Shown here piece after piece: positions 1 to 64,000 of a DNA stretch of 64,000 nt. This DNA comes from Bacteroidales bacterium (GTDB taxonomy: Bacteria > Bacteroidota > Bacteroidia > Bacteroidales > JAADJA01): positions 1 through 64,000 of the forward strand of contig JAIOZL010000004.1 in assembly GCA_021740645.1 (NCBI GenBank). The letters are read 5' to 3'. Every line of letters starts with the position of its first letter. Within the stretch, counting starts at the first letter, position 1. Made by a program: the position numbers and the translations under genes. The notes under the pieces were generated by a model. It saw nothing but the letters and a program-made list of their open reading frames with translations, was not told where the DNA came from and searched no databases.

Positions 1-1
1 G

Positions 2-1684
2 GAAGGTATTTATCTACACCGATTGGTTTACAATGATCAAGGTAAAGCAAAAAATTATCGAATTATTGATGCCAATGACATTTCAGAAAAACATCTGGAA
101 ATAAAAAAGATTGATGCTATTGGAAAACTCGCAACAGAGCTATTCAAAACAGAAGAAGCACCATTTTTGGAGGAATATTCAAAGGTGGCGGAAACGGGCG
201 AATCATATAGCTTTGAGCAGTATTTTGATCCCATGGACAAACATTTTTCAATTTCTGTTTTTTCACCTAAAAAGGGAGATTTTGCCACTTTATTTATAGA
301 CATTACTGAAAAAAAACGAATTGAAACGGCATTAAAAGAAAGCGAAGAAAGACAAAGGCTTATAATTAAAGGGTTGAATGATGCTCCATGGGATTGGGAT
401 TTAATTAAAGATGAATTGTTTTATTCGCCACAATGGTGTCAGCAACTTGGCTATAAACCAAATGAAATCCCTCCAAATTCATCCCTGTGGGAAAGACTTA
501 TGCATCCTGATGACAAACCTGAAGTTGACAAAATTTTTAACGGGGCATTAACGAAAGGGCAGGAAAGTTATGAGGTTGAGTTTCGCTTAAAGCACAAAAA
601 AGGGCACTATGTACCTGTTTTGTCGCGAGGATTTATAACATTCGATGAAAATAAAAAGCCAATTAGAGTAAGTGGAACAAATTTAGATTTAAGTGAACGG
701 AAAAAAATTGAATTGGAACTTATAAAAGCCAAAGAAATCGCCGAAAAAAGTGAGAAATATCTTGAGAATATCCTTGAAAATATAGCTGATCCGATTTTTG
801 TAAAAGATGAGGAAAGTAAATTACTCCAGGTAAATGAAGCATTTTGTAAACTTTTTGGGTTGAACAAAGAGAATATCATTGGCAAAGATCTGGCAGAGGA
901 TGTCTCTCCATCTGAGCGGGAAAGTTTTTTGAGAATAGATAAAATGGTGCTTAATAGTGGAGAAGAAAATATCAACGAAGAATCACTTACAGTTCATGGT
1001 GGACAAACCAAAATAATTTCTACCAAAAAGTCAAGGTTTTTAGATGAAAAAGGGGGGAAATTCCTTATTGGAATAATTCGTGATATTACCGGAGGTAAGC
1101 AAAAAGAAATTGAATTATTAAATGCCAAAGTAAAAGCTGAAGAAAATGAGGCAAAATATAGAGAACTATTTAACAATGTAGGCGATGCTATTTTTATTTA
1201 CGATCCGGACACGTATGAGATATTTGAAGCGAATAAAGCTACTTCTGACATTTATGGATATAGCCATGAAGAATTAATTGGTATGTCGTGTCTAAAATTT
1301 AGTGCAAAGGTTGAGAAATTTAAATCAGGGGCAAAATCAATCAAAAATCAGGAAAAAATAAATATAAATTTCCGGCACCATAAAAAGAAAGACGGTACTG
1401 ATCTTTTTGTGGAACTTACAACTTATAATATTTCAGTGAATGGTAAAAATATCGTTTATAGTGTTTGTCACGATATTAGTGATATTAAGAAAACCGAAGC
1501 AGAATTGATAAAACACCAAAATAACCTTGAAGAATTAGTTAGCCAAAGAACTATCGAACTAGAATTAATAAACAGGGATCTGGAAAATTTTAATAAATTA
1601 TTTGTTGGGAGAGAGTTTCGGATAAAAGAGCTCCGGGATCAGGTGAACGAATTAAAATCGCAAATTCGAAAATTGCAATCTTAG
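2..1684 (+). CDS. Multi-PAS sensor protein without kinase domain (5' partial)
   Basis: The reading frame is open to the left edge, so the N-terminus is missing; the first in-window start-like codon (TTG at 23) is probably internal. The visible part contains about four PAS/PAC modules (roughly residues 1-100, 105-230, 245-360 and 370-490 counted from the TTG). Each ends in a PAC-like DI[TS] segment such as FIDITEKKRIE or VCHDISDIKKTE. A coiled coil (about 490-520) and a basic tail containing FVGREFRIKELRDQV follow. There are no H-box, GGDEF, PP2C or DNA-binding motifs, so the protein senses or relays a signal but its output is not visible. The missing N-terminus could hold more PAS or GAF domains. 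The same tail ends the Cache-PAS protein at 35064-36485. Confidence 0.85.
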   Translation, partial: EGIYLHRLVYNDQGKAKNYRIIDANDISEKHLEIKKIDAIGKLATELFKTEEAPFLEEYSKVAETGESYSFEQYFDPMDKHFSISVFSPKKGDFATLFIDITEKKRIETALKESEERQRLIIKGLNDAPWDWDLIKDELFYSPQWCQQLGYKPNEIPPNSSLWERLMHPDDKPEVDKIFNGALTKGQESYEVEFRLKHKKGHYVPVLSRGFITFDENKKPIRVSGTNLDLSERKKIELELIKAKEIAEKSEKYLENILENIADPIFVKDEESKLLQVNEAFCKLFGLNKENIIGKDLAEDVSPSERESFLRIDKMVLNSGEENINEESLTVHGGQTKIISTKKSRFLDEKGGKFLIGIIRDITGGKQKEIELLNAKVKAEENEAKYRELFNNVGDAIFIYDPDTYEIFEANKATSDIYGYSHEELIGMSCLKFSAKVEKFKSGAKSIKNQEKININFRHHKKKDGTDLFVELTTYNISVNGKNIVYSVCHDISDIKKTEAELIKHQNNLEELVSQRTIELELINRDLENFNKLFVGREFRIKELRDQVNELKSQIRKLQS

Positions 1685-1983
1685 GAATATTCCCAGTGAT
1701 AGTTATGTAGTGAATATTTGGTGTTTATATTTTCGAAAATGTTAAAAGTAAACACATTAAAGTTTGGAATAAAACTATCTCATTCTGGTCGACGTTTTTA
1801 ACACAATTACAAATTCTTCTATAATTCACTTATCAATCCGGTTTATCTGCAGATTCAGTGGCATTATTCCCAAAAAATGTGTTTCAAGAAGAACAAGAGC
1901 AAATAATTTCCCTGGAAAAGAATAAGCTCGATTGAAGGAAAGTAAACAGGGTCAATTTTGTTTACAGTCAGGGCTCTTATAAA

Positions 1984-1997
1984 CTGCATTTATGCAG
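1984..1997. promoter_or_regulatory. Palindrome, candidate operator of efflux operon
   Basis: CTGCATTTATGCAG is a perfect 6-bp inverted repeat with a 2-bp spacer. It lies about 24 bp upstream of the -7 box at 2021-2028, next to where the -33 element should be. That position suits a repressor or activator of the metal-efflux operon. No regulator gene is adjacent in the window, so the link is inferred from position only. Confidence 0.35.
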
Positions 1998-2020
1998 AAA
2001 CCTTTTAAAAATATATTCGT

Positions 2021-2028
2021 TATTTTTG
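2021..2028 (+). promoter_or_regulatory. Bacteroidota -7 promoter box of efflux operon
   Basis: TATTTTTG matches the Bacteroidota -7 consensus TAnnTTTG and lies 16 bp upstream of the ATG at 2045. No clear TTTG -33 element is visible at the expected distance, which fits a promoter that needs an activator. Confidence 0.5.
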
Positions 2029-2044
2029 TGTTTTAATCATTGTG

Positions 2045-2476
2045 ATGCTAAAAAAAATAACTTCGGCATTTTTTATACTGATCGCTGTCATTTTATTGAT
2101 GGTTTTCGGAACTATTCCACACCATCATCACCATGATGTGGTTTGCATAGAAAGCATTCATTGCCAGGACGATGCAGGTGAAATTGACCATCATAATCAC
2201 CAGCCTTCACATGAACATGATAATCCAGGCAATACAGATCATTGTGTCGTGTATCATGTGGTATTATTCCCTGCAAATCAGATTAAGCCCGGAGCAAATC
2301 ATGTGAATACCCAAAACCAAAATAACCTCTCTTTCTTCGTGCATTCATTAATCTTTGAGAAAGTCGAAGCAAATATAAGGTCTAATCCATTTTTTAGAAT
2401 TAACCAGTACCGTCCATCAATTATTACTCCTTACCTTATTTCTTACTCCGGTGTAAGGGGCCCACCTATGGTATAA
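2045..2476 (+). CDS. Small His-rich exported protein (DUF6769-like), metal-associated
   Basis: This protein of about 143 residues starts with a hydrophobic signal or anchor segment (residues 1-23). A run of five histidines follows, then a stretch with many His, Asp, Glu and Cys (HHNHQ, HEHD, TDHC). A hydrophilic C-terminal half ends in GVRGPPMV. It looks like the small His-rich proteins (DUF6769 type) found beside Bacteroidota RND metal pumps. A role as periplasmic metal buffer or sensor is inferred from composition and position. GTG at 2042 directly precedes the ATG at 2045; I chose the ATG. It is the first gene of the efflux operon, with a 94-bp gap to the adaptor gene. Confidence 0.7.
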   Translation: MLKKITSAFFILIAVILLMVFGTIPHHHHHDVVCIESIHCQDDAGEIDHHNHQPSHEHDNPGNTDHCVVYHVVLFPANQIKPGANHVNTQNQNNLSFFVHSLIFEKVEANIRSNPFFRINQYRPSIITPYLISYSGVRGPPMV

Positions 2477-2570
2477 ATTTTAAGCTCTGATTTTACAAAT
2501 CGTTTCAAAGTCCTGTTGGGGGTTTTGATCATGCGAATTTACTATTCTTAAAATTTAAATCAATACCAAA

Positions 2571-4073
2571 ATGGATATCAAATTATTAATGATCACCTTA
2601 TTTGTCATTAGTATGCTTGGATGCAAACACCAGCATGAGACTGAGGTTCATGATGATCACGGGAAAGAAAATATTCAATATACCATTTATACCAGTGATT
2701 TTGAACTTTTCGCTGAGGCTGAACCATTTATTGCAGGAAGCTCAGCAAACCTACTGGCTCATTTTTCAAGATTACCCAATTTTATTCCCCTTGATAGTAG
2801 TAAAGTAATTGCACGACTTCAGGTAAATGAAACAGAGACCATTCAGATACTTGAAAACTCAACCCGACCGGGGATCTATAAGTTCACTCTTGAACCTTTA
2901 TTGGCGGGAAAAGGGAGATTGGTTTTTGAAATTAGTCAGCAGGGGGAAACCTATATACTTAGGGTCCCAGATGTGGTTGTGTATAGGTCAGAGGCTGAAT
3001 TACATGAAAATCACCACGATGAAAATGTTTCAAGAACCAATACAAGTGTATTTACTAAAGAGCAGTCATGGAAGGTAGGGTTCTCAACAGATAATCCCCA
3101 GGTGGAGCCTTTCGGTGAGGTGATAAAAACTGTGGGTCAAATTCAGTCTATACAAAAAAATGAATTGATTTTAACTGCGAAAACAAATGGTATTATCCTG
3201 TTCTCATCAGGACATATTCTGAATGGTGGCAGCGTAAATAAAGGACAGGAATTATTTATTATCAAGAGTAGTGATTTCGCCGACAACAATATAACGGTTA
3301 GATATGCCGAAGCAAAAAATAACTATGAAAAGGCAGAAATGGACTATAGTCGGGCATCAAGCCTTGCACAGGACAAAATTATCCCAGAAAAAGACCTCAT
3401 AGATGCAGAAAACAAATACCACAATGCAAAAGCAGTTTTTGAAAACCTGAAGAATAATTTCACAACTTCAGGTCAAAGTATAAATTGCCCGGAAAAGGGT
3501 TTTATTAAGCAGGTTTTCATCACTAACGGAGAATATGTAACACCTGGACAGCCCATTGTTACTATATCTCAGAATAGTGAACTTCTTATAGTAGCCGATG
3601 TCTCCCAAAAGGATGCCTCCCTTCTCAATAAAATTTATTCTGCCAATATTCGCGATATGTATAATGAACAGGTATACTCCTTTGGGGAGTTAAATGGGGA
3701 GGTTTTAACTTATGGGAAGTCAACCAATACGAGCAATCATTTAATTCCTGTTTCAATGCAAATCGATAATATCGGCAATTTTATACCAGGAAGCTATGTA
3801 GAAGTATATTTAAAAACAATAAGCAATACCAGGGCGCTAACCGTTCCAAACTCCTCCTTACTGGAAGAGCAGGGAGTTTACTATGTGTATGTGCAGATCA
3901 ATCCTGAGCTATTTGAAAAAAGGGAAGTCAGGACAGGGATATCGGACGGAATAAAGACAGAAATCATTGAAGGACTGCGAGCCGATGAAAGAATTGTAAC
4001 ACGAGGGGCTATCTACATCAAACTTGCTCAATCCACAGGGACATTAGATGCCCATTCAGGTCATGTTCATTAA
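2571..4073 (+). CDS. RND metal-efflux periplasmic adaptor (CusB/CzcB family)
   Basis: This 500-residue membrane-fusion protein has a lipoprotein signal (MLGCKHQ, Cys about residue 18), so it is probably lipid-anchored in the periplasm. His-rich patches follow the anchor (HQHETEVHDDH) and recur near residue 148 (HENHHDE) and at the C-terminus (HSGHVH). They could hand metal to the pump. The middle has the expected lipoyl/barrel-sandwich halves around an alpha-hairpin of about 60 residues (240-300). The beta-barrel and membrane-proximal domains end in a typical TRGAIYIKLAQ segment. An N-terminal beta-domain (about 35-130) precedes the core. The gene lies 12 bp upstream of the pump gene. The metal cannot be assigned from sequence. 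Confidence 0.9.
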   Translation: MDIKLLMITLFVISMLGCKHQHETEVHDDHGKENIQYTIYTSDFELFAEAEPFIAGSSANLLAHFSRLPNFIPLDSSKVIARLQVNETETIQILENSTRPGIYKFTLEPLLAGKGRLVFEISQQGETYILRVPDVVVYRSEAELHENHHDENVSRTNTSVFTKEQSWKVGFSTDNPQVEPFGEVIKTVGQIQSIQKNELILTAKTNGIILFSSGHILNGGSVNKGQELFIIKSSDFADNNITVRYAEAKNNYEKAEMDYSRASSLAQDKIIPEKDLIDAENKYHNAKAVFENLKNNFTTSGQSINCPEKGFIKQVFITNGEYVTPGQPIVTISQNSELLIVADVSQKDASLLNKIYSANIRDMYNEQVYSFGELNGEVLTYGKSTNTSNHLIPVSMQIDNIGNFIPGSYVEVYLKTISNTRALTVPNSSLLEEQGVYYVYVQINPELFEKREVRTGISDGIKTEIIEGLRADERIVTRGAIYIKLAQSTGTLDAHSGHVH

Positions 4074-4085
4074 TTAGAAATTGCC

Positions 4086-7000
4086 ATGCTAAATAATATT
4101 ATAAAATTCTCACTTAATAATAAATACCTGGTTATTCTGGCATCTGTTGTTCTGATAGTATTTGGATTAAGAACCGTAAACCAAATGGATGTGGATATAT
4201 TCCCAGATCTTACAGCTCCAACGGTAGTTGTTATGACTGATGCCCACGGAATGGCATCAGAAGAAGTTGAACGCCTTGTTACCTTCCCCATCGAGACAGC
4301 CGTAAATGGGGCTACTGATGTACGAAGGGTAAGGTCAAATTCATCCCATGGGCTTTCATTTGTTTGGGTTGAGTTTGATTGGGGAACTGATATATTTAAG
4401 GCCAGGCAGATCGTAAGTGAAAAGCTGATTAGTATATCATCACAAATGCCCCAGGGTGCAGGGCAGGCAATTTTAGCTCCTCAAACAAGTGTAATGGGCG
4501 AAATATTTTTTATCGGAATACAAGCTGATTCCACAAGTTTGATGGACTTGAGAACGATTGCAGAGTGGGACATTAAACCCCTGATACTTGCAACTGAAGG
4601 TGTAGCACAGGTTACAATAATTGGTGGTGATTATAAACAATACCAGGTGCTGGCAAACCCACTTCTTATGAAATACCACCAGGTTACCCTGGCAGATTTG
4701 AAAGAAAGCTGTAATAACCTTAGCCAGAACAGCACTGGTGGGGTTTTAAGAGAATATGGAAATGAATATGTGATCAGGGGAATTGGGAGAACATCTGACC
4801 TGGAGGACATGGGCAACACCTACCTGAGATCGGTGGAAGGAAAACCCATTAAAATTAAAGATGTAGCCACTGTTAAAATAGGTAGCGCACCAAAAATGGG
4901 ATATGCCTCTGGTAATGCTAAACCTGCAATTATTATTTCTATTTCAAAACAACCCAATTCAAATACACTGGAGGTGACCAAAGCAGTTGAAGAAAAACTT
5001 ACTGCTCTTGTAAAAACCATGCCTGCGGATGTCAGGTTGGACACTAAAATATTCCGGCAGGCCGATTTTATTGAAACTTCAGTATCTAATGTTCAAAACG
5101 CGTTGCTTGAGGGTGGCATATTTGTGGTTTTGATCCTTTTTTTATTTTTAGGCAGTTTTCGTACTACTTTTATTTCTTTGCTTGCTATTCCCTTATCACT
5201 CTTAGGAACCATACTGGTAATGAAGCTGCTGGGGATGACCATCAATACGATGAGCCTGGGCGGCATGGCCATAGCTATTGGGTCATTGGTCGACGATGCC
5301 ATCATTGATGTAGAAAATGTATATAAAAGGCTGCGCCAAAACAGGCAAATTCCGGAGGACAGGAGGCAATCATCTTTTACTGTCGTTTTTAAAGCTTCTA
5401 AAGAAATCAGGGCCTCCATCCTCAATGCCACGGTAATTATTATGGTTGCCTTTTTGCCCCTGTTCTTTCTATCAGGTATGGAGGGAAGAATGTTGCATCC
5501 ACTGGGGATTGCCTTTATAGTCTCCTTATTTGTGTCGTTGATTGTGGCCATGACCCTTACCCCACTTTTAGCCAAAATGCTTCTTTCAAATGAACAATAT
5601 CTTGATAAAAATAAAGATGAAAAATGGTTGGTAAAGAAGCTAAAACAATCCTATCAGGCATCCCTTGTATGGGCTTTAAATCATAAAAAACCAATACTGT
5701 TTTCAACCCTGGGGTTATTTGTGATTTCTATACTTGTATTTTCTTCGCTGGGGCGTAGTTTTCTTCCTGGATTTAATGAAGGATCTTTAACCCTTTCAGT
5801 GGTTTGCCAACCCGGCGTATCCCTTGAAGAAAGTAACCGTTTAGGTAACCTGGTGGAAAAAGAACTTCTTGCTATTCAGGAAATATCAAGCACCGCCCGA
5901 CGAACAGGGAGGGGAGAACTTGATGAGCACTCACAAACCTCTAATAGTGCAGAAGTTGATGTGAACTTCACCCTGAAGGATAGAAGCCACATGGATTTTC
6001 TTGAAGATGTTCGTCATACACTTTCACAAATTCCGGGAATTGTTTTTACCGTTGGCCAACCACTAAGTCACCGCATTGATCATATGCTTTCAGGTACCCG
6101 GGCCAACATTGCCATAAAACTCTTCGGGACAGATCTGAATAAAATGTTTTCATTGGGAAATGAAATAAAAAGCCGGATTTTGGATATCCAAGGTCTGGTA
6201 GATTTAAATGTGGATCAGCAGGTTGAAATACCACAAATACAAATCAGGGCAAATAGAAATATGCTTGCCGAATATGGTATTTCGATGGCGGAATTCAATG
6301 CTTTTGTTGACATTGCCTTCGGAGGAGATAAATGTACCGAAATTTATGAAGGACAGCGCAGTTTTGATTTGATATTAAGATTTACTGAAGATTACACCCA
6401 ATCGCAGGAGGGCATATGCAGGGCTCTCATTGATACGCAAGACGGGAAAAAAGTACCCCTTGAACAAGTGGCTGAAATTATATCGGTTTCGGGCCCCAGC
6501 TCAATCAGTCGTGAGAATGCTCAGCGCAAAATTGTAATATCCGCAAATGTGGCTGACCGGGATATACGAAGTGTGGTAAAAGACATTCAAAAAAAGATAA
6601 ACGGAAATATCACACTGCCCGTGGGTTACCGAATTGAATATGGGGGGCAATTTGAGAGTGAAGCCAAAGCATCAAAAACACTTATGCTGACTTCCATCAT
6701 GGCTATCATTATCATTTTCCTTTTATTGTTCCAGGAATTCAAAAACTTTAAACTGGCAGGCATCATCCTGCTTAATTTACCCCTTGCACTAATTGGCGGG
6801 GTATTTACCATCTGGTTTACTTCAGGAGTACTAAGCATTCCGGCCATTATCGGCTTTATTACTCTCTTTGGAATAGCTACCCGCAATGGGATACTTTTAG
6901 TTTCGAATTACCAAAGACTTGAGCGGGATGGCATTTCAAAAACGGATACGATAATTCTGGGTTCTGCCGACAGGCTAAATGCCATTCTTATGACGGCTCT

Positions 7001-7187
7001 CACTGCCTCATTGGCTCTTATTCCTCTGGCATTAAGAGGACATCTACCTGGAAATGAGATCCAAAGTCCCATGGCTAAAGTGATTTTGGGCGGATTATTG
7101 ACCTCCACTTTACTCAATATATATATAATTCCAGTTGTTTACAGCATGATGAATAATCGTACCCATAATAATAGTAAAAAGATATGA
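4086..7187 (+). CDS. Heavy-metal efflux RND transporter, CusA/CzcA family
   Basis: At 1033 residues this is full length for a trimeric inner-membrane RND pump. It has TM1 near residues 12-30, a first porter loop, TM2-6 around 335-500, a second porter loop from about 555, and TM8-12 from about 860. The TM4 motif is AIGSLVDDAIIDVEN (about 395-411). This differs from the CzcA type (DFG...DGAVV...VEN) and from the CusA copper/silver type (AIGAMVDAAIVMIEN), so the exported cation should not be assigned by name. It is driven by proton uptake through the conserved TM4 aspartates. The stop overlaps the start of the outer-membrane-factor gene by 4 bp (ATGA), which suggests translational coupling. Confidence 0.93.
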   Translation: MLNNIIKFSLNNKYLVILASVVLIVFGLRTVNQMDVDIFPDLTAPTVVVMTDAHGMASEEVERLVTFPIETAVNGATDVRRVRSNSSHGLSFVWVEFDWGTDIFKARQIVSEKLISISSQMPQGAGQAILAPQTSVMGEIFFIGIQADSTSLMDLRTIAEWDIKPLILATEGVAQVTIIGGDYKQYQVLANPLLMKYHQVTLADLKESCNNLSQNSTGGVLREYGNEYVIRGIGRTSDLEDMGNTYLRSVEGKPIKIKDVATVKIGSAPKMGYASGNAKPAIIISISKQPNSNTLEVTKAVEEKLTALVKTMPADVRLDTKIFRQADFIETSVSNVQNALLEGGIFVVLILFLFLGSFRTTFISLLAIPLSLLGTILVMKLLGMTINTMSLGGMAIAIGSLVDDAIIDVENVYKRLRQNRQIPEDRRQSSFTVVFKASKEIRASILNATVIIMVAFLPLFFLSGMEGRMLHPLGIAFIVSLFVSLIVAMTLTPLLAKMLLSNEQYLDKNKDEKWLVKKLKQSYQASLVWALNHKKPILFSTLGLFVISILVFSSLGRSFLPGFNEGSLTLSVVCQPGVSLEESNRLGNLVEKELLAIQEISSTARRTGRGELDEHSQTSNSAEVDVNFTLKDRSHMDFLEDVRHTLSQIPGIVFTVGQPLSHRIDHMLSGTRANIAIKLFGTDLNKMFSLGNEIKSRILDIQGLVDLNVDQQVEIPQIQIRANRNMLAEYGISMAEFNAFVDIAFGGDKCTEIYEGQRSFDLILRFTEDYTQSQEGICRALIDTQDGKKVPLEQVAEIISVSGPSSISRENAQRKIVISANVADRDIRSVVKDIQKKINGNITLPVGYRIEYGGQFESEAKASKTLMLTSIMAIIIIFLLLFQEFKNFKLAGIILLNLPLALIGGVFTIWFTSGVLSIPAIIGFITLFGIATRNGILLVSNYQRLERDGISKTDTIILGSADRLNAILMTALTASLALIPLALRGHLPGNEIQSPMAKVILGGLLTSTLLNIYIIPVVYSMMNNRTHNNSKKI

Positions 7188-8362
7188 AAAAACTTAGCTT
7201 GATAATTACAGGAATACTGTGGATTAGTTCTTTCGTTTTTTCTCAGAATTCAGTGAATGAAGTGTTGACACAAATTGAATTGAATAACTCCACCCTTAAG
7301 GCACTTAAAAAAAATATGGAGGCTCAAAATATCCTGAACCTAACCGGTAAATCATTGACTAACCCTGAAATAGGATTCAATTACTTATGGGGCAAACCAT
7401 CTGTTATTGGCAACAGAAAGGATTTAAGCATTATGCAAAGTTTTGATTTTCCGACTGTATACCACTATAAAAACCAGTTGTCGTACCTGATGAATGAACA
7501 AAGTGAAATGGATTACCAAAAACAATTTAAAACCATTATGATGGAATCCCGGCTGGTTTGTATTGAACTCATATATAAAGATGCTTTATTGGCTGAATAT
7601 AAGCAGCGAACGATGCATGCGCAGGCTATTACGAATGCATACCAGGCGAAATTTGAACTTGGTGAATCCGGGATACTTGAATTAAATAAAGCCAAATTAA
7701 ACCTGTTGAGTTTAAAAAAAGAAATGGAAATTATTCAGGCCAGCAGGAAGTTTTTGAATTCAGAATTAAAAAGGCTGAATGGGGGAAAAGATATCACATT
7801 TGAATCCTCCTCCTACGAAATCGCGCCAATCCCATTCGACTTTGAGCAATGGTATACGCAAGCAGAACAAATTAACCCTGTATTGGGATGGCTAAGAAAG
7901 GAAATGGATATTAGTGAAAAAAAGATCAGTGTAGCCCGGGCGATGCAATACCCCAAACTGCGAGCCGGTTACATGAGCGAAACAGTAACAGGAGAAAAAT
8001 TTGAAGGCTTTTCTTTTGGATTGAATATTCCCCTTTGGGAAAATAAGAATGAGCTGAAGTATGCAAAAGTTAATATGGAGGTCAGAGAGAGCCTGATCGA
8101 AGATTTCCAAATTCAATATTATCAAAGCTTGAAAGCTATGCATTTAAAAGCTGTGGAATTGCAATCCAGTATTCAAAACTACAAGGCTGAACTCGAATCA
8201 CTTAATAATCAGGAATTTTTGAAACAGGCGCTCGAAACTGGTGAAATATCCTTGATAGCCTATTTCTATGAGCTTAATTTTTATTATGATAATCTTATTC
8301 AATTAATTGAAATGCAAAGAGAACTGAATATAACACTGGCTGAACTGTACCAGTATTTGTAG
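7184..8362 (+). CDS. TolC-family outer-membrane efflux protein
   Basis: This 392-residue protein begins with a signal peptide (about 1-20, ending VFSQN). It has the long coiled-coil helices typical of outer-membrane factors: two repeats with heptad-like stretches around residues 105-190 and 310-390. LRAGYMSETVTGEKF and GFSFGLNIPLW resemble the membrane-inserted strands of the TolC barrel. It would complete the tripartite channel with the adaptor and pump encoded just upstream. It is the last gene of the operon and is shorter than Escherichia coli TolC, as is common in Bacteroidota metal systems. Confidence 0.88.
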   Translation: MKKLSLIITGILWISSFVFSQNSVNEVLTQIELNNSTLKALKKNMEAQNILNLTGKSLTNPEIGFNYLWGKPSVIGNRKDLSIMQSFDFPTVYHYKNQLSYLMNEQSEMDYQKQFKTIMMESRLVCIELIYKDALLAEYKQRTMHAQAITNAYQAKFELGESGILELNKAKLNLLSLKKEMEIIQASRKFLNSELKRLNGGKDITFESSSYEIAPIPFDFEQWYTQAEQINPVLGWLRKEMDISEKKISVARAMQYPKLRAGYMSETVTGEKFEGFSFGLNIPLWENKNELKYAKVNMEVRESLIEDFQIQYYQSLKAMHLKAVELQSSIQNYKAELESLNNQEFLKQALETGEISLIAYFYELNFYYDNLIQLIEMQRELNITLAELYQYL

Positions 8363-8552
8363 AAATTTTGTTAATTAGTGGGAAATATGTAATACAGAAT
8401 TATGAAGAATTTTCACAGTCGCACTTTTATTACAGGAAGCTTATATCAAAAACCGGAATTAATATTACAAATTCCCCTATAAAATTAATTTTTACTAAAT
8501 TAGTGTCCTCGAATAAATTAACCCCAAATAATTATTACAGGAGACTTAAAAC

Positions 8553-9680
8553 ATGAAAAAATTAAATAGATTCTTCCCAGGCTTTTTATTCTCAATTAGT
8601 TCATTTTTACCCGCTTTAATCTTTTCTGCCATTTTGATGGTGGTTTTGCAAAGTTGCGGTCCTGAAACCGATGATGTAGATGATACATCACTTGTTACCG
8701 GGGATTGTGAATATACCGGTATCCAAATAAACCTTGAACACGAGACCCTGCAAATTCCTACTGGCGGTCAGGCCTCAATGGAAGTACAGGTAATTGCCAT
8801 AAGTAATTGCAATGAATATGTGCGCGAAATAGTAATCGGTATGAATTTAGAAGGCACCGATCCGGAACTGGAAATTGACGGTTGTTTAGACAATGATTGT
8901 GGCAGCAATACCGGCGCCTGTGACATTACAATAAATGTGGATGAAGGCACAATGCCCGGAACATATAACGGGAAAATTAATGCTTCAGCCTACGCAGATG
9001 AAGCACTGGATATTTCTATCAGTGGTGAAGCTACATTTGAAGTAGTGGTCTTTTCCATCCCGGATTTTACAATAGTAGCTCCCAATTCTATCGGATTGGT
9101 CCAGGACAATCAAATTACAACTGCGATAAATGTTAACAGATCCATTGGCCATACTACGGATATTAACCTGATTCTTGATGAGGAGTACATACCTCCTCAT
9201 ATTACCTATAACTTTGATCCAAATCCTGTACCTCCTGGTGTTGAATCGAGCCAGTTAACACTCTGGGCAGGCGCTAACTCCGTACCGAATACGTTTAACC
9301 TACAGGTTACAGGAAGCGATGGTGAAATTGAAAAGGATGATATTTTTACTGTGTTTCTTATCGCTCCTTTTTACTTAACCTTATCACAGGAATCCATTGA
9401 AATAGCCCAGGGCCAAACAGGCACATTGGAGGTATTCATGAACAGGATTGGAGGATATAACTTTGTACCGATTAACCTCACATCACAAAGTGATATCATT
9501 GGGGTTGGGGATGATTTTGTAGAGGTTACCTTTGATCCCAACCCATCGGAGTCCGCTTCAAGTATAGCAACACTAAGTGTAGGTTCAGCAGTTATACCTG
9601 GTAGCTATCCGGTTACTTTTAAGGGAACTGTAAATGCATTGAACAAGTATATCACTTTCAATCTAACAGTTACTGAATAA
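8553..9680 (+). CDS. Surface lipoprotein with tandem beta-sandwich domains, unknown function
   Basis: This 375-residue protein has a long hydrophobic signal and a lipobox LQSC (Cys about 35), followed by acidic PETDDVDD, a pattern often linked to surface export of Bacteroidota lipoproteins. Three Ig-like repeats of about 100 residues follow. The last two share a layout: each opens with F..[IT]..[PQ].S[IV].[LI].Q and contains TFDPNP[SV] or NFDPNPVP, then a serine-rich strand and a closing VTG or FKGT strand. Such repeats are usually adhesive or structural. A GGAGA-like ribosome-binding site precedes the ATG. No catalytic motif was seen. It stands alone between the efflux operon and a gene on the opposite strand. 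Confidence 0.6.
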   Translation: MKKLNRFFPGFLFSISSFLPALIFSAILMVVLQSCGPETDDVDDTSLVTGDCEYTGIQINLEHETLQIPTGGQASMEVQVIAISNCNEYVREIVIGMNLEGTDPELEIDGCLDNDCGSNTGACDITINVDEGTMPGTYNGKINASAYADEALDISISGEATFEVVVFSIPDFTIVAPNSIGLVQDNQITTAINVNRSIGHTTDINLILDEEYIPPHITYNFDPNPVPPGVESSQLTLWAGANSVPNTFNLQVTGSDGEIEKDDIFTVFLIAPFYLTLSQESIEIAQGQTGTLEVFMNRIGGYNFVPINLTSQSDIIGVGDDFVEVTFDPNPSESASSIATLSVGSAVIPGSYPVTFKGTVNALNKYITFNLTVTE

Positions 9681-9875
9681 GGAGGGTTAAAGCCTGTCTT
9701 TTGATGGGGTGTTTTGATGTATGATAAATGGGGGGATATTTTCTCTTAAACCTAAAAAATTAGTCAGGCAGTAATCAATCTTCATGGAATACAGAGAGCC
9801 TACTCCAATAGAAATCGTAAAGAACCTTAAAACGTTCCCGGGCACCCGGTATTTTAAAGTAATTAAATAATCATT

Positions 9876-10520
9876 CTATTTTTTCATCTTATTATTATCA
9901 GGCAGAAGAATTGCATTGTGCTCGCCCGCGCAATCCACTTTTGTACATTGTGTCCAGCAAAACATCCCCCCTGTAGCAAAACCACCTTCATCAATTTCTT
10001 CCACACATATTTCTTTACAACTCAGGCATTCAACGGGTTTTTGTTGTGAGGCAATGACCATGTTTTCCTGGGAGCTGCCGGCACGAATATCATTCATATC
10101 AGAATCTTTCATTGTTAGCTTCGTTACCTGGCCATTTTTTATAACAGCATATAAAGTATTCCCTGCCTCCGTTTTGTAAATAGAATTGTCACCTTCTTGT
10201 AGTTTTTGTGTGATAAGTATTGTATCCATTTTAGCAATATACCTGAACGAAGCAGGTCTGTGGGCAACCCTTGTTCTTTTCCCAAAAAGTGCATCCGCTT
10301 CATCAAAAGACATCATCTGATTTTGTACACTTGCCCTGGGGGAAATTTGAACCACATGATTGTTGAAGGACTTTTTCATTTTCATGGATTCGGGGGCTTT
10401 ATTCCTGTGGTCATGAATTGTTGTTTGCGCATTAACTGGTATTATTCTCATAAACATTGTTATAAAAATAATAAGACCAGGCAACTGGCTGATCAATGTA
10501 AATATTTTAAAAGTTTTCAT
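9876..10520 (-). CDS. Exported protein with Cys-rich C-terminus, unknown function
   Basis: This 214-residue protein has a signal peptide (about 1-32, cleavage after VNAQ). A basic linker leads to a central domain containing MSFDEADALFGKRTR and a short beta-rich repeat around YIAKMDTILITQKLQEG. The C-terminal tail has nine cysteines grouped as CLSCKEIC, FCWTQC and DCAG, and ends in basic NNKMKK. Because it is exported, the cysteines may form disulfides or bind a metal. I do not recognise the family. It is transcribed against its neighbours, with no partner gene. Confidence 0.55.
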   Translation of the reverse strand: MKTFKIFTLISQLPGLIIFITMFMRIIPVNAQTTIHDHRNKAPESMKMKKSFNNHVVQISPRASVQNQMMSFDEADALFGKRTRVAHRPASFRYIAKMDTILITQKLQEGDNSIYKTEAGNTLYAVIKNGQVTKLTMKDSDMNDIRAGSSQENMVIASQQKPVECLSCKEICVEEIDEGGFATGGMFCWTQCTKVDCAGEHNAILLPDNNKMKK

Positions 10521-11186
10521 TATAAATGATTAAAATGACCGGTTTTACTCACACTTGAATTTTGTAAGGGCTAAGTAGATAACAATCATTTGGTTTTTAT
10601 AGTCAGAATATCCCGACCTTAACAGTTCTTTAACAGGAATTATTAAAGCCTGGAAAATTACTTTTATGGGGATGGCAATTTCAAGGGGTATCTGGGGATT
10701 AATGAGAGCAATTTTTTCACCTGAAGGGAAATTATTTTTTGTTGGTGATTTTGCCAGAATTTGTCTTCTATTTCTTTGAATAATTTTCTGAACTCCTGAA
10801 GATCTTTGATGTTATACAGGGTTGGTTCATGTTATAAAAACAGGATAATCCAGTAAATATAATGCAGGCTCAACCCCATTTGAATCAGTATCAGTACCAT
10901 TTGAATATGTAAAACCTGTTTATGATAACATAGGTGCATCACTCGAACCGGTAGGGTTAAAACAGGATTAAAAACGGATTAGAATAGCACGCAGTGAAAT
11001 TGCGGACATACTATCCCAATAAATAATATAACAATAAAATAAAAAGCTTATGTGCTGGTTTTGAGCAACCTGGAAAAATAATTAAAACAAATGTATATTT
11101 TACTTGACATTTTGTATACTTTATTTATCTTTGTGTCGTCTTTTAATTACAAATAGTATATTAATTCATACAAAAATCATAAAATC
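10521..11186. other. 666-bp intergenic region with possible gene remnants
   Basis: No complete gene is visible. On the minus strand, 10545-10811 is open for 88 codons and contains SGEKIALINPQIPLEIAIP and ends YLALTKFKCE. It has no usual start codon, so it could be a decayed gene end. On the plus strand a shorter open stretch ends near 10970 (TPFESVSVPFEYVKPVYDN). The right end carries a strong promoter, listed separately. Confidence 0.4.
11104..11133 (+). promoter_or_regulatory. Bacteroidota promoter of membrane-protein/XRE operon
   Basis: TTGACA at 11104-11109 and TATCTTTG at 11126-11133 match the -33 and -7 elements, with 19 bp between the TTG and the -7 box. The start codon of the first gene is 53 bp downstream, leaving a short leader in which an autoregulatory operator could lie. 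Confidence 0.7.
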
Positions 11187-11633
11187 ATGTCATACAACGA
11201 AAAAGAAAATTATATAAACATTTTTAGCGGATTGATTATCACAGCGATCTTTGCCTGGATCGTTTACCAAAAGCATCTCACCGAAAATATGGACCTGACC
11301 AGCGATTTTAAAACCTGGGGGGTATTATTCCTGATATTTATGGGTGTCTCTATAGTAGCGCGGATCATTATCTACATCATCTTTCATATAATAAATGCGA
11401 TAGCTACAAGGGAGCAGGATATTCCGATTTCTGATGAAAGGGACAAACTGATCAAGTTAAAGGGCACCCGAAATGCACATTATGCCTTTACCTCCAGTTT
11501 TATTTGCGCTTTTATATTACTAGCCATTGGAATGCCGGTTTATGGAATGTTCATCGCATTTATTGTAAGTGGAATCCTTTCTGAAATTGTAGACAATGGT
11601 TCTCAAATTTATTATCAACGGAAAGGAGTTTAG
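11187..11633 (+). CDS. Four-helix membrane protein (DUF2178-like) paired with XRE regulator
   Basis: This 148-residue integral membrane protein has four predicted TM helices, near residues 10-27, 45-72, 93-112 and 115-133. The charged loop REQDIPISDERDKLIKLKG between TM2 and TM3 is probably cytoplasmic. ISDERD is typical of small DUF2178-type proteins that are co-transcribed with a short XRE regulator. The stop codon lies 1 bp before the ATG of that regulator, so the two are almost certainly translated together. Known pairs of this layout are thought to be self-regulating membrane-stress units; the signal here is unknown. Confidence 0.65.
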   Translation: MSYNEKENYINIFSGLIITAIFAWIVYQKHLTENMDLTSDFKTWGVLFLIFMGVSIVARIIIYIIFHIINAIATREQDIPISDERDKLIKLKGTRNAHYAFTSSFICAFILLAIGMPVYGMFIAFIVSGILSEIVDNGSQIYYQRKGV

Positions 11634-11634
11634 G

Positions 11635-11874
11635 ATGGAAAGTCCTGTACAAAATAACATCAGGAGATTACGCTTTAATGCCGATGAAATGACCCAACAA
11701 AAACTGGCTGATGAAGTAGGTGCATCGCGTCAGACCATCGTAGCTATTGAAAAAGGGAAATATTCTCCCTCACTGGTATTGGCATTTAGAATTGCCCATG
11801 TGTTTCAATGCCCGCTTGAGGAAGTTTTTATTTATGATCCTTTTGAAGATAAGTTTAAAAAGAAATCCACATAG
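11635..11874 (+). CDS. XRE/Cro-family helix-turn-helix regulator
   Basis: This is a 79-residue DNA-binding protein. The helix-turn-helix runs from QQKLADEVGASRQTI into VAIEKGKYSPSLVLA, followed by FRIAHVFQCPLEEVF, which is characteristic of short YozG-type regulators. I chose the ATG at 11635 over an upstream in-frame start inside the previous gene: a strong ribosome-binding site (GGAAAGGAG) sits just before it and the length then fits the family. It probably represses its own operon from the promoter at 11104-11133. Its membrane partner may control its activity. Confidence 0.85.
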   Translation: MESPVQNNIRRLRFNADEMTQQKLADEVGASRQTIVAIEKGKYSPSLVLAFRIAHVFQCPLEEVFIYDPFEDKFKKKST

Positions 11875-11905
11875 TTGTATCAAATATGCGTGATAAGAGT
11901 CTTAC

Positions 11906-12595
11906 ATGAAATTTTATAAAAAAAATTATCCCATGAAAAAAATTATCAATTTTGGGGAAGAGGTTACAGGCTATGACATTCCTGTTTTAAATGAACGTGA
12001 AATCAGGGCAGCTGCCGGAATCCTTTTTTTATTTATGTTTATTGCAATTCTAACGGTTATTTTTAATCAGGACTTTCTCCTGTTGAAATATGCAGTAGTC
12101 ATTTTTCTTTCTGATATCCTGATCCGTGTTTTTGTCAATCCAAAATATGCTCCTACACTAATTATCGGCCGGTTAATTGTTAGAAATCAAACTCCCGAAT
12201 ATGTGGGCGCACGGCAAAAGAAGTTTGCATGGAAAATTGGAATAATCCTGGCAGGCACTATGTTTATATTAATAAATATTATGAACACTTATAGTGCAAT
12301 CACAGGTTTAATCTGTTTCGTTTGCCTGATATTTCTATTCTTTGAATCCGCATTTGGAATTTGTCTGGGCTGCAAATTCTATCCTTTATTTTTCAAACAA
12401 AAAGCTCAATATTGCCCTGGTGAAATATGCGATGTAAAGTCAAGACAAGAAATTCAGAAAACCCACTGGACGCAGGTATTAATAGTTTTTGGGTTTTTTG
12501 CTTTTATCTTTATTACCATAGTTCTGTTTAACGATTTTTTCCTACAACAACCAACTGACTTGTTTAATCCGGGACAGACATTACCAACCAATTAA
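11906..12595 (+). CDS. DUF4395 integral membrane protein
   Basis: This protein of about 229 residues has DUF4395 features: an opening FGEEVTGYDIPVLNEREIRA, TM helices near 38-55, 63-80, 112-130, 135-155 and 190-210, and FVNPKYAPTLIIGR in the first half. Cysteine motifs GICLGC and CPGEIC in the C-terminal half suggest redox or sulfur chemistry at the membrane; DUF4395 proteins occur near rhodanese or thioredoxin genes elsewhere. An in-frame ATG at 11933 (MKKIINFGEE) matches the usual family N-terminus and may be the real start. It sits 10 bp before the C_GCAxxG_C_C gene, which suggests a shared task. Confidence 0.75.
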   Translation: MKFYKKNYPMKKIINFGEEVTGYDIPVLNEREIRAAAGILFLFMFIAILTVIFNQDFLLLKYAVVIFLSDILIRVFVNPKYAPTLIIGRLIVRNQTPEYVGARQKKFAWKIGIILAGTMFILINIMNTYSAITGLICFVCLIFLFFESAFGICLGCKFYPLFFKQKAQYCPGEICDVKSRQEIQKTHWTQVLIVFGFFAFIFITIVLFNDFFLQQPTDLFNPGQTLPTN

Positions 12596-12605
12596 AATAT
12601 CAACC

Positions 12606-13439
12606 ATGAATTTTATTCAAAAAAAAAGAACAAAGCTAAAAGCCAAAAGAACATTCGTAAAGCAAGGGACATGCTCCAGTACTTTTTTTCACATTCTAAA
12701 CAAAGAATTTGGGCACCCAAAAGAAGAAGAAGAACGTGCTATTGACCCCCTGGCTGGGGGCATATTGCAGCAAGGTTACCAATGTGGTATGCTCTGGGGC
12801 ACAACAATGGCCATTGGCGCTGAATCCTATCGGAGAAGCGAAAATCAGAGTCAGTCCGTTGCACTAACAATTAAAACTACACAACAAATTATGGAATCGT
12901 TTGAAAACCGGACCAAATCCATTGAATGCGCAGAAATAACCAAAACCGATTTTAATAAGAAATGGAGCCTGGCAAAATACATGCTCTCGGGGAAGTTCGT
13001 TTCATGCTTTTCTCTTGCAGGAAAATGGGCTCCTGAAGCTTTACATACTGCCAGGGAAGGATTGTTCATTAATCCTACTCCATCAGGACCATTAACTAGT
13101 TGTGCTTCGGAAGCTGTAAAAAAAATGGGTGGCACTGAAGAAGAAATGGCAATGGTTGCCGGGTTTGCCGGTGGAATGGGATTAAGTGGCAATGCTTGTG
13201 GTGCTTTAGCAGCAGCCATTTGGAAAACCATTAATAATTTGATAAAAAAAGAAAACTGGAAATACACTTTGAACGATCCGGTTACAAATAAAATCATGAA
13301 AAAATTCTACGAGACCACTGACTATAAAATTGAATGTCATGAAATATGTGGCAAGCGTTTTAAATCCATAGAAGAACACACCGAATTTATAAATACTGGG
13401 GGCTGTGCAAAGTTAATTGAGGCCCTTGCTCAATTTTGA
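12606..13439 (+). CDS. C_GCAxxG_C_C family redox protein with two modules
   Basis: This 277-residue cytosolic protein contains two copies of the C_GCAxxG_C_C pattern. In the first half TCSSTFF precedes GYQCGMLWGTTMAIG, then SIECAE and VSCFSL. In the second half TSCASEAV precedes GGMGLSGNACGALAAAIW, then ECHEIC and GGCAK. Proteins of this family are presumed to bind a metal or redox cofactor through these cysteines; the reaction is not established. The first module is more divergent (GMLWGTT in place of GALAAAI). It is probably the last gene of the operon starting at 11187. Confidence 0.8.
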   Translation: MNFIQKKRTKLKAKRTFVKQGTCSSTFFHILNKEFGHPKEEEERAIDPLAGGILQQGYQCGMLWGTTMAIGAESYRRSENQSQSVALTIKTTQQIMESFENRTKSIECAEITKTDFNKKWSLAKYMLSGKFVSCFSLAGKWAPEALHTAREGLFINPTPSGPLTSCASEAVKKMGGTEEEMAMVAGFAGGMGLSGNACGALAAAIWKTINNLIKKENWKYTLNDPVTNKIMKKFYETTDYKIECHEICGKRFKSIEEHTEFINTGGCAKLIEALAQF

Positions 13440-13525
13440 TTCGATTCTTTCCTTGATTTTCGATCTAATATTTCTTACCTTTAGACCTCAAACAAAACAT
13501 GTTAACCATATAAAAATTAGAGGTT

Positions 13526-14758
13526 ATGAAAAAACTTTTTATCATTTTTCTATTGGCAGGAATTTACATTTCGGCATCCTTTTCACAAAGCATATGGCAA
13601 CTTAACAATTCTCCGATCACGGAAAGTTTTATTTCTGTAAGCTTTTCTTCGTTTGAAAAGGGAGGTATTGTTTCTGAAGAGGGCTCCCTTCTTTTAACAT
13701 CAGATGGTGGAAGCAACTGGCAGGATTACTCTTTCCCGGAATATCACTTTAGTTGTTTACATTTTTCGGATGACGATCATGGGTGTATCGTGGGATGGCA
13801 GGAGTCACCAGTTGACAGCTCTTTGATCCTACTTACTTCCGATGGTGGTTTTAGTTGGTCAGTTATCGATCATCCCTGTGTTAACCGGTTTTATGATGTA
13901 TTTTTTATCAATAATAATATAGGTTGGGCCGTTGGTTCAAAAGATGCCTGGAATCTGAATTGTTGCTTTTATACCAGTGATGGAGGCCTCACCTGGGATT
14001 ACCAACCGAGCATTTCTGTTGTAGAAGGTCAACTATTCGGTGTCCATTTCAGGGATGAAGACCTTGGATCTGCCTGTGGTGCTGATGGCTCATTTTTTAT
14101 TACCAACAATGGAGGAACTACAAGTTGGGCTATGGGAATTGCAATGCCATTAGTAAACCTAAATGATATTTTTAATTTCAATTTGCTCAATGGTTGTATT
14201 GTTGGCGACCAGGGAACTATTCTGTATACCATTAATAACTGGTACCAGTTTATCGATCAGGTATCAGGAACCAATGAGGACTTTAAGGGTGTATCAGGAA
14301 ATCCGCCCACGAATGAGTTATGGGCAGTTGGTAACAATGGCACTATACTTTATTCACCCAATTACCTTTTGGGCTGGGCATCACAACCCTCAGGAACATC
14401 AGAAAACTTAAATGATGTATGTATGTTAAGCGGAAGTGAAGGTTGGGCTGTTGGTGCCAATGGAACTATACTGCACTTCACAAATGAAGTGGGAATAACC
14501 GAATTACTTGCTTTAGATAAAACAACTTTAATCCCAAATCCGGCCACAGATAAAATACAAATCCAATTTCCCCAACTCTTAAATTTTATTTCACTAACAA
14601 TTACAGATTTATATGGAAAAATAGTTCTTTTCAGATGGGAGGACAAACCTTGTAAAACTTATGAGCTTGATGTGTCAAAATTAAATACCGGAGTCTATTT
14701 ATTAAAGCTGGAAACTGAATTCGGGACAACTATTAAACAGGCAGTAATTAAAAAATAA
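13526..14758 (+). CDS. T9SS-secreted YCF48-like beta-propeller protein
   Basis: This 410-residue protein has a signal peptide (1-20, ending ASFSQ). Beta-propeller repeats with the recurring pattern L.TSDGG..W and GWAVG..GTIL are visible near residues 50, 95, 150, 190, 265 and 305. The C-terminal sorting domain (about 330-410) opens with IPNPATDKI and ends LNTGVYLLKLETEFG...VIKK, the type A tail recognised by the type IX secretion system. YCF48-type propellers aid photosystem assembly in phototrophs; in secreted Bacteroidota proteins the fold is probably only structural or adhesive. The gene has its own leader and no clear operon partner. Confidence 0.82.
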   Translation: MKKLFIIFLLAGIYISASFSQSIWQLNNSPITESFISVSFSSFEKGGIVSEEGSLLLTSDGGSNWQDYSFPEYHFSCLHFSDDDHGCIVGWQESPVDSSLILLTSDGGFSWSVIDHPCVNRFYDVFFINNNIGWAVGSKDAWNLNCCFYTSDGGLTWDYQPSISVVEGQLFGVHFRDEDLGSACGADGSFFITNNGGTTSWAMGIAMPLVNLNDIFNFNLLNGCIVGDQGTILYTINNWYQFIDQVSGTNEDFKGVSGNPPTNELWAVGNNGTILYSPNYLLGWASQPSGTSENLNDVCMLSGSEGWAVGANGTILHFTNEVGITELLALDKTTLIPNPATDKIQIQFPQLLNFISLTITDLYGKIVLFRWEDKPCKTYELDVSKLNTGVYLLKLETEFGTTIKQAVIKK

Positions 14759-14800
14759 AAAACATATTCCCGGGTAATTAAATAATATATCCAGTACAAT

Positions 14801-14833
14801 TTTGCCATCAACCTTTAATTACCCCTATCTTTA
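14801..14833 (+). promoter_or_regulatory. Likely promoter of DUF418 gene
   Basis: TTTG at 14801-14804 and TATCTTTA at 14826-14833 resemble the -33 and -7 elements, with a 21-bp spacer and one mismatch at the last -7 base. The start codon is 21 bp downstream. Confidence 0.45.
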
Positions 14834-14854
14834 CCCTTTAATTTTTTACCGGAA

Positions 14855-16027
14855 ATGAAAGGGTCTATAACCCCTATAAAAAGCACAGATCGGATTTTAT
14901 CATTAGATATTTTGCGAGGGATTGCTTTGTTAGGGATAGCTCTTGTAAACGTACTCGGATTTAATGCCTCTTTTTTTAATTTTGGTGGGTTTTATAACAA
15001 TTTAACCGATCCTTTCCAGCTAAACTTCTATCAAATATATATCAGTCTTACAGCGGATAAATTCATCTTTTTATATAGTTTTCTCTTCGGTTATGGGTTT
15101 GCATTGCTTTACCAAAAGTATGGTTCAAATGGGAAAAAGTTCACACAATTCTATTTACGAAGGCTGTTTTATCTTGCCCTATTTGGTATTTTTCACATCC
15201 TCTTCTTGTGGGCCGGAGACATCTTATTTCTATATGCTGTTGCTGGTATAATTTTATTTTCCCTTCGAAGGGTTAATTCAAAGTTACTTGCACCTATTGG
15301 ATTCTTCTTATATTTTTTTATCAGCTTTTGGTTGATTTTGGCAATATGGATACCGCTGCCGGATGGCCTTTCATCCACGTGCACCACATGCCTTGAAAAT
15401 GCTAGGCAAGTTTATTCCAACAGCAATTATCTTGAAATCCTTAAATTGCGACTCTATGAATATTATTCTTTTAGATACATCAATCTGTTATATTACCTGC
15501 CCAAAGTCATGGGTATTTTTATCTTTGGGTACCTGGCATCAAGAAACAAATTGCATGAGAAAGTTTCACAAAATCGCTTAAAAGGGTTAATAGTTTTAGC
15601 GGCCGTTTCTTGTCTGGCAGCTGTTTTGTATTTCTTCTATGAAACGATGGTATTTAATTTACTTTCTAAAAACAGCCCCTTTCTCAATGCAACATATATG
15701 GGAGCCTATGAGCTAATGAATCTTTTTTTAGCTTCATCTTACATTTTGATAATTTTTCATTTTGTCTCATTTGGTGGAGCGCTATTAGCTCCCTTCGCTT
15801 ATGCCGGACGGATGTCACTGACTAATTATATCATGCAATCTATATTGTTCTCTATCATTTTTTATGGGTGGGGTTTTGGTCAGTTCGGATCACAGAAACC
15901 ATACGATCTTATGGGGTATGCTTTGGGTATAGTAATTATACAGATGATCCTCAGTTACTTTTGGCTAAAATACCATAAACAAGGGCCATTGGAATGGATG
16001 TGGCGAAAGTTAGCTTATAGGCATTAA
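14855..16027 (+). CDS. DUF418 family polytopic membrane protein
   Basis: This 390-residue inner-membrane protein has about ten TM helices. The opening RILSLDILRGIALLGI is shared by DUF418 and the related acyltransferase-like DUF1624 proteins. The C-terminal DUF418 region has AGRMSLTNYIMQSILF and ends at WLKYHKQGPLEWMWR. Family members are poorly understood; an acyl- or acetyl-transfer role at the membrane has been proposed by analogy. The gene appears monocistronic. Confidence 0.85.
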   Translation: MKGSITPIKSTDRILSLDILRGIALLGIALVNVLGFNASFFNFGGFYNNLTDPFQLNFYQIYISLTADKFIFLYSFLFGYGFALLYQKYGSNGKKFTQFYLRRLFYLALFGIFHILFLWAGDILFLYAVAGIILFSLRRVNSKLLAPIGFFLYFFISFWLILAIWIPLPDGLSSTCTTCLENARQVYSNSNYLEILKLRLYEYYSFRYINLLYYLPKVMGIFIFGYLASRNKLHEKVSQNRLKGLIVLAAVSCLAAVLYFFYETMVFNLLSKNSPFLNATYMGAYELMNLFLASSYILIIFHFVSFGGALLAPFAYAGRMSLTNYIMQSILFSIIFYGWGFGQFGSQKPYDLMGYALGIVIIQMILSYFWLKYHKQGPLEWMWRKLAYRH

Positions 16028-16124
16028 ATTAACCACCAGTGCTTCCCTTTAACATTTTAGATTTCACCTATTGTTTTTCATGTTAAGTTTTAAACTTTTG
16101 CCCTAATTAAATAAAAGCGACTAC

Positions 16125-16153
16125 TTTGAATTCAAACGGTTTATATACATTTG
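16125..16153 (+). promoter_or_regulatory. Promoter of amino-acid permease, long leader
   Basis: TTTG at 16125-16128 and TACATTTG at 16146-16153 form a good Bacteroidota promoter with a 17-bp spacer. The distance to the chosen ATG at 16327 implies a leader of about 165 nt. I could not fit that leader to a known riboswitch. Confidence 0.6.
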
Positions 16154-16326
16154 CAGTCAGCATAAACGGAGTAATAACTCAGTTTCAAATTTTTTACGCT
16201 TTATGTTTTCAATTGGAACAGCGGTGGTAAAAAGGGATATCAAGGAAAGTGGTTAAAAGTTAGCTTTTAATTAAAGCTTTTTCATAATTAAAACTTTCTA
16301 ATTGACTTTTGTTATCCCACCTTAAA

Positions 16327-18099
16327 ATGAAAAAACAAGTAAAAAAATTAGGAGAACTTTCCGCAACAGCAATATGCGGTAACGATATAAGTTCATCGGT
16401 CCTTTATGTATCCGCTCTTTCAATAATTTATGCAGGTAAATACGCCTGGATCACATTATTGATAGTCGCCTTTATCTTATTTCTTTTCAGAAAAATATAT
16501 GCTGAAGTTGTATGTGCATTACCATTAAACGGGGGTGCTTACAATGCCTTACTTAATACAACAAGTAAATCATTGGCTTCTTATGCTGCCACATTAACTA
16601 TTTTATCCTATATGGCAACCTCTGTTATTTCTGCTAATGAGGCCATGAGGTATCTTCATGGGTTATGGGTTTCAGAGCCAATAATACTTTCAACCGTCCT
16701 TTTATTGATCTTTTTTGCTTTGCTGGCCATTCTCGGAATCCGTGAATCCTCAAAAGTAGCCATAGGAATATTTATTTTCCATTTAACTTCAATGGTCCTT
16801 TTGATTTCGTTTGTTTGCTATTACCTGCTTTCATCAGGTTTTACCACATTATATAAAAACTGGGACTTACCTGTTGAGGGAAGTATCAGCAATGCGATAT
16901 TCCTTGGATTTGCTGCCTCAATGTTAGGTATTTCCGGCTTTGAAAGTTCAGCAAATTATGTAGAAGAGCAAGCCAGGGGGGTTTTTGTAAAAACATTAAG
17001 GAATATGTGGGTTATTGTTAGTATCATAAACCCGTTAATGGCCTTTCTTGCAATTTCAATAATTGCAATCCCTGAAATACAAGAATTACACAGCGATCCC
17101 TTATTATCTCAAATGGGGAAAATTAGCGGAGGCAACTGGTTGAGTTGGATTATTTCAATTGATGCTGTAATTGTTCTGAGCGGGGCAGTACTGACCTCAT
17201 TTGTAGGGGTCACCGGTTTGCTCGAAAGGATGGCCCTTGACCGCATTCTCCCGCCCTTTTTCCTTAAAAAAAATAAAAGAAACAGTTCCCACCGAATCAT
17301 TATCCTGTTTCTACTGATCAGTATATCTGTCCTGCTTATTACGCAGGGAAAAGTAGAAGTTCTGGCCGGTGTGTATACCATTTCTTTTCTTGCAGTCATG
17401 GGCTTGTTTGCCATCGGAAATATTCTTTTAAAAGTTAAAAGGAGTAAATTGCCCCGACAATATAAGGCAAAAAAAATATCGGTATTCGTTGCTTTAATTG
17501 GTGTAATTATCGCACTAATCGGCAACATTACAATGGAGCCTTCAGATCCTGAAATGCCATCAAACTTTACAATATTCCTTGAGTATTTTATTCCGGGAAT
17601 AATTTTTGTCACCATCATGCTAAACCGCTTAGATATATTACAGTTTCTTTTAAGCCTCCTCCGTACAGTTTTTGATCCGATTCGTGAGCTATTTCTTAAG
17701 TTGCATGTTACAATCAATCGAACCATCGACAAAATAAGCTCACAGGAATTTATATTTTTTACCAGAGGGGATAACATCAACAACCTGAACAAAGTAATTC
17801 TTTATATATTAAAAAATGAGAGTACGAAAAAACTTAGATTAGTCACCGTTATTGAAAAAGATAAAACCGATGAAAAGAAATTATTGATCAATCTTAAAAA
17901 TGATGTTGATTTTCTTAATAAAGAATACCCTGAAATTAAAATAGAGTTTGAAGTGCTAACAGGAAAATTCTCCCCGGAATTGGTCCATTCACTCTCAAAA
18001 AAATGGGGTATCCCAATAAATTTTATGTTCATTGGTTCACCTGGAGATCATTTCCCCTATCGGATCGAAGAATTAGGGGGGGTTAGATTGATAATATAA
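16327..18099 (+). CDS. APC-superfamily amino-acid permease with C-terminal soluble domain
   Basis: This protein of about 590 residues has an APC/LeuT-fold permease core of about 12 TM helices (10-450) that opens LGELSATAICGNDISSSVLY. GFAASMLGISGFESSANY in TM6 is the usual substrate-site region. The C-terminal 120 residues are cytosolic and resemble a universal-stress-protein-like domain (RLVTVIE ... NFMFIGSPGDHF). I placed the start at the ATG 16327 because the upstream in-frame TTG adds only six poorly conserved residues. It lies 275 bp before the aminomutase gene and may supply that pathway with amino acid; this is inferred from position only. Confidence 0.82.
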   Translation: MKKQVKKLGELSATAICGNDISSSVLYVSALSIIYAGKYAWITLLIVAFILFLFRKIYAEVVCALPLNGGAYNALLNTTSKSLASYAATLTILSYMATSVISANEAMRYLHGLWVSEPIILSTVLLLIFFALLAILGIRESSKVAIGIFIFHLTSMVLLISFVCYYLLSSGFTTLYKNWDLPVEGSISNAIFLGFAASMLGISGFESSANYVEEQARGVFVKTLRNMWVIVSIINPLMAFLAISIIAIPEIQELHSDPLLSQMGKISGGNWLSWIISIDAVIVLSGAVLTSFVGVTGLLERMALDRILPPFFLKKNKRNSSHRIIILFLLISISVLLITQGKVEVLAGVYTISFLAVMGLFAIGNILLKVKRSKLPRQYKAKKISVFVALIGVIIALIGNITMEPSDPEMPSNFTIFLEYFIPGIIFVTIMLNRLDILQFLLSLLRTVFDPIRELFLKLHVTINRTIDKISSQEFIFFTRGDNINNLNKVILYILKNESTKKLRLVTVIEKDKTDEKKLLINLKNDVDFLNKEYPEIKIEFEVLTGKFSPELVHSLSKKWGIPINFMFIGSPGDHFPYRIEELGGVRLII

Positions 18100-18373
18100 A
18101 CCCGTTTAAAAGAAACCAATTAGATTAAAAATTGCATTGGTTTACACCTTTTTGTATCATATATAGGTATTGTTTAAGAAGTAATAATTAAGAAATATTT
18201 TTCCCCCGCCAGGGATTCAAATTTATTATCTTTACATTTAATAAACGCTTTATTTATAAAGATTTAAATATTCATGTATTTTTTTACTGTTAAAAAATAT
18301 GCAAACATTTCAATTCTTGCTTTACTGAATAAATAAATGCTTTATTTTGCATTATAAAATAACCTATAATTTT

Positions 18374-19636
18374 ATGAATGACAATAATTTACAACAGGAT
18401 ATAGAACCTCCGCTTATAGAGGACTTGTCAACAATAGAAGTTGTTTTAGGAACTTCTGATATTGAAGAAAAACCTTTTGGAAAAACTGAAATACCCTTTT
18501 CAGATTTCACGGTAATCAATCCCGAAACTGCCAAATTTCGAGCGAAATACTTTCCTGAGTCTACCGACAGGCAATGGAACAGTTGGCGGTGGCAGATTCA
18601 AAATAGCTATACTAATTTCAAAAAACTATCCGAAATATTAGACATCAGTAATATTGATGATTTCGATTTTTTAACCAAATCGAGAAAGCTGCCATTGAGG
18701 ATCACACCGTATTATGCAAGTTTATTAGAAAAAAAGCATAGTAATAACGCATTGGCAAGATCTGTAGTTCCTTCCAGGCTTGAATTAGTTATTTCACCCG
18801 GTGAGGAAGCTGATCCCTTACATGAAGATGCGATGTGTCCTGTTCCAAACCTAATACATCGCTATCCTGACCGCGTGCTAATGCTATCCACTGGTTTCTG
18901 CTCAGTATATTGCAGATATTGTACCCGTTCGCATATGGTGAACAAAGACAAAAAGCACTATGGGGTTAAAGCCTGGGAAAAATCAATTGATTATATCAAA
19001 AGCAACCCAGAGGTCAGGGACATCGTTATTTCAGGAGGTGACCCGATGACAATGCCCGACAAACATATCGAGTTTTTATTATCTTCCCTTCGGGCTATTC
19101 CTCATGTTGAAATTATCAGAATAGGATCAAAAGTACCCATGGTAATGCCTCAGCGAATTACCAATACTTTTGTTAAAATGCTAAAAAAGTACCACCCCTT
19201 GTTCATGAGCATCCATTGCACACATCCTGATGAAATTACACCTGAAGTAATAGAAGCGGCTAAACGCCTTGCCGATGCTGGAATAGTTTTGGGCAGCCAA
19301 ACAGTTTTGTTGCAGGGAATAAATGATAGTGTGGAGATCATGAAGGATCTTATGCACAAGCTTTTAAAAATGAGGATCAAGCCTTACTACATCTATCAAT
19401 GTGACCCTATCCCCGGCTCCTCACATTTCAGGACTCCAATTTCAAAAGGATTAGAGATTATACAAGGTTTACGCGGCCATACGAGTGGCTATGCCATTCC
19501 TCATTATGTAATTGATGCACCTGGTGGTGGTGGCAAAATTCCTCTTTTACCCGAATATTACCAGGGACGTGAAGGTGATTATGTAGTCATGAAAAATTTC
19601 GAAGGACGTATATATAAATATTATGACCCCGTTTAA
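18374..19636 (+). CDS. Lysine 2,3-aminomutase-like radical SAM enzyme (KamA family)
   Basis: This 420-residue enzyme would use SAM, a [4Fe-4S] cluster and PLP to move an amino group from C2 to C3 of an amino acid. The radical SAM motif CSVYCRYC is near residue 176 and the PLP lysine is in DAPGGGGK (Lys388). Both aspartates that bind the epsilon-amino group of lysine in clostridial lysine aminomutase (Asp293, Asp330) have counterparts in YQCDPIPG and VIDAPGG, which favours lysine over glutamate. Only about 32 residues follow the PLP lysine, so the Cys-containing zinc tail of the clostridial enzyme is absent, and the N-terminus is about 50 residues longer. ATG 18374 was chosen over an upstream TTG. 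It is the first gene of a tight operon ending at 23810. Confidence 0.88.
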   Translation: MNDNNLQQDIEPPLIEDLSTIEVVLGTSDIEEKPFGKTEIPFSDFTVINPETAKFRAKYFPESTDRQWNSWRWQIQNSYTNFKKLSEILDISNIDDFDFLTKSRKLPLRITPYYASLLEKKHSNNALARSVVPSRLELVISPGEEADPLHEDAMCPVPNLIHRYPDRVLMLSTGFCSVYCRYCTRSHMVNKDKKHYGVKAWEKSIDYIKSNPEVRDIVISGGDPMTMPDKHIEFLLSSLRAIPHVEIIRIGSKVPMVMPQRITNTFVKMLKKYHPLFMSIHCTHPDEITPEVIEAAKRLADAGIVLGSQTVLLQGINDSVEIMKDLMHKLLKMRIKPYYIYQCDPIPGSSHFRTPISKGLEIIQGLRGHTSGYAIPHYVIDAPGGGGKIPLLPEYYQGREGDYVVMKNFEGRIYKYYDPV

Positions 19637-21384
19637 TGAATATTTTTAAAATCAGGAAGATCACCGATTCATACCTTCCATCAAATAAGCATGCCCTTGA
19701 TCAGGTCTTCGCCATAATGAGTATTCATTTCCCATCTCTAAAGGAAGAGAAAATAAATGAAGTGCTCGAACAGATGAAAAATCCATTAAAATATAAGTTT
19801 TCATCCAGTTTATTTGTGGCAGAAGACGGGCGATCAAATGTAAAAGGTTTTGCCTTAATGTTTTATATGCCTGACAGGAATTTCTGCTACCTCGATTATA
19901 TTGCGGTAAAACCCGGCAGAATTTCTTCAGGAGTTGGAGGTGCCATTTATGAAAGGCTAAGGGAAGAGGCGCAGATGCTCAAATCCATTGGGATTTTTAT
20001 GGAATGTTTACCGGATGACGAAAATCTTTGTAAAGAAAAAAGTGATTTAAAACAAAACAGGGCCAGGCTGGCTTTTTATGAACGTTATGGGGCGCGGCCA
20101 CTCACCGGAACTAAATATGAAACTTTAGTGGATCCAAACGATGATTGTCCACCCTATCTTGTTTTTGATGATTTAGGAAATGACATCAGGTTGCCGGCCG
20201 TCCTGACAAAAAAAATTATCAAAACCATCCTTGAAAGGAAATATCCTGATTACTGTCCGGAGAATTATGTTAAAATGGTTATTGGATCGGTAAAGGATGA
20301 CCCCGTTCAATTAAGGGAATTTAAATACCTCGTAAAAGAAAGGCCAATCGATAAAAAAGATGCGGTTAAAAATTTAATCCCCCTGATCATCAATGATAAA
20401 CATGATATTCATCACATACAAGAAAGGGGCTATGTGGAATCACCTGTGCGTATACATAGTATCTTAAAAGAACTCACAAAACTGGAAGCTTTTAAGATCA
20501 AACCATCAAGGGGATTTCCTGACAAACATATTACCGATGTGCACAATCCTAAATATTTTAACTATTTCAAAAATGTTTGCGATAAATTCCCTGAAGGAAA
20601 GTCTATTTATCCATATGTATTTCCGGTACGTAATGCCACCAGGCCACCTCACGATTTATCTGTCCTTGCCGGTTATTATTGTATCGATACTTTTACCCCT
20701 TTAAATAAAAATGCATTTTTAGCAGCACATTCTGGAGTTAACTGCGCACTTACGGGCGCAGAGTTGATTCTTGAGGGTTATCATTCTGCATACGCCCTGG
20801 TGAGGCCTCCAGGACATCATGCTGAAAGAGATGTTTTTGGTGGATTTTGTTATTTCAACAACGCATCCATTGCCGCCAACTTCCTGTCAAAATACGGGAA
20901 AGTTTGTATTCTGGATATTGACTATCATCATGGGAATGGGCACCAGCAAATATTTTATTCCCGTGAAGATGTTTTTACGGTTTCAATTCATGGTAATCCA
21001 TCATTTGCCTATCCCTATTTTACCGGCTTTGCCGACGAAAAAGGAGAAGGAAAAGGATCCGGTTATAATTTAAATTACCCCTTAAAAGAGGCTCTTTCTG
21101 GTGAAGAATATCTTGGTGTACTAAAAAAAGCAATCAGAAATATAGTGGCCTTCAAACCTGACTATTTAATCATTAGCCTCGGCTTCGATATTGCCAAGGG
21201 TGACCCCACTGGAACCTGGTCGCTAAAAGCTCCTGATTTTAAAAATAACGGAATGGAATTGGGCAGGTTGAATTTTCCCATTCTATTTATTCAGGAGGGT
21301 GGTTATAAAAACAGGACTTTAGGCATCAGTGCCAGAAATTTTTTTGAAGGATTTTTATTAACAAGAACAGCAAAGCGAAAATGA
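19636..21384 (+). CDS. GNAT acetyltransferase fused to HDAC-type deacetylase
   Basis: This 582-residue protein joins two opposing activities. Residues 1-235 are a GNAT acetyltransferase with the acetyl-CoA loop in YIAVKPGRISSGVGG and the later ARLAFYERYGARP. Residues 240-582 are a zinc-dependent histone-deacetylase/acetylpolyamine-amidohydrolase domain. Its parts are intact: RPPGHHAERD (about 390, catalytic His pair), DIDYHHGNGH (about 427, zinc Asp and His), SLGFDIAKGDP (about 516, third zinc ligand) and QEGGY (about 552, catalytic Tyr). Such deacetylases act on acetylated amines at the end of an aliphatic chain. N-epsilon-acetyl-beta-lysine or a polyamine-like derivative would suit the neighbouring aminomutase. 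The gene abuts the aminomutase (stop and start share one base). Confidence 0.88.
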   Translation: MNIFKIRKITDSYLPSNKHALDQVFAIMSIHFPSLKEEKINEVLEQMKNPLKYKFSSSLFVAEDGRSNVKGFALMFYMPDRNFCYLDYIAVKPGRISSGVGGAIYERLREEAQMLKSIGIFMECLPDDENLCKEKSDLKQNRARLAFYERYGARPLTGTKYETLVDPNDDCPPYLVFDDLGNDIRLPAVLTKKIIKTILERKYPDYCPENYVKMVIGSVKDDPVQLREFKYLVKERPIDKKDAVKNLIPLIINDKHDIHHIQERGYVESPVRIHSILKELTKLEAFKIKPSRGFPDKHITDVHNPKYFNYFKNVCDKFPEGKSIYPYVFPVRNATRPPHDLSVLAGYYCIDTFTPLNKNAFLAAHSGVNCALTGAELILEGYHSAYALVRPPGHHAERDVFGGFCYFNNASIAANFLSKYGKVCILDIDYHHGNGHQQIFYSREDVFTVSIHGNPSFAYPYFTGFADEKGEGKGSGYNLNYPLKEALSGEEYLGVLKKAIRNIVAFKPDYLIISLGFDIAKGDPTGTWSLKAPDFKNNGMELGRLNFPILFIQEGGYKNRTLGISARNFFEGFLLTRTAKRK

Positions 21385-22358
21385 AAATCGGACTGACTTA
21401 CGATCTTAGAAGCAATTATCTGAAAGAAGGCTATTCACTCGAAGAAACTGCCGAGTTTGATAAAGAAAGTACAATAGAAGGTATCGAAAAAGCTATTCGG
21501 GCTGCTGGCCATAATACGATGCGAATAGGTAACGCGAAAAACCTTATGGAACAATTGCTGTCTGGCAATAAGTGGGATATGGTTTTCAATATTGCTGAAG
21601 GCCTTTATGGTGAAGGCCGTGAATCCCTGGTGCCTGCTTTGCTCGACTACTTTAAAATTCCTTATGTTTTTTCGGGTCCGGTTACTTTGGGAGTATCTTT
21701 AAACAAAGCATTTGCCAAACAAATTGTGAGAGACTGTGGTGTAAATACACCAGCATTTCATGTTGTTTCACAATATTCTGACATGGATGACGTAAATTTG
21801 CAATTCCCGCTTTTTGCAAAACCAATCTCCGAAGGAACAGGTAAGGGGATCGATTCCTCCTCCAGAATTAACACTAAAGAAGAGTTGAAATTAGTTTGTA
21901 CAAACTTGCTTGATAAATTTAACCAACCGGTATTGGTTGAAGAATATTTACCCGGAAGGGAATTTACTGTCGGCGTGCTGGGCACTGGTGAGGATTCCTG
22001 GATTCCCGGAGCCATGGAAATAGTGTATAAAGAACCACAGGATAACATTTATTCTTATGAGAATAAAGAAAATTATGAGTCCGTTGTTGATTATATACCG
22101 ATAAAAGGCGGAACACTAGAAGCTTGTAAAAAAGTAGCTTTGCATTCCTGGAAGGCTCTGAATTGCTGCGACGGTGGCAGAGTTGACGTAAAGATCGACC
22201 GGAATGGAAAGATGAGTTTTATTGAAGTTAACCCCTTGGCTGGATTAAACCCGATAAGCTCTGACTTACCCATACTCTGCCGGTTAAATGGAATTTCTTA
22301 CCAGGAGCTGATGAATAAGATATTGGATTCAGCGATAAAAAGAAACTTTAAGGCATGA
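21381..22358 (+). CDS. ATP-grasp ligase, D-Ala-D-Ala-ligase-like (first of two)
   Basis: This 325-residue enzyme has the D-Ala-D-Ala ligase fold: an N-terminal GLTYDLRS segment, a central FAKPISEGTGKG phosphate-binding loop, VEEYLPGREFTVGVL, and the metal site DVKIDRNGKMSFIEVNP. True Ddl enzymes carry GSSVG at the loop where this protein has GTGKG. The Ddl catalytic serine is therefore missing and a different amine acceptor is likely. It would activate a carboxylate as acyl-phosphate and join it to an amine. It overlaps the fusion gene by 4 bp (ATGA) and is followed by a second ATP-grasp gene in the same way. Confidence 0.85.
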   Translation: MKIGLTYDLRSNYLKEGYSLEETAEFDKESTIEGIEKAIRAAGHNTMRIGNAKNLMEQLLSGNKWDMVFNIAEGLYGEGRESLVPALLDYFKIPYVFSGPVTLGVSLNKAFAKQIVRDCGVNTPAFHVVSQYSDMDDVNLQFPLFAKPISEGTGKGIDSSSRINTKEELKLVCTNLLDKFNQPVLVEEYLPGREFTVGVLGTGEDSWIPGAMEIVYKEPQDNIYSYENKENYESVVDYIPIKGGTLEACKKVALHSWKALNCCDGGRVDVKIDRNGKMSFIEVNPLAGLNPISSDLPILCRLNGISYQELMNKILDSAIKRNFKA

Positions 22359-23320
22359 GAAAAAAAGTGATCATCCTCCATAATCAAATAATTAATAATA
22401 CACCCGATGAGCTTGATGTTTTAGCGCAACGCGATTTAATATGTGAGGCTTGTATCAATTTAGGATATGAAGTAAAAAGTCTTGATGTAGGTGACGATAT
22501 TCAAAGTGACTTAAACCGGGTGCTGACGGAAAAAGCGGATATTGTTTTTAATCTGGTGGAAGCCACCTGGGGAAAAGGAGAACTGATCTATTTTGCACCG
22601 GCAATTTTAAATGCTATGAAAATCCCTTACAGCGGAGTGCCGCTGGATGCTTTGTTTATAACAACGAACAAAGTTTTGGCAAAAAAAATAATGCGCTACA
22701 ACGATTTACCCACTGCCGATTTTTACCCGATTGATGAAACAAATAAACTAAACTCGCAAAAAACCTATATTGCTAAACCCATTTGGGAAGAAGCCTCAGT
22801 GGGTATCACTTCAGACTATATTTTTAGTTTATCCGACACTGAAAAATTAAAAACTATAAAAAAACTATCGGCTTCTCATTATTTTATTGAAGAATTTATT
22901 GAAGGGCGGGAGTTTAATATCAGTATCCTTGCAGGTGAAAAAGGTCCTGAGGTTTTATCTCCGGCTGAAATGATGTTCTCCTCTTATTTCAACGATAAGC
23001 CAAAAATAGTAGGTTATAAAGCCAAATGGGATGAAACCAGCCTTGAATACCAACATACCCAAAGATCATTCGGGACGCTGGAAAAAAACCTTACACTGAA
23101 AAAAAATCTTGCAGATATCTGCACAAGGGCCTGGTATGCTTTTAATCTTCATGGCTATGTACGAATCGATTTCAGGGTGGATAAAAACGACAACGTGTTT
23201 ATTTTAGAGATTAATGGAAATCCTTGTATAGCGCCAGATAGTGGATTTGTAGCAGCAATTAATGAAGCCGGGTATTCGAATGAGGAAATGGTTACGCGAA
23301 TTTTAGCCGATTTAAATTAA
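22355..23320 (+). CDS. ATP-grasp ligase, D-Ala-D-Ala-ligase-like (second of two)
   Basis: This 321-residue ATP-grasp protein follows the previous one with a 4-bp overlap but is not a close copy. Its loop reads IAKPIWEEASVGI, keeping the SVG part of the Ddl loop. FIEEFIEGREFNISIL and RIDFRVDKNDNVFILEING supply the nucleotide and metal sites. Two differing ligases side by side suggest two successive couplings, or a heteromeric enzyme, in making a small peptide-like product. Neither is likely to be the housekeeping cell-wall Ddl. Confidence 0.83.
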   Translation: MRKKVIILHNQIINNTPDELDVLAQRDLICEACINLGYEVKSLDVGDDIQSDLNRVLTEKADIVFNLVEATWGKGELIYFAPAILNAMKIPYSGVPLDALFITTNKVLAKKIMRYNDLPTADFYPIDETNKLNSQKTYIAKPIWEEASVGITSDYIFSLSDTEKLKTIKKLSASHYFIEEFIEGREFNISILAGEKGPEVLSPAEMMFSSYFNDKPKIVGYKAKWDETSLEYQHTQRSFGTLEKNLTLKKNLADICTRAWYAFNLHGYVRIDFRVDKNDNVFILEINGNPCIAPDSGFVAAINEAGYSNEEMVTRILADLN

Positions 23321-23324
23321 TGCC

Positions 23325-23810
23325 ATGCAGTTCAGAAGTAGATTAAAAAAAACTGACCAGGATTTCATTAAGGAAATATTAGATTCGTCTGGCTTTTTTT
23401 ATGACTATGAAATTGAAATAGCCATTGAATTGCTACAAGAAAACCTGGCGAAAGGAGCTGAAAAAAGTGGATACTTTTTTACTATTGCAGAAATTGATCA
23501 TATACCGGTGGGTTATACATGCTATGGTAAAACACCAGGAACTATTGATAGTTTTGACTTATATTGGATAGCAGTTCATCAGGAGTATAGAGGAAAAGGA
23601 ATCGGGAACCGGTTAATGGACCTGGCAGTAAATGATATAGCCAAAAGACAGGGTCAAAATATTTGGATAGAAACTTCTTCACGTGAACTTTACAAACCAA
23701 CACACCTTTTTTATATTAAATATGGATGTGAGAAAATAGCCGAACTCCCTGACTTTTATGGGCCAGGGGATCATAAAATTATTTTCAGGAAAAAAATATC
23801 TTCAACATAA
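23325..23810 (+). CDS. GNAT family N-acetyltransferase
   Basis: This 161-residue single-domain GNAT enzyme has the acetyl-CoA motif IAVHQEYRGKGIGNRL (about 85-100) and closing strands YIKYGCEKIAELPDFYG. That closing resembles acetyltransferases acting on small amines or amino acids. It begins 4 bp after the second ATP-grasp gene and ends the aminomutase operon. With the GNAT half of the fusion protein it gives the operon two acetyltransferases, presumably for different amines or steps. Confidence 0.83.
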   Translation: MQFRSRLKKTDQDFIKEILDSSGFFYDYEIEIAIELLQENLAKGAEKSGYFFTIAEIDHIPVGYTCYGKTPGTIDSFDLYWIAVHQEYRGKGIGNRLMDLAVNDIAKRQGQNIWIETSSRELYKPTHLFYIKYGCEKIAELPDFYGPGDHKIIFRKKISST

Positions 23811-23916
23811 TTCAGAAAAGTTAATTCTGTTAGCGCGCCATAGAATTTAAAGCTTTTCTGTTTCTAAATGATACAGAAACCGTTTCCTTAAAAATTCCAG
23901 CCTTTAACTTAACTTG

Positions 23917-23948
23917 TTTGATTCATCGCCCACAATTTTGTAACTTGC
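23917..23948 (+). promoter_or_regulatory. Likely promoter of secreted protease gene
   Basis: TTTG at 23917-23920 and TAACTTGC at 23941-23948 (one mismatch to TAnnTTTG) are 20 bp apart and lie 21 bp before the ATG at 23970. The protease may therefore be transcribed separately from the aminomutase operon. Confidence 0.5.
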
Positions 23949-23969
23949 ACGCCAAAATGATTGGATCAG

Positions 23970-26900
23970 ATGAATAAAATTTTAATGGGCATTTGTTTAA
24001 TACTCGCAATAAATTTGCATGCCCAGGAACTACAGAATGAAAATGTTTATTTTTCATACAGTGATTCAATTGCATTAAGCCAACTTCCGCTGCTCACCTT
24101 ACCTGACAGTTACAAAGGAAAATCGGTTTTCGATCTTCCATACAGTCTCGACAATAGTCAAACACCTTATTTCAGAAGTATATTCGGACAAGATGGATGG
24201 TCATGTGGCCAGGCTTCAAGCATTGGTTATAATTTTACCTACGAAATCAACAGACGTCGAAACTTGCCATCCGACACATCCATTAACCAATATCCTTCAC
24301 ATTTTGCATTCAATTTTTTCAATTATGGAGAAAATGCGGTAGGTGTCAATTACATCCACACATTTGATCTTCTGAAAGAATTTGGGACACCCAATGTGGC
24401 CACTTATGGAGGAATGAGTCTGGGTCTGACGCACTGGATGAATGGTTATGAAAATTATTATTCAGCAATGTTAAACAAGATGGATGAAGTTTATGGAATT
24501 AGTGTGGCTGATGAAGAAGGTATATTGACTCTGAAAAACTGGTTGAATGATCATTTAGACGGATCAGAATACGGTGGGCTGGCTAATTTCTATACCGATC
24601 TGGCAGGATTGAATTCCCTGCCTGCAGGGACGCCCGAAGAAGGTAAACGGGTAATTACCGCTTTCGGACAATATAATGGCCATTCAATGACCATTGTCGG
24701 GTGGAATGATTCTATCCGATGGGATTATAATAACGATAGTATCTATACCAATGACCTTGATATTAACGGTGACAATGTGGTCAATGTGAAAGATTGGGAG
24801 ATTGGCGGGGTAAAAATTGCGAACAGCCATAGTGTAAATTGGGCCGATAGCGGTTTTAGCTATGTGATGTACAAAGTACTGGCTGAAGAAAAATCCAATG
24901 GAGGTATTTGGAACAAGATGGTTCATGTTATTGATGTGAAGCCAGAATACAGTCCAATGGTCACCTATAAAGTAAAATTGAAATACAATTCACGCGAAAG
25001 AATTAAAATAGTTGCCGGGATATCCCCCGACACCAATGACCTCTTGCCTTTATATAAATTGGAATTCAGTGGATTTAATTACCAGGGCGGAGATCACTAC
25101 ATGCAGGGAAATGACACTTTGGAAGATCACAAAACAATAACTTTCGGACTGGATGTTACACCCCTTTTGTCCTTTATTGAACCTGGAATGCCAGCTAAGT
25201 TCTTTTTAGAAGTGCATGAATATGACCCGATGGAGCTCCAATCAGGAATGCTTATGGAATACAGTATGTTTGATTATCAAAACGGTGGCATCGAAGTACC
25301 CTCCAATGTATCAGATTTAATATTGAATAATAATTCCATAACAATCGCCTCTGTTGTTCACCCGGTAAATTTCGATAAAGTGGATATCGAAACCGATGAC
25401 CTTGGAGCCTTTGTTCCCGGACAAGCTTATAATATGCAACTTCAAGCCTTTGGAGGAACGGAGCCTTATGACTGGAAAATAAAAACCCCATATTCCATCA
25501 ATGAATCCGCATGCGATTACCCTGACATTCAGGGTGAGAAAATTTTTAGCGGGTCGGTAAGTCAGGGATTTCTTGTTAAAAAAATTAGTTTTGCATTTCC
25601 GTTTTTTGGCAAAACATATGATACCCTTACCTTAAATGTGGATGGATTTATCAATTTTACCGCCACTTCTTTTCCTATACCTTATCAGCGCAGCGATATG
25701 GGGCTATTCAAATATGAGCCTATGATTGCTCCTTTTCTGAACAAACAACTCGTATTTTCTGGGAGTCAAAATGGAATATGGTACGAAGGAAGTGATGACC
25801 TGGCATCCTTTAGATGGAAAGCCCTGGTGCAAAATGAAGGTGGAGATTATCCGGTGGATTTTTCAGTTATTATTTATGCGGATGGGGAAATAGAGTTCTA
25901 TTACCTTGAAAACCCCAGCGGTGAGTTGATCCGACGGGTGACAGGGATATCAAATGGGGATGGAACAAATTACCAAACCTCTGACTTCATGAAAGAGTTT
26001 CCTGATTTTGGTTCAACCAAAATTTCACTTTCCCCAAAAAACTTCCTTACTCAACTTGAAGTAGATAATTCTGGTTTACTTCATGCTGATGATATTAGCG
26101 GTAATAAAATTTATGATATTGTTGTGGAAGTTAAGGATATGAATGAAATTAAAACAACCAAAACTTTCCAATTATCTGAAAGTATTGTTTTTGATTATGT
26201 GGTCAATTCAGGGGATGACCATCGAATTGATTATGGTGAAACTGCTCATCTCGATTTTGAAATAACCAATATTGGGGATAACCCGGTAAACAACCTGATT
26301 GCCCAAATAAATATCGATGATACCTACATCACTCTCATCGACGATATCCAAACTTTCACAACCATAAATCCCGGGGAAACTGTTCTAATTGCTGACGCTT
26401 TTTCTTTTAATGTGGATCCGTATATTCCGGATAATTACATTCTCAATTTTGATATTCTTTTTAATTGGGGCAGCGATGTGGCAGAAGGGACATTGAACTT
26501 TGAAGCATATTCGCCCATATTTGAAGCTATTGCCCCCATTGTTTATGACAACGAAAACGGGAAACTTGATCCCGGAGAATCAGCAGGATTGATCTTTTCT
26601 GTAAATAATTTTGGACATGCATTAGCCAATAATGTAACTGCTGAAATAACCATCAATACTCCTTACATTTCTGTGTATGGTTCTGAAAGCCTTACATTGG
26701 GTGATATTCCGGCAGGAGGAACAGCAAGTGATACCTTGTTTGTTACAGTATCAGAATTTGCCCCACAGGGCTATCAATTCGAGATCATATTTTCTATACA
26801 TGCTGACCCTGGATTTGTGATAAATAATTCATTTTATTTATTGATAGGAAGATTTCCCCTTCTGATCATTGATTTGGATCCACAATTGCTAAATGGCCCG

Positions 26901-27755
26901 GAAATATCTTTTTTGCTTGATGACCTTGAGGTTTATTTTGAGTATATAAATTATATCCCCGAAAACCTCGACAATTATCAAAACCTGATGATCTTTCTGG
27001 GAAGAAAGTTTTTTAATTATACTTTAAGCCCAGGAGAAGGGGAGCAATTAGCAGAATTCCTGGATGATAACCGGAATATATTTATGGAAGGTGGCGTAAC
27101 CTGGCTTGAGGATCCCCAGACCAGTGTGCATTCCATGTTTAGTTTTGAAGTGGAACCCATCAATTGGAACTATCATGATTCCATCTTTGGTATCTCCGGT
27201 ACTTTTACTGAAAACATGAATTTTGACTATAACGGAAACCTGGGATATTATAATCATATCCTGGTTCCTACAGGTAATGCGTTTAAGATTTTCAACACAT
27301 CGAATCCTGAGCATGGGTGTATGGTAGCTTATGAAAATGAGAAATATAAAACCATTGGCTCAAACATCGACTTTATAGGACTAACAGGAGACACGATTCC
27401 TTCCTCCAAAAAATACCTGTTGTCCTGTATTTTGGAGTTTTTCAACCTGAATTATGTTTACACAGATGATAATTCTTTGGCTGAGAATAGCGGTATTCCA
27501 GCTATTTCATCATACCCTAACCCATTTTCCGACAACCTTCATATAGTGGTTAATTTAAATTCTACCGAAGACTATAAACTGGTATTGTACACTATTCATG
27601 GAAAAGCCCTCAGAGAAATTGGTTCTGGGGAGAAAGTAAATGAGCTTAAACATGGGCATGATATCAACTTATCTGATCTTAATCCGGGCGTATATATGTG
27701 CGGTTTGATTACACCTTCCAAAAAAGCTTTTGTAAAGATTGTGAAATCTTACTAA
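23970..27755 (+). CDS. T9SS-secreted papain-like (C1) protease, multidomain
   Basis: This protein of about 1261 residues has a signal peptide (ending NLHAQ). Its C1-type peptidase domain (about 60-310) has the catalytic Cys in DGWSCGQASS, His in GHSMTIVGW and Asn in IANSHSVNWADSGFSY. A dockerin-like calcium loop DINGDNVVNVKDWE is inserted between the His and Asn. Beta-sandwich domains follow, including two CARDB-like repeats with Y.ENGKLDPGESA and GDDHRIDYGETA. A Rossmann-like segment lies around 960-1130. A type A T9SS sorting domain begins at YPNPFSDNLH and ends LNPGVYMCGLI...IVKSY. It should be released or anchored at the cell surface and may digest peptides. A direct link to the flanking biosynthetic genes is unproven. 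Confidence 0.83.
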   Translation: MNKILMGICLILAINLHAQELQNENVYFSYSDSIALSQLPLLTLPDSYKGKSVFDLPYSLDNSQTPYFRSIFGQDGWSCGQASSIGYNFTYEINRRRNLPSDTSINQYPSHFAFNFFNYGENAVGVNYIHTFDLLKEFGTPNVATYGGMSLGLTHWMNGYENYYSAMLNKMDEVYGISVADEEGILTLKNWLNDHLDGSEYGGLANFYTDLAGLNSLPAGTPEEGKRVITAFGQYNGHSMTIVGWNDSIRWDYNNDSIYTNDLDINGDNVVNVKDWEIGGVKIANSHSVNWADSGFSYVMYKVLAEEKSNGGIWNKMVHVIDVKPEYSPMVTYKVKLKYNSRERIKIVAGISPDTNDLLPLYKLEFSGFNYQGGDHYMQGNDTLEDHKTITFGLDVTPLLSFIEPGMPAKFFLEVHEYDPMELQSGMLMEYSMFDYQNGGIEVPSNVSDLILNNNSITIASVVHPVNFDKVDIETDDLGAFVPGQAYNMQLQAFGGTEPYDWKIKTPYSINESACDYPDIQGEKIFSGSVSQGFLVKKISFAFPFFGKTYDTLTLNVDGFINFTATSFPIPYQRSDMGLFKYEPMIAPFLNKQLVFSGSQNGIWYEGSDDLASFRWKALVQNEGGDYPVDFSVIIYADGEIEFYYLENPSGELIRRVTGISNGDGTNYQTSDFMKEFPDFGSTKISLSPKNFLTQLEVDNSGLLHADDISGNKIYDIVVEVKDMNEIKTTKTFQLSESIVFDYVVNSGDDHRIDYGETAHLDFEITNIGDNPVNNLIAQINIDDTYITLIDDIQTFTTINPGETVLIADAFSFNVDPYIPDNYILNFDILFNWGSDVAEGTLNFEAYSPIFEAIAPIVYDNENGKLDPGESAGLIFSVNNFGHALANNVTAEITINTPYISVYGSESLTLGDIPAGGTASDTLFVTVSEFAPQGYQFEIIFSIHADPGFVINNSFYLLIGRFPLLIIDLDPQLLNGPEISFLLDDLEVYFEYINYIPENLDNYQNLMIFLGRKFFNYTLSPGEGEQLAEFLDDNRNIFMEGGVTWLEDPQTSVHSMFSFEVEPINWNYHDSIFGISGTFTENMNFDYNGNLGYYNHILVPTGNAFKIFNTSNPEHGCMVAYENEKYKTIGSNIDFIGLTGDTIPSSKKYLLSCILEFFNLNYVYTDDNSLAENSGIPAISSYPNPFSDNLHIVVNLNSTEDYKLVLYTIHGKALREIGSGEKVNELKHGHDINLSDLNPGVYMCGLITPSKKAFVKIVKSY

Positions 27756-27788
27756 TATTGCAGAACTTACAACCATTTATTAAAAATT

Positions 27789-27848
27789 ATGGTCTTTAAA
27801 CCTTCATTCAGGAATAAAGTCAAAGCGAACAACAATCAAGTAACATGA
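27789..27848 (+). CDS. Candidate 19-residue peptide coupled to PqqD-like gene
   Basis: A 19-codon frame starts at ATG 27789 and reads MVFKPSFRNKVKANNNQVT. Its TGA overlaps the ATG of the PqqD-like gene by 4 bp (ATGA), the same overlap used between genes of the aminomutase operon. PqqD-like domains often bind peptide substrates, so a leader or substrate peptide is conceivable. Frames this short are common by chance and no family is recognised, so this is a weak call. Confidence 0.25.
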   Translation: MVFKPSFRNKVKANNNQVT

Positions 27849-28099
27849 AGATAAAGCAGAACATTGCCATAAGTGAATCGGGTTATGTATTTAACCCCTC
27901 CACAGGTGAATCATTTTCAATCAATCAAACAGGTGTAGAGATTTTCAATATGTTAAAAGAAGGAAAATCTTATGAAGAAATTTCAGCTATTTTTTCTAAA
28001 AAGTATAATGCTGATAAAGATACCTTTGAGAAAGACTATAATGATTTTACAGGAATATTACAACAACATCTATTAGTAGAAACTGAAAATGGCCAATAA
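27845..28099 (+). CDS. PqqD-like protein (RRE-type fold)
   Basis: This 84-residue protein has the PqqD pattern: an N-terminal beta-hairpin (YVFNPSTGESFSINQTG) then helices EIFNMLKEGKSYEEISAIFSKKY and the C-terminal helix DFTGILQQHLLVE. Members of this fold act as peptide or protein recognition modules; PqqD presents the PQQ precursor peptide to its radical SAM enzyme. No PQQ genes lie here. The gene overlaps the following ATP-grasp gene by 11 bp, so the pair probably works together, with this protein holding the ATP-grasp substrate. It is the first clear gene of the operon running to 34920. Confidence 0.78.
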   Translation: MKIKQNIAISESGYVFNPSTGESFSINQTGVEIFNMLKEGKSYEEISAIFSKKYNADKDTFEKDYNDFTGILQQHLLVETENGQ

Positions 28100-29135
28100 A
28101 AAATATACCATCGCCGTTACAGGACTCAATGCCATCGATAGTCCCGGACCAGGCATAGCTGTTATTCGAGGATTGAGGGAATCCGCTTCGATGGACATCA
28201 GGATCATAGGATTAGCTTATGAGTCCCTTGAGCCCGGTATTTTCATGCATGACCTGATAGATAAAACCTATCAAATCCCCTACCCAGGTGCAGGCGCTGA
28301 AAGTTTACTGACCCGATTGGAATACATCCACCAAATTGAAAAACTGGATGTAATCATTCCCAATTTTGATGCAGAACTACTCCCTTTTATCAAGCTTAGC
28401 CCCAAATTAAAAGATATGGGTATCCGCACATTTTTACCCACGGAAGCGCAATTTGAAGAAAGGCACAAAATCAACCTTCCGGAGTTTGGGAAGAAATATG
28501 GCATCAGGGTACCCCACAGCAAAGCCATTTATTCTACAAGTGAAATCCCATCTCTGGTAAACGAATTCAATTACCCGATGGTAGCAAAAGGGAAATATTA
28601 TGATGCTGAAATAGTACATACGCCTGAACAAATGCTAAGCTGTATGAATAAAATCAGTGCAAAATGGGGATTGCCCATCATTATCCAGCAATATGTTAAA
28701 GGCACAGAATATAATTCAACCGGCCTGGGCGATGGGATGGGCAATACAATTGCAGCTGTACCCATGAGGAAGCAATATATTACAGACAAAGGAAAGGCCT
28801 GGGGAGGTATTTCCATTGATGAAAAAGAGATCATTGACCTTACCCATCATTTTATTAAATCGACAAAATGGCGTGGAGGTTTTGAACTTGAATTAATCAA
28901 AGACTTTACTAATACATTTTATTTACTCGAAGTCAATCCCAGAATGCCTGCATGGATTTATCTTACAGTAGGGGTAGGCCAAAATATTCCTGAAGCTTTG
29001 GCGAAACTGGCTCTTAGCGAAAAAGTAAAACCTTACGAATCGTATAAAGTGGGAAAAATGTTTGTTCGTTATTCTTACGATTTGATTGTGGATGTAGACG
29101 AATTTCATAAAATCTCCACTTTAGGTGAATTATAA
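28089..29135 (+). CDS. ATP-grasp enzyme, carbamoyl-phosphate-synthase/PylC-like fold
   Basis: This 348-residue protein has an N-terminal Rossmann-like part (TIAVTGLNAIDSPGPGIAV) and an ATP-grasp core (YPMVAKGKYYDAEIV, PIIIQQYVKGTEYNSTG). The metal site is GGFELELIKDF...FYLLEVNPRMPAW. It differs from the two Ddl-like ligases upstream and is closer to enzymes such as PylC or the CPSase large chain, which activate a carboxylate or carbamate. The substrate is unknown. The PqqD-like protein encoded in overlap may deliver it. Three bases separate it from the PLP-enzyme gene. Confidence 0.82.
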   Translation: MANKKYTIAVTGLNAIDSPGPGIAVIRGLRESASMDIRIIGLAYESLEPGIFMHDLIDKTYQIPYPGAGAESLLTRLEYIHQIEKLDVIIPNFDAELLPFIKLSPKLKDMGIRTFLPTEAQFEERHKINLPEFGKKYGIRVPHSKAIYSTSEIPSLVNEFNYPMVAKGKYYDAEIVHTPEQMLSCMNKISAKWGLPIIIQQYVKGTEYNSTGLGDGMGNTIAAVPMRKQYITDKGKAWGGISIDEKEIIDLTHHFIKSTKWRGGFELELIKDFTNTFYLLEVNPRMPAWIYLTVGVGQNIPEALAKLALSEKVKPYESYKVGKMFVRYSYDLIVDVDEFHKISTLGEL

Positions 29136-29138
29136 TTA

Positions 29139-30515
29139 ATGGAAAAAATCAGAAACATGGAAAAATTAAGATATGAACGTCCGGTAATAAAAAAACTAGA
29201 AACAAATATGCCCAATAAATTTGGGTTCAGGACGGAATATAATCCATTGACTCACCTTCATGGTGTGGCTGTTAAGGATCTGCTGAAAGATCATGGGTCT
29301 CCCCTGTTTGTTATTTCTGAAACCAGGATAAGGGAAACTTACCGAACTGCCTACAAGGCTTTTTCAACACGATATCCTAAAGTCCAGTTTGCATGGTCGT
29401 ATAAAACCAATTATCTCAACGCGATATGCCGGACCTTCCATCAGGAAGGTTCATGGGCAGAAGTAGTTTCAGGATTTGAATATGATAAAGCCATACATAA
29501 TGGTGTAGACGGGTCAAAAATTATTTTTAACGGGCCGGATAAAACTGAACAGGACCTGCAAAAAGCGATTAAAAATGATTCGCTCATCCATATTGACCAC
29601 CTGGATGAACTCTATATGATCATTGAGCTGGCAGATAAAATGAAGAAAACACCTAAGGTTGCCATTAGAGTAAATATGGATACAGGTATTTACCCGATGT
29701 GGGACCGTTTTGGTTTTAATTATGAAAACGGACAGGCCTGGGATGCGCTGAATAAGATTATGCGTTCAGGGAAGCTTGATCTGGTTGGTTTACATTGTCA
29801 TATAGGCACCTTTATGTTAACTGCACATGCATACTCAACAGCTGCCTACAAACTTGCCGACCTTGCACTGGGTGTAAAGAAAAAGTACCAGCACGATATT
29901 AAATACATTGATATGGGAGGAGGATTTGCCTCTAAGAATACATTAAAAGGTTCTTATCTCCCCGGCTCAGATGTAAATCCTACTTTCGATGATTTTGCAG
30001 AAGCCATCACCAGTGCGCTGATAAATTCTGACTTCGAACCTGATAATCTTCCTTTACTAATCCTTGAAACAGGGCGGGCATTGATTGATGAGGCAGGCTA
30101 TTTACTTGGTACAGTTATTTCCAATAAAAGATCCGCTACAGGTAAAAGGACTACAATAATCGACATTGGGGTAAACATCTTGTTTACTTCCTTTTGGTAT
30201 AATCATAAAGTTACCCCTGCACAACCATTTTCACATTACACTGAAGATACTACTTTGTACGGCCCGCTTTGTATGAACATTGACGTGATTCGGGAAAGTG
30301 TTAGCCTGCCTTTGATGAATAAAGGCGACAATTTTGTCATCCATCATGTAGGAGCTTATAATATGACACAATGGATGCAGTTTATAACCCTAAGGCCTAA
30401 AGTAGTAATGATTGATGATAAGGGGAATGTGCATGTAATAAGAGAAAAAGAAACCCTTGAAAGGGTCGAGCAAATGGAAAAAGTACCTCAGCATCTTAAA
30501 GAATTTGATCTTTAA
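29139..30515 (+). CDS. Fold-III PLP decarboxylase, diaminopimelate-decarboxylase-like
   Basis: This protein of about 458 residues resembles diaminopimelate, ornithine and carboxynorspermidine decarboxylases. The PLP lysine is in FAWSYKTNYLNAI (about 90), with GLHCHIGT, the phosphate loop YIDMGGGFAS and ETGRALIDEAG. Diaminopimelate decarboxylases usually read CESxD at the active-site edge; here it is LCMNIDV, keeping Cys and Asp but replacing the substrate-binding Glu with Met. The usual closing GAYxxSM reads GAYNMTQWM. It therefore probably decarboxylates another amino acid, or an ATP-grasp conjugate. An internal ATG at 29157 is an alternative start. Confidence 0.83.
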   Translation: MEKIRNMEKLRYERPVIKKLETNMPNKFGFRTEYNPLTHLHGVAVKDLLKDHGSPLFVISETRIRETYRTAYKAFSTRYPKVQFAWSYKTNYLNAICRTFHQEGSWAEVVSGFEYDKAIHNGVDGSKIIFNGPDKTEQDLQKAIKNDSLIHIDHLDELYMIIELADKMKKTPKVAIRVNMDTGIYPMWDRFGFNYENGQAWDALNKIMRSGKLDLVGLHCHIGTFMLTAHAYSTAAYKLADLALGVKKKYQHDIKYIDMGGGFASKNTLKGSYLPGSDVNPTFDDFAEAITSALINSDFEPDNLPLLILETGRALIDEAGYLLGTVISNKRSATGKRTTIIDIGVNILFTSFWYNHKVTPAQPFSHYTEDTTLYGPLCMNIDVIRESVSLPLMNKGDNFVIHHVGAYNMTQWMQFITLRPKVVMIDDKGNVHVIREKETLERVEQMEKVPQHLKEFDL

Positions 30516-30613
30516 TAGCCTAAATACTTATCCCCCGACTTTTGGGGACTTTATTAGAAAAATTCCAGATAGCTTATGTAAAAGTTATCCATTAACTATA
30601 CCTTTTAAATTAA

Positions 30614-32821
30614 ATGGAAAGATTAAGGAAAATAATCCCGGGAGTTATAGATAGCACGTTAAACAGCTACACCCAGGTTTTCTTTTCAAATAACAGGGTA
30701 TTTGCGGTTATACTTCTTGCGGTAAGTTTTTTAGATTTTTATGCCGGACTAGGCGGATTATTGGCAATCCTTGTTTCTAATACAACTTCTTATTTAATTG
30801 GTTTCAACCGGCATAATATCCGGATGGGATACTATGGTTTTAACTCTCTTTTAGTAGGATTGGGCCTGGGTATATATTATGCCCCTGGTGCTGAGTTTTT
30901 CCTGATATTGCTCTTTACTTCAGTATTTACGCTCTTTGTAACAATTATGTTTGAAGGTATCATCGGGAAATATGGGCTACCATATTTAAGTCTCTCCTTT
31001 TTGATTGGAATATGGGTGGTTACTTTGGCCTCCCGTGAATTTTCCGCCCTGAGTATTAGCGAAAGGGGACTGTTTGTCCCTAATGAACTATACGGTTTTG
31101 GGGGGCCAATGGTAATTTCTATTTACAACTGGTTTAACAGCTTACCCTGGTATGAATCCGTACTGATTTATTTTCGTTCACTTGGGGCTATATTGTTTCA
31201 ATACAATCTCTTTGCAGGTATACTTATAGCCATTGGAATACTGATTTACTCAAGAATATCATTTTTATTATCTCTTATTGGTTTTTTCTTTGCCTACCTT
31301 TTCTACCAATATGTTGGGGGCAATATCTATGAATTGAGTTATAGTTATATTGGTTTCAACTTTATTCTTACCTCAATTGCAATAGGTGGATTTTATAACA
31401 TCCCATCAAAATATTCTTTTCTATGGGTGATTTTAATCACCCCTCTCATTTCCATTACAATTACCAGTACGATGGCTGTGCTTGCCCTCTTTCAGCTTTC
31501 CATATTTTCACTTCCATTTAATATTATTGTACTGCTATTTATGTACATACTGAAATTCAGGGAACGTAATTACCGCAACCCTGAAATAGTAATTCATCAG
31601 CAATTTTCTCCTGAGAAAAATTTATATTCACATATCAATAACCTTGAAAGGTATGCCGATTTAAAATACATCCCGGTAAGCCTTCCTTTCTGGGGAGAGT
31701 GGACAGTGACACAGGCCCATAACGGGGAATTCACCCATAAAGAAGGATGGGCTCACGCCTGGGATTTTGAAATCAAGGATGACAATTTGCAGACTTTTAA
31801 AAATAACGGAAATCTTGTTGAGGATTATTATTGCTTCAATAAACCAATAATTGCACCTGCAGATGGAATTATCCGGGAAATTATTGATTGGGTGGATGAC
31901 AATGAGATCGGTGATATGAACCTGGAGCAGAATTGGGGAAATACCATCATTGTAAAACATGATGAAAAGTTATACTCCAAACTAAGCCATCTAAAGAAAA
32001 ACTCAGCTAAGGTGAAGATTGGCGAGCACGTAAAAAAAGGAGACATCCTGGGATATGTGGGCAACTCGGGGAGGTCACCTGAACCTCATTTGCATTTTCA
32101 GATGCAGGAAACGCCCTTTATTGGCTCTAAAACACTGGACTATCCCATCGGACACTATATGCTTAAAGGGGAAAATAAATTTGACTTAAAGTTCTACCAA
32201 AAACCATTGAAAGGAGACCTTGTTTCTAATATCGAAAAAGACCTGAATTTAAGCAAGGCCTTTCATTTTGTTCCCGGCCAAACCCTTAAGTTTTCTGTTT
32301 TGCAAGGCAATGACACCGAAAGGAAAACGGTGCTATGGGAAGTGCAATCAGATATGTATAATAATACCTGGATTTATTGTAAAGATTCACGGTCAAAAGC
32401 CTGGTTTAAAAACGATGGTAATTTGCACTATTTTACCCACTTTGAAGGAAACCAGAAATCTTTACTATTCTATTTCTACCTCGGAGCCTATAAGGTTACA
32501 GGAGGTTTTTACAAAAATTTGGTAATCAATGATAAACTTCCTGTACATGTACTGAACAAACGGGGATTAATTTTCTTGCAGGATTTTATAGCTCCTTTTT
32601 ATATTTTTATCAATAATCACTTTCGGCTTGAGTTTCTAAAAAGAAAAAGTTCAATAACCGATAGTTCAATTTCTTTTGCATCTTCTGTGGCTGTTAAAAA
32701 CGGGAATAATTTAAACAGGCAGTTAAACTTTGAGTTTGAGATTGAATCAAAACACATTAAACGGTTCACAGTTATAGATGGGAACAGGAAAATTAATGCC
32801 ACAGAGGAATCTACAATTTAG
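30614..32821 (+). CDS. Urea-transporter-like channel fused to M23 peptidase
   Basis: In this 735-residue protein, residues 1-320 form a polytopic domain of about ten helices with urea-transporter features: the repeat signatures GYYGFNSLLVGLGLGI and SLGAILFQYNLFAGILIAIG. After a linker, residues about 370-525 form an M23/LytM metallopeptidase domain with zinc ligands in WAHAWDF and HLHFQM, and KIGEHVKKGDILGYVGNSG between them. The last 200 residues are beta-rich without a known motif. The peptidase half should lie in the periplasm and could cut or only grip peptidoglycan near the channel. Urea transport is the family's activity; the real cargo may be another small polar compound. It lies 98 bp after the decarboxylase gene. 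Confidence 0.83.
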   Translation: MERLRKIIPGVIDSTLNSYTQVFFSNNRVFAVILLAVSFLDFYAGLGGLLAILVSNTTSYLIGFNRHNIRMGYYGFNSLLVGLGLGIYYAPGAEFFLILLFTSVFTLFVTIMFEGIIGKYGLPYLSLSFLIGIWVVTLASREFSALSISERGLFVPNELYGFGGPMVISIYNWFNSLPWYESVLIYFRSLGAILFQYNLFAGILIAIGILIYSRISFLLSLIGFFFAYLFYQYVGGNIYELSYSYIGFNFILTSIAIGGFYNIPSKYSFLWVILITPLISITITSTMAVLALFQLSIFSLPFNIIVLLFMYILKFRERNYRNPEIVIHQQFSPEKNLYSHINNLERYADLKYIPVSLPFWGEWTVTQAHNGEFTHKEGWAHAWDFEIKDDNLQTFKNNGNLVEDYYCFNKPIIAPADGIIREIIDWVDDNEIGDMNLEQNWGNTIIVKHDEKLYSKLSHLKKNSAKVKIGEHVKKGDILGYVGNSGRSPEPHLHFQMQETPFIGSKTLDYPIGHYMLKGENKFDLKFYQKPLKGDLVSNIEKDLNLSKAFHFVPGQTLKFSVLQGNDTERKTVLWEVQSDMYNNTWIYCKDSRSKAWFKNDGNLHYFTHFEGNQKSLLFYFYLGAYKVTGGFYKNLVINDKLPVHVLNKRGLIFLQDFIAPFYIFINNHFRLEFLKRKSSITDSSISFASSVAVKNGNNLNRQLNFEFEIESKHIKRFTVIDGNRKINATEESTI

Positions 32822-32836
32822 AATGAAATTTCTTGC

Positions 32837-34309
32837 ATGGACTGTAAAATTAAAAATATAATAAATTCATTCAAAAGCATTTGTATAGTAATATTCTTAC
32901 TGGCTGCTTTTATCCTTTTGTTTAACCAAAACTTAAATGCCCAGCAACATACTTTAAATTTCATTGAGGTTGAATCAGGAACTTATTCTTACTATCAAGC
33001 CCGGGAATGGGATTCTTTAATTGATTTGGGTGAGAGAGCACTTAAAGATGGCCACGATTATTTTTATCTGAGGGTACGTCTTGGCATTGCTTTGTTTTCG
33101 AAAGAACGTTATTTTGAAGCTGCCTGGCACCTCGAGAAAGCCCACCAATTTAATAAAAACGATAAAACAGCCATTGAATACCTGTTTTACTCCTACCTGT
33201 ATACCAACAGAAATGCAGAAGCATTTGCGTTAAAAAACAAACATAAGCTCAATGTTCCAGAAAAAACCCAGGCATCTGTTTTATTGGAATCAGGGCCTAT
33301 CCTGAGTGACAACATAAACAGGAACAGATCAGATTTTTTAGTTGGACCCGATAGCCTTTTTGGAAAACAAAACTTATCGGATAATAAATACTATAATCAA
33401 ATCGGGATAGGATTTGGCCCAGTAAAAAATACTTCATTTTATTTTGGCTATAATCAGTTGATCGTATCCAAGCTTAAACAAATTCAAACTTCCGAACTTG
33501 TTAAAACGGGTTTTGATACGATCCTTGATAATGGATGGTACTATGTGGATACCCTTTATGGCAGGGAATTGGCGATGAACGAAAATAGGTATCAGTTTTT
33601 TCAGCATGCCCTTTATTTTAGTGCAACCCAGGTCCTCAAAAAAGGTTGGCTTCTGAACGCATCCCTGCATTGGCTTTATGTGGATTATACGACCATCTAT
33701 GCAGACGCAAAAGAAGTGGAATACTTTGCCCAATCCTACGACACTGTGCCCAACATGACCAGGGTTTATACAGTAGATACCCTGAGCACACAACGGAATA
33801 ATATTGTGGTTTCTGCAACAGTTTATAAGAGTATTAAAAATATAAATACTTCACTGTTTGGCAGCTATTCAGATCTTAACTACCAGAATCAGTTTCAGAC
33901 AGGCATAAAGGTTACCTATTTTCCAAAGGGCAATTTGAATCTTTATGCAAGCAGCAAATTCATCGCGTCATTGAGCAATTCTTACATCAGCCCATTTTTT
34001 GAATTAAGTGGTGGGGGAAAAATTTTTAAGGGCAGTTGGCTGGAAGGATCTATAGCCAAAGGACCGATATCAAATTTTAATGAAAATGATGCTTATGTTG
34101 TTTACAATTCGGGCGATAAAATCAGGCTTAGGGCAGGAGCAAATATAATTGTACTTTTGTCGCCAGGATTAGAACTGACTTTACGCTATCAGCATTTGGA
34201 ACAGAGTACTTTTTTAGAAACACAAACGTTTGAAAATAGTATTAATCTTGAAAGTATTAAATATTCTTCAAATCTTATTATAGGAGGTATAACATGGAAA
34301 CTAAAATAA
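32837..34309 (+). CDS. Exported TPR protein with predicted outer-membrane beta-barrel
   Basis: This 490-residue protein has a hydrophobic signal (about 15-33, ending NLNAQ). TPR-like helices (about 40-135) include YFYLRVRLGIALFSKERYFE and TAIEYLFYSYLYTNRNAEA. The remaining 350 residues alternate polar and aromatic residues as in an outer-membrane barrel (IGFGPVKNTSFYFGYNQL, FFELSGGGKIFKGSWLEGS). They end in LIIGGITWKLK with a terminal hydrophobic strand. It would sit in the outer membrane with the TPRs in the periplasm, possibly as the partner of the transporter-peptidase fusion 15 bp upstream. Its end overlaps the next gene by 16 bp. Confidence 0.7.
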   Translation: MDCKIKNIINSFKSICIVIFLLAAFILLFNQNLNAQQHTLNFIEVESGTYSYYQAREWDSLIDLGERALKDGHDYFYLRVRLGIALFSKERYFEAAWHLEKAHQFNKNDKTAIEYLFYSYLYTNRNAEAFALKNKHKLNVPEKTQASVLLESGPILSDNINRNRSDFLVGPDSLFGKQNLSDNKYYNQIGIGFGPVKNTSFYFGYNQLIVSKLKQIQTSELVKTGFDTILDNGWYYVDTLYGRELAMNENRYQFFQHALYFSATQVLKKGWLLNASLHWLYVDYTTIYADAKEVEYFAQSYDTVPNMTRVYTVDTLSTQRNNIVVSATVYKSIKNINTSLFGSYSDLNYQNQFQTGIKVTYFPKGNLNLYASSKFIASLSNSYISPFFELSGGGKIFKGSWLEGSIAKGPISNFNENDAYVVYNSGDKIRLRAGANIIVLLSPGLELTLRYQHLEQSTFLETQTFENSINLESIKYSSNLIIGGITWKLK

Positions 34310-34920
34310 TCAAATGGATTACCATAATTTGCGTTACATTTATTTTCATAATGCAAGGAGTTTCACAAGACTATAAAAGCCTGCAAAGTGCTTTTAGTGA
34401 AAGTTACTACAATGAAAGTATGGGCGATTATACAAAATCCATACTTAACTTAAAGAATGTTTACCAGGAAGACAGTTATGAAATTAATCTAAGGCTTGGC
34501 TGGCTGAATTATATGGCAGGATTTTTTACGGAGTCAGCCTCTTATTATCAAAAAGCGATGGAGCTCAAGCCTATGTCCATTGAGGCTAAGTTTGGATATA
34601 TTTATCCAACTTCTGCTTCAGGAAACTGGGAAGTGGTAAAAAAACAATACTTCGATATCCTTAAAATTGATCCTAAAAATTCATTAGCCACCTACCGGCT
34701 TGGATCAATTTACTATGGCAACGAAGACTATTCTACGGCGCTTAAATATTTTGAGGCCCTGGTAAATCTTTACCCCTTTGATTATGATGGTTTGCTGATG
34801 TTTGGATGGACCAGCCTTAAGCTTGGAAAATTCCGTGAAGCTGAAGTGATATTTAATAAAGTATTACTTAACAGGCCCAATGATAAATCTGCTCTCGAAG
34901 GTCTTAAAGAAATTAAATAG
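34294..34920 (+). CDS. Exported TPR-repeat protein
   Basis: This 208-residue protein has a signal peptide (1-24, ending GVSQD) followed by about four tetratricopeptide repeats. Clear ones are SASYYQKAMELKPMSIEAK, TYRLGSIYYGNEDYSTALK and GWTSLKLGKFREAEVIFNK. It is periplasmic and probably binds the barrel protein whose gene it overlaps by 16 bp, or another member of the operon. It is the last gene of the PqqD-like operon. Confidence 0.8.
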   Translation: METKIIKWITIICVTFIFIMQGVSQDYKSLQSAFSESYYNESMGDYTKSILNLKNVYQEDSYEINLRLGWLNYMAGFFTESASYYQKAMELKPMSIEAKFGYIYPTSASGNWEVVKKQYFDILKIDPKNSLATYRLGSIYYGNEDYSTALKYFEALVNLYPFDYDGLLMFGWTSLKLGKFREAEVIFNKVLLNRPNDKSALEGLKEIK

Positions 34921-35063
34921 CTTTCTAAAAGTTGCAACCTCACCATAAATTCTGAATCCCTTTTTTTAAGGAAATCCTAAAGTTTATCAATGGCATTTTT
35001 AACATTTAATTTAAAATTAGAAATGCCTGTAACAGCTATTTATTCTATTATTAAAATGTATCT

Positions 35064-36485
35064 TTGCCAAATATTTTAAACCCCGGGGAATTGAAAAGTC
35101 TGTCCAATATTAGTTTAAAAGGTGGCCTTAATGCCATTATCACCTTAATCGTTCTTCTGGGAACCCTTTCATTTAGCATCTACTATGTAATTGACGAAAA
35201 CCTGGAAAACAAACAAAAGTTGAAATTCCTTGAAAAAGAATCCAGGGCAGCACAAGAAAAGGCTCTGATCATGCAGGTTGATCAGGTTATTAACTATATT
35301 AATTACAAACGATCACAGGAATTGCCTGTTCACGACAGTGTTTTACAAAAGGAAATATTAAAATATTTGGAAAGTATTCGTTTCGAACCGGGGGGATATA
35401 TTTTTATAAATTCCTATAATGGAAAGGCCCTCGTATTTGATGGAAAAATTGTGGAGGAAGAAATGTATATTAACGACCTTACTGAACCTGACGGGAAACG
35501 ACTATTCGACCTGGAATTAGATGCAGCATATAACCCAATGGGTGGTTTTATGGAATATATGTTCAAACCCTTAGGCTTTACGGGCGAACCTCAACCAAAG
35601 CTATCCTATATGAGAGGTTATGACGATTGGCAATGGATTATTGGTGCAGGTTTTTATGTAGTGGATCTTCGTAAAGAAAATGAGCAAATAAAAAGCGAAT
35701 ACCGGGCAGGTTTAAGAAGAGAGCTTTTCTTCACGCTTTTAGCAATAGGCTTATTAATTTTGGTGCTGCATATATTAGGGAGGTGGTATATCAACAGGGT
35801 ACAAAATGAACTGAGTAAATTCCATGACTTTTTCAAGCAAGATCCTGAACACACTACACCCATAGATGAATCATCTTTTATGTTTTCTGACCTACGGATG
35901 CTTGCAATGGATGCCAATTTTATGGTAGAATCAAAAAAAGAAATAGAGAAAAAACTGATTGTAAGTGAAAGAAATTACAAAGCTTTGGTTAACCAGGCGG
36001 CTGATGCCATAATTAAAGGTGACCTTGACGGATTAATTACCGATGTAAATGATGCCAGTACAACGCTTACCGGTTACAAGAGAAGCGAACTACTTGAAAT
36101 GAATATTCGCCAGCTTTTTTCCGATAAACAACTTATTGAAAAACCTTTAAGAGTGGATGTATTACTTAAAGGGCAGTCAATTATCATTGAACGAAAGATA
36201 AAAACCAAAACCGGTACCTATATTTCAGTAGAGATGAATACCCGTAAAATGACCGAAAATTATTTCATTTCTATAATACGTGACTTAACTGAAAGAAATA
36301 AGGCACAAAAAGAACTTGACCAATACAGGACCAAACTTGAAGACCTAGTAGCGGAAAGAACCAAGGAACTGGAAGAAAAAAACAAAGAACTGGTTCGTTT
36401 TAACGACCTCTTTATAGGAAGGGAATTCCGTATTAAAGAACTCAGGGATAAAGTAAAAGTATTGGAGAAGCAAATTAAAACCTAG
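35064..36485 (+). CDS. Cache-PAS membrane sensor without kinase domain
   Basis: This protein of up to 473 residues has a first TM helix (about 23-43), a periplasmic small Cache domain (about 80-205, with EPGGYIFINSYNGKALVF and WQWIIGAGFYV), a second TM (about 222-240), a juxtamembrane helical stretch, and one PAS domain (about 300-415). A coiled coil and the tail LFIGREFRIKELRDKVKVL follow. No kinase, GGDEF or methyl-accepting domain is present. The tail nearly matches that of the PAS protein at the left edge, which suggests a common output partner. The start is uncertain: TTG 35064 overlaps a TATCTTTG promoter-like box (35059-35066), so TTG 35091 may be used instead. Confidence 0.78.
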   Translation: MPNILNPGELKSLSNISLKGGLNAIITLIVLLGTLSFSIYYVIDENLENKQKLKFLEKESRAAQEKALIMQVDQVINYINYKRSQELPVHDSVLQKEILKYLESIRFEPGGYIFINSYNGKALVFDGKIVEEEMYINDLTEPDGKRLFDLELDAAYNPMGGFMEYMFKPLGFTGEPQPKLSYMRGYDDWQWIIGAGFYVVDLRKENEQIKSEYRAGLRRELFFTLLAIGLLILVLHILGRWYINRVQNELSKFHDFFKQDPEHTTPIDESSFMFSDLRMLAMDANFMVESKKEIEKKLIVSERNYKALVNQAADAIIKGDLDGLITDVNDASTTLTGYKRSELLEMNIRQLFSDKQLIEKPLRVDVLLKGQSIIIERKIKTKTGTYISVEMNTRKMTENYFISIIRDLTERNKAQKELDQYRTKLEDLVAERTKELEEKNKELVRFNDLFIGREFRIKELRDKVKVLEKQIKT

Positions 36486-36629
36486 TATTCTTATTTTATG
36501 TTAGCTTGCGGCTAAATTGTTAAATCTGTTTTTAGTTTTAAAATAGAATACAGCAGTAAGAGAAGCCGTCCCCATTTGCCTTTAACATTATTTAACAAGG
36601 CCTTACATTCATATAAGTAATCTAATCTA

Positions 36630-36637
36630 TATTTTTG
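36630..36637 (+). promoter_or_regulatory. -7 promoter box of Bat operon
   Basis: TATTTTTG fits TAnnTTTG and lies 25 bp before the ATG of the MoxR gene, at the head of the eight-gene Bat operon. A clear -33 element is not visible. Confidence 0.5.
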
Positions 36638-36662
36638 CGTTTCCTAAAAAACGCCTATTAAA

Positions 36663-37655
36663 ATGATGCAAACTGATATTAAAGAATTAAACGAACTTAT
36701 TCAAAAGGAGAGTGCTTTTGTGGATATGATCAACATGGAAATGCATAAGGTGATCATTGGCCAAAAGCATATGGTAGAACGTCTTTTGATTGGCATGTTG
36801 GCCAATGGACACATTTTGCTTGAGGGAGTTCCCGGGCTCGCAAAAACGCTTGCCATTAACTCACTAGCAAATGTAATTGATGCCCGATTTGCACGTATCC
36901 AATTCACACCTGACTTGCTGCCAGCCGATTTACTCGGTACAATGATCTACAGTCAGAAAAAAGAAGAATTCGTGGTAAGAAAGGGGCCCATCTTTGCCAA
37001 TTTTATATTGGCTGATGAGATCAACCGGTCGCCGGCAAAGGTACAAAGTGCTTTGCTTGAAGCAATGCAGGAAAGACAGGTAACCATTGGTGACCATACT
37101 TATCCTTTAGAGGAACCATTCCTGGTGTTGGCAACCCAAAACCCCATAGAACAGGAAGGAACCTATCCCCTGCCTGAAGCACAGGTCGACAGGTTTATGC
37201 TGAAGGTGGTGATTGGATATCCTGAAAAGGAAGAGGAAAAATTGATCATGCGCCAGAATATTACTTCGTCTTTTGCTAAAACAAGCACCATATTAAAAAC
37301 CAGTGACATTCAAAAAGCACGGGATGTGGTTCGCCAGGTTTACCTCGATGAAAAAATAGAAAACTACATCACAGATATTGTGTTTTCATCCCGTTTCCCT
37401 TCTCAATATAAATTAAGTAAGTTTGAGGGGATGATCAATTATGGGGCTTCACCCCGTGCAAGTATAAATATGGCACTAGCTTCTAAAGCATATGCTTTTA
37501 TTAAGCGAAGGGGATATGTAATTCCTGAGGATGTAAGAGCCGTTTCTCATGACGTGATGCGTCACAGGATAGGTTTAACGTATGAAGCGGAAGCCGAAAA
37601 CATTACCTCCGAAGATATTATCAATGAAATTTTAAATACAGTAGTAGTTCCCTAA
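36663..37655 (+). CDS. MoxR-family AAA+ ATPase of Bat operon
   Basis: This 330-residue cytosolic AAA+ ATPase has Walker A GVPGLAKT (about 55-62), Walker B FILADEIN (about 115), the sensor-1 region LVLATQNPIEQEGTYPLPEAQ and a C-terminal lid helix domain. MoxR ATPases act as chaperones that activate VWA-domain proteins; two such proteins (BatA, BatB) are encoded downstream. A second ATG at 36666 is equally possible. A 78-bp gap separates it from the DUF58 gene. Confidence 0.93.
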   Translation: MMQTDIKELNELIQKESAFVDMINMEMHKVIIGQKHMVERLLIGMLANGHILLEGVPGLAKTLAINSLANVIDARFARIQFTPDLLPADLLGTMIYSQKKEEFVVRKGPIFANFILADEINRSPAKVQSALLEAMQERQVTIGDHTYPLEEPFLVLATQNPIEQEGTYPLPEAQVDRFMLKVVIGYPEKEEEKLIMRQNITSSFAKTSTILKTSDIQKARDVVRQVYLDEKIENYITDIVFSSRFPSQYKLSKFEGMINYGASPRASINMALASKAYAFIKRRGYVIPEDVRAVSHDVMRHRIGLTYEAEAENITSEDIINEILNTVVVP

Positions 37656-37733
37656 TTGGACCGTATTATAATTTTTTGGGATTCTATTAGTAAATAACGG
37701 AACGCACAAAAGAAACTCAAAACTGTTCTTCCA

Positions 37734-38609
37734 TTGGAAACAAAAGAAATATTTAAAAAGGTACGGAAAATAGAGATCAAAACACGCGGTTTGTCCAACC
37801 AGATCTTCTCGGGCCACTACCACAGTAGCTTTAAGGGGAAAGGTATGGCCTTCAGTGAGGTTCGGGAATATCAGTATGGCGACGACATCAGAAGCATCGA
37901 CTGGAACGTAACGGCCCGTTTTAACCACCCTTTTGTTAAGATATTTGAAGAGGAAAGGGAATTAACTGTAATGCTTTTAATTGATGTAAGCGGTTCGAAT
38001 GAATTTGGAACACAAAGCCAGTTAAAGGAAGAACAGATGACAGAAATAGCAGCAGTACTGGCATTTTCTGCAATTCAAAATAATGACAAAGTAGGAGTGA
38101 TATTTTTTAGTGATAAAATCGAGAAGTTTATTCCACCTAAAAAAGGCACATCACATATATTACGGATTATTCGCGAATTGGTTGATTTTAAACCCGAAAG
38201 CCAAAAAACCAGTGTTTCTGAAGGTTTACGCTATTTGACCAACGCCATTAAAAAGAGATGTACCGCTTTTATCATTTCCGATTTTATGGACAGGGATTTT
38301 GAAAATGCCATTAACATAGCAAGCAGAAAACATGACCTGGTAGCTTTGAGAATTTTTGATAAAAGAGAGGCCGAACTTCCGAATATCGGACTTACAAAAT
38401 TGTTTAACAAAGAAACCGGGAAGAAATCGTGGGTTGATACTTCCAACAGAAAAGTAAGGGAGAATTATAATCGATGGTGGCATAATCATGAAGAATATTT
38501 AAACAAACTCTTCCTTAAAAGTGGAGTTGATTCAGCACATATAAGCACCGATCAGGACTATGTTAAACCATTGGTAGGATTGTTTAAAAAGAGGGAAGCA
38601 AGGTTTTAA
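37734..38609 (+). CDS. DUF58 protein of Bat operon, TTG start
   Basis: This 291-residue VWA-like DUF58 protein opens with KEIFKKVRKIEIKTRGLSNQ and has YQYGDDIRSIDWNVTARF, the DUF58 hallmark. The metal-ion-dependent adhesion site survives as LIDVSGSNEFG. The start is TTG at 37734; the N-terminal sequence matches the family from its first residue, so the rare start codon is well supported. It probably relays the action of the MoxR ATPase to the membrane VWA proteins encoded next. The gene ends 1 bp before the next ATG. Confidence 0.9.
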   Translation: METKEIFKKVRKIEIKTRGLSNQIFSGHYHSSFKGKGMAFSEVREYQYGDDIRSIDWNVTARFNHPFVKIFEEERELTVMLLIDVSGSNEFGTQSQLKEEQMTEIAAVLAFSAIQNNDKVGVIFFSDKIEKFIPPKKGTSHILRIIRELVDFKPESQKTSVSEGLRYLTNAIKKRCTAFIISDFMDRDFENAINIASRKHDLVALRIFDKREAELPNIGLTKLFNKETGKKSWVDTSNRKVRENYNRWWHNHEEYLNKLFLKSGVDSAHISTDQDYVKPLVGLFKKREARF

Positions 38610-38610
38610 A

Positions 38611-39666
38611 ATGAAGTTACTTTATAAAATAGCGGTTGTATTGATTATGGTTTTCTGGCATTGGGTTGCAATGGCCCAAACAGAAGCTATTGCAAGGCTT
38701 GATTCTAATTCCATAGTAATTGGTGACCAGATTAATTTGGAAATTTCGTTCACCTGCCCTGCTGATTACAAGGTAAAATGGCCACAGCTCAGGGATACCC
38801 TGATTTCAGAAGTAGAAATAATTAAGAAAACTCCTGTTGACTCTTTGATCAGTTCAAGTACAGGGAGTAAATCCTATCATCAAATCCTTACAATTACCAG
38901 TTTTGATTCAGGATATTATGCCCTTCCACCGGTTAGGTTTAATTACACCATGCCGGGTGATGCTAAGGTTCATTTTACCGAAACCGATGCCTTATTGCTT
39001 GAGGTCAGGAATGTAAAAGTAGATACGGCTGGAGATATTAAAGACATCAAAGCACCCCTGGAAGCGCCCTTTTCATTTAGAGAGGCCTTACCTTATATTC
39101 TTGTTTTATTCGTTGCAGCCTTGATTTCGTATCTGGTAATTTTATATCTCAGAAAAAGGAAAAAAGCGGAACCTATTTTCAAAACTGCTTTTAAACCGCA
39201 TGTTCCTCCGCATCGGCTAGCGTTAGATAACCTGGAAGCACTGAGATATAAAAAGCTATGGCAAAATGGTAAAATTAAGGAGTATCATACCGAACTCACT
39301 GACATAGTGAGAGAATACCTGGCAGGAAACTTTTCTATCCATGCCCAGGAGTTTACATCACATGAAATAATGCTTGCGGTTGACAAGACTGCTGCCAATG
39401 ATACCGCAAAAGAAAAACTCCACCAAACATTGTTACTTGCCGATTTGGTTAAGTTTGCAAAATTACAGCCATTACCAATAGAACATGATGGAAGCCTGAA
39501 CAATGCTATTGATTTCGTAAAGGAAACAATGCATTTGAATCCTGTTCAAATTCAACCAATAAATGATCCTCATGATAAGGTAATGCCGCCTGCTAATGAA
39601 AATGAAACCCTAGTGGAAGCAGAACTAAATGAAAATGAAGGAAAGGAGGTGAAAGATGTGGAGTAA
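38611..39666 (+). CDS. BatD-like membrane protein of Bat operon
   Basis: This 351-residue protein has a signal peptide (ending AMAQT), a periplasmic beta-domain (about 24-145), one TM helix (about 162-182) and a cytosolic helical domain (about 200-305) with LWQNGKIKEYHTELTDIVREYL. The layout is a short version of BatD, which is encoded later in the operon. The acidic, Glu/Asn-rich tail is likely disordered. The gene overlaps batA by 11 bp. It probably assembles with BatA and BatB in the inner membrane. Confidence 0.8.
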   Translation: MKLLYKIAVVLIMVFWHWVAMAQTEAIARLDSNSIVIGDQINLEISFTCPADYKVKWPQLRDTLISEVEIIKKTPVDSLISSSTGSKSYHQILTITSFDSGYYALPPVRFNYTMPGDAKVHFTETDALLLEVRNVKVDTAGDIKDIKAPLEAPFSFREALPYILVLFVAALISYLVILYLRKRKKAEPIFKTAFKPHVPPHRLALDNLEALRYKKLWQNGKIKEYHTELTDIVREYLAGNFSIHAQEFTSHEIMLAVDKTAANDTAKEKLHQTLLLADLVKFAKLQPLPIEHDGSLNNAIDFVKETMHLNPVQIQPINDPHDKVMPPANENETLVEAELNENEGKEVKDVE

Positions 39667-40651
39667 CATAGAGTTTGCAAATCCGGTTTATTTATATCTT
39701 TTACTTATTCTTCCTTTATTAATTATCTGGTATTGGTATAAACACCGCAAGGATCAGGCAGATATTCAGATTTCAGCAACAGAAAGCTTTCAGTCGAAAA
39801 ATAAAAGCCTGAAGCAATATTTATTTTTCAGTTTATATGCTTTTAGGATCCTGGCTATTGGATTTTTGATCATTGCCCTGGCTCGTCCACAATCCACTTC
39901 CAGCAGACAAGATGTTACGATTGAAGGGATTGACATCGTGCTTGCCCTGGACGTGTCGGGAAGTATGCTGGCCATGGATTTAAAACCCGACCGGCTCGAA
40001 GCAGCTAAAGAAGTGGCGTCAGAATTTATTTCCGGGAGGCCCAACGATCGTTTCAGTCTTGTTATTTTTAGTGGAGAAACGTTTACACAAGCACCACTGA
40101 CTACTGACCATGTGGTTGTAAAAAACCTGTTTAAAAATATAAAAAGTGGTATGATTGAAGATGGCACAGCTATAGGTGATGGACTGGCCACTTCTGTTAA
40201 CCGGCTTAAAGACAGCAAGGCGGTAAGTAAAGTGATTATTCTGCTCACTGATGGAGTAAATAATATGGGCTCTCTTGATCCTTTATCTTCTGCTGAGATT
40301 GCCAAAATGTATGGGATCAGGATTTATACCATTGGAGTTGGAACTGAAGGGACTGCCCCCTACCCTGTTCAAACACCTTTTGGCAGGGATGTTCAGTATG
40401 TGGAAGTAAAAATAGATGAAGCATTACTGCAACAGGTAGCTGAATTAACAGACGGGAAATATTTCAGAGCCACCAGCAACAGCAAACTTAGGGAGATTTA
40501 TAATGAAATTGACCAGTTGGAAAAATCCAAGATTGATGTCACAGAATTTAAAAAGAAAAAAGAGGAGTTTTTCCCACTTGCAATTTTTGCCTTTTTATTA
40601 ATTACACTGGAACTACTTTTACGAAATACGATTTTTAAAACAGCACCTTAA
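39656..40651 (+). CDS. batA: BatA, VWA-domain membrane protein
   Basis: This 331-residue protein has two N-terminal TM helices (about 10-26, 58-78), a periplasmic von Willebrand A domain (about 88-280) with a complete MIDAS (LDVSGSM; TDGVNN) and a C-terminal TM helix (about 308-325). Bat proteins were named for Bacteroides aerotolerance; their molecular task is still unsettled but appears tied to envelope integrity and oxidative stress. The stop lies 13 bp before batB. Confidence 0.92.
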   Translation: MWSNIEFANPVYLYLLLILPLLIIWYWYKHRKDQADIQISATESFQSKNKSLKQYLFFSLYAFRILAIGFLIIALARPQSTSSRQDVTIEGIDIVLALDVSGSMLAMDLKPDRLEAAKEVASEFISGRPNDRFSLVIFSGETFTQAPLTTDHVVVKNLFKNIKSGMIEDGTAIGDGLATSVNRLKDSKAVSKVIILLTDGVNNMGSLDPLSSAEIAKMYGIRIYTIGVGTEGTAPYPVQTPFGRDVQYVEVKIDEALLQQVAELTDGKYFRATSNSKLREIYNEIDQLEKSKIDVTEFKKKKEEFFPLAIFAFLLITLELLLRNTIFKTAP

Positions 40652-40664
40652 ATGGCTCAAATTA

Positions 40665-41699
40665 ATGGAATTATTTCGATTTGAACATAGTGAATACTTT
40701 TATGCATTGCTGGTAATTCCGGTAATTACAGCAATCTTTATCTGGATGATGATCTGGAGAAAGAATGCTCTTCAACGTTTTGGAGACTGGGGTATAATCC
40801 AGCGCCTAATGCCGGCCATATCCTCCAGGAGGATCATTTTTAAGTTTGTACTTTTAATGATGGCCTATGTCTTTTTAATTATTGCACTGGCTAATCCCCA
40901 AATTGGATCAAAGCTGGTGGAGGGCGAAAGAAAAGGTATCGATATAATGATTGCGCTGGATGTTTCCAACAGTATGCTGGCACAGGATATTAAACCTAAC
41001 CGAATGGAAAGGTCTAAACAAGCCATTTCTAAATTAATCGACAAGTTAGGTAATGACAGGATTGGAATCGTGGTATTTGCGGGCAATGCCTACGTTCAAC
41101 TACCCATAACAACCGACCACGCTGCAGCTAAAATGTTTTTATCAACCCTGGATAATAAAATTGTGCCGACGCAGGGTACGGCCATTGGAGAAGCCATTGA
41201 ACTGGCTGCTAAATCATTTGATGACGAGTCGCACAGCAGGGTAATCATTATTATTACCGATGGTGAAGACCATGAAGACAATGCAGTAAAGATAGCTGAG
41301 ACAGTGTCTGAACAAGGAATCTATGTTTACACCATTGGCATGGGACTTCCAGAAGGAACCCCCATTCCGGAATATGATAAATACGACCGGCAAACCGGGT
41401 ATAAAAAAGATCGGCAGGGAAATACCGTGGTAACACGCCTTAATGAAAAAATGCTTGGTGATATTGCAGCGGCAGGAAAAGGAATATATGTGCGGGCTAA
41501 CAATTCACAAGCTGGACTAACAAAAGTATTTGAAGAAATAAATACCATGGAAAAAACGGAATTTGAAAGCAAAATTTTTTCAGATTATGAAAGCCGTTTC
41601 CAATATTTTATTGCATTAAGTATCTTGTTTCTTTTACTTGATATTTTGATTTTTGAAAGAAAAAATAAGTGGTTAAGTAAAATTCAATTATTCAAATAA
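40665..41699 (+). CDS. batB: BatB, VWA-domain membrane protein
   Basis: This 344-residue protein has the same layout as BatA: two N-terminal TM helices, a VWA domain with MIDAS motif LDVSNSM and ITDGEDHEDN, and a C-terminal TM helix. KPNRMERSKQAISKLI and GTAIGEAIELAAKSF are typical BatB segments. It presumably forms a complex with BatA and with the TPR protein BatC encoded 21 bp downstream. Confidence 0.92.
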   Translation: MELFRFEHSEYFYALLVIPVITAIFIWMMIWRKNALQRFGDWGIIQRLMPAISSRRIIFKFVLLMMAYVFLIIALANPQIGSKLVEGERKGIDIMIALDVSNSMLAQDIKPNRMERSKQAISKLIDKLGNDRIGIVVFAGNAYVQLPITTDHAAAKMFLSTLDNKIVPTQGTAIGEAIELAAKSFDDESHSRVIIIITDGEDHEDNAVKIAETVSEQGIYVYTIGMGLPEGTPIPEYDKYDRQTGYKKDRQGNTVVTRLNEKMLGDIAAAGKGIYVRANNSQAGLTKVFEEINTMEKTEFESKIFSDYESRFQYFIALSILFLLLDILIFERKNKWLSKIQLFK

Positions 41700-41720
41700 A
41701 ATGTTGAAATTATACTTAAG

Positions 41721-42572
41721 ATGATCACAATGAAAAATAGAAACAACCATATGGAAGCCAATCTTGAAAAGTGGATGTCCAGATTAAAGGACCCTGCCTA
41801 TTTGAAATCCTTTGTCCTGGTTGGCCTGCTTAAAAAATTTGTTTGGGTTTTATTGATATTTACTACATCAGCTTTAGCCCAAAATGAAAACAAACACATT
41901 CGAAGTGGCAACAACAATTACTACGAAGAGAATTACAAAGATGCGGAAGTGGATTATATGAGGGCTCTTGAAAAAAGCCCTGAGTCGGTGAAAGGACAGT
42001 ATAACCTGGGTGGAGCCCTTTACAAACAGGAAAACTTTGAAGATGCCACCAAGCTTTACGGTAATGTAGCTGGTAAAGAATTAAGCACAGATGAAAAAGC
42101 CAGTGCCCTGTACAATATGGGCAATGCTTACCTCAAATCTCAAAAATTCCCTGAGGCCATTGATACGTATAAAAAGTCTCTTCGCTTGAACCCCCATGAT
42201 GCAGATGCAAAATATAATCTTGCTTATGCTCAAAAAATGATGCAACAACAAGAACAACAGCAACAAAATCAGGATCAAAACAAAGAGCAGGATCAGGATA
42301 AAAAAGACCAGGAACAAAAGGATCAGCAACAGCAGCAAGATCAGCAAAAAGAACAGGAACAGCAGCAGGACCAGCAACAGCAGCAACAGCAAAATGAACA
42401 GGATCAACAACAGAATCAATCACAACAACAACAAGCACAACCGCAGCAAATCTCGAAGCAGGATGCTGAAAGGATGCTGGAAGCGATGAAAAATGATGAA
42501 AATAAAACACTCGAGAAAGTTAAATTGATGCAGGTACCTGCCAAAACTAAAAAAACAGAAAAGGACTGGTAG
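41721..42572 (+). CDS. batC: BatC, TPR protein with Gln-rich tail
   Basis: This 283-residue protein has an N-terminal hydrophobic segment (about 37-54, ending ALAQN) and three TPR motifs (about 60-170; YNLGGALYKQENFEDATK, YNMGNAYLKSQKFPEAID). A low-complexity region of about 70 residues made of Gln, Glu, Asp and Lys follows (about 175-245), then a short conserved helix SKQDAERMLEAMKNDENK. The Gln-rich tract lies just after the last TPR and is encoded by repeated CAA/CAG/GAT codons (42240-42445), a likely site of length variation. ATGs at 41730 and 41751 are alternative starts. Confidence 0.87.
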   Translation: MITMKNRNNHMEANLEKWMSRLKDPAYLKSFVLVGLLKKFVWVLLIFTTSALAQNENKHIRSGNNNYYEENYKDAEVDYMRALEKSPESVKGQYNLGGALYKQENFEDATKLYGNVAGKELSTDEKASALYNMGNAYLKSQKFPEAIDTYKKSLRLNPHDADAKYNLAYAQKMMQQQEQQQQNQDQNKEQDQDKKDQEQKDQQQQQDQQKEQEQQQDQQQQQQQNEQDQQQNQSQQQQAQPQQISKQDAERMLEAMKNDENKTLEKVKLMQVPAKTKKTEKDW

Positions 42573-42628
42573 TTAATTATTATGAAAAACTTAAAGCAAT
42601 AATAGATCAAACAAATGCATTAATTAGA

Positions 42629-42636
42629 TAATTTTG
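42629..42636 (+). promoter_or_regulatory. Possible internal promoter before batD
   Basis: TAATTTTG matches TAnnTTTG and lies 14 bp before the batD ATG in a 78-bp gap, the longest inside the distal half of the operon. It could give batD and batE some independent expression. Confidence 0.35.
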
Positions 42637-42650
42637 TCTTTAGTAAAAGC

Positions 42651-44495
42651 ATGCAAAAAATAACCTCAGGCATAGTATTCATTTTAATCATTCTCACTTC
42701 CTTCGTTGGTGCGCAGGATGTTACTTTTTTGGCTTCTGCGAAAAGCACAGTGCGCGTAGGGGAAAGATTCCAGCTGGTGTATACGCTCAATGCTGAAGGG
42801 AGAAACTTCAGGCCACCCTCCTTTGAAAAATTTAGTGTACTTGGAGGGCCAAGTACTTCATCTAATTCCAGTATCCAGATAATTAATGGAAATGTGACAC
42901 GGACACTTGAATATTCCTACACCTATGTTTTGCAGGCTACTGAAGAAGGGGTGTTCACCATTCCTGCTGCGGAGATCAATGTGGAAGGGAAAAATGTGGT
43001 TTCCAATACCCTCAAGATTCAGGTAGTTAATAATTCCTCCACCCCACAAGGTCAGCAAGGCCAACAGGGAACTTCCGGACAGAATAATATAATAGAGGAT
43101 ATTAAAGATGATGTATTTATACGTGCCTCCGCCAGCAAGCTTTCACCCATGCAGGGAGAACAAGTTATTGTTACCTACAAATTATATTACAGGATTGGTG
43201 TATCCTCCCCTGAATTTACCAAAGAACCCTCATTTAAAGGATTTTGGGTAAACGACCTTTTAAAAGACAAAAACTTTCCGCAATATAAAGAGAACTATAA
43301 CGGGCAGCTATACAATGTAGCTGAGATAAAAAAGGTTGCAATATTTCCTCAACAATCTGGAAAAGTAACCCTAAGTCCTTTGGAGCTATCTTGCCAGGTT
43401 CAGGTTAAAGCTCAGAACCAGCGAAGGTCGAGAGACCCCTTTGAAAGTTTTTTTAATGATCCGTTTTTTAACCGCTATCAAACGGTTGAGGCAGGATTTA
43501 AATCGAACAGTATATCATTAAACATAAAACCTTTGCCCACCACCAACCGTCCTGCAAACTATAGCGGAGCCGTGGGTAAGTTTGACATGTCATCCTCCAT
43601 CGATAAGACGGAATTAAAAACCAATGAAGCTGTAAATCTCAAGTTTACCATAAGCGGAACTGGAAATGTGGAATTGGTGGATAAATTACCGATCAAGTTT
43701 CCACCTGATTTCGAGGTGTACGATCCAAAGATTACCAAAAATATGAATTACAGCCAACAGGCTGTATCCGGGCGTAAATCCTTTGAATATCTAATCATTC
43801 CCCGCACACCCGGAACGTTTAAAATTGAAGCGGTTAAATTTACATTTTTCGACCTGGACAAACAGGATTATGTTACCCTATCATCCCCTGAATACGATAT
43901 TACAGTTTCTAAAGGCGAAGGAGGGGATGCCACTTATACCTATTCCGGGGCAAATCAGGCAGACATCAAATACATTGGATCAGATATCAGGCATATTCAT
44001 ACAGATCAAACTAAATTCAATTTAATTGGAACCGTATTTTTTGGATCGGTTACGTTTTACATTTTGATTGCAGCTCCCCTGCTTCTTTTCCTGTTATTTG
44101 TGTTCATCTGGAAAAATGAATTAAAAAAGAGGAGTAACATTGCATTAATGCGAAACCGGAAGGCTACCAGGGTGGCCCATAAACGCCTTAAACAAGCGCA
44201 TTCATTTCTCAAGGAAAACAAACAAAACGAGTTTTATGAAGAAGTATCACAAGCTTTATGGGGTTACCTCAGTGATAAGTTCAGCATTCCCCTGGCAAAT
44301 TTGTCCATGGATTCAGTAAAAGAAACACTACTAAAAAAAGAGGTAGCTGACACTATCATAGATTCATTTATTTCCACATTGAACAACTGTGAATATGCGC
44401 GCTTTGCTCCTGGTGGCAGCCAGGCCAATATGGAAAATATTTATAGTGAAGGGGTGAATATTATCAGTACAATGGAAAAAGAATTAAGACTTTAA
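42651..44495 (+). CDS. batD: BatD, membrane protein with periplasmic beta-domains
   Basis: This 614-residue protein has a signal peptide (ending FVGAQ), three periplasmic Ig-like domains (about 22-130, 150-280, 305-420), a TM helix (about 462-485) and a cytosolic helical domain (about 500-610). RVGERFQLVYTLNAEGRNFRPP is the BatD opening signature. The cytosolic domain resembles that of the protein at 38611-39666 (FYEEVSQALWGYLSDKF compared with YHTELTDIVREYLAGNF). It is 5 bp upstream of batE. Confidence 0.9.
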   Translation: MQKITSGIVFILIILTSFVGAQDVTFLASAKSTVRVGERFQLVYTLNAEGRNFRPPSFEKFSVLGGPSTSSNSSIQIINGNVTRTLEYSYTYVLQATEEGVFTIPAAEINVEGKNVVSNTLKIQVVNNSSTPQGQQGQQGTSGQNNIIEDIKDDVFIRASASKLSPMQGEQVIVTYKLYYRIGVSSPEFTKEPSFKGFWVNDLLKDKNFPQYKENYNGQLYNVAEIKKVAIFPQQSGKVTLSPLELSCQVQVKAQNQRRSRDPFESFFNDPFFNRYQTVEAGFKSNSISLNIKPLPTTNRPANYSGAVGKFDMSSSIDKTELKTNEAVNLKFTISGTGNVELVDKLPIKFPPDFEVYDPKITKNMNYSQQAVSGRKSFEYLIIPRTPGTFKIEAVKFTFFDLDKQDYVTLSSPEYDITVSKGEGGDATYTYSGANQADIKYIGSDIRHIHTDQTKFNLIGTVFFGSVTFYILIAAPLLLFLLFVFIWKNELKKRSNIALMRNRKATRVAHKRLKQAHSFLKENKQNEFYEEVSQALWGYLSDKFSIPLANLSMDSVKETLLKKEVADTIIDSFISTLNNCEYARFAPGGSQANMENIYSEGVNIISTMEKELRL

Positions 44496-44500
44496 TTGGA

Positions 44501-45256
44501 ATGAAACAAGTTATCCTAAGCATATTATTTCTTGCTGGAGTTTATGCGGCATTTGCATCAACACCTGACTCTTTATTCCAGAAAGCTAATTTAGCTTATT
44601 CTAATGGCTATTATTCCGAAGCCACAGACACATACATCGAAATAGTGAACTCAGGGTACGAATCTGCTGATTTGTATTTCAACCTTGGCAATACATATTT
44701 CAAAATGGAAGATTTTCCCTCAGCCATATTTTACTACGAAAAAGCTAAAAAACTTGCACCCAACAATGAAGATGTTTCCTTTAACCTTGAAATAGCCAAC
44801 TCAAAAATAATTGATAAGATAGAACCGGTCCCTGAAATATTTTTCAAATCATGGTGGAGATCCATCAATAATTTATTTTCCTCCTTCACCTGGACCATAA
44901 TATTTATAAGCGGGTTCTTCCTCTTTTTTGTTTTCCTGGCTTTCTATTTGCTTTCAAGTGTAACCAGGATAAGAAAGCTTGCCTTTTTTATCGGCCTGAT
45001 CATTTTTGTAATTTCTGTTTTTTCCTTGCTCATTGCCTATCAAAAATACCAGGTTTACAAAAATGACAACTACGCCATCGTTTTCGCCCCCACCATTACG
45101 GTTAAGAGTTCACCCAACTCAAACAGCGTGGATCTTTTTGTTATCCATGAGGGATCAAAAGTACAGGTGAGGGATAAGGTGGGTGAATGGATTGAGATCA
45201 GAATCGCAAATGGAAGTGTGGGTTGGTTACCCGAAAATTCATTAAAGAAAATATAA
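44501..45256 (+). CDS. batE: BatE, TPR and SH3-domain membrane protein
   Basis: This 251-residue protein has a signal peptide (1-19), two TPRs (about 25-100; YSNGYYSEATDTYIEIV, FNLGNTYFKMEDFPSAIFY), two TM helices (about 130-150 and 157-177) and a C-terminal bacterial SH3-like domain (about 190-250) with VKSSPNSNSVDLFVIHEGS and VGWLPENSL. It is the last Bat gene and converges with the histidine kinase gene, with only 10 bp between their ends. Confidence 0.88.
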   Translation: MKQVILSILFLAGVYAAFASTPDSLFQKANLAYSNGYYSEATDTYIEIVNSGYESADLYFNLGNTYFKMEDFPSAIFYYEKAKKLAPNNEDVSFNLEIANSKIIDKIEPVPEIFFKSWWRSINNLFSSFTWTIIFISGFFLFFVFLAFYLLSSVTRIRKLAFFIGLIIFVISVFSLLIAYQKYQVYKNDNYAIVFAPTITVKSSPNSNSVDLFVIHEGSKVQVRDKVGEWIEIRIANGSVGWLPENSLKKI

Positions 45257-45266
45257 TCCGAATAAA

Positions 45267-46319
45267 TTATTTGGCCTTTTTCAAGGTAAACCCAAAAGTG
45301 GTACCCACTCCTTTCGTACTTCTCACATTTACATTTTGGTTATGTACTTCAACAATATGCTTCACGATGGATAACCCCAGGCCCGAACCTCCCATTTCTC
45401 TCGATCTAGCTTTATCCGCGCGATAAAATCTTTCAAAAATCCGGGGAAGATGTTTGGAATCAATTCCAATCCCATTATCAGAAACCTCAACGAGGATATA
45501 TTCATTCATATCATAAAGGCCTACCAGTGTCTTACCCTTTTCCTCTTTGCCATATTTAATTGAATTGGTGATAAGGTTGTTTAAAACCTGCTGTATAAGT
45601 TCCCGGTCGCCAATAACCAGGAAAGATTTTTCACAACCTTCTTTAAACTCCAGCTTTATCCCCTTTTTACCGGCCCTCATTTCAAGGGACTCAATCACAT
45701 CAGTAGCAAGTTTATAAATATCAAATTTTTCTTCTATTAACGAAAAACTGCCGTCCTCCAAATTGGCTATCATTTGCAGGTCATCCACAATTTCTGTCAT
45801 CCGTTTGACATTCTTCCTCGCTTTTTGTAAAAACCTCATATTAATGGCCTGATCCTCAATTCCACCTTCAAGTAAGGTTTCAAGATAGCCCTGAATATTA
45901 AAGATGGGTGTTTTGAGTTCATGAAAAACATTACCTAAAAATTCTTTCCTGTATTGTTCCAGTTTTTTTTGTTTTCTGATCTCTTTGAGTTTATCCTTTT
46001 GCCAGTTAATGACCTCTTTTTCGGCATCCTTAATTACATTTTTTTTTACGTTCATTTTCTCAGGTCTCTCTTCTTCTGAGGCCTTTGTGTCGTAAATGGA
46101 TTTATAAATCAATTTTATCTTCCTGTACATAAATTTCTCAAGAAGATTTGAATAGATGAAATAGGAAAAGATAAACAGGAACAGTGGAATGGCAATCACC
46201 ACCCACCATTGAATACTATGAGGAAAAATAAGTTTAAAAAGGAGTAGAAGTATGGATATAATAGATGCAATTATAGAAGAGCTGATCCTTGCAATGACAT
46301 TGGGGGTAGCATTTTTCAT
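45267..46319 (-). CDS. PhoR-like sensor histidine kinase
   Basis: This 350-residue kinase has two N-terminal TM helices (about 10-28, 38-57) with almost no periplasmic loop. A coiled linker follows (about 75-125), then a HisKA domain with the phospho-accepting His in FLGNVFHELKTPIFNIQGY, and an HATPase domain with N-box LNNLITNSIKYG, G1 DNGIGID and G2 GSGLGLSI. The PhoR-like arrangement suggests sensing through a membrane or cytosolic partner rather than a periplasmic ligand. Its partner response regulator is encoded 18 bp upstream in the same operon. Confidence 0.9.
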   Translation of the reverse strand: MKNATPNVIARISSSIIASIISILLLLFKLIFPHSIQWWVVIAIPLFLFIFSYFIYSNLLEKFMYRKIKLIYKSIYDTKASEEERPEKMNVKKNVIKDAEKEVINWQKDKLKEIRKQKKLEQYRKEFLGNVFHELKTPIFNIQGYLETLLEGGIEDQAINMRFLQKARKNVKRMTEIVDDLQMIANLEDGSFSLIEEKFDIYKLATDVIESLEMRAGKKGIKLEFKEGCEKSFLVIGDRELIQQVLNNLITNSIKYGKEEKGKTLVGLYDMNEYILVEVSDNGIGIDSKHLPRIFERFYRADKARSREMGGSGLGLSIVKHIVEVHNQNVNVRSTKGVGTTFGFTLKKAK

Positions 46320-46337
46320 AAATTACGAGCCATCGGA

Positions 46338-47021
46338 TTATTCATTAAAACCATATCCAACTCCCTTAATCGTTTTAATGTAATGTTTACCAATTTTTTC
46401 ACGCAATTTTCGAATATGGACATCAAGGGTGCGATCGCTGACAAATACTTCATTGCCCCAAACTTTTGAATAGATCTCATCCCTGCTAAATATCTTCCCT
46501 GGCTGTGTGGCTAATAATACCAGGAGATCAAACTCTATTTTTGGAATATGAATGGAATTCCCTTCAAGGATCACTTCTCTCTTTTCTTTATTGATCACGA
46601 TAGAAGTGAAATCAATGGTATTCTCATCCGATTTTACTTTTGATTTTCGTTTTAAAAGTGCCTTAATCCGGGCTATTAATACCCTCGGTCTAACAGGTTT
46701 TGTTATATAATCATCTGCTCCAACATCAAAACCGGCAATTTGAGAATAATCTTCACCCCGGGCTGTTAAAAATATTATCAAGGTATCTTCAAACTCGGGT
46801 ATTTCCCTGAGCTCTTTACAAAGTTCCACACCATCAAGTCCCGGCATCATGATATCCAGGATAATTAGATCAGGTTTCTCTTTTTTTGCCAATTCTTTAC
46901 CTGTAGAACCATTTAATGCTGAAATTACCCTGAATCCCTCCTTTTCGAAATTATATTGAAGAAATTCAATTATATCCTTCTCATCATCGACGATTAAGAT
47001 TTTAGAATTTGAAACATCCAT
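46338..47021 (-). CDS. PhoB/OmpR-family response regulator
   Basis: This 227-residue regulator has a receiver domain (1-118) with the acidic pair VDDEKD, phospho-acceptor Asp in LIILDIMMPGLDG, and Lys in TKPVRP. The winged-helix DNA-binding domain (about 132-227) carries SRDEIYSKVWG and RTLDVHIRKLREKIG. Regulators of this class bind 11-bp-spaced direct repeats, and such repeats lie in the region shared with the divergent lipoprotein and TonB-receptor genes. It is co-transcribed with the kinase gene. Confidence 0.92.
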   Translation of the reverse strand: MDVSNSKILIVDDEKDIIEFLQYNFEKEGFRVISALNGSTGKELAKKEKPDLIILDIMMPGLDGVELCKELREIPEFEDTLIIFLTARGEDYSQIAGFDVGADDYITKPVRPRVLIARIKALLKRKSKVKSDENTIDFTSIVINKEKREVILEGNSIHIPKIEFDLLVLLATQPGKIFSRDEIYSKVWGNEVFVSDRTLDVHIRKLREKIGKHYIKTIKGVGYGFNE

Positions 47022-47058
47022 TTGGGCAACAAATTTATTTCGAAATAATTAATAAGCA

Positions 47059-47066
47059 CAAAGTTA
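47059..47066 (-). promoter_or_regulatory. -7 promoter box of response-regulator operon
   Basis: On the minus strand this reads TAACTTTG, a match to TAnnTTTG, 37 bp before the regulator's start codon. It overlaps a GTTAAT-rich stretch and may be autoregulated. Confidence 0.45.
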
Positions 47067-47110
47067 ATGTTAATTTATCATTAATACCAATTAAAAACAA
47101 TTAAGGGAAA

Positions 47111-47133
47111 GTTAACCACCAGTTTAACTTAAC
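47111..47133. promoter_or_regulatory. 11-bp direct repeats, candidate response-regulator site
   Basis: GTTAACCACCA at 47111-47121 and GTTTAACTTAA at 47122-47132 form a direct repeat with 11-bp spacing of GTT(T)AAC, the geometry bound by PhoB/OmpR-family dimers. A further GTTAATGTTAAT lies at about 47063-47074. The site is upstream of a TTGCTTTG -7-like box (47149-47156) for the lipoprotein gene, as expected for activation. Confidence 0.4.
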
Positions 47134-47183
47134 TTTTCAATAAAGGTATTGCTTTGCAACAAAATTATAAAATTGTTTTTAAA

Positions 47184-48410
47184 ATGAAAAAAATGAACAT
47201 TAAAGCCTTAGCAGTCTTATTTTCTTTAAGCATCGTTTTATTTTCTGCCTGTAATAAAAAGGAGGATACACCAGATCCTGTAAAACCAGCAGAAACAGAA
47301 TTTACAGTAACTGATAACATTAGTGCTAACACCACGTGGGGAACGGGTAATGTGTATATTTTAGCTGGCCGTATTGCGGTGGAATCAGGGGCCACGCTTA
47401 CCATTGAACCCGGTGTAATTGTAAAAGGTGAAGCAGGAACAGGACCTAATGCCACTGCTCTTATGGTGGCCCGAGGTGGTAAAATCAATGCTGTGGGAAC
47501 AGAAACTGAACCTATCATCTTTACCTCAGTAGCTGATGAAATTGAGCCTGGTATGATTGCCAGTCCTAACCTTGATCCTGACCTTGATGGACTTTGGGGT
47601 GGGTTGATCATACTTGGGAATGCACCCATTTCAGCTGATGCTGCTTCTGTTCAGATTGAAGGAGTTCCTCCTTCAGACCAGAATGGACTTTACGGCGGAG
47701 ATGCTGCAGACGACAATTCAGGAACGCTTAAATATATTTCTATCCGTCACGGTGGTGCCAATATTGGCGAAGGTAATGAGATCAATGGTTTGACACTGGG
47801 AGGTGTGGGAACCGGAACAGTCATTGAAAATGTGGAGATTATTGCGAACCAGGACGACGGAATTGAGTGGTTTGGTGGCACGGTTACCGTAAAAAATGCA
47901 TTGATCTGGAATCCAGGCGATGATGGTGTTGACACTGACCAGGGATGGGCTGGGATCTTGGATAACTTTGTGGTTATTGCCGGACCCAATACTGACCATG
48001 CATTAGAAATTGACGGGCCTGAAGGAAGCCTGTTAGGAAGTCACACCGTAAAAAATGGAACAGTTAAAGGAAACGATGATACTGAATTAGCTGCTTTCCG
48101 CGATGCGGCTAGAGGGACTTTTGAAAATATTTATTTCTTTAATTTCCCCAACCCTGCTGTGGATGGCCGTGGCGACTTCACTTTTGGTGATGATGAATCG
48201 GAGCAAAATTTCATTGATGGTATATTGGTATTCAACAACCTCGAAACCACATTACCTTCGGATACCACAGCATTATCAGATGTTTTTAAAAGCGGTACTG
48301 ATATTCATGCCAGTGCTGTGGCAGCCGGAGCTAACACTGTGGGAGCTGATGTTTCGGTTTTCCAAAACTGGACATGGGCCAGTCAGTCAGGAAACCTGAA
48401 TGATTTATAA
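47184..48410 (+). CDS. Surface lipoprotein, beta-helix-like, paired with TonB receptor
   Basis: This protein of about 408 residues has a lipobox FSAC (Cys about 23) followed by NKKEDTPDP. The body has regularly spaced short strands with Gly, Asn and Asp turns (TIEPGVIVKGEAGTG, LTLGGVGTGTVIENVEI, DHALEIDGPEG), as in right-handed beta-helices. Databases often mislabel such proteins as multidrug transporters. It precedes a TonB-dependent receptor and probably acts as its surface substrate-binding partner. I chose ATG 47184 rather than the upstream TTG because only then does the signal peptide begin at the N-terminus. Confidence 0.75.
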   Translation: MKKMNIKALAVLFSLSIVLFSACNKKEDTPDPVKPAETEFTVTDNISANTTWGTGNVYILAGRIAVESGATLTIEPGVIVKGEAGTGPNATALMVARGGKINAVGTETEPIIFTSVADEIEPGMIASPNLDPDLDGLWGGLIILGNAPISADAASVQIEGVPPSDQNGLYGGDAADDNSGTLKYISIRHGGANIGEGNEINGLTLGGVGTGTVIENVEIIANQDDGIEWFGGTVTVKNALIWNPGDDGVDTDQGWAGILDNFVVIAGPNTDHALEIDGPEGSLLGSHTVKNGTVKGNDDTELAAFRDAARGTFENIYFFNFPNPAVDGRGDFTFGDDESEQNFIDGILVFNNLETTLPSDTTALSDVFKSGTDIHASAVAAGANTVGADVSVFQNWTWASQSGNLNDL

Positions 48411-48436
48411 GAAACATATTAAAATATTAATACAAA

Positions 48437-48471
48437 CAAAACACGCGGGTACTAAAGCCTTGCGTGTTTTG
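48437..48471 (+). terminator. Hairpin between lipoprotein and TonB-receptor genes
   Basis: CAAAACACGC (48437-48446) pairs perfectly with GCGTGTTTTG (48462-48471) across a 15-base loop, followed by TATTTT. It is a good intrinsic-terminator shape inside what otherwise looks like an operon, so it probably reduces receptor expression relative to the lipoprotein. Confidence 0.65.
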
Positions 48472-48500
48472 TATTTTATCTTAGAATAATAGAATTAATT

Positions 48501-51392
48501 ATGCGAACATCGTTTTTCATATTTATTTTAACACTGGTTGTTGCTTTTAGTGGCAAAGCGCAAAACGGATTTATCAGAGGAACAGTATTCGATGCCAGCA
48601 TGGGAGAATATTTGCCGGGTGTAACGATCCTCGTAGAAGGCACAACAACCGGCACCATTACCGACCTGGATGGAAAGTTTAACTTGTCACTTCCCCCAGG
48701 AAGCTATTCTCTTAGAATATCCTTTATTTCATACAATACGCTGAATCTTCAGGATGTCGTAGTAAAATCGAACGAAGTTACCAACCTGGACGATCTTGGC
48801 CTGGAGGAGGCCTCCTTCGACCTTGCAGAGATTACCGTGACAGCAAAGGCTGTGAGAAATACAGAAACAGCAATGATCACGATGAAACGCAAATCGGCTA
48901 ACTTACTTGATGGAATATCTGCTACAAATTTTCGGAAGATAGGTGACTCGGATGCGGCCGCTTCTATGCAAAGAATATCGGGAGTTTCGGTTGATGGAGG
49001 CAAATATGTATTTGTAAGGGGGTTGGGAGACCGGTATACTAAAACCATCCTGAACGGTATGGATATACCTGGACTTGATCCGGACCGGAACACCATTCAA
49101 ATGGATATTTTTCCTACCAATGTGATTGATAATATTGTTGTAATTAAATCTTTTACTGCCGACTTACCTGCTGACTTTACTGGCGGGGTTATTGATATTT
49201 ATACCAAAGACTTTCCGGAAGATAAAATGGGCAGTTTTTCAATATCTGCCGCCTATAATCCGGATATGCATTTCAACAGCGACTACCTGACCTATGAAGG
49301 AGGAAAAACTGACTTTTTGGGATTTGACGATGGCACACGTGCTATTCCGGCCACATCCAATATTCCATTTTTCTCTGATGTAGTCGGAAATCCCAACGGA
49401 GAGAAAGGACAGCGGTACCAGGAGATACTGCGTGCGTTCAACCCTACCATGGCTGCTAAAAAACAAAACAGTTTTATGGATTACAGCATTGGAACTTCTT
49501 TCGGGAACCAAATACCCTTGAAAGAAAATACTCTTGGATATAACATAGCCATATCCTATAAAAATGAGACAGATTTTTATGAAAATGCTGAATTTGGAAG
49601 ATATGGTTTGTCAGGGGACAAAGATATTTATCAAATGGAAGTCAGGGAATTCCAAAAAGGAAATTATGGGGTAAATAATGTTTTATTAAGCGGATTGGGG
49701 GGCATTGCTTTTAAAACCAAAAAATCGAAATACAGCCTGACCTTATTGCATTTGCAAAATGGTGAATCCAAAGCAGGTGTCTTTGACTATAGTGGTTCCG
49801 ACCAGGGGTCAGTATTTGACGCACGTCAGCATAACCTGGATTATAGCCAGCGTTCCCTTTCAAACTTACTGCTCGATGGAAAACATAAATTGAATGCTTC
49901 GAAATGGGAAGTATCATGGAAATTATCTCCCACCCTTGCCCGGATGGATGATCCTGATGTAAGATTTACCCGTTATGAGGACAGGGATGGAGAGTGGGCT
50001 ATTGGCACAGAAGTAGGATTTCCTGAGCGGATATGGCGTGAATTATTTGAGTTAAATCTGGCAGGCTTAGCTCATGTAAAACGAGAATATACCTTCAGAA
50101 GAGAAAAAGCCAATTTAAATTTTGGTGGGGCCTATACCTATAAAAACAGGAGTTTCGAGATCAGGAGCTTTGCCCTGAATATCCGTAATATTCCCCTGAC
50201 AGGCGATCCAAATGAATTATTTTGGGACGAAAATCTGTGGCCGCGGAATGGCAGCGTAAATAGCGGCACTACCTACGAAGCCCGCTTTGTTCCGGTAAAT
50301 CCAAATAAATTTGACGCCAACACCAACAATGTGGCAGGATATATCTCTACAGAATTAAGCCCTTTTAATAAGTTAAAAGCCATTGTAGGTGTTCGTATGG
50401 AAAATTATACGCAGCGTTATACAGGGCGCGATCAGCAGGGAAAAAATATCCTGGATGATGACATCGTGTTGGATGCGTTGGACTTTTTCCCATCGGTGAA
50501 CCTGATCTATGGTATTAATGAGAAGCAAAACTTAAGGGTATCCTATTCAAAGACAATTGCAAGGCCTTCATTTAAGGAATTATCTTTCGCAGAAATTTAT
50601 GACCCTATTACCGGGCGGACTTTTGTGGGTGGATTGTTCCCCGACGAAAATAAAATTGCCGGCATTACCTATTGGGATGGAAATTTAACCAGTACTTATA
50701 TCCATAACATAGATCTGCGCTGGGAAATGTTCAAGGATAACGGACAAATGATATCCCTTAGTGGGTTTTACAAAACATTTATCGACCCCATTGAGATCGT
50801 ACAATATGCCACACAAACCGGATCGTTTCAACCCCGTAATGTAGGTGATGCTGAAGTTGTAGGAGCAGAAGCAGAGCTGCGACAGGATTTGGAACCCATA
50901 ATTGGAGTTCTGAAAAATTTCAGATTCTCGTTTAACTTTACCTATAATAGTTCACGGATTAAATTAAGTAAAACGGAATATGATTCACGGGCAGAGAATG
51001 CAAGAACTGGTGAAACGGTGAAGGAATACAGGGATATGGCCCTTCTTGCACCGATTATTGTAAATGGAGGAATTGCCTATAACGGAGAGACAAAAGGATT
51101 TGCCGAAAATCTTGAAGCCGGTTTGTATTATAATGTTCAGGGTAGGACCCTTGAATATGTGGGTATTGCCGACCGTCCTGATATTTTCACAGAACCTTTC
51201 CATAGCCTTAACTTTAATACCAATAAGAAGTTTGGAAAGGACAAAAAATACCAGCTTGGTTTGAAAATAGAGAACATACTTAATGCGAAAAGAGAGTCTA
51301 TTTTTAAGTCGTATAATTCAAATAATGCATACTTCGAAAGGCTGGACCCGGGTATAAAAATAAAATTAAGATTTAGTTATTCTATATTTTAA
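48501..51392 (+). CDS. TonB-dependent outer-membrane receptor
   Basis: This 963-residue receptor has a signal peptide (ending SGKAQ) and a carboxypeptidase-regulatory-like domain (about 22-105; RGTVFDASMGEYLPGVTIL). A plug domain follows (about 125-245; GVSVDGGKYVFVRGLGDRY, DIFPTNVIDNIVVIKSF), then a 22-strand barrel ending in a C-terminal aromatic strand LRFSYSIF. It imports a ligand using TonB energy, probably captured by the upstream lipoprotein. The adjacent PhoB/PhoR-like system makes phosphate starvation a reasonable but untested cue. Confidence 0.9.
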   Translation: MRTSFFIFILTLVVAFSGKAQNGFIRGTVFDASMGEYLPGVTILVEGTTTGTITDLDGKFNLSLPPGSYSLRISFISYNTLNLQDVVVKSNEVTNLDDLGLEEASFDLAEITVTAKAVRNTETAMITMKRKSANLLDGISATNFRKIGDSDAAASMQRISGVSVDGGKYVFVRGLGDRYTKTILNGMDIPGLDPDRNTIQMDIFPTNVIDNIVVIKSFTADLPADFTGGVIDIYTKDFPEDKMGSFSISAAYNPDMHFNSDYLTYEGGKTDFLGFDDGTRAIPATSNIPFFSDVVGNPNGEKGQRYQEILRAFNPTMAAKKQNSFMDYSIGTSFGNQIPLKENTLGYNIAISYKNETDFYENAEFGRYGLSGDKDIYQMEVREFQKGNYGVNNVLLSGLGGIAFKTKKSKYSLTLLHLQNGESKAGVFDYSGSDQGSVFDARQHNLDYSQRSLSNLLLDGKHKLNASKWEVSWKLSPTLARMDDPDVRFTRYEDRDGEWAIGTEVGFPERIWRELFELNLAGLAHVKREYTFRREKANLNFGGAYTYKNRSFEIRSFALNIRNIPLTGDPNELFWDENLWPRNGSVNSGTTYEARFVPVNPNKFDANTNNVAGYISTELSPFNKLKAIVGVRMENYTQRYTGRDQQGKNILDDDIVLDALDFFPSVNLIYGINEKQNLRVSYSKTIARPSFKELSFAEIYDPITGRTFVGGLFPDENKIAGITYWDGNLTSTYIHNIDLRWEMFKDNGQMISLSGFYKTFIDPIEIVQYATQTGSFQPRNVGDAEVVGAEAELRQDLEPIIGVLKNFRFSFNFTYNSSRIKLSKTEYDSRAENARTGETVKEYRDMALLAPIIVNGGIAYNGETKGFAENLEAGLYYNVQGRTLEYVGIADRPDIFTEPFHSLNFNTNKKFGKDKKYQLGLKIENILNAKRESIFKSYNSNNAYFERLDPGIKIKLRFSYSIF

Positions 51393-51478
51393 TTCACTGA
51401 GCTGGACGTTAAACAGATCATAAAAAAACATAAAGCCTGACGGAAATGACTCAAGGGGAACATCATCGGATAAATCAC

Positions 51479-51486
51479 TATTTTTG
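51479..51486 (+). promoter_or_regulatory. Possible -7 box before MORN-repeat gene
   Basis: TATTTTTG matches TAnnTTTG about 95 bp upstream of the ATG at 51582; no clear -33 element accompanies it. Confidence 0.3.
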
Positions 51487-51581
51487 CATGACTGATCATA
51501 CTATGGGCTGCCTGGTTTTTGTATTCCGTGAATTGAGATGACATAATACATGGAAAAAATTTAAGTTCAAATAAAAAATCA

Positions 51582-52052
51582 ATGAAGAAACAAATCATAC
51601 TGATTATAATTACCCTGACTGCCCTTTTGGGCAGCAATAAATTGTTCAGCCAGGAACTGGACATGAAGGATGGGTATTTTTATAAAAAAGGGATGGTTTA
51701 TACCGGATCGCATACACAGTATTACGAAAACGGGAATCCCAAAATTATCCTGAATATAAAAAATGGACTGGAAGACGGCATGGTAATTACCTTTTTTGAA
51801 AATGGCCGGAAACATGAGCAACGCTCATATATAGATGGGAAAAAAGACGGGCTCTGGATCAACTGGAATGAAGAGGGGGTTAAAGTAAGTGAAGCCAATT
51901 ATAAAAGCAACCAGAAGCATGGACAGTGGTATGTTTGGAGCGACAAAGGAGTACTTTTATATGATATGTTCTACGAGAACGGCCAAAAAGCCGGTATCTG
52001 GAAAATGTACAATGAAAAAGGCGAACTGATCAACGAGAGGAAATACAAATAG
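51582..52052 (+). CDS. Exported MORN-variant repeat protein (YwqK-like)
   Basis: This 156-residue protein has a signal peptide (1-24, ending LFSQE) and about five MORN-variant repeats of roughly 22 residues with the pattern YYENGNP and KDGLWINWNEEG. Such proteins are often called YwqK-family antitoxins, but the exported form here has no toxin gene beside it, so I would not assign that role. A structural or surface-binding function is more likely. It converges with the LytTR regulator gene. Confidence 0.8.
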   Translation: MKKQIILIIITLTALLGSNKLFSQELDMKDGYFYKKGMVYTGSHTQYYENGNPKIILNIKNGLEDGMVITFFENGRKHEQRSYIDGKKDGLWINWNEEGVKVSEANYKSNQKHGQWYVWSDKGVLLYDMFYENGQKAGIWKMYNEKGELINERKYK

Positions 52053-52108
52053 ATATTTATAGCCAGTTCCCACATTAGTGCAAGCGTCATAAATAGTGCA
52101 ATTATTTG

Positions 52109-52810
52109 CTAATTTTCACCTGCCTCTTTCACAATCCTGCGGACAGCTTCCCTGTAATTTTTCCCCACTGGCAGCTCGTGTTGGGCAATTTTTATCTGAT
52201 TGCCATCAATATATTGCAGGTGGCTGTGCGAAATTATGTATGACCTGTGGATTTGTACAAATGACTTTTCAGGCATTAGCTTGTACAGGTTTTGAAGGGT
52301 GTCGTGTACTAAGATAAACGTATTGTTGTAATACACTTTAACATAATCCCCCATAGCTTCAAGGTGGGTGATTTCTTTTAGTGGGACTTTGAATGTTTTT
52401 TTATCTGCCTTCAACATAATAAACCGGTCCGGAGATGAAGTCATGTCTTTTTCAGCCAGTATTTCAACCGCTTTATTTACGGCTTTTATGAAGCGTTCGA
52501 AAGAAAAAGGTTTAAGCAGGTAATCCACGGCGCTTACTTCGTAACTTTCAATGGCATATTCGGGATAAGCGGTGGTGAAGATCGCCAGGGGAGGATGCTC
52601 TAGTGACTTAAGAAAACTCATGCCCGACAATCGAGGCATATTGATGTCGAGGAACATAAGGTCAACCGGTTTTTTTAACAACATATCCCTGGCATCAAAA
52701 GCATTATTACAAACACCAACCAGGTTTAACTGGGGGGTGTCTGTTATGTATTTCAACAAGATATCCTGCGAAACCGGTTCATCTTCCACGATAATGCAAT
52801 GAATGGTCAT
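52109..52810 (-). CDS. LytTR-family response regulator
   Basis: This 233-residue regulator has a receiver domain (about 1-120) with IVEDEP, phospho-acceptor Asp in LMFLDINMPRLSG and Lys in LLKPFSFE. A LytTR DNA-binding domain (about 135-230) carries EITHLEAMGDYVKVYYNN and SFVQIHRSYIIS. It acts with the membrane kinase encoded 5 bp upstream in the same operon. Its targets are not visible here. Confidence 0.92.
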   Translation of the reverse strand: MTIHCIIVEDEPVSQDILLKYITDTPQLNLVGVCNNAFDARDMLLKKPVDLMFLDINMPRLSGMSFLKSLEHPPLAIFTTAYPEYAIESYEVSAVDYLLKPFSFERFIKAVNKAVEILAEKDMTSSPDRFIMLKADKKTFKVPLKEITHLEAMGDYVKVYYNNTFILVHDTLQNLYKLMPEKSFVQIHRSYIISHSHLQYIDGNQIKIAQHELPVGKNYREAVRRIVKEAGEN

Positions 52811-52815
52811 GACTG

Positions 52816-53874
52816 TTATTTAATTTCTAAATCAACGCTTAAGGTCACTTTAAACGAGTTCTCTGTTTCTTTAATTTCAAAGGTATGTTTTTTGGGGTAA
52901 ATCAGGGCTAAACGGTTTTGAATATTTTCTAAACCTACCCCACTATCCCTGCCCGAAAGGGATGAATCTTTCCAGCCCTTATTATTTTCTATAGTAAAGA
53001 TAAGTTTGGTCTTCTTAAAAGTAAGCCTGATGTTCACGAAAGTATTTTGGATATCTCCTTTAAGGCCATGTTTAAAACTGTTTTCAATAAGCGGTAAAAA
53101 CAACATGGGGGCAATGTTAAGTTGTTCGTTTTCCACATCTACCTCAAAATTGATCTGTGCGCTCTCGATGGAACGAAAGCGTTGCAAAGCAATAAAATCG
53201 CGGATCAGTTTTATTTCATCCTGTAAGCTGACTTCCGAAGCATTCGCATCATAGATCACATACCGCAAAATATCTGAAAGCTGAAGGATGGCATCGGGGG
53301 CTTCTTTTTTATTATTGATGGCCATCGAATAAATTACATTCAGGCTATTGAATAAAAAATGGGGGTTAAGCTGATTGGAAAGGGCTTTCAGTTCAGCGGC
53401 CACTTTCTCCTTTTCAAGACGGGTTAAATTATGCCGGGCCTCATTCAGTTCAAACCATTCTTTGGATAAATGAATAAGGGTACTTACCACCATAAAAACA
53501 AGAAAAAACTTGAGCAGGTCGCCATAGGAATAATAGGAAATAAAATAATATCCGGGCAACAGAGTATCAATAAACTTACTGAAAATAATTTGGTTGAAAT
53601 AGCTGAAAAGAAAAAGGCTGATCACGAAGGTAAAAATCCAGGCCATATATTTTTTCTTGTTTAACAGGCGGGGGATAAAAATCAAAAGGTTTAGCTCAAC
53701 TGGAATCAGGATAGTTCCCAGGAATATAGCCGTATAGATAAAGTCTATTTTTTGAAAGCTGCTGGAAAGGGAAAATATATGTAGTAAAATGTAGGCTGAA
53801 AGTGCCCAGAATAAAAGCTTATGAACAGCTCTGTTCCTGGCAAAACTCAACACCATATTTTTTAAGCGTTTCAT
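52816..53874 (-). CDS. LytS-type sensor histidine kinase
   Basis: This 352-residue kinase has four predicted TM helices in the first 135 residues, a short coiled linker, the His-kinase signature LNPHFLFNSLNVIYSM (about 168-185) and a C-terminal ATPase domain with PLIENSFKHG and GVGLENIQNRL. This is the standard Bacteroidota partner of LytTR regulators. Its start overlaps the lipoprotein gene upstream by 4 bp, which implies coupled expression of all three genes. Confidence 0.9.
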   Translation of the reverse strand: MKRLKNMVLSFARNRAVHKLLFWALSAYILLHIFSLSSSFQKIDFIYTAIFLGTILIPVELNLLIFIPRLLNKKKYMAWIFTFVISLFLFSYFNQIIFSKFIDTLLPGYYFISYYSYGDLLKFFLVFMVVSTLIHLSKEWFELNEARHNLTRLEKEKVAAELKALSNQLNPHFLFNSLNVIYSMAINNKKEAPDAILQLSDILRYVIYDANASEVSLQDEIKLIRDFIALQRFRSIESAQINFEVDVENEQLNIAPMLFLPLIENSFKHGLKGDIQNTFVNIRLTFKKTKLIFTIENNKGWKDSSLSGRDSGVGLENIQNRLALIYPKKHTFEIKETENSFKVTLSVDLEIK

Positions 53875-54506
53875 TTTTTCTTATTCAGTTTAATACAAAT
53901 ATAGTCGTTCGTATCATCGCAATAAAAAGCTTCCGGCTCGTTGCCATATTTGATAATGAATTTCCGCAATTCCTCTGTGGATGCTGTTAATACATATTGC
54001 TCTGATGAAATATTATCTGTCGTACGGATTTTTTCATGAGCGATCTTGATCCGGTTTTCTTCAAAAAGTTTTTGCAACCAGCTTTCATTAAACCAGCTTA
54101 TGATGATTTCTTCCTCAGAAACTATTTCAATGCGGGCAAGTGAATGGGTTGGTACCATATGGTAATCCACCATATCATCATCTTCATCATTGCGTATTGG
54201 GGCAAAGTCGAGGTAATACACCTTATTTAGTGTAAATAAATGGACATTAAAACGGGATACATTTCCCGACTCTTCGAACATTTTAAATTCATAGGAGTTG
54301 TCGGTACTGTCGCCCAGCAGAAATCCCTTAGAAAAAACATAAGGCCTGATTTCCCACGAAACCGAATCCTCATCCAACCAGCTTCCGTTCAGGGAGGATT
54401 TATAAACCACATCTTTTTCAAGGTAAAAGGGATGCAGGGATTTAACAAAACAACTTGTGACCAGCAAGGCTAAAAAAGATAAAAGAATAATCGTTCGTGT
54501 TTTCAT
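53871..54506 (-). CDS. Lipoprotein co-transcribed with LytS/LytTR system
   Basis: This 211-residue protein has a lipobox VTSC (Cys about 19) followed by FVKSLHPFYLEKDVVY and the segment LNGSWLDEDSVSWEIRPY. These two motifs recur in a Bacteroidota lipoprotein family of unknown function that I recognise only by pattern. The body is beta-rich and ends DDTNDYICIKLNKKK. It may be the signal-sensing partner of the kinase encoded in 4-bp overlap. It is the first gene of the operon. Confidence 0.7.
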   Translation of the reverse strand: MKTRTIILLSFLALLVTSCFVKSLHPFYLEKDVVYKSSLNGSWLDEDSVSWEIRPYVFSKGFLLGDSTDNSYEFKMFEESGNVSRFNVHLFTLNKVYYLDFAPIRNDEDDDMVDYHMVPTHSLARIEIVSEEEIIISWFNESWLQKLFEENRIKIAHEKIRTTDNISSEQYVLTASTEELRKFIIKYGNEPEAFYCDDTNDYICIKLNKKK

Positions 54507-54628
54507 GATTTTTAGTTTTAAATCCGAAGCAAAGAAAAGGGCAAAAGATGAGGAGGAAAAATTATTTCGGTGAAGGGCGCGATTTTATCGATGAAGGTAA
54601 AAAGAAGCCATCTTAAAACTTGTAAAAA

Positions 54629-54711
54629 CGTCATTGAGAGCGAAGCTGCGCTATCTGTAATACTCTTTTATCTGTGAGATTGCTTCGGCCATTCTTCCTT
54701 AGCAATGATGA
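54629..54711. repeat. Degenerate palindromic repeat (REP-like)
   Basis: CGTCATTGAGAGCGAAGC near 54629 and GAGATTGCTTCGGCC...AGCAATGATG to about 54711 form imperfect inverted arms of the widespread bacterial intergenic repeat type CGTCATTGCGAGCGAAGC/GAGATTGCTTCG. It lies alone in the 226-bp gap and looks decayed. Confidence 0.6.
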
Positions 54712-54732
54712 TATTCTGTATTTTGAGACAGT

Positions 54733-55416
54733 TTAAAGACCAACTAAAAATCCGGTATGCATTCCAAAACCAAAATGTTTATAAGAAGGTTCACCATTTC
54801 TATGAATTGGATTGATTGATGCATTAACAATACCTTCCAGGAATATTTTTACCCGTTGGGAAATTATGATTTGTGACCCAACTGCAAGCAATCCACCAAA
54901 GTCAATCTTGTTAAATTGATCAAATGATCCAAGTTCTTTATAATCATTGATGCCTTCGGAGATCAATTTACCCGTATTATGATCAGTTATCATATTTACA
55001 TCTTTAACTGTAATCAGATATCCGAAAGACGGGCCAATAGAGAAAAAGAATGATTCACTTTTTCCAAATGACTTTTTCAATAACAGAGGCAACTGAATAT
55101 ATTCAAATTTCAATTTTGAATTTTGATCAATAAAGGGATAATCGTCTATTTGAGTGCTCAAATTTGACAATTCATTTTTTGCTCCTTTTTGTTGATAATT
55201 AAGTTCAGAATAAAGGTAAAATTTATCTCCAATCTTTAATTGTGCTGAAAACCCCAGATTAGCGCTCATCTTAAATCTTAATTCATCAGGTAAAGAATTT
55301 CCATAAAAAGAGGTATAGTTTATGCCTGAATTAAGGCCAATTAAAATATCCTGTGATTGAGATCTCATATTTAGTAGCAATATGAGACTAAGGATTAAAA
55401 GTTTATAGATTTTCAT
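54733..55416 (-). CDS. Outer-membrane beta-barrel protein (PorT-like)
   Basis: This 227-residue protein has a signal peptide (1-21, ending RSQSQ) and an eight-strand-type barrel pattern (ILIGLNSGINYTSFYG, LGFSAQLKIGDKFYLYSEL, SFFFSIGPSFGYLITV). It ends in a terminal strand FGMHTGFLVGL. It resembles small PorT/OmpX-like barrels of Bacteroidota. It is not the T9SS PorT itself as far as can be judged, and no partner gene is adjacent. Confidence 0.78.
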   Translation of the reverse strand: MKIYKLLILSLILLLNMRSQSQDILIGLNSGINYTSFYGNSLPDELRFKMSANLGFSAQLKIGDKFYLYSELNYQQKGAKNELSNLSTQIDDYPFIDQNSKLKFEYIQLPLLLKKSFGKSESFFFSIGPSFGYLITVKDVNMITDHNTGKLISEGINDYKELGSFDQFNKIDFGGLLAVGSQIIISQRVKIFLEGIVNASINPIHRNGEPSYKHFGFGMHTGFLVGL

Positions 55417-55479
55417 TGGTAATGAATAATTAATCCGATGACTGCAGTCATCGGATTAATAAAAAATGCTAATATATCT

Positions 55480-57306
55480 TTAGGCTTTACTTTCAGATTT
55501 TGCCTTTTTAGTATTTTTCTTTCTGAGAGCTGACAATTTCTCATGCATAGCCCGAGCTGCAATCCTTCCGGCACCCATAGCCTCAATTACTGTGGCAGAA
55601 CCTGTAACAATATCTCCCCCGGCATACACAAACTCCTTGGAAGTTTCGTTGGTTTCAGGATTTACATCAATATAACCCCATTTATTTCTTTTCATATCTG
55701 GCGTGGATTGGAAGATTACTGGATTTGGACCTGTACCAACAGCCACAATTACCAGGTCGGTATCTAAAATAAAATTAGAACCTTCAATCGGTACCGGCCT
55801 TCTCCTTCCGGATGCATCTGGTTCACCCAGCTTCATTTTAATACATTCCATTCCTTTTACGGAATTATGGTCGGTACCAATGTATTTAATTGGATTGGTC
55901 AACAATTTAAATTTAATGCCTTCCTCCTCAGCATGGTGAACCTCTTCACCCCTGGCAGGCAGTTCATGACGAGAACGACGGTAAACGATGGTTACTTCAC
56001 TGGCTCCGGTCCGTTTTGCAGTTCTTGCACAGTCCATGGCCACATTTCCACCTCCAATCACGGTTACACTGCTCCCTTTGGGCATAGGTGTGTCATACTC
56101 TGGAAACAAGTAGGCTTTCATCAGGTTCATCCGGGTGAGGTATTCATTTGCGGAAAAAATATTCCCCAGGCTTTCATTTTCGAGGCCCATAAAAGTCGGT
56201 AAACCAGCTCCAACACCCACAAATACAGCATCAAATTCTTCCAGCAGTTCATCCACGGTATGGATGTTACCAATTACCTGGTTGGTTTCAATACGTACAC
56301 CTAACTCTTTTAAAAAGTTAATTTCAAATTGTACAATCGACTTGGGCAATCTGAACTCGGGAATGCCATAAGTAAGTACACCTCCGGTTTCATGCAGGGC
56401 TTCAAAAACAGTCACTCCATAACCCAGCTGGCGCATGTCAGCTGCTACAGTTAGCCCTCCGGGGCCTGAACCCACTACGGCAATTTTTTGACCGGTATTG
56501 CCATTAATGATAGGTACTTTAACCAGGTCCATTTTGCGTTCATAATCCGCCACAAAACGTTCCAGCCTTCCTATGGCTACAGGCTCATCCTTATGCCCCA
56601 TGATGCACTTCTCCTCACACTGACTCTCTTGCGGACAAACCCTACCGCATATAGCAGGGAATAGATTCGTTTCCTTGATTTTTTTCGCAGCCCCATCAAA
56701 ATCTTCTTCAGCTACCAATGAAATGAATTCAGGGATGGGAACATTAACCGGGCAGCCTTCCACACAAAGAGGTTTTTTGCATTGCAAACATCTTCCGGCT
56801 TCAAGTAAGGCCAGTTCGGTGGTGTATCCATAGGGCACTTCCTGGAAATTATGTACCCGTAAGGTCTGGTCCTGTTCGGGCATGTCCTGACGGGGAATCT
56901 TAAGTTTGATCCTGCGTTCATCACGTTTACTCAAACCATGCCATTCGCATCCATACTTGGTACAGATATAAAAAGGGATCAGTTTCGACAAGGCGGAAAT
57001 AATGACTTCACCTACCGCTGATCCACATTCGCCACAACTTACTTCTTTATTCAATAAGCTTTTCTGACAATGAGGACATACCAAATCATCCAATGTCCCG
57101 TCCTTTGCTATTTCAACCGATGATTCTATTTCAAATACATCAAGGTAGGGACTGAGGTAGAGGTCAATTTCTTCGCCTTTATATATCGCTTTAAACTCAA
57201 TTTGGTTTACCCCTTTTTTGTCCACATTAAAGCTGTTATGACAGTGCGGGCAATAGGTATTCAAATAGGTTTTAAACTTTAAATATTTAACATCATGATC
57301 AAGCAT
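55480..57306 (-). CDS. Nfn/glutamate-synthase-like large subunit with zinc-ribbon extension
   Basis: In this 608-residue flavoprotein, residues about 140-608 match the large subunit of NADH-dependent ferredoxin:NADP oxidoreductase, also annotated as NADPH-dependent glutamate synthase small chain. Two [4Fe-4S] sites are in CLQCKKPLCVEGCPVNVP and ICGRVCPQESQCEEKC. FAD binding is in VVGSGPGGLTVA and NADPH binding in VIGGGNVAMDCARTAKR. The first 135 residues are an added zinc-ribbon module (CPHC, CPHC, CGEC, CTKYGCEWHGL) matching those of the protein encoded at 58223-59095. It pairs with the small subunit 27 bp upstream. The Lys-rich C-terminus is unusual. Confidence 0.88.
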   Translation of the reverse strand: MLDHDVKYLKFKTYLNTYCPHCHNSFNVDKKGVNQIEFKAIYKGEEIDLYLSPYLDVFEIESSVEIAKDGTLDDLVCPHCQKSLLNKEVSCGECGSAVGEVIISALSKLIPFYICTKYGCEWHGLSKRDERRIKLKIPRQDMPEQDQTLRVHNFQEVPYGYTTELALLEAGRCLQCKKPLCVEGCPVNVPIPEFISLVAEEDFDGAAKKIKETNLFPAICGRVCPQESQCEEKCIMGHKDEPVAIGRLERFVADYERKMDLVKVPIINGNTGQKIAVVGSGPGGLTVAADMRQLGYGVTVFEALHETGGVLTYGIPEFRLPKSIVQFEINFLKELGVRIETNQVIGNIHTVDELLEEFDAVFVGVGAGLPTFMGLENESLGNIFSANEYLTRMNLMKAYLFPEYDTPMPKGSSVTVIGGGNVAMDCARTAKRTGASEVTIVYRRSRHELPARGEEVHHAEEEGIKFKLLTNPIKYIGTDHNSVKGMECIKMKLGEPDASGRRRPVPIEGSNFILDTDLVIVAVGTGPNPVIFQSTPDMKRNKWGYIDVNPETNETSKEFVYAGGDIVTGSATVIEAMGAGRIAARAMHEKLSALRKKNTKKAKSESKA

Positions 57307-57333
57307 GGTGAATCTGTTTTAATTTTAGAATAA

Positions 57334-58158
57334 TTATCGAATCGAAAACAAGAGGGAATCTTTTTCTTCTTTTAAATAAAGTGAATTCCGGTTCATTAAC
57401 TCGTCAAAATCTACCTGGCTTCCATCGAAATCGGGGCCATCCACGCAACAAAAACGGGTTTCATCACTTACTTTTACACGACAACCGCCACACATTCCCG
57501 TCCCATCAATCATAATCGGGTTAAGGCTGACCATGGTTTTCACCTTATATTTTTGCGTAAGCTTCACCACATTTTTCATCATAATGATAGGACCAATGGC
57601 ATATACCAGTTTAATGTCATCCCTTTCACCCAGGTATTTCTCCAGGGGCTGGGTAACAAAACCACGTGTACCATAACTGCCATCATCCGTGGTTACCACC
57701 AGTTCGTCGCAAATCTGGCTCATCTCATTTTCCAGGATCAGCATTTCCTTATCCTTGGCTCCCATAATACCAATCACATAATTTCCGGCCTCTTTAAAAG
57801 CCTTGGCCACATGATGTAAAATAGCCACTCCGGTACCTCCACCAATCATTACCACGGTACCTTCATTTTCTACTTCAGCAGCTCTCCCCAAAGGGCCTAC
57901 CACATCTTTGATCAAATCCCCTTCATTCAATGAGCGCATAAGTGCAGTTGATTTTCCCACAACCTGGAAAATGATAGTAATGATCCCGGCAAATTCATCT
58001 TTATCGGCAACGGTTAAGGGTACCCTTTCGCCTGTTTCATTTACACGAATTATCACAAATTGTCCGGCTTTGACTTTTTTAGCAATTTTAGGGGCATTGA
58101 TATCAAAACGAATGATCGTACCCTGGGCCATTTCCTGTTTTCTTACGATTTGAAACAT
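57334..58158 (-). CDS. Nfn-type small subunit, FAD/NAD-binding with [2Fe-2S]
   Basis: This 274-residue protein has a ferredoxin-reductase-like FAD domain (about 1-95; FVIIRVNETGERVPLTVAD), an NAD-binding domain (MIGGGTGVAILHHVAKAF) and a C-terminal [2Fe-2S] site GTGMCGGCRV...RFCCVDGPDFDG. It matches the sulfide/dihydroorotate-dehydrogenase-like small subunit that joins the large subunit in electron bifurcation between NADH, NADPH and ferredoxin. Operon order is zinc-ribbon protein, small subunit, large subunit. Confidence 0.9.
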   Translation of the reverse strand: MFQIVRKQEMAQGTIIRFDINAPKIAKKVKAGQFVIIRVNETGERVPLTVADKDEFAGIITIIFQVVGKSTALMRSLNEGDLIKDVVGPLGRAAEVENEGTVVMIGGGTGVAILHHVAKAFKEAGNYVIGIMGAKDKEMLILENEMSQICDELVVTTDDGSYGTRGFVTQPLEKYLGERDDIKLVYAIGPIIMMKNVVKLTQKYKVKTMVSLNPIMIDGTGMCGGCRVKVSDETRFCCVDGPDFDGSQVDFDELMNRNSLYLKEEKDSLLFSIR

Positions 58159-58222
58159 ATTGAAGTTCGTTAGTTGAAAATTGTAATTTAATTACGAGTT
58201 TTATGAGTTAAAAAATATGCGC

Positions 58223-59095
58223 TTACCATTCATCACTCTCTTCCAGTTTTATGGAATACAGGTCTTCTTCACTTAAGCCATGCCACCTGCATCCTTTTTT
58301 TGTACAGATATAAAAATTAATAAGTTTCGTACTTGCGCTCACATGGATGCGGGCAATAGGTGATTTACAGCTTCCGCAACTTTTTTCGGTTTCTACCAGG
58401 CTGGTGTTGCAATGAAAACATTTAATGTCTGATACAGCTTTTTCTTCCGGAAGATAAATGGTTGACTTGGAAGTGAAGCTATTTAAATACGGGCTTAAAA
58501 GCAAATACCCTTCTTCCCCGTTAATGATCTTCAGTTTGAGCATATCATTTTCGATAAGGCTTTTGCGGCAATGGGGGCAATAACTCTGAAGGAATGTACC
58601 ACTTTCAATAATCTCTTCCGATTCATCTTTTTTCTTCACTATTTCGACCACTTTATGCGGATCGGGGCGCTCGTCTTTGGGATATTTTCGTCCCCTGAAA
58701 CCATATTCCTGGTACATCTTTTTTAATGCTAGGGAAAGGTCCTCAAATTCAACGTGGTGATTTTTACACCCACTGCGCGAACAAATACTGACTTTCCCTC
58801 CCATATCAAGATAAAAAGGGACCATCCCTGCCCCGCATGTGAGGCACTCCGCTTCGGAATTTACCAGTTTAGAACAATGAGGACAGGTAAACTCAGCAAT
58901 TTCGTTTTTAGGGATTTCAATATCCGACTTATAATTATAACTGCCATAAATGGAGCTCAAATTAATCGTTCCCTGCTGGCTTCCACATTTCACCTTGAGT
59001 TTTATGCTTGGTTCATTGTCCACTAAGGTGCCTTTGTCCATTAATGTTTCTCCGCAAAACCGGCACTTAAGGCTTAAAGCTACAAATTCGTACAT
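58223..59095 (-). CDS. Double zinc-ribbon protein leading the Nfn operon
   Basis: This 290-residue protein consists of two copies of a Cys-rich module. The N-terminal copy has CRFC, CPHC, CLTC and CSRSGCKNHH. The C-terminal copy has CPHC, CFHC, CGSC and CTKKGCRWHGLSEED. The C-terminal copy is closely matched by the N-terminal 135 residues of the Nfn large subunit, including SPYLNSF/SPYLDVF and STKLINFYICTK/LSKLIPFYICTK. It should bind zinc, or perhaps iron, and is probably a scaffold or redox partner of the Nfn complex. I know of no described function. Confidence 0.75.
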   Translation of the reverse strand: MYEFVALSLKCRFCGETLMDKGTLVDNEPSIKLKVKCGSQQGTINLSSIYGSYNYKSDIEIPKNEIAEFTCPHCSKLVNSEAECLTCGAGMVPFYLDMGGKVSICSRSGCKNHHVEFEDLSLALKKMYQEYGFRGRKYPKDERPDPHKVVEIVKKKDESEEIIESGTFLQSYCPHCRKSLIENDMLKLKIINGEEGYLLLSPYLNSFTSKSTIYLPEEKAVSDIKCFHCNTSLVETEKSCGSCKSPIARIHVSASTKLINFYICTKKGCRWHGLSEEDLYSIKLEESDEW

Positions 59096-59568
59096 GATTT
59101 TTTATATAAATAACGTGATGTTCAGATTTCTACGTACAATTATAGAAGTTTTCTGTTAAATGACGGATGTAATTTTAAGGATACTTTTTACATATTCCAA
59201 GCCTTAACATCTAAAAAATTATATATCAATTATTTAGGCTTAAGGTTTGGCTTGTAATTTATAGCTAATATAAATAAAGGATGACAAGTATAGTACTAAA
59301 AACCAAATTCTCTGTCCATTATATACTTCCACCTCAATTTTCCCATTTCAGATAGCGTTTCCCTTTGTTATGTATATTTGAAAACGGACAGGATCTCTGG
59401 TGAACCCGTCCGACCGCTTTGAGCCTGCCTGATAGGCAGACAGGCGGTCAGACGGGCCGTCAAACTATTCAGATCTTCTATTTTTTTCCTTAATTTTGAA
59501 AAACCCCCAATCAGGAGGTTCCTTTTTATTGCCTCAATGGATCTATTATATATCAGTGCTTTAAGGCC
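59096..59568. other. 473-bp intergenic region with palindromic element
   Basis: No gene is supported. The middle holds the inverted repeat listed separately. The region lies between divergent genes (the Nfn operon to the left, the barrel array to the right). I could not identify clear promoters for either. Confidence 0.5.
59405..59455. repeat. Palindromic intergenic repeat
   Basis: CCCGTCCGACCGC and GCGGTCAGACGGG form outer arms with one mismatch, and GCCTGCCTG with GGCAGACAGGC form inner arms. This GC-rich nested inverted repeat resembles the CTGCCTG...CAGGCAG family scattered in Bacteroidota genomes. It creates a spurious 84-codon frame on the minus strand. Confidence 0.6.
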
Positions 59569-60180
59569 ATGCTGAACAAAAAGAAAACAAACATAGTGTC
59601 CACACTCAAGGCAAACAAACATCTCGCATTAATTTATTTATTAATTAATCTGATATTCTTATCATTTGTTGGTAAGATTAATGGGCAAGGGTCATCCTTA
59701 ACCCCTTCTCACAAAAATTCAATATCACTGGAAATGGCATACTATTCAGGTTATTTATATTTTGCATCCTTACAAAATTATGATATTATATCTAATTATC
59801 ATCGTTCTATCTATTCTTCTGAACATTATCGTATAGAATCAAAAATAGGGATTGGACTGAGACAAGTTTTCTCCAATACAGCGATGACTCCAATTCAACT
59901 GAATTTACTAAATTATTTTGGTAAAAGAAATCATAAACCAGTTGCGGGGATAGGAATTTTCACTGGTTCTGAAATAGGGTTTCATATCCCAATTATATTA
60001 GGATATGAATACAGCTTTTGCGAATGGTTTGGTATTCAAGCATGCATTGAACCTGTAGTTTGGTATGGATATTATAGTTTTAATGGATTCAATAATGATG
60101 ACTGGATTGAAAAATGGATATGGGAGAAAAATTCTGATAATAGTGTTTTGTTTACACTTGGTATAATGACCAAATTTTAA
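59569..60180 (+). CDS. Small outer-membrane barrel protein, copy 1 of decaying array
   Basis: This 203-residue protein has a hydrophobic signal (about 19-38, ending KINGQ) and barrel-like strands (KNSISLEMAYYSGYLYFASL, IGIGLRQVFS, VAGIGIFTGSEIGFHIPII). It ends FTLGIMTKF. It is followed directly by a broken T9SS-tail fragment and two related barrel copies. It is intact but its function is unknown. Confidence 0.6.
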   Translation: MLNKKKTNIVSTLKANKHLALIYLLINLIFLSFVGKINGQGSSLTPSHKNSISLEMAYYSGYLYFASLQNYDIISNYHRSIYSSEHYRIESKIGIGLRQVFSNTAMTPIQLNLLNYFGKRNHKPVAGIGIFTGSEIGFHIPIILGYEYSFCEWFGIQACIEPVVWYGYYSFNGFNNDDWIEKWIWEKNSDNSVLFTLGIMTKF

Positions 60181-60184
60181 AATT

Positions 60185-60494
60185 ATGAAAAGAATAATCA
60201 TACATATCATATCTCTCACTATGGTCATGTTAATTTTCCAAGTGAAAAAATCAATCCTAATGCTTTATTTATTATCCTAATCCGTCAAATGGCAGGTTTC
60301 AAATTGATGCCCCAAATGATTTGAGTCTATCTGATATTGAGGTTCGGGGTATTTTTGGAAACAAAATTGAATTTGATTTCCAGCAACAGCCGGAATATAT
60401 TGAAATCATTGTAAATGAAAATTATAAAGGGATGATCATAGTTCAACTTTTGTTAAATAATGACCGGATTACAAAAAAGGTCCTGATCAAATAA
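60185..60494 (+). pseudogene. Broken small protein: signal peptide plus T9SS sorting tail
   Basis: ATG 60185 begins a signal-like segment (MKRIIIHIISLTMVMLIFQ) that runs into a stop near 60280. In another frame, 60282-60494 reads YPNPSNGRFQIDAP... and ends NYKGMIIVQLLLNNDRITKKVLIK, a type A T9SS sorting tail. A frameshift between the two parts, in true DNA or as a sequencing error, explains the break. A related tail lies at 61064-61240. Confidence 0.6.
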
Positions 60495-60500
60495 TTGCGT

Positions 60501-61058
60501 ATGAAAACCTTGCTACTTTTTATTTCACTTTACATAGGTGTTATGTCATTTGCCACAGGACAGAAGGAAAACAATCAAGGTAATAGACACCCATTCTCTG
60601 TTTATTTTGAAATGCCATTTTTTTATACAAATTATTGGGAAAACCCTTATTATTCAATTCTCACTTTTAACACGTCTTATGAATTTCCAGCACAGAATGA
60701 CCGCAAATGGGCAATTTCGGCTGGAGTTGGCCAGGAGTTCAAGACAAGGAACCTTATGTACCCTTCGCTGGTTCTTTTAATTGGGATAGATAGGATATAT
60801 GGTAAAAAAAATCATTTCCTGGAATGTGGAACCGGAATAGGTGCAGTTGACATTCAGGATCCAGGAGAAATATTTCTTCAGTTGAGGTTGGGATATAGGC
60901 TTGTGTTGGCAAAAAGAATATTAGCAAGGGTTGGGTATAACCCATACGTATATTTAATTCCCCATTTTGGCTCAGAATCATATCCTTTGATCTCTGTTTC
61001 AAATAATATTTCTGTAAGCTTGGGTTTCCGGTTCAATATTGGCAAAAAAGTAAAATAA
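60501..61058 (+). CDS. Small outer-membrane barrel protein, copy 2
   Basis: This protein of about 185 residues has a signal peptide (ending FATGQ) followed by barrel-like strands: RHPFSVYFEMPFFYTNYW, KWAISAGVGQEF, HFLECGTGIGAV and FLQLRLGYRLVL. The closing strand is ISVSLGFRFNIGKK. ATG 60501 is preferred to an upstream in-frame TTG at 60495. Copy 3 at 61241-61761 is clearly homologous along the last two thirds. Confidence 0.65.
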   Translation: MKTLLLFISLYIGVMSFATGQKENNQGNRHPFSVYFEMPFFYTNYWENPYYSILTFNTSYEFPAQNDRKWAISAGVGQEFKTRNLMYPSLVLLIGIDRIYGKKNHFLECGTGIGAVDIQDPGEIFLQLRLGYRLVLAKRILARVGYNPYVYLIPHFGSESYPLISVSNNISVSLGFRFNIGKKVK

Positions 61059-61063
61059 TAAAG

Positions 61064-61240
61064 CTAACTATTCCCGGTGATATTAAAATATATGGCATGT
61101 TTGGAAATGAAATTAACTTTACCGTTTTAAAAACCAATGATTTTAGTATGGTTACCATTAATGATGATTATAAAGGAATGATATTAATTCAAATTGAAAC
61201 GAAAAGTGATGTTATTACAAAAAAGGCACTGGTTAAATAG
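61064..61240 (+). pseudogene. T9SS-tail remnant after copy 2
   Basis: This open stretch without a start reads IPGDIKIYGMFGNEINFTV... and ends NDDYKGMILIQIETKSDVITKKALVK. It aligns with the tail at 60282-60494 (SDIEVRGIFGNKIEF ... NENYKGMIIVQLLLNNDRITKKVLIK). The conserved PNP opening and the upstream protein are missing, so it is a remnant. Confidence 0.6.
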
Positions 61241-61761
61241 TCAAATATGTAAAACACTTTTACTGTTTTTTGTTTATTGTTGCCTCGGAATGTTAATTGT
61301 AAAAGGACAAAATGAAGCTAACAATATGGACGGGTCTTCATTTACCTTAAGCATTGAAAGCCCTTTTTTATATCGGGATTATTATTGCAAATGCAGAATA
61401 TATTTCTTCATTTCGTAATGGCAAACGATGGGCTATTTTAGCCGGGATTGGTTCAGAACTCGAAAAATGGAATTTAAAGTATCCTGGACTTTTTATCCAA
61501 TCAACTGCAAATTGGATTAGTGGACGAAAAACACATTTTTTTGAATACGGGGCAGGTCTTGGAATGGCAAGCAATGCTCCGTTCATTCAATTAAGGTTGG
61601 GTTATAGATTGGAATTAGGCCAAAGAGGGTTGGCCAGAATTGGATACAACCCTTATGTTTATTTAATTCCCCATTTTGAATCTGAAGTTTTACCCAACAT
61701 TACGGGATCTCATAATTTATCTGTGAGCCTGGGTTACCGGTTCAATATTGGTAAAAAGTAA
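61241..61761 (+). pseudogene. Barrel protein copy 3, broken
   Basis: The 5' part (frame through about 61390) reads CKTLLLFFVYCCLGMLIVKGQ and SFTLSIESPFLYRDYY. Its start codon is lost: copy 2 has ATG where this copy has TGT at 61248-61250. After an internal deletion and frame change near 61390, the rest (KRWAILAGIGSELEKWNLKYP ... LSVSLGYRFNIGKK) matches the last two thirds of copy 2. Loss of start plus frameshift marks a pseudogene. Confidence 0.7.
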
Positions 61762-61777
61762 AAAAATAATGCTAACT

Positions 61778-61809
61778 ATTCATCCGGTGGCCTGGCCCGC
61801 CAGATGAAT
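61778..61809. terminator. Hairpin between convergent genes
   Basis: ATTCATCCGG (61778-61787) and CCAGATGAAT (61800-61809) form a 10-bp stem with one G-T wobble around a 12-base GC-rich loop. It sits between the barrel array and the convergent PEP-synthase-like gene and could end transcription from either side, although it lacks a strong T run. Confidence 0.4.
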
Positions 61810-61810
61810 G

Positions 61811-64000
61811 TTACTCGGTAATTACCGAAATCCTCTTTTTCCCATCCATCCAGACTTTTAACGGCTGGCTAAAACGGATGTGCCTGAAGTAGGCTGTTTC
61901 ATTAATTAGTTTTTGCCTATCCAAAATGTCATAATTTAAATAGCTTCCTGATTTTTCGGGATGAATGCTGAAATACCCCACATTGGCAGAAGTTACATTA
62001 TGAAAAAAGTGGGAGCCTGATGAAGCATCCAAAGGATAACCCTCCAGGCTTGTTTCAACGATCACTTTTGCATTGCTGATCTGCGGCCAGTTAACGGGTA
62101 TTCCAATCCACCGGTCGCGCGTACCCCAGCGGCCCGGGCCTATTAAAATGTATTGTTTCCCCTCTTTTGACATCGTGGCATTCAATGTCTCAATTTCAGT
62201 CACCATTTCCATGGTTTTTGATTTGTCAAACTTATTGCGATCAACATAAATCACATCCTGTATAGTATCAATTAATCCATTGCCCATCACCTTTTCTGAA
62301 TAAAGGAGAATACTTTTTGGATCAATTTTATCCATATCAACGTTATAATCATCCACATTCCCAATCATGGGTTTCACCTGTAAAAGGTAAAAGGAAGCTT
62401 TCAGCTTTTTATCCCTGTTCAGGTCGATGGCAAATTCAATTTCAACCGGTGAACCCAGGGCTTCTTTCACAATCTCCAGGACAACCTCTATCGTCTTCGC
62501 CATGGGGATATAATTATATTTTAAAATATTGCCAAAGTTGATCACCCTTGGGCCAGTTTTGTCGAGGCCGGCACTAATGGTATTATTTATCGGGTCGAAC
62601 ACCGAAGCACAATGTTTAAGAGTCCCATGTTTTTCAGCCTCGTAAATATCAGGTTTAATCAAGCCGGCAATGTCGCCCTCCAACAGGTTGACATCTTTTT
62701 TGGCCAAATCCACAGCATAAAACTCTGTTTGGGAATTCTGTATCTGATCCTTGGGAGAATTGATATCTGTGGTGGGATATTTGGGTGAAAACCGGTAGGC
62801 CTTTTCTCCTTCTACAACATACTTACCCAGTCCAAAAGCGGCTACTGCAAAACCTTCTTCAGGTTTCATGTGGGCAAAGGGATAAAAATTATAGGATTGT
62901 GCGACACCACTGATATGTGGATAAAAAAAGTCTCCAAATTTATGCCCCACCACTTCCTGGATAACTACCGCCATTTTTTCTTCTTCGAGGCTGTAACTAA
63001 CCGCTTTAAAATATCCACGGGCCACATCAGAATAAACTGAAGCATAAACCAATTTAATGGCATCCATTATTTGCTGAAGCCTTACATTGATATCCGGATG
63101 ATTATTTGGAAGTAAAAACGTTTCAAAAATACCAGCAAAAGGTTGCATTAAACTATCTTCAAATAAACCAGAAGATCGCACAGCTAATGGCTTGGTGATC
63201 ATTTTAAGCAGCTCTTTTATCCGCTTGATTAAGGTGGGGGTTAACCGGGCATGAAGAAAACGCCATTTGATCTCCTCGTAGGGAATATTATCCGTTTTCA
63301 CAAAATGCAGATGATTGCTGTCCAGGAAATATTCAAATTCATCCGTGCCGATAATTGCTGTACGGGGTGTTTTAAGATTGATATCCGGGAGAAACTGGCT
63401 AAAGTCGAGGTTGTAGATCAGGGAATTTAAAAAAGCAAGTCCTCTCCCTTTCCCGCCCATAGCCCCTTCTGTGAGGGTAACAATATTACTTTGATCCATA
63501 ATGGCCACAGGATCATAAGGAATAACCTTCCCCTGGTTTTTCTCATTCCTAAATTTCTTTATGGTTCCCACAAGGTATTCCCTTATGGCCTCAGCATCTG
63601 TAAATTCAACAGCTTTTTTAGGGTGAAGCACCTTGGCTGCCTGAATCTCTCCCCTTGCCATGAGCCATGTACTAAAATGATCGTTTTTTGCATGATACAA
63701 AATCGACTCTTTGGAAATGGTTTTTAAATGCCTCTCAAAATCTTTGAGGGACTTAACTTCTACCAGCTTCTTACCACTTTTATCCCGATACACAAAATTA
63801 CCAAATCCCAGGTAGTGCATTATAAAGTTCTTAATCTCCTGCTCAAGGGAATCTGAGTCTTTATAAATAAAAGTAGTTTTCAGTTTATAAGCTTCTTCCG
63901 CACAATTTTGATCAGAAGATTGGATAATGACAGGGACATCCATTTTATGGGCTCTCAAATGCCTCACTAAATCAAAACCGGCTTTTTCATTCACTTCTCC
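61811..64000 (-). CDS. Receiver-like domain plus PEP-synthase ATP-binding domain (5' partial)
   Basis: The frame is open to the right edge, so the N-terminus is missing; GTG at 63992-63994 is only an in-frame codon. The first visible 65 residues look like the end of a receiver domain (GFDLVRHLRAHKMDVPVIIQ). A pyruvate-phosphate-dikinase/PEP-synthase nucleotide-binding domain follows, with GAMGGKGRGLAFLNSL and LAVRSSGLFEDSLMQPFAG. The C-terminal part carries IGPGRWGTRDRWIGIP and SGSHFFHNVTSANVGYF. The phosphohistidine swivel domain (GGxTSH) of true PEP synthases is absent. It may phosphorylate or sense rather than make PEP; similar receiver-PPDK fusions occur in Bacteroidota without known function. 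Confidence 0.8.
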   Translation of the reverse strand, partial: GEVNEKAGFDLVRHLRAHKMDVPVIIQSSDQNCAEEAYKLKTTFIYKDSDSLEQEIKNFIMHYLGFGNFVYRDKSGKKLVEVKSLKDFERHLKTISKESILYHAKNDHFSTWLMARGEIQAAKVLHPKKAVEFTDAEAIREYLVGTIKKFRNEKNQGKVIPYDPVAIMDQSNIVTLTEGAMGGKGRGLAFLNSLIYNLDFSQFLPDINLKTPRTAIIGTDEFEYFLDSNHLHFVKTDNIPYEEIKWRFLHARLTPTLIKRIKELLKMITKPLAVRSSGLFEDSLMQPFAGIFETFLLPNNHPDINVRLQQIMDAIKLVYASVYSDVARGYFKAVSYSLEEEKMAVVIQEVVGHKFGDFFYPHISGVAQSYNFYPFAHMKPEEGFAVAAFGLGKYVVEGEKAYRFSPKYPTTDINSPKDQIQNSQTEFYAVDLAKKDVNLLEGDIAGLIKPDIYEAEKHGTLKHCASVFDPINNTISAGLDKTGPRVINFGNILKYNYIPMAKTIEVVLEIVKEALGSPVEIEFAIDLNRDKKLKASFYLLQVKPMIGNVDDYNVDMDKIDPKSILLYSEKVMGNGLIDTIQDVIYVDRNKFDKSKTMEMVTEIETLNATMSKEGKQYILIGPGRWGTRDRWIGIPVNWPQISNAKVIVETSLEGYPLDASSGSHFFHNVTSANVGYFSIHPEKSGSYLNYDILDRQKLINETAYFRHIRFSQPLKVWMDGKKRISVITE

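Follow-up and report, generated by a model that had tools for sequence, protein, structure and literature searches.

The window analysed here is a stretch of 64,000 nucleotides from a Bacteroidales bacterium. An ORF check found five tightly packed open reading frames on the forward strand between positions 18374 and 23810, exactly where the initial annotation had placed them, and profile scans with Pfam and NCBIfam, from which the family names were taken, support the gene identities (Table 1). The junctions had been described as 4-bp overlaps or small gaps. In gene order, the first junction, between KamA and FUS, is a 1-base overlap; the next two genes each overlap their predecessor by 4 bases, and a gap of 4 bases precedes GN2. 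For KamA an alternative TTG start at 18347 is possible. As a gauge of recent import we compared base composition, and the G+C content of the operon (0.383) is close to that of the window (0.376). A motif scan with a Bacteroidota-type promoter consensus gave no match upstream of KamA; across the whole window the same consensus matched 3 times against a chance expectation of 5.95.

Table 1. Genes of the block and the upstream permease, with profile matches
Gene	Assignment	Position	Strand	Profile match
Permease	APC-family amino-acid permease; outside the conserved core, possible partner	16309..18099	+	AA_permease_2, 195.9 bits
KamA	Lysine-2,3-aminomutase-like radical SAM/PLP enzyme, 420 aa	18374..19636	+	Radical_SAM and LAM_C
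FUS	GNAT fused to acetylpolyamine-amidohydrolase-type deacetylase, 582 aa	19636..21384	+	Hist_deacetyl, 247.5 bits
AG1	Ddl-like ATP-grasp ligase 1, 325 aa	21381..22358	+	Dala_Dala_lig_C, 94.4 bits
AG2	Ddl-like ATP-grasp ligase 2, 321 aa	22355..23320	+	Dala_Dala_lig_C, 68.0 bits
GN2	Second GNAT acetyltransferase, 161 aa	23325..23810	+	Acetyltransf_7, 47.2 bits

Enzyme classes of the five proteins

The top aminomutase model for KamA is the lysine model TIGR03820 with 452.3 bits, which lies under its cut-off of 525.4. This model scored higher than the glutamate and arginine mutase models for the KamA of the window and for all eight further KamAs compared, two of which exceed the cut-off (L146 with 593.0 and L153 with 558.7; in the latter locus KamA adjoins AG1 only) and six of which fall below it. 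The protein matches the chain of PDB entry 2a5h at 4e-126. Positions were mapped onto 2a5h through an ungapped alignment, and C176, C180, C183, R185, D344, D381 and K388 are conserved in all 71 aligned rows (partial and low-scoring ORFs excluded, two duplicate pairs retained). We take these to include the radical SAM cysteines, the PLP lysine and the lysine-binding Asp residues. Judged from the sequence, a predicted preference for lysine as the substrate of KamA is well supported.

FUS consists of a GNAT domain (residues ~1-180) and a deacetylase domain (~250-575). The GNAT half scores 26.9 against a cut-off of 27 within the whole protein and 29.5 when residues 1-190 are searched alone; in the predicted model, the order of strands and helices in this half can be read as that of a GNAT. 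Within the deacetylase half, H394, H395, D427, H431, D518 and Y557 are conserved in 83 of 83 aligned rows and D429 in 82. This half matches the structure 9gkz with a TMt of 0.90, and the structures nearest to it are acetylpolyamine amidohydrolases (APAHs). This corrects the label 'HDAC' given previously: since the small-molecule APAHs are nearer, a protein-type HDAC was rejected.

Both ligases are diverged but share the fold and the C-terminal domain of D-alanine--D-alanine ligases. AG1 matches Ddl chains by sequence, and the predicted model of AG2 (pLDDT 91) has the Ddl fold and matches 1iow with a TMq of 0.75 at ~20% identity. However, among the best 25 families of each protein the Ddl model TIGR01205 (cut-off 245.65) reaches only 126.8 for AG1 and 94.4 for AG2, and a separate true Ddl with 311.5 bits is encoded in the same genome. 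On these grounds a true Ddl was rejected for both, which corrects their earlier description as Ddl-type ligases.

Conservation of the block and its neighbourhood

Named genomes were scanned for the fusion, and 80 loci were retained from about eleven phyla, going by record title. All five genes lie within at most 7.6 kb in 50 of the 80 loci, in variable order and, with one exception among the 50, on a single strand. The remaining loci are partial (12/80, several running to the contig end) or carry FUS alone (18/80). Where FUS stands alone, AG1 is found elsewhere in 15 of 18 genomes at E<=1e-25 and in none of the other three; in all 14 regions retrieved, from 14 of these 18 genomes, KamA clusters with at least one ligase away from FUS. 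This linkage, together with the occurrence of all five genes in 50 loci, rules out a chance neighbourhood. A breakup of the block in relatives had been named beforehand as one finding that would speak against it, but the genes stay together. The five genes are a real functional module.

The set occurs in bacteria of many phyla and in one archaeal genome bin. Individual taxon labels may be in error, as metagenome bins make up 77 of the 80 named records. The fusion is present in three named isolates, at least two of which (L041 and L080) have all five genes adjacent; Ancylomarina sp. 16SWW S1-10-2 is an example of a cultured carrier. Of 395 genomes from the phylum, 2 contain FUS at E<=1e-100, one being the genome studied here. 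This patchy spread suggests horizontal transfer. FUS was not found in 16 genomes of the same genus, several of them incomplete.

The five genes do not vary together to the same degree. Over 39 rows, pairwise identities correlate best for KamA and AG1 (0.94), followed by 0.86 for KamA and AG2, whereas FUS correlates more weakly with the other genes (0.57-0.73); these values ignore shared ancestry. A genome of 99% completeness (G322) contains a diverged version of the core, and FUS was not found in it. In another genome (G362), which lacks FUS, KamA adjoins AG1 on a short contig that carries neither AG2 nor GN2. The core is KamA-AG1-AG2-GNAT, and FUS is a separable partner. Because FUS co-varies less and was not found in the core-bearing G322, its step may be optional. 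Gene fusions were observed as well. The archaeal bin (L145) encodes KamA and AG1 as one fused chain and AG2 with a GNAT as another; GN2 is joined to the C-terminal end of FUS in L097 and, going by HMM labels only, also in L090, L095, L099 and L108.

Some of the gene neighbours point to osmoregulation. Of 98 loci, 7 have mechanosensitive channel genes next to the block or within it. Outside the block, seven MscS-type genes were counted at a distance of up to 2 kb; one more lies inside a split block, and none in the 538-548 kb beyond. This enrichment test was set up after the pattern had been noticed. One locus (L069) has MscS genes on both flanks and a cation-chloride cotransporter. The genome studied here has 11 MscS matches, all on contigs other than that of the window. 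According to PMC11337218, the kamA-ablB osmolyte operon of Methanoperedens is also preceded by an MscS-like gene. The permease upstream of KamA is not a fixed part of the block, since a close homologue occurs in only one of the 98 loci (L049, between AG2 and FUS), although other APC permeases recur beside it (L094, L107 and L145). Control by a Na+ or c-di-AMP riboswitch, as suggested by PMC9337991, was rejected because scans of the window and of 19 loci showed no riboswitch next to the block. A cluster of sensor-like proteins recurs near the block in 10 loci, and in L057 a group II intron lies ~7.5 kb away.

Proposed pathway and alternative explanations

The enzyme classes and the gene linkage are well supported; the identity of the peptide, the order of the steps and a role as osmolyte are what we infer. 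Our preferred reading, put forward tentatively with slightly less than even confidence, is that the block encodes a ribosome- and NRPS-independent route to a short acetylated beta-lysine peptide acting as a compatible solute, with survival of salt stress as its most likely purpose. KamA very probably converts L-lysine to beta-lysine. AG1 would activate a carboxylate with ATP and join beta-lysine to a first partner, and AG2 may add a second partner or extend the product. GN2 would acetylate one of the product's amines and so probably cap a charge, as in other lysine-derived osmolytes. Since FUS unites acetyltransferase and small-amine deacetylase domains in a single protein, it could both set and remove an acetyl group, tuning the charge or recycling the solute at falling salt. 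In favour of this reading are the linkage, the gene fusions, the joint divergence of KamA with the ligases, the lysine model, the APAH-type deacetylase and the MscS neighbours; the lack of a riboswitch in the loci scanned, the small share of loci with an MscS gene, the weaker tie and restricted occurrence of FUS and the three FUS-alone genomes in which AG1 was not seen speak against it. The initial annotation had already proposed a di- or tripeptide containing beta-lysine whose acetyl group can be removed. This idea and the unusual gene combination behind it withstood our tests, with corrections to the deacetylase class, the ligase family and the membership of the core.

Alternatively, the solute could be plain N-epsilon-acetyl-beta-lysine, made by KamA and one GNAT and degraded by FUS, while the ligases serve a separate peptide and share only the operon. 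AblA/AblB chemistry is an established osmolyte route (PMC9337991 and PMC11337218), and a single KamA-family gene over the cut-off is present in the genome. AblB (TIGR03827), however, has no match in this genome and does not appear in the family matches of GN2 or FUS, so the plain AblA-AblB pathway was rejected; at least one ligase is present in 61 of the 80 loci, and the fusion of KamA to AG1 and the close correlation of this pair also argue against the ligases being mere neighbours. We regard this explanation as unlikely. The same low probability is assigned to a secreted bioactive product, an antibiotic-like or signalling metabolite: beta-lysine does occur in peptide antibiotics and the spread of FUS is patchy, but for a specialised metabolite it would be unusual to find the same simple gene set in so many phyla, MscS channels are enriched near the block, and no exporter was recognised by eye among the listed recurring neighbour clusters.

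It is likewise improbable that the block serves amine or lysine utilisation, with ligation and acetylation shielding the amino groups of intermediates made from lysine until the deacetylase frees them for catabolism. Such protecting-group logic has been considered for other ligase operons (PMC2922099), and both the APAH-type deacetylase and the nearby APC permeases would suit it; against it, no dehydrogenase, aminotransferase or CoA-transferase was recognised by eye among the listed recurring clusters. Ligation of beta-lysine to a protein or wall precursor, comparable to EF-P beta-lysylation or peptidoglycan bridges, is very improbable. Ddl-fold ligases work on wall precursors and EpmB is related to KamA, but the EpmB model TIGR03821 scores 257.1 on KamA, far under the lysine model, and the deacetylase of FUS is nearest to small-molecule enzymes.

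The acetylated beta-lysine peptide solute that we prefer predicts a product increasing with salt. If it is correct, a peptide branch joins the short list of beta-amino-acid osmolytes, genes that singly resemble D-Ala ligase, histone deacetylase and KamA gain a joint meaning, and the GNAT-deacetylase fusion gains a function. With somewhat more reserve, we consider it plausible that acetyl-switchable beta-lysine di- or tripeptides built by an ATP-grasp ligase pair form a new class of compatible solutes, used in about ten bacterial phyla and possibly by an archaeon; the GNAT-deacetylase would then be a built-in on/off switch of their charge.

Comparison with known systems

No description of the five-gene set was found in the open literature searched, and two papers that mention both an aminomutase and ATP-grasp look unrelated by title and the start of the abstract. 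PMC3543383 describes an ordinary ablA-ablB pair. A survey of amidoligases reportedly published by Iyer et al. in 2009 is likely an earlier work bearing on this context. The N-epsilon-acetyl-beta-lysine pathway (AblA/KamA and AblB) shares with the block an aminomutase-type enzyme, a GNAT and, in some loci, an MscS-type neighbour. In contrast, neither GNAT of the block matches AblB, the C-terminal tail of LAM is missing from its KamA, and the block has a pair of ATP-grasp ligases and a deacetylase in addition. The APAHs (9gkz, 6phr and 3q9b) agree in fold and catalytic residues with the deacetylase half of FUS, which, unlike them, is covalently tied to a GNAT and belongs to a beta-lysine gene set. 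The system that works alike is the N-acetylglutaminylglutamine amide (NAGGN) osmoprotectant system, where a GNAT and an ATP-grasp ligase yield an acetylated peptide solute and a hydrolase is encoded alongside; its genes comprise a GNAT/ATP-grasp fusion, an amidotransferase and an M42 peptidase. The five proteins of the block have no Pfam match to either of the latter two, and no NAGGN-named model is among their listed NCBIfam matches (the best 25 for AG1 and AG2). Unlike NAGGN, the block starts from the product of an aminomutase, and where NAGGN has the amidotransferase and the M42 peptidase it has a pair of Ddl-like ligases and a deacetylase of the APAH type.

Domain content and conserved residues of the operon

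The genome comprises 83 contigs and 5.06 Mb, and the window is part of contig 33. The T9SS sorting domain encoded just after the block suggests a Bacteroidota-like organism. The five genes of the block are joined by one 1-base overlap, two 4-base overlaps and one 4-base gap.

Coordinates and content of the five-gene block and of features beside it or in fetched loci (L-numbers)
Feature	Position	Strand	Content
Five-gene block	window 18374-23810	+	KamA, FUS, AG1, AG2, GN2
KamA (lysine-2,3-aminomutase-like)		+	Radical_SAM, LAM_C (domain search)
FUS (acetylase-deacetylase fusion)		+	GNAT + Hist_deacetyl (domain search)
AG1 (ATP-grasp ligase)		+	Dala_Dala_lig_C (domain search)
AG2 (ATP-grasp ligase)		+	Dala_Dala_lig_C (domain search)
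GN2 (second acetylase)		+	GNAT (domain search)
Gene immediately after the operon	window 23961-27755		Large protein with T9SS sorting domain
Gene beside the block	L069:12260-14419		Prokaryotic cation-chloride cotransporter
Gene within the block	L061:4564-5169		MarC-family membrane protein
Gene within the block	L071:4111-4722		MarC-family membrane protein
Ligase-peptidase fusion (genome G345)	L023:7906-11063		Ddl-like ligase, 31% identical to AG1, fused to family S58 (DmpA/BapA-type) peptidase; then APAH-like deacetylase
Cluster adjoining the block of G502	L029:10507-14251		Putative RimK-type ATP-grasp enzyme; putative N-formylglutamate-amidohydrolase-like protein and larger partner (labels by reading)

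Alignments comprised homologues from the linked loci, with partial and low-scoring reading frames excluded and two duplicate pairs retained. In KamA, the three cluster cysteines are kept in all 71 rows, as are the positions of R134, D293, D330 and K337 of lysine 2,3-aminomutase (LAM), mapped via an ungapped alignment. We take these residues to contact the carboxylate (R134), the epsilon-amine (D293 and D330) and PLP (K337); a literature search for their roles found no paper. The lysine mutase model TIGR03820 scores above the glutamate and arginine mutase models for the window KamA and for 8/8 other KamAs. The window protein stays under the curated cut-off (452.3 vs 525.4; the match ends at position 361 of 417), as do six of the eight others. 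The two that pass are those of L146, clustered with both ligases and GN2, and of L153, adjoining AG1 only. Among 72 KamA reading frames of more than 350 aa, the tail cysteine motif is present only in L146.

A full-length scan gives the GNAT half of FUS a weak score of 26.9 bits, against a cut-off of 27. Scanned separately, it passes at least one GNAT family cut-off in nine of ten proteins, including the window's, and none in L071. In the AlphaFold model (pLDDT 84, pTM 0.61) the predicted order of strands and helices in the N-terminal half can be read as GNAT. The deacetylase half finds its best sequence and fold matches among acetylpolyamine amidohydrolases (APAHs; 9gkz, 2.9e-76 and TMt 0.90, respectively). 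H394, H395, D427, H431, D518 and Y557 are kept in 83/83 FUS rows and D429 in 82/83.

The predicted model of AG2 matches Ddl in fold, with roughly 20% identity. R-x-D and E-x-N positions, presumably the Ddl catalytic arginine and magnesium ligands, are kept at no less than 95% in AG1 (73 rows) and AG2 (74 rows). In L023, the Ddl-like ligase and its S58 peptidase are a possible make-and-break beta-peptide enzyme pair.

Distribution of the gene set and its core

FUS is rare in the phylum, with four matches at E<=1e-40 among 395 genomes; only those in G000, the window's own genome, and G385 are full fusions, the remaining two being the deacetylase half. AG1 occurs at E<=1e-60 in 4/395 phylum genomes (G000, G385, G362 and G322). 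FUS was not found in 16 genomes of the same genus, where matches were deacetylase halves or none. The order of G385 (164 genomes) holds four FUS matches, three of them full fusions, and these three genomes have all five genes with FUS shifted to fourth place.

A single scan of named genomes, using the first 387 residues of the fusion (query A2), yielded 109 relatives, of which the best 80 were kept (L030-L109). By record titles these 80 come from Bacteroidetes, Proteobacteria (delta, gamma, alpha), Chloroflexi, Planctomycetota, Acidobacteria, Calditrichaeota, KSB1, Nitrospinota, Bacillota, Synergistaceae, Ignavibacteria and one Thermoplasmatota archaeon. Metagenome bins make up 77/80; the other three are isolates, namely Ancylomarina sp. 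16SWW S1-10-2 (L041), Desulfocarbo indianensis (L080) and Desulfatitalea alkaliphila (L097). Among these best 80 of 109 loci, 50 have all five genes, 12 are partial (several running into a contig end) and 18 have FUS alone. The genes of the complete loci span at most 7.6 kb, on a single strand in 49/50. Gene orders include KamA-FUS-AG1-AG2-GN2, KamA-AG1-AG2-FUS-GN2 and KamA-AG1-AG2-GN2-FUS; elsewhere GN2 is fused to FUS, as confirmed by Pfam for L097. A search for AG1 at E<=1e-25 in the 18 FUS-alone and two partial genomes found it in 17/20 (15/18 of FUS-alone) and not in G565, G569 and G573. KamA is clustered with at least one ligase in 14/14 fetched regions of FUS-alone genomes (G574, the fifteenth, was left out). 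Since these genes are clustered elsewhere in FUS-alone genomes, the gene set is mostly retained even where the operon is split.

In G322 (99% complete) the AG1-AG2-GNAT-KamA cluster is diverged, and no FUS was found at E<=1e-20. G362 (87% complete) has a KamA-AG1 pair; AG2 and GN2 are absent from that contig, and FUS was also not found in this genome. Pairwise-identity correlations, computed over 39 rows that have all five genes, after removal of duplicates and without correction for shared ancestry, are 0.94 for KamA-AG1, 0.86 for KamA-AG2, 0.82 for AG2-GN2 and 0.57-0.73 for FUS with the other four. From these clusters and correlations, the core is therefore KamA, two ligases and a GNAT, and FUS is a frequent yet separable partner. 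On L145, a second contig of the Thermoplasmatota bin of L105 (a single bin, in which binning errors are possible), KamA is fused to AG1 (696 aa), and a frame of 622 aa, of which roughly the first hundred residues probably precede the actual start, joins AG2 to a GNAT. From these fusions, AG1 may act on the aminomutase product and GN2 may acetylate the product or substrate of AG2.

A CxxCxxCC protein (PF03692, confirmed for L096 and L101) is encoded between KamA and AG1 in L092, L094, L095, L096 and L101, and in or near the block in L090 and L100. This putative metal chelator perhaps serves the iron-sulfur enzyme. A cluster of long sensor-like proteins, named by eye, recurs in ten loci (including L041, L060, L063, L067, L070 and L083), mostly 3-7 kb from FUS among the distances listed.

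Osmotic neighbourhood and proposed role

MscS-type channel genes lie near or inside the block in L045, L049, L057, L061, L069 (two, flanking the block on both sides), L086 and L105, and amino-acid permeases near it in the window, L049, L094, L107 and L145. The MscS test was post hoc, four of the channels having been noticed before it was made; its HMM was derived from five of the MscS proteins that the window's own genome encodes. Across 98 loci, eight matches lie inside or within 2 kb of the block (327,595 flanking bases; the density in the own genome, which has 11 matches, predicts 0.71) vs none farther out (547,998 bases; Fisher p = 4e-4). Without duplicate loci and the L049 match, which sits between AG2 and FUS, the counts are 7 vs 0 (p = 0.001). 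Several results count against an osmotic link: no MscS match is nearby in 91/98 loci, none of the 11 in the own genome is on the window's contig, and a riboswitch search beside the block in the window and the loci scanned gave none. In Methanoperedens, an MscS-like gene likewise precedes the kamA-ablB osmolyte operon (PMC11337218). The part covered of a review (PMC1224877) names two uncharged amino acid or peptide osmolytes, both with masked charges, one being an acetylated glutamine dipeptide.

We strongly infer that KamA would convert lysine into beta-lysine. AG1 and then AG2, established as to enzyme class, would perform the ligation in this putative order on putative substrates. GN2 and the GNAT of FUS may acetylate, and the FUS deacetylase may remove the acetyl group. 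The most economical role would be a neutral, acetyl-capped beta-lysine peptide solute whose cap is removable. The joint claim of beta-lysine formation, ligation and reversible acetylation towards a peptide solute is tentative, at slightly less than an even chance, lowered a little because neighbour clusters were judged by eye, and its beta-lysine peptide part is firmer than its osmolyte part.

A literature search found no paper describing the five-gene set; its coverage did not extend to what is reportedly an amidoligase survey by Iyer et al. (2009). No such GNAT-deacetylase fusion appears in the part covered of PMC11532494, on bacterial deacylases. The block lacks the tested membership feature of AblB, from the AblA/AblB pair for N-epsilon-acetyl-beta-lysine, its ligases score under the Ddl family cut-offs, and the genes of the N-acetylglutaminylglutamine amide (NAGGN) system are missing from it, whereas in its manner of working the block would be like the known osmolyte systems.
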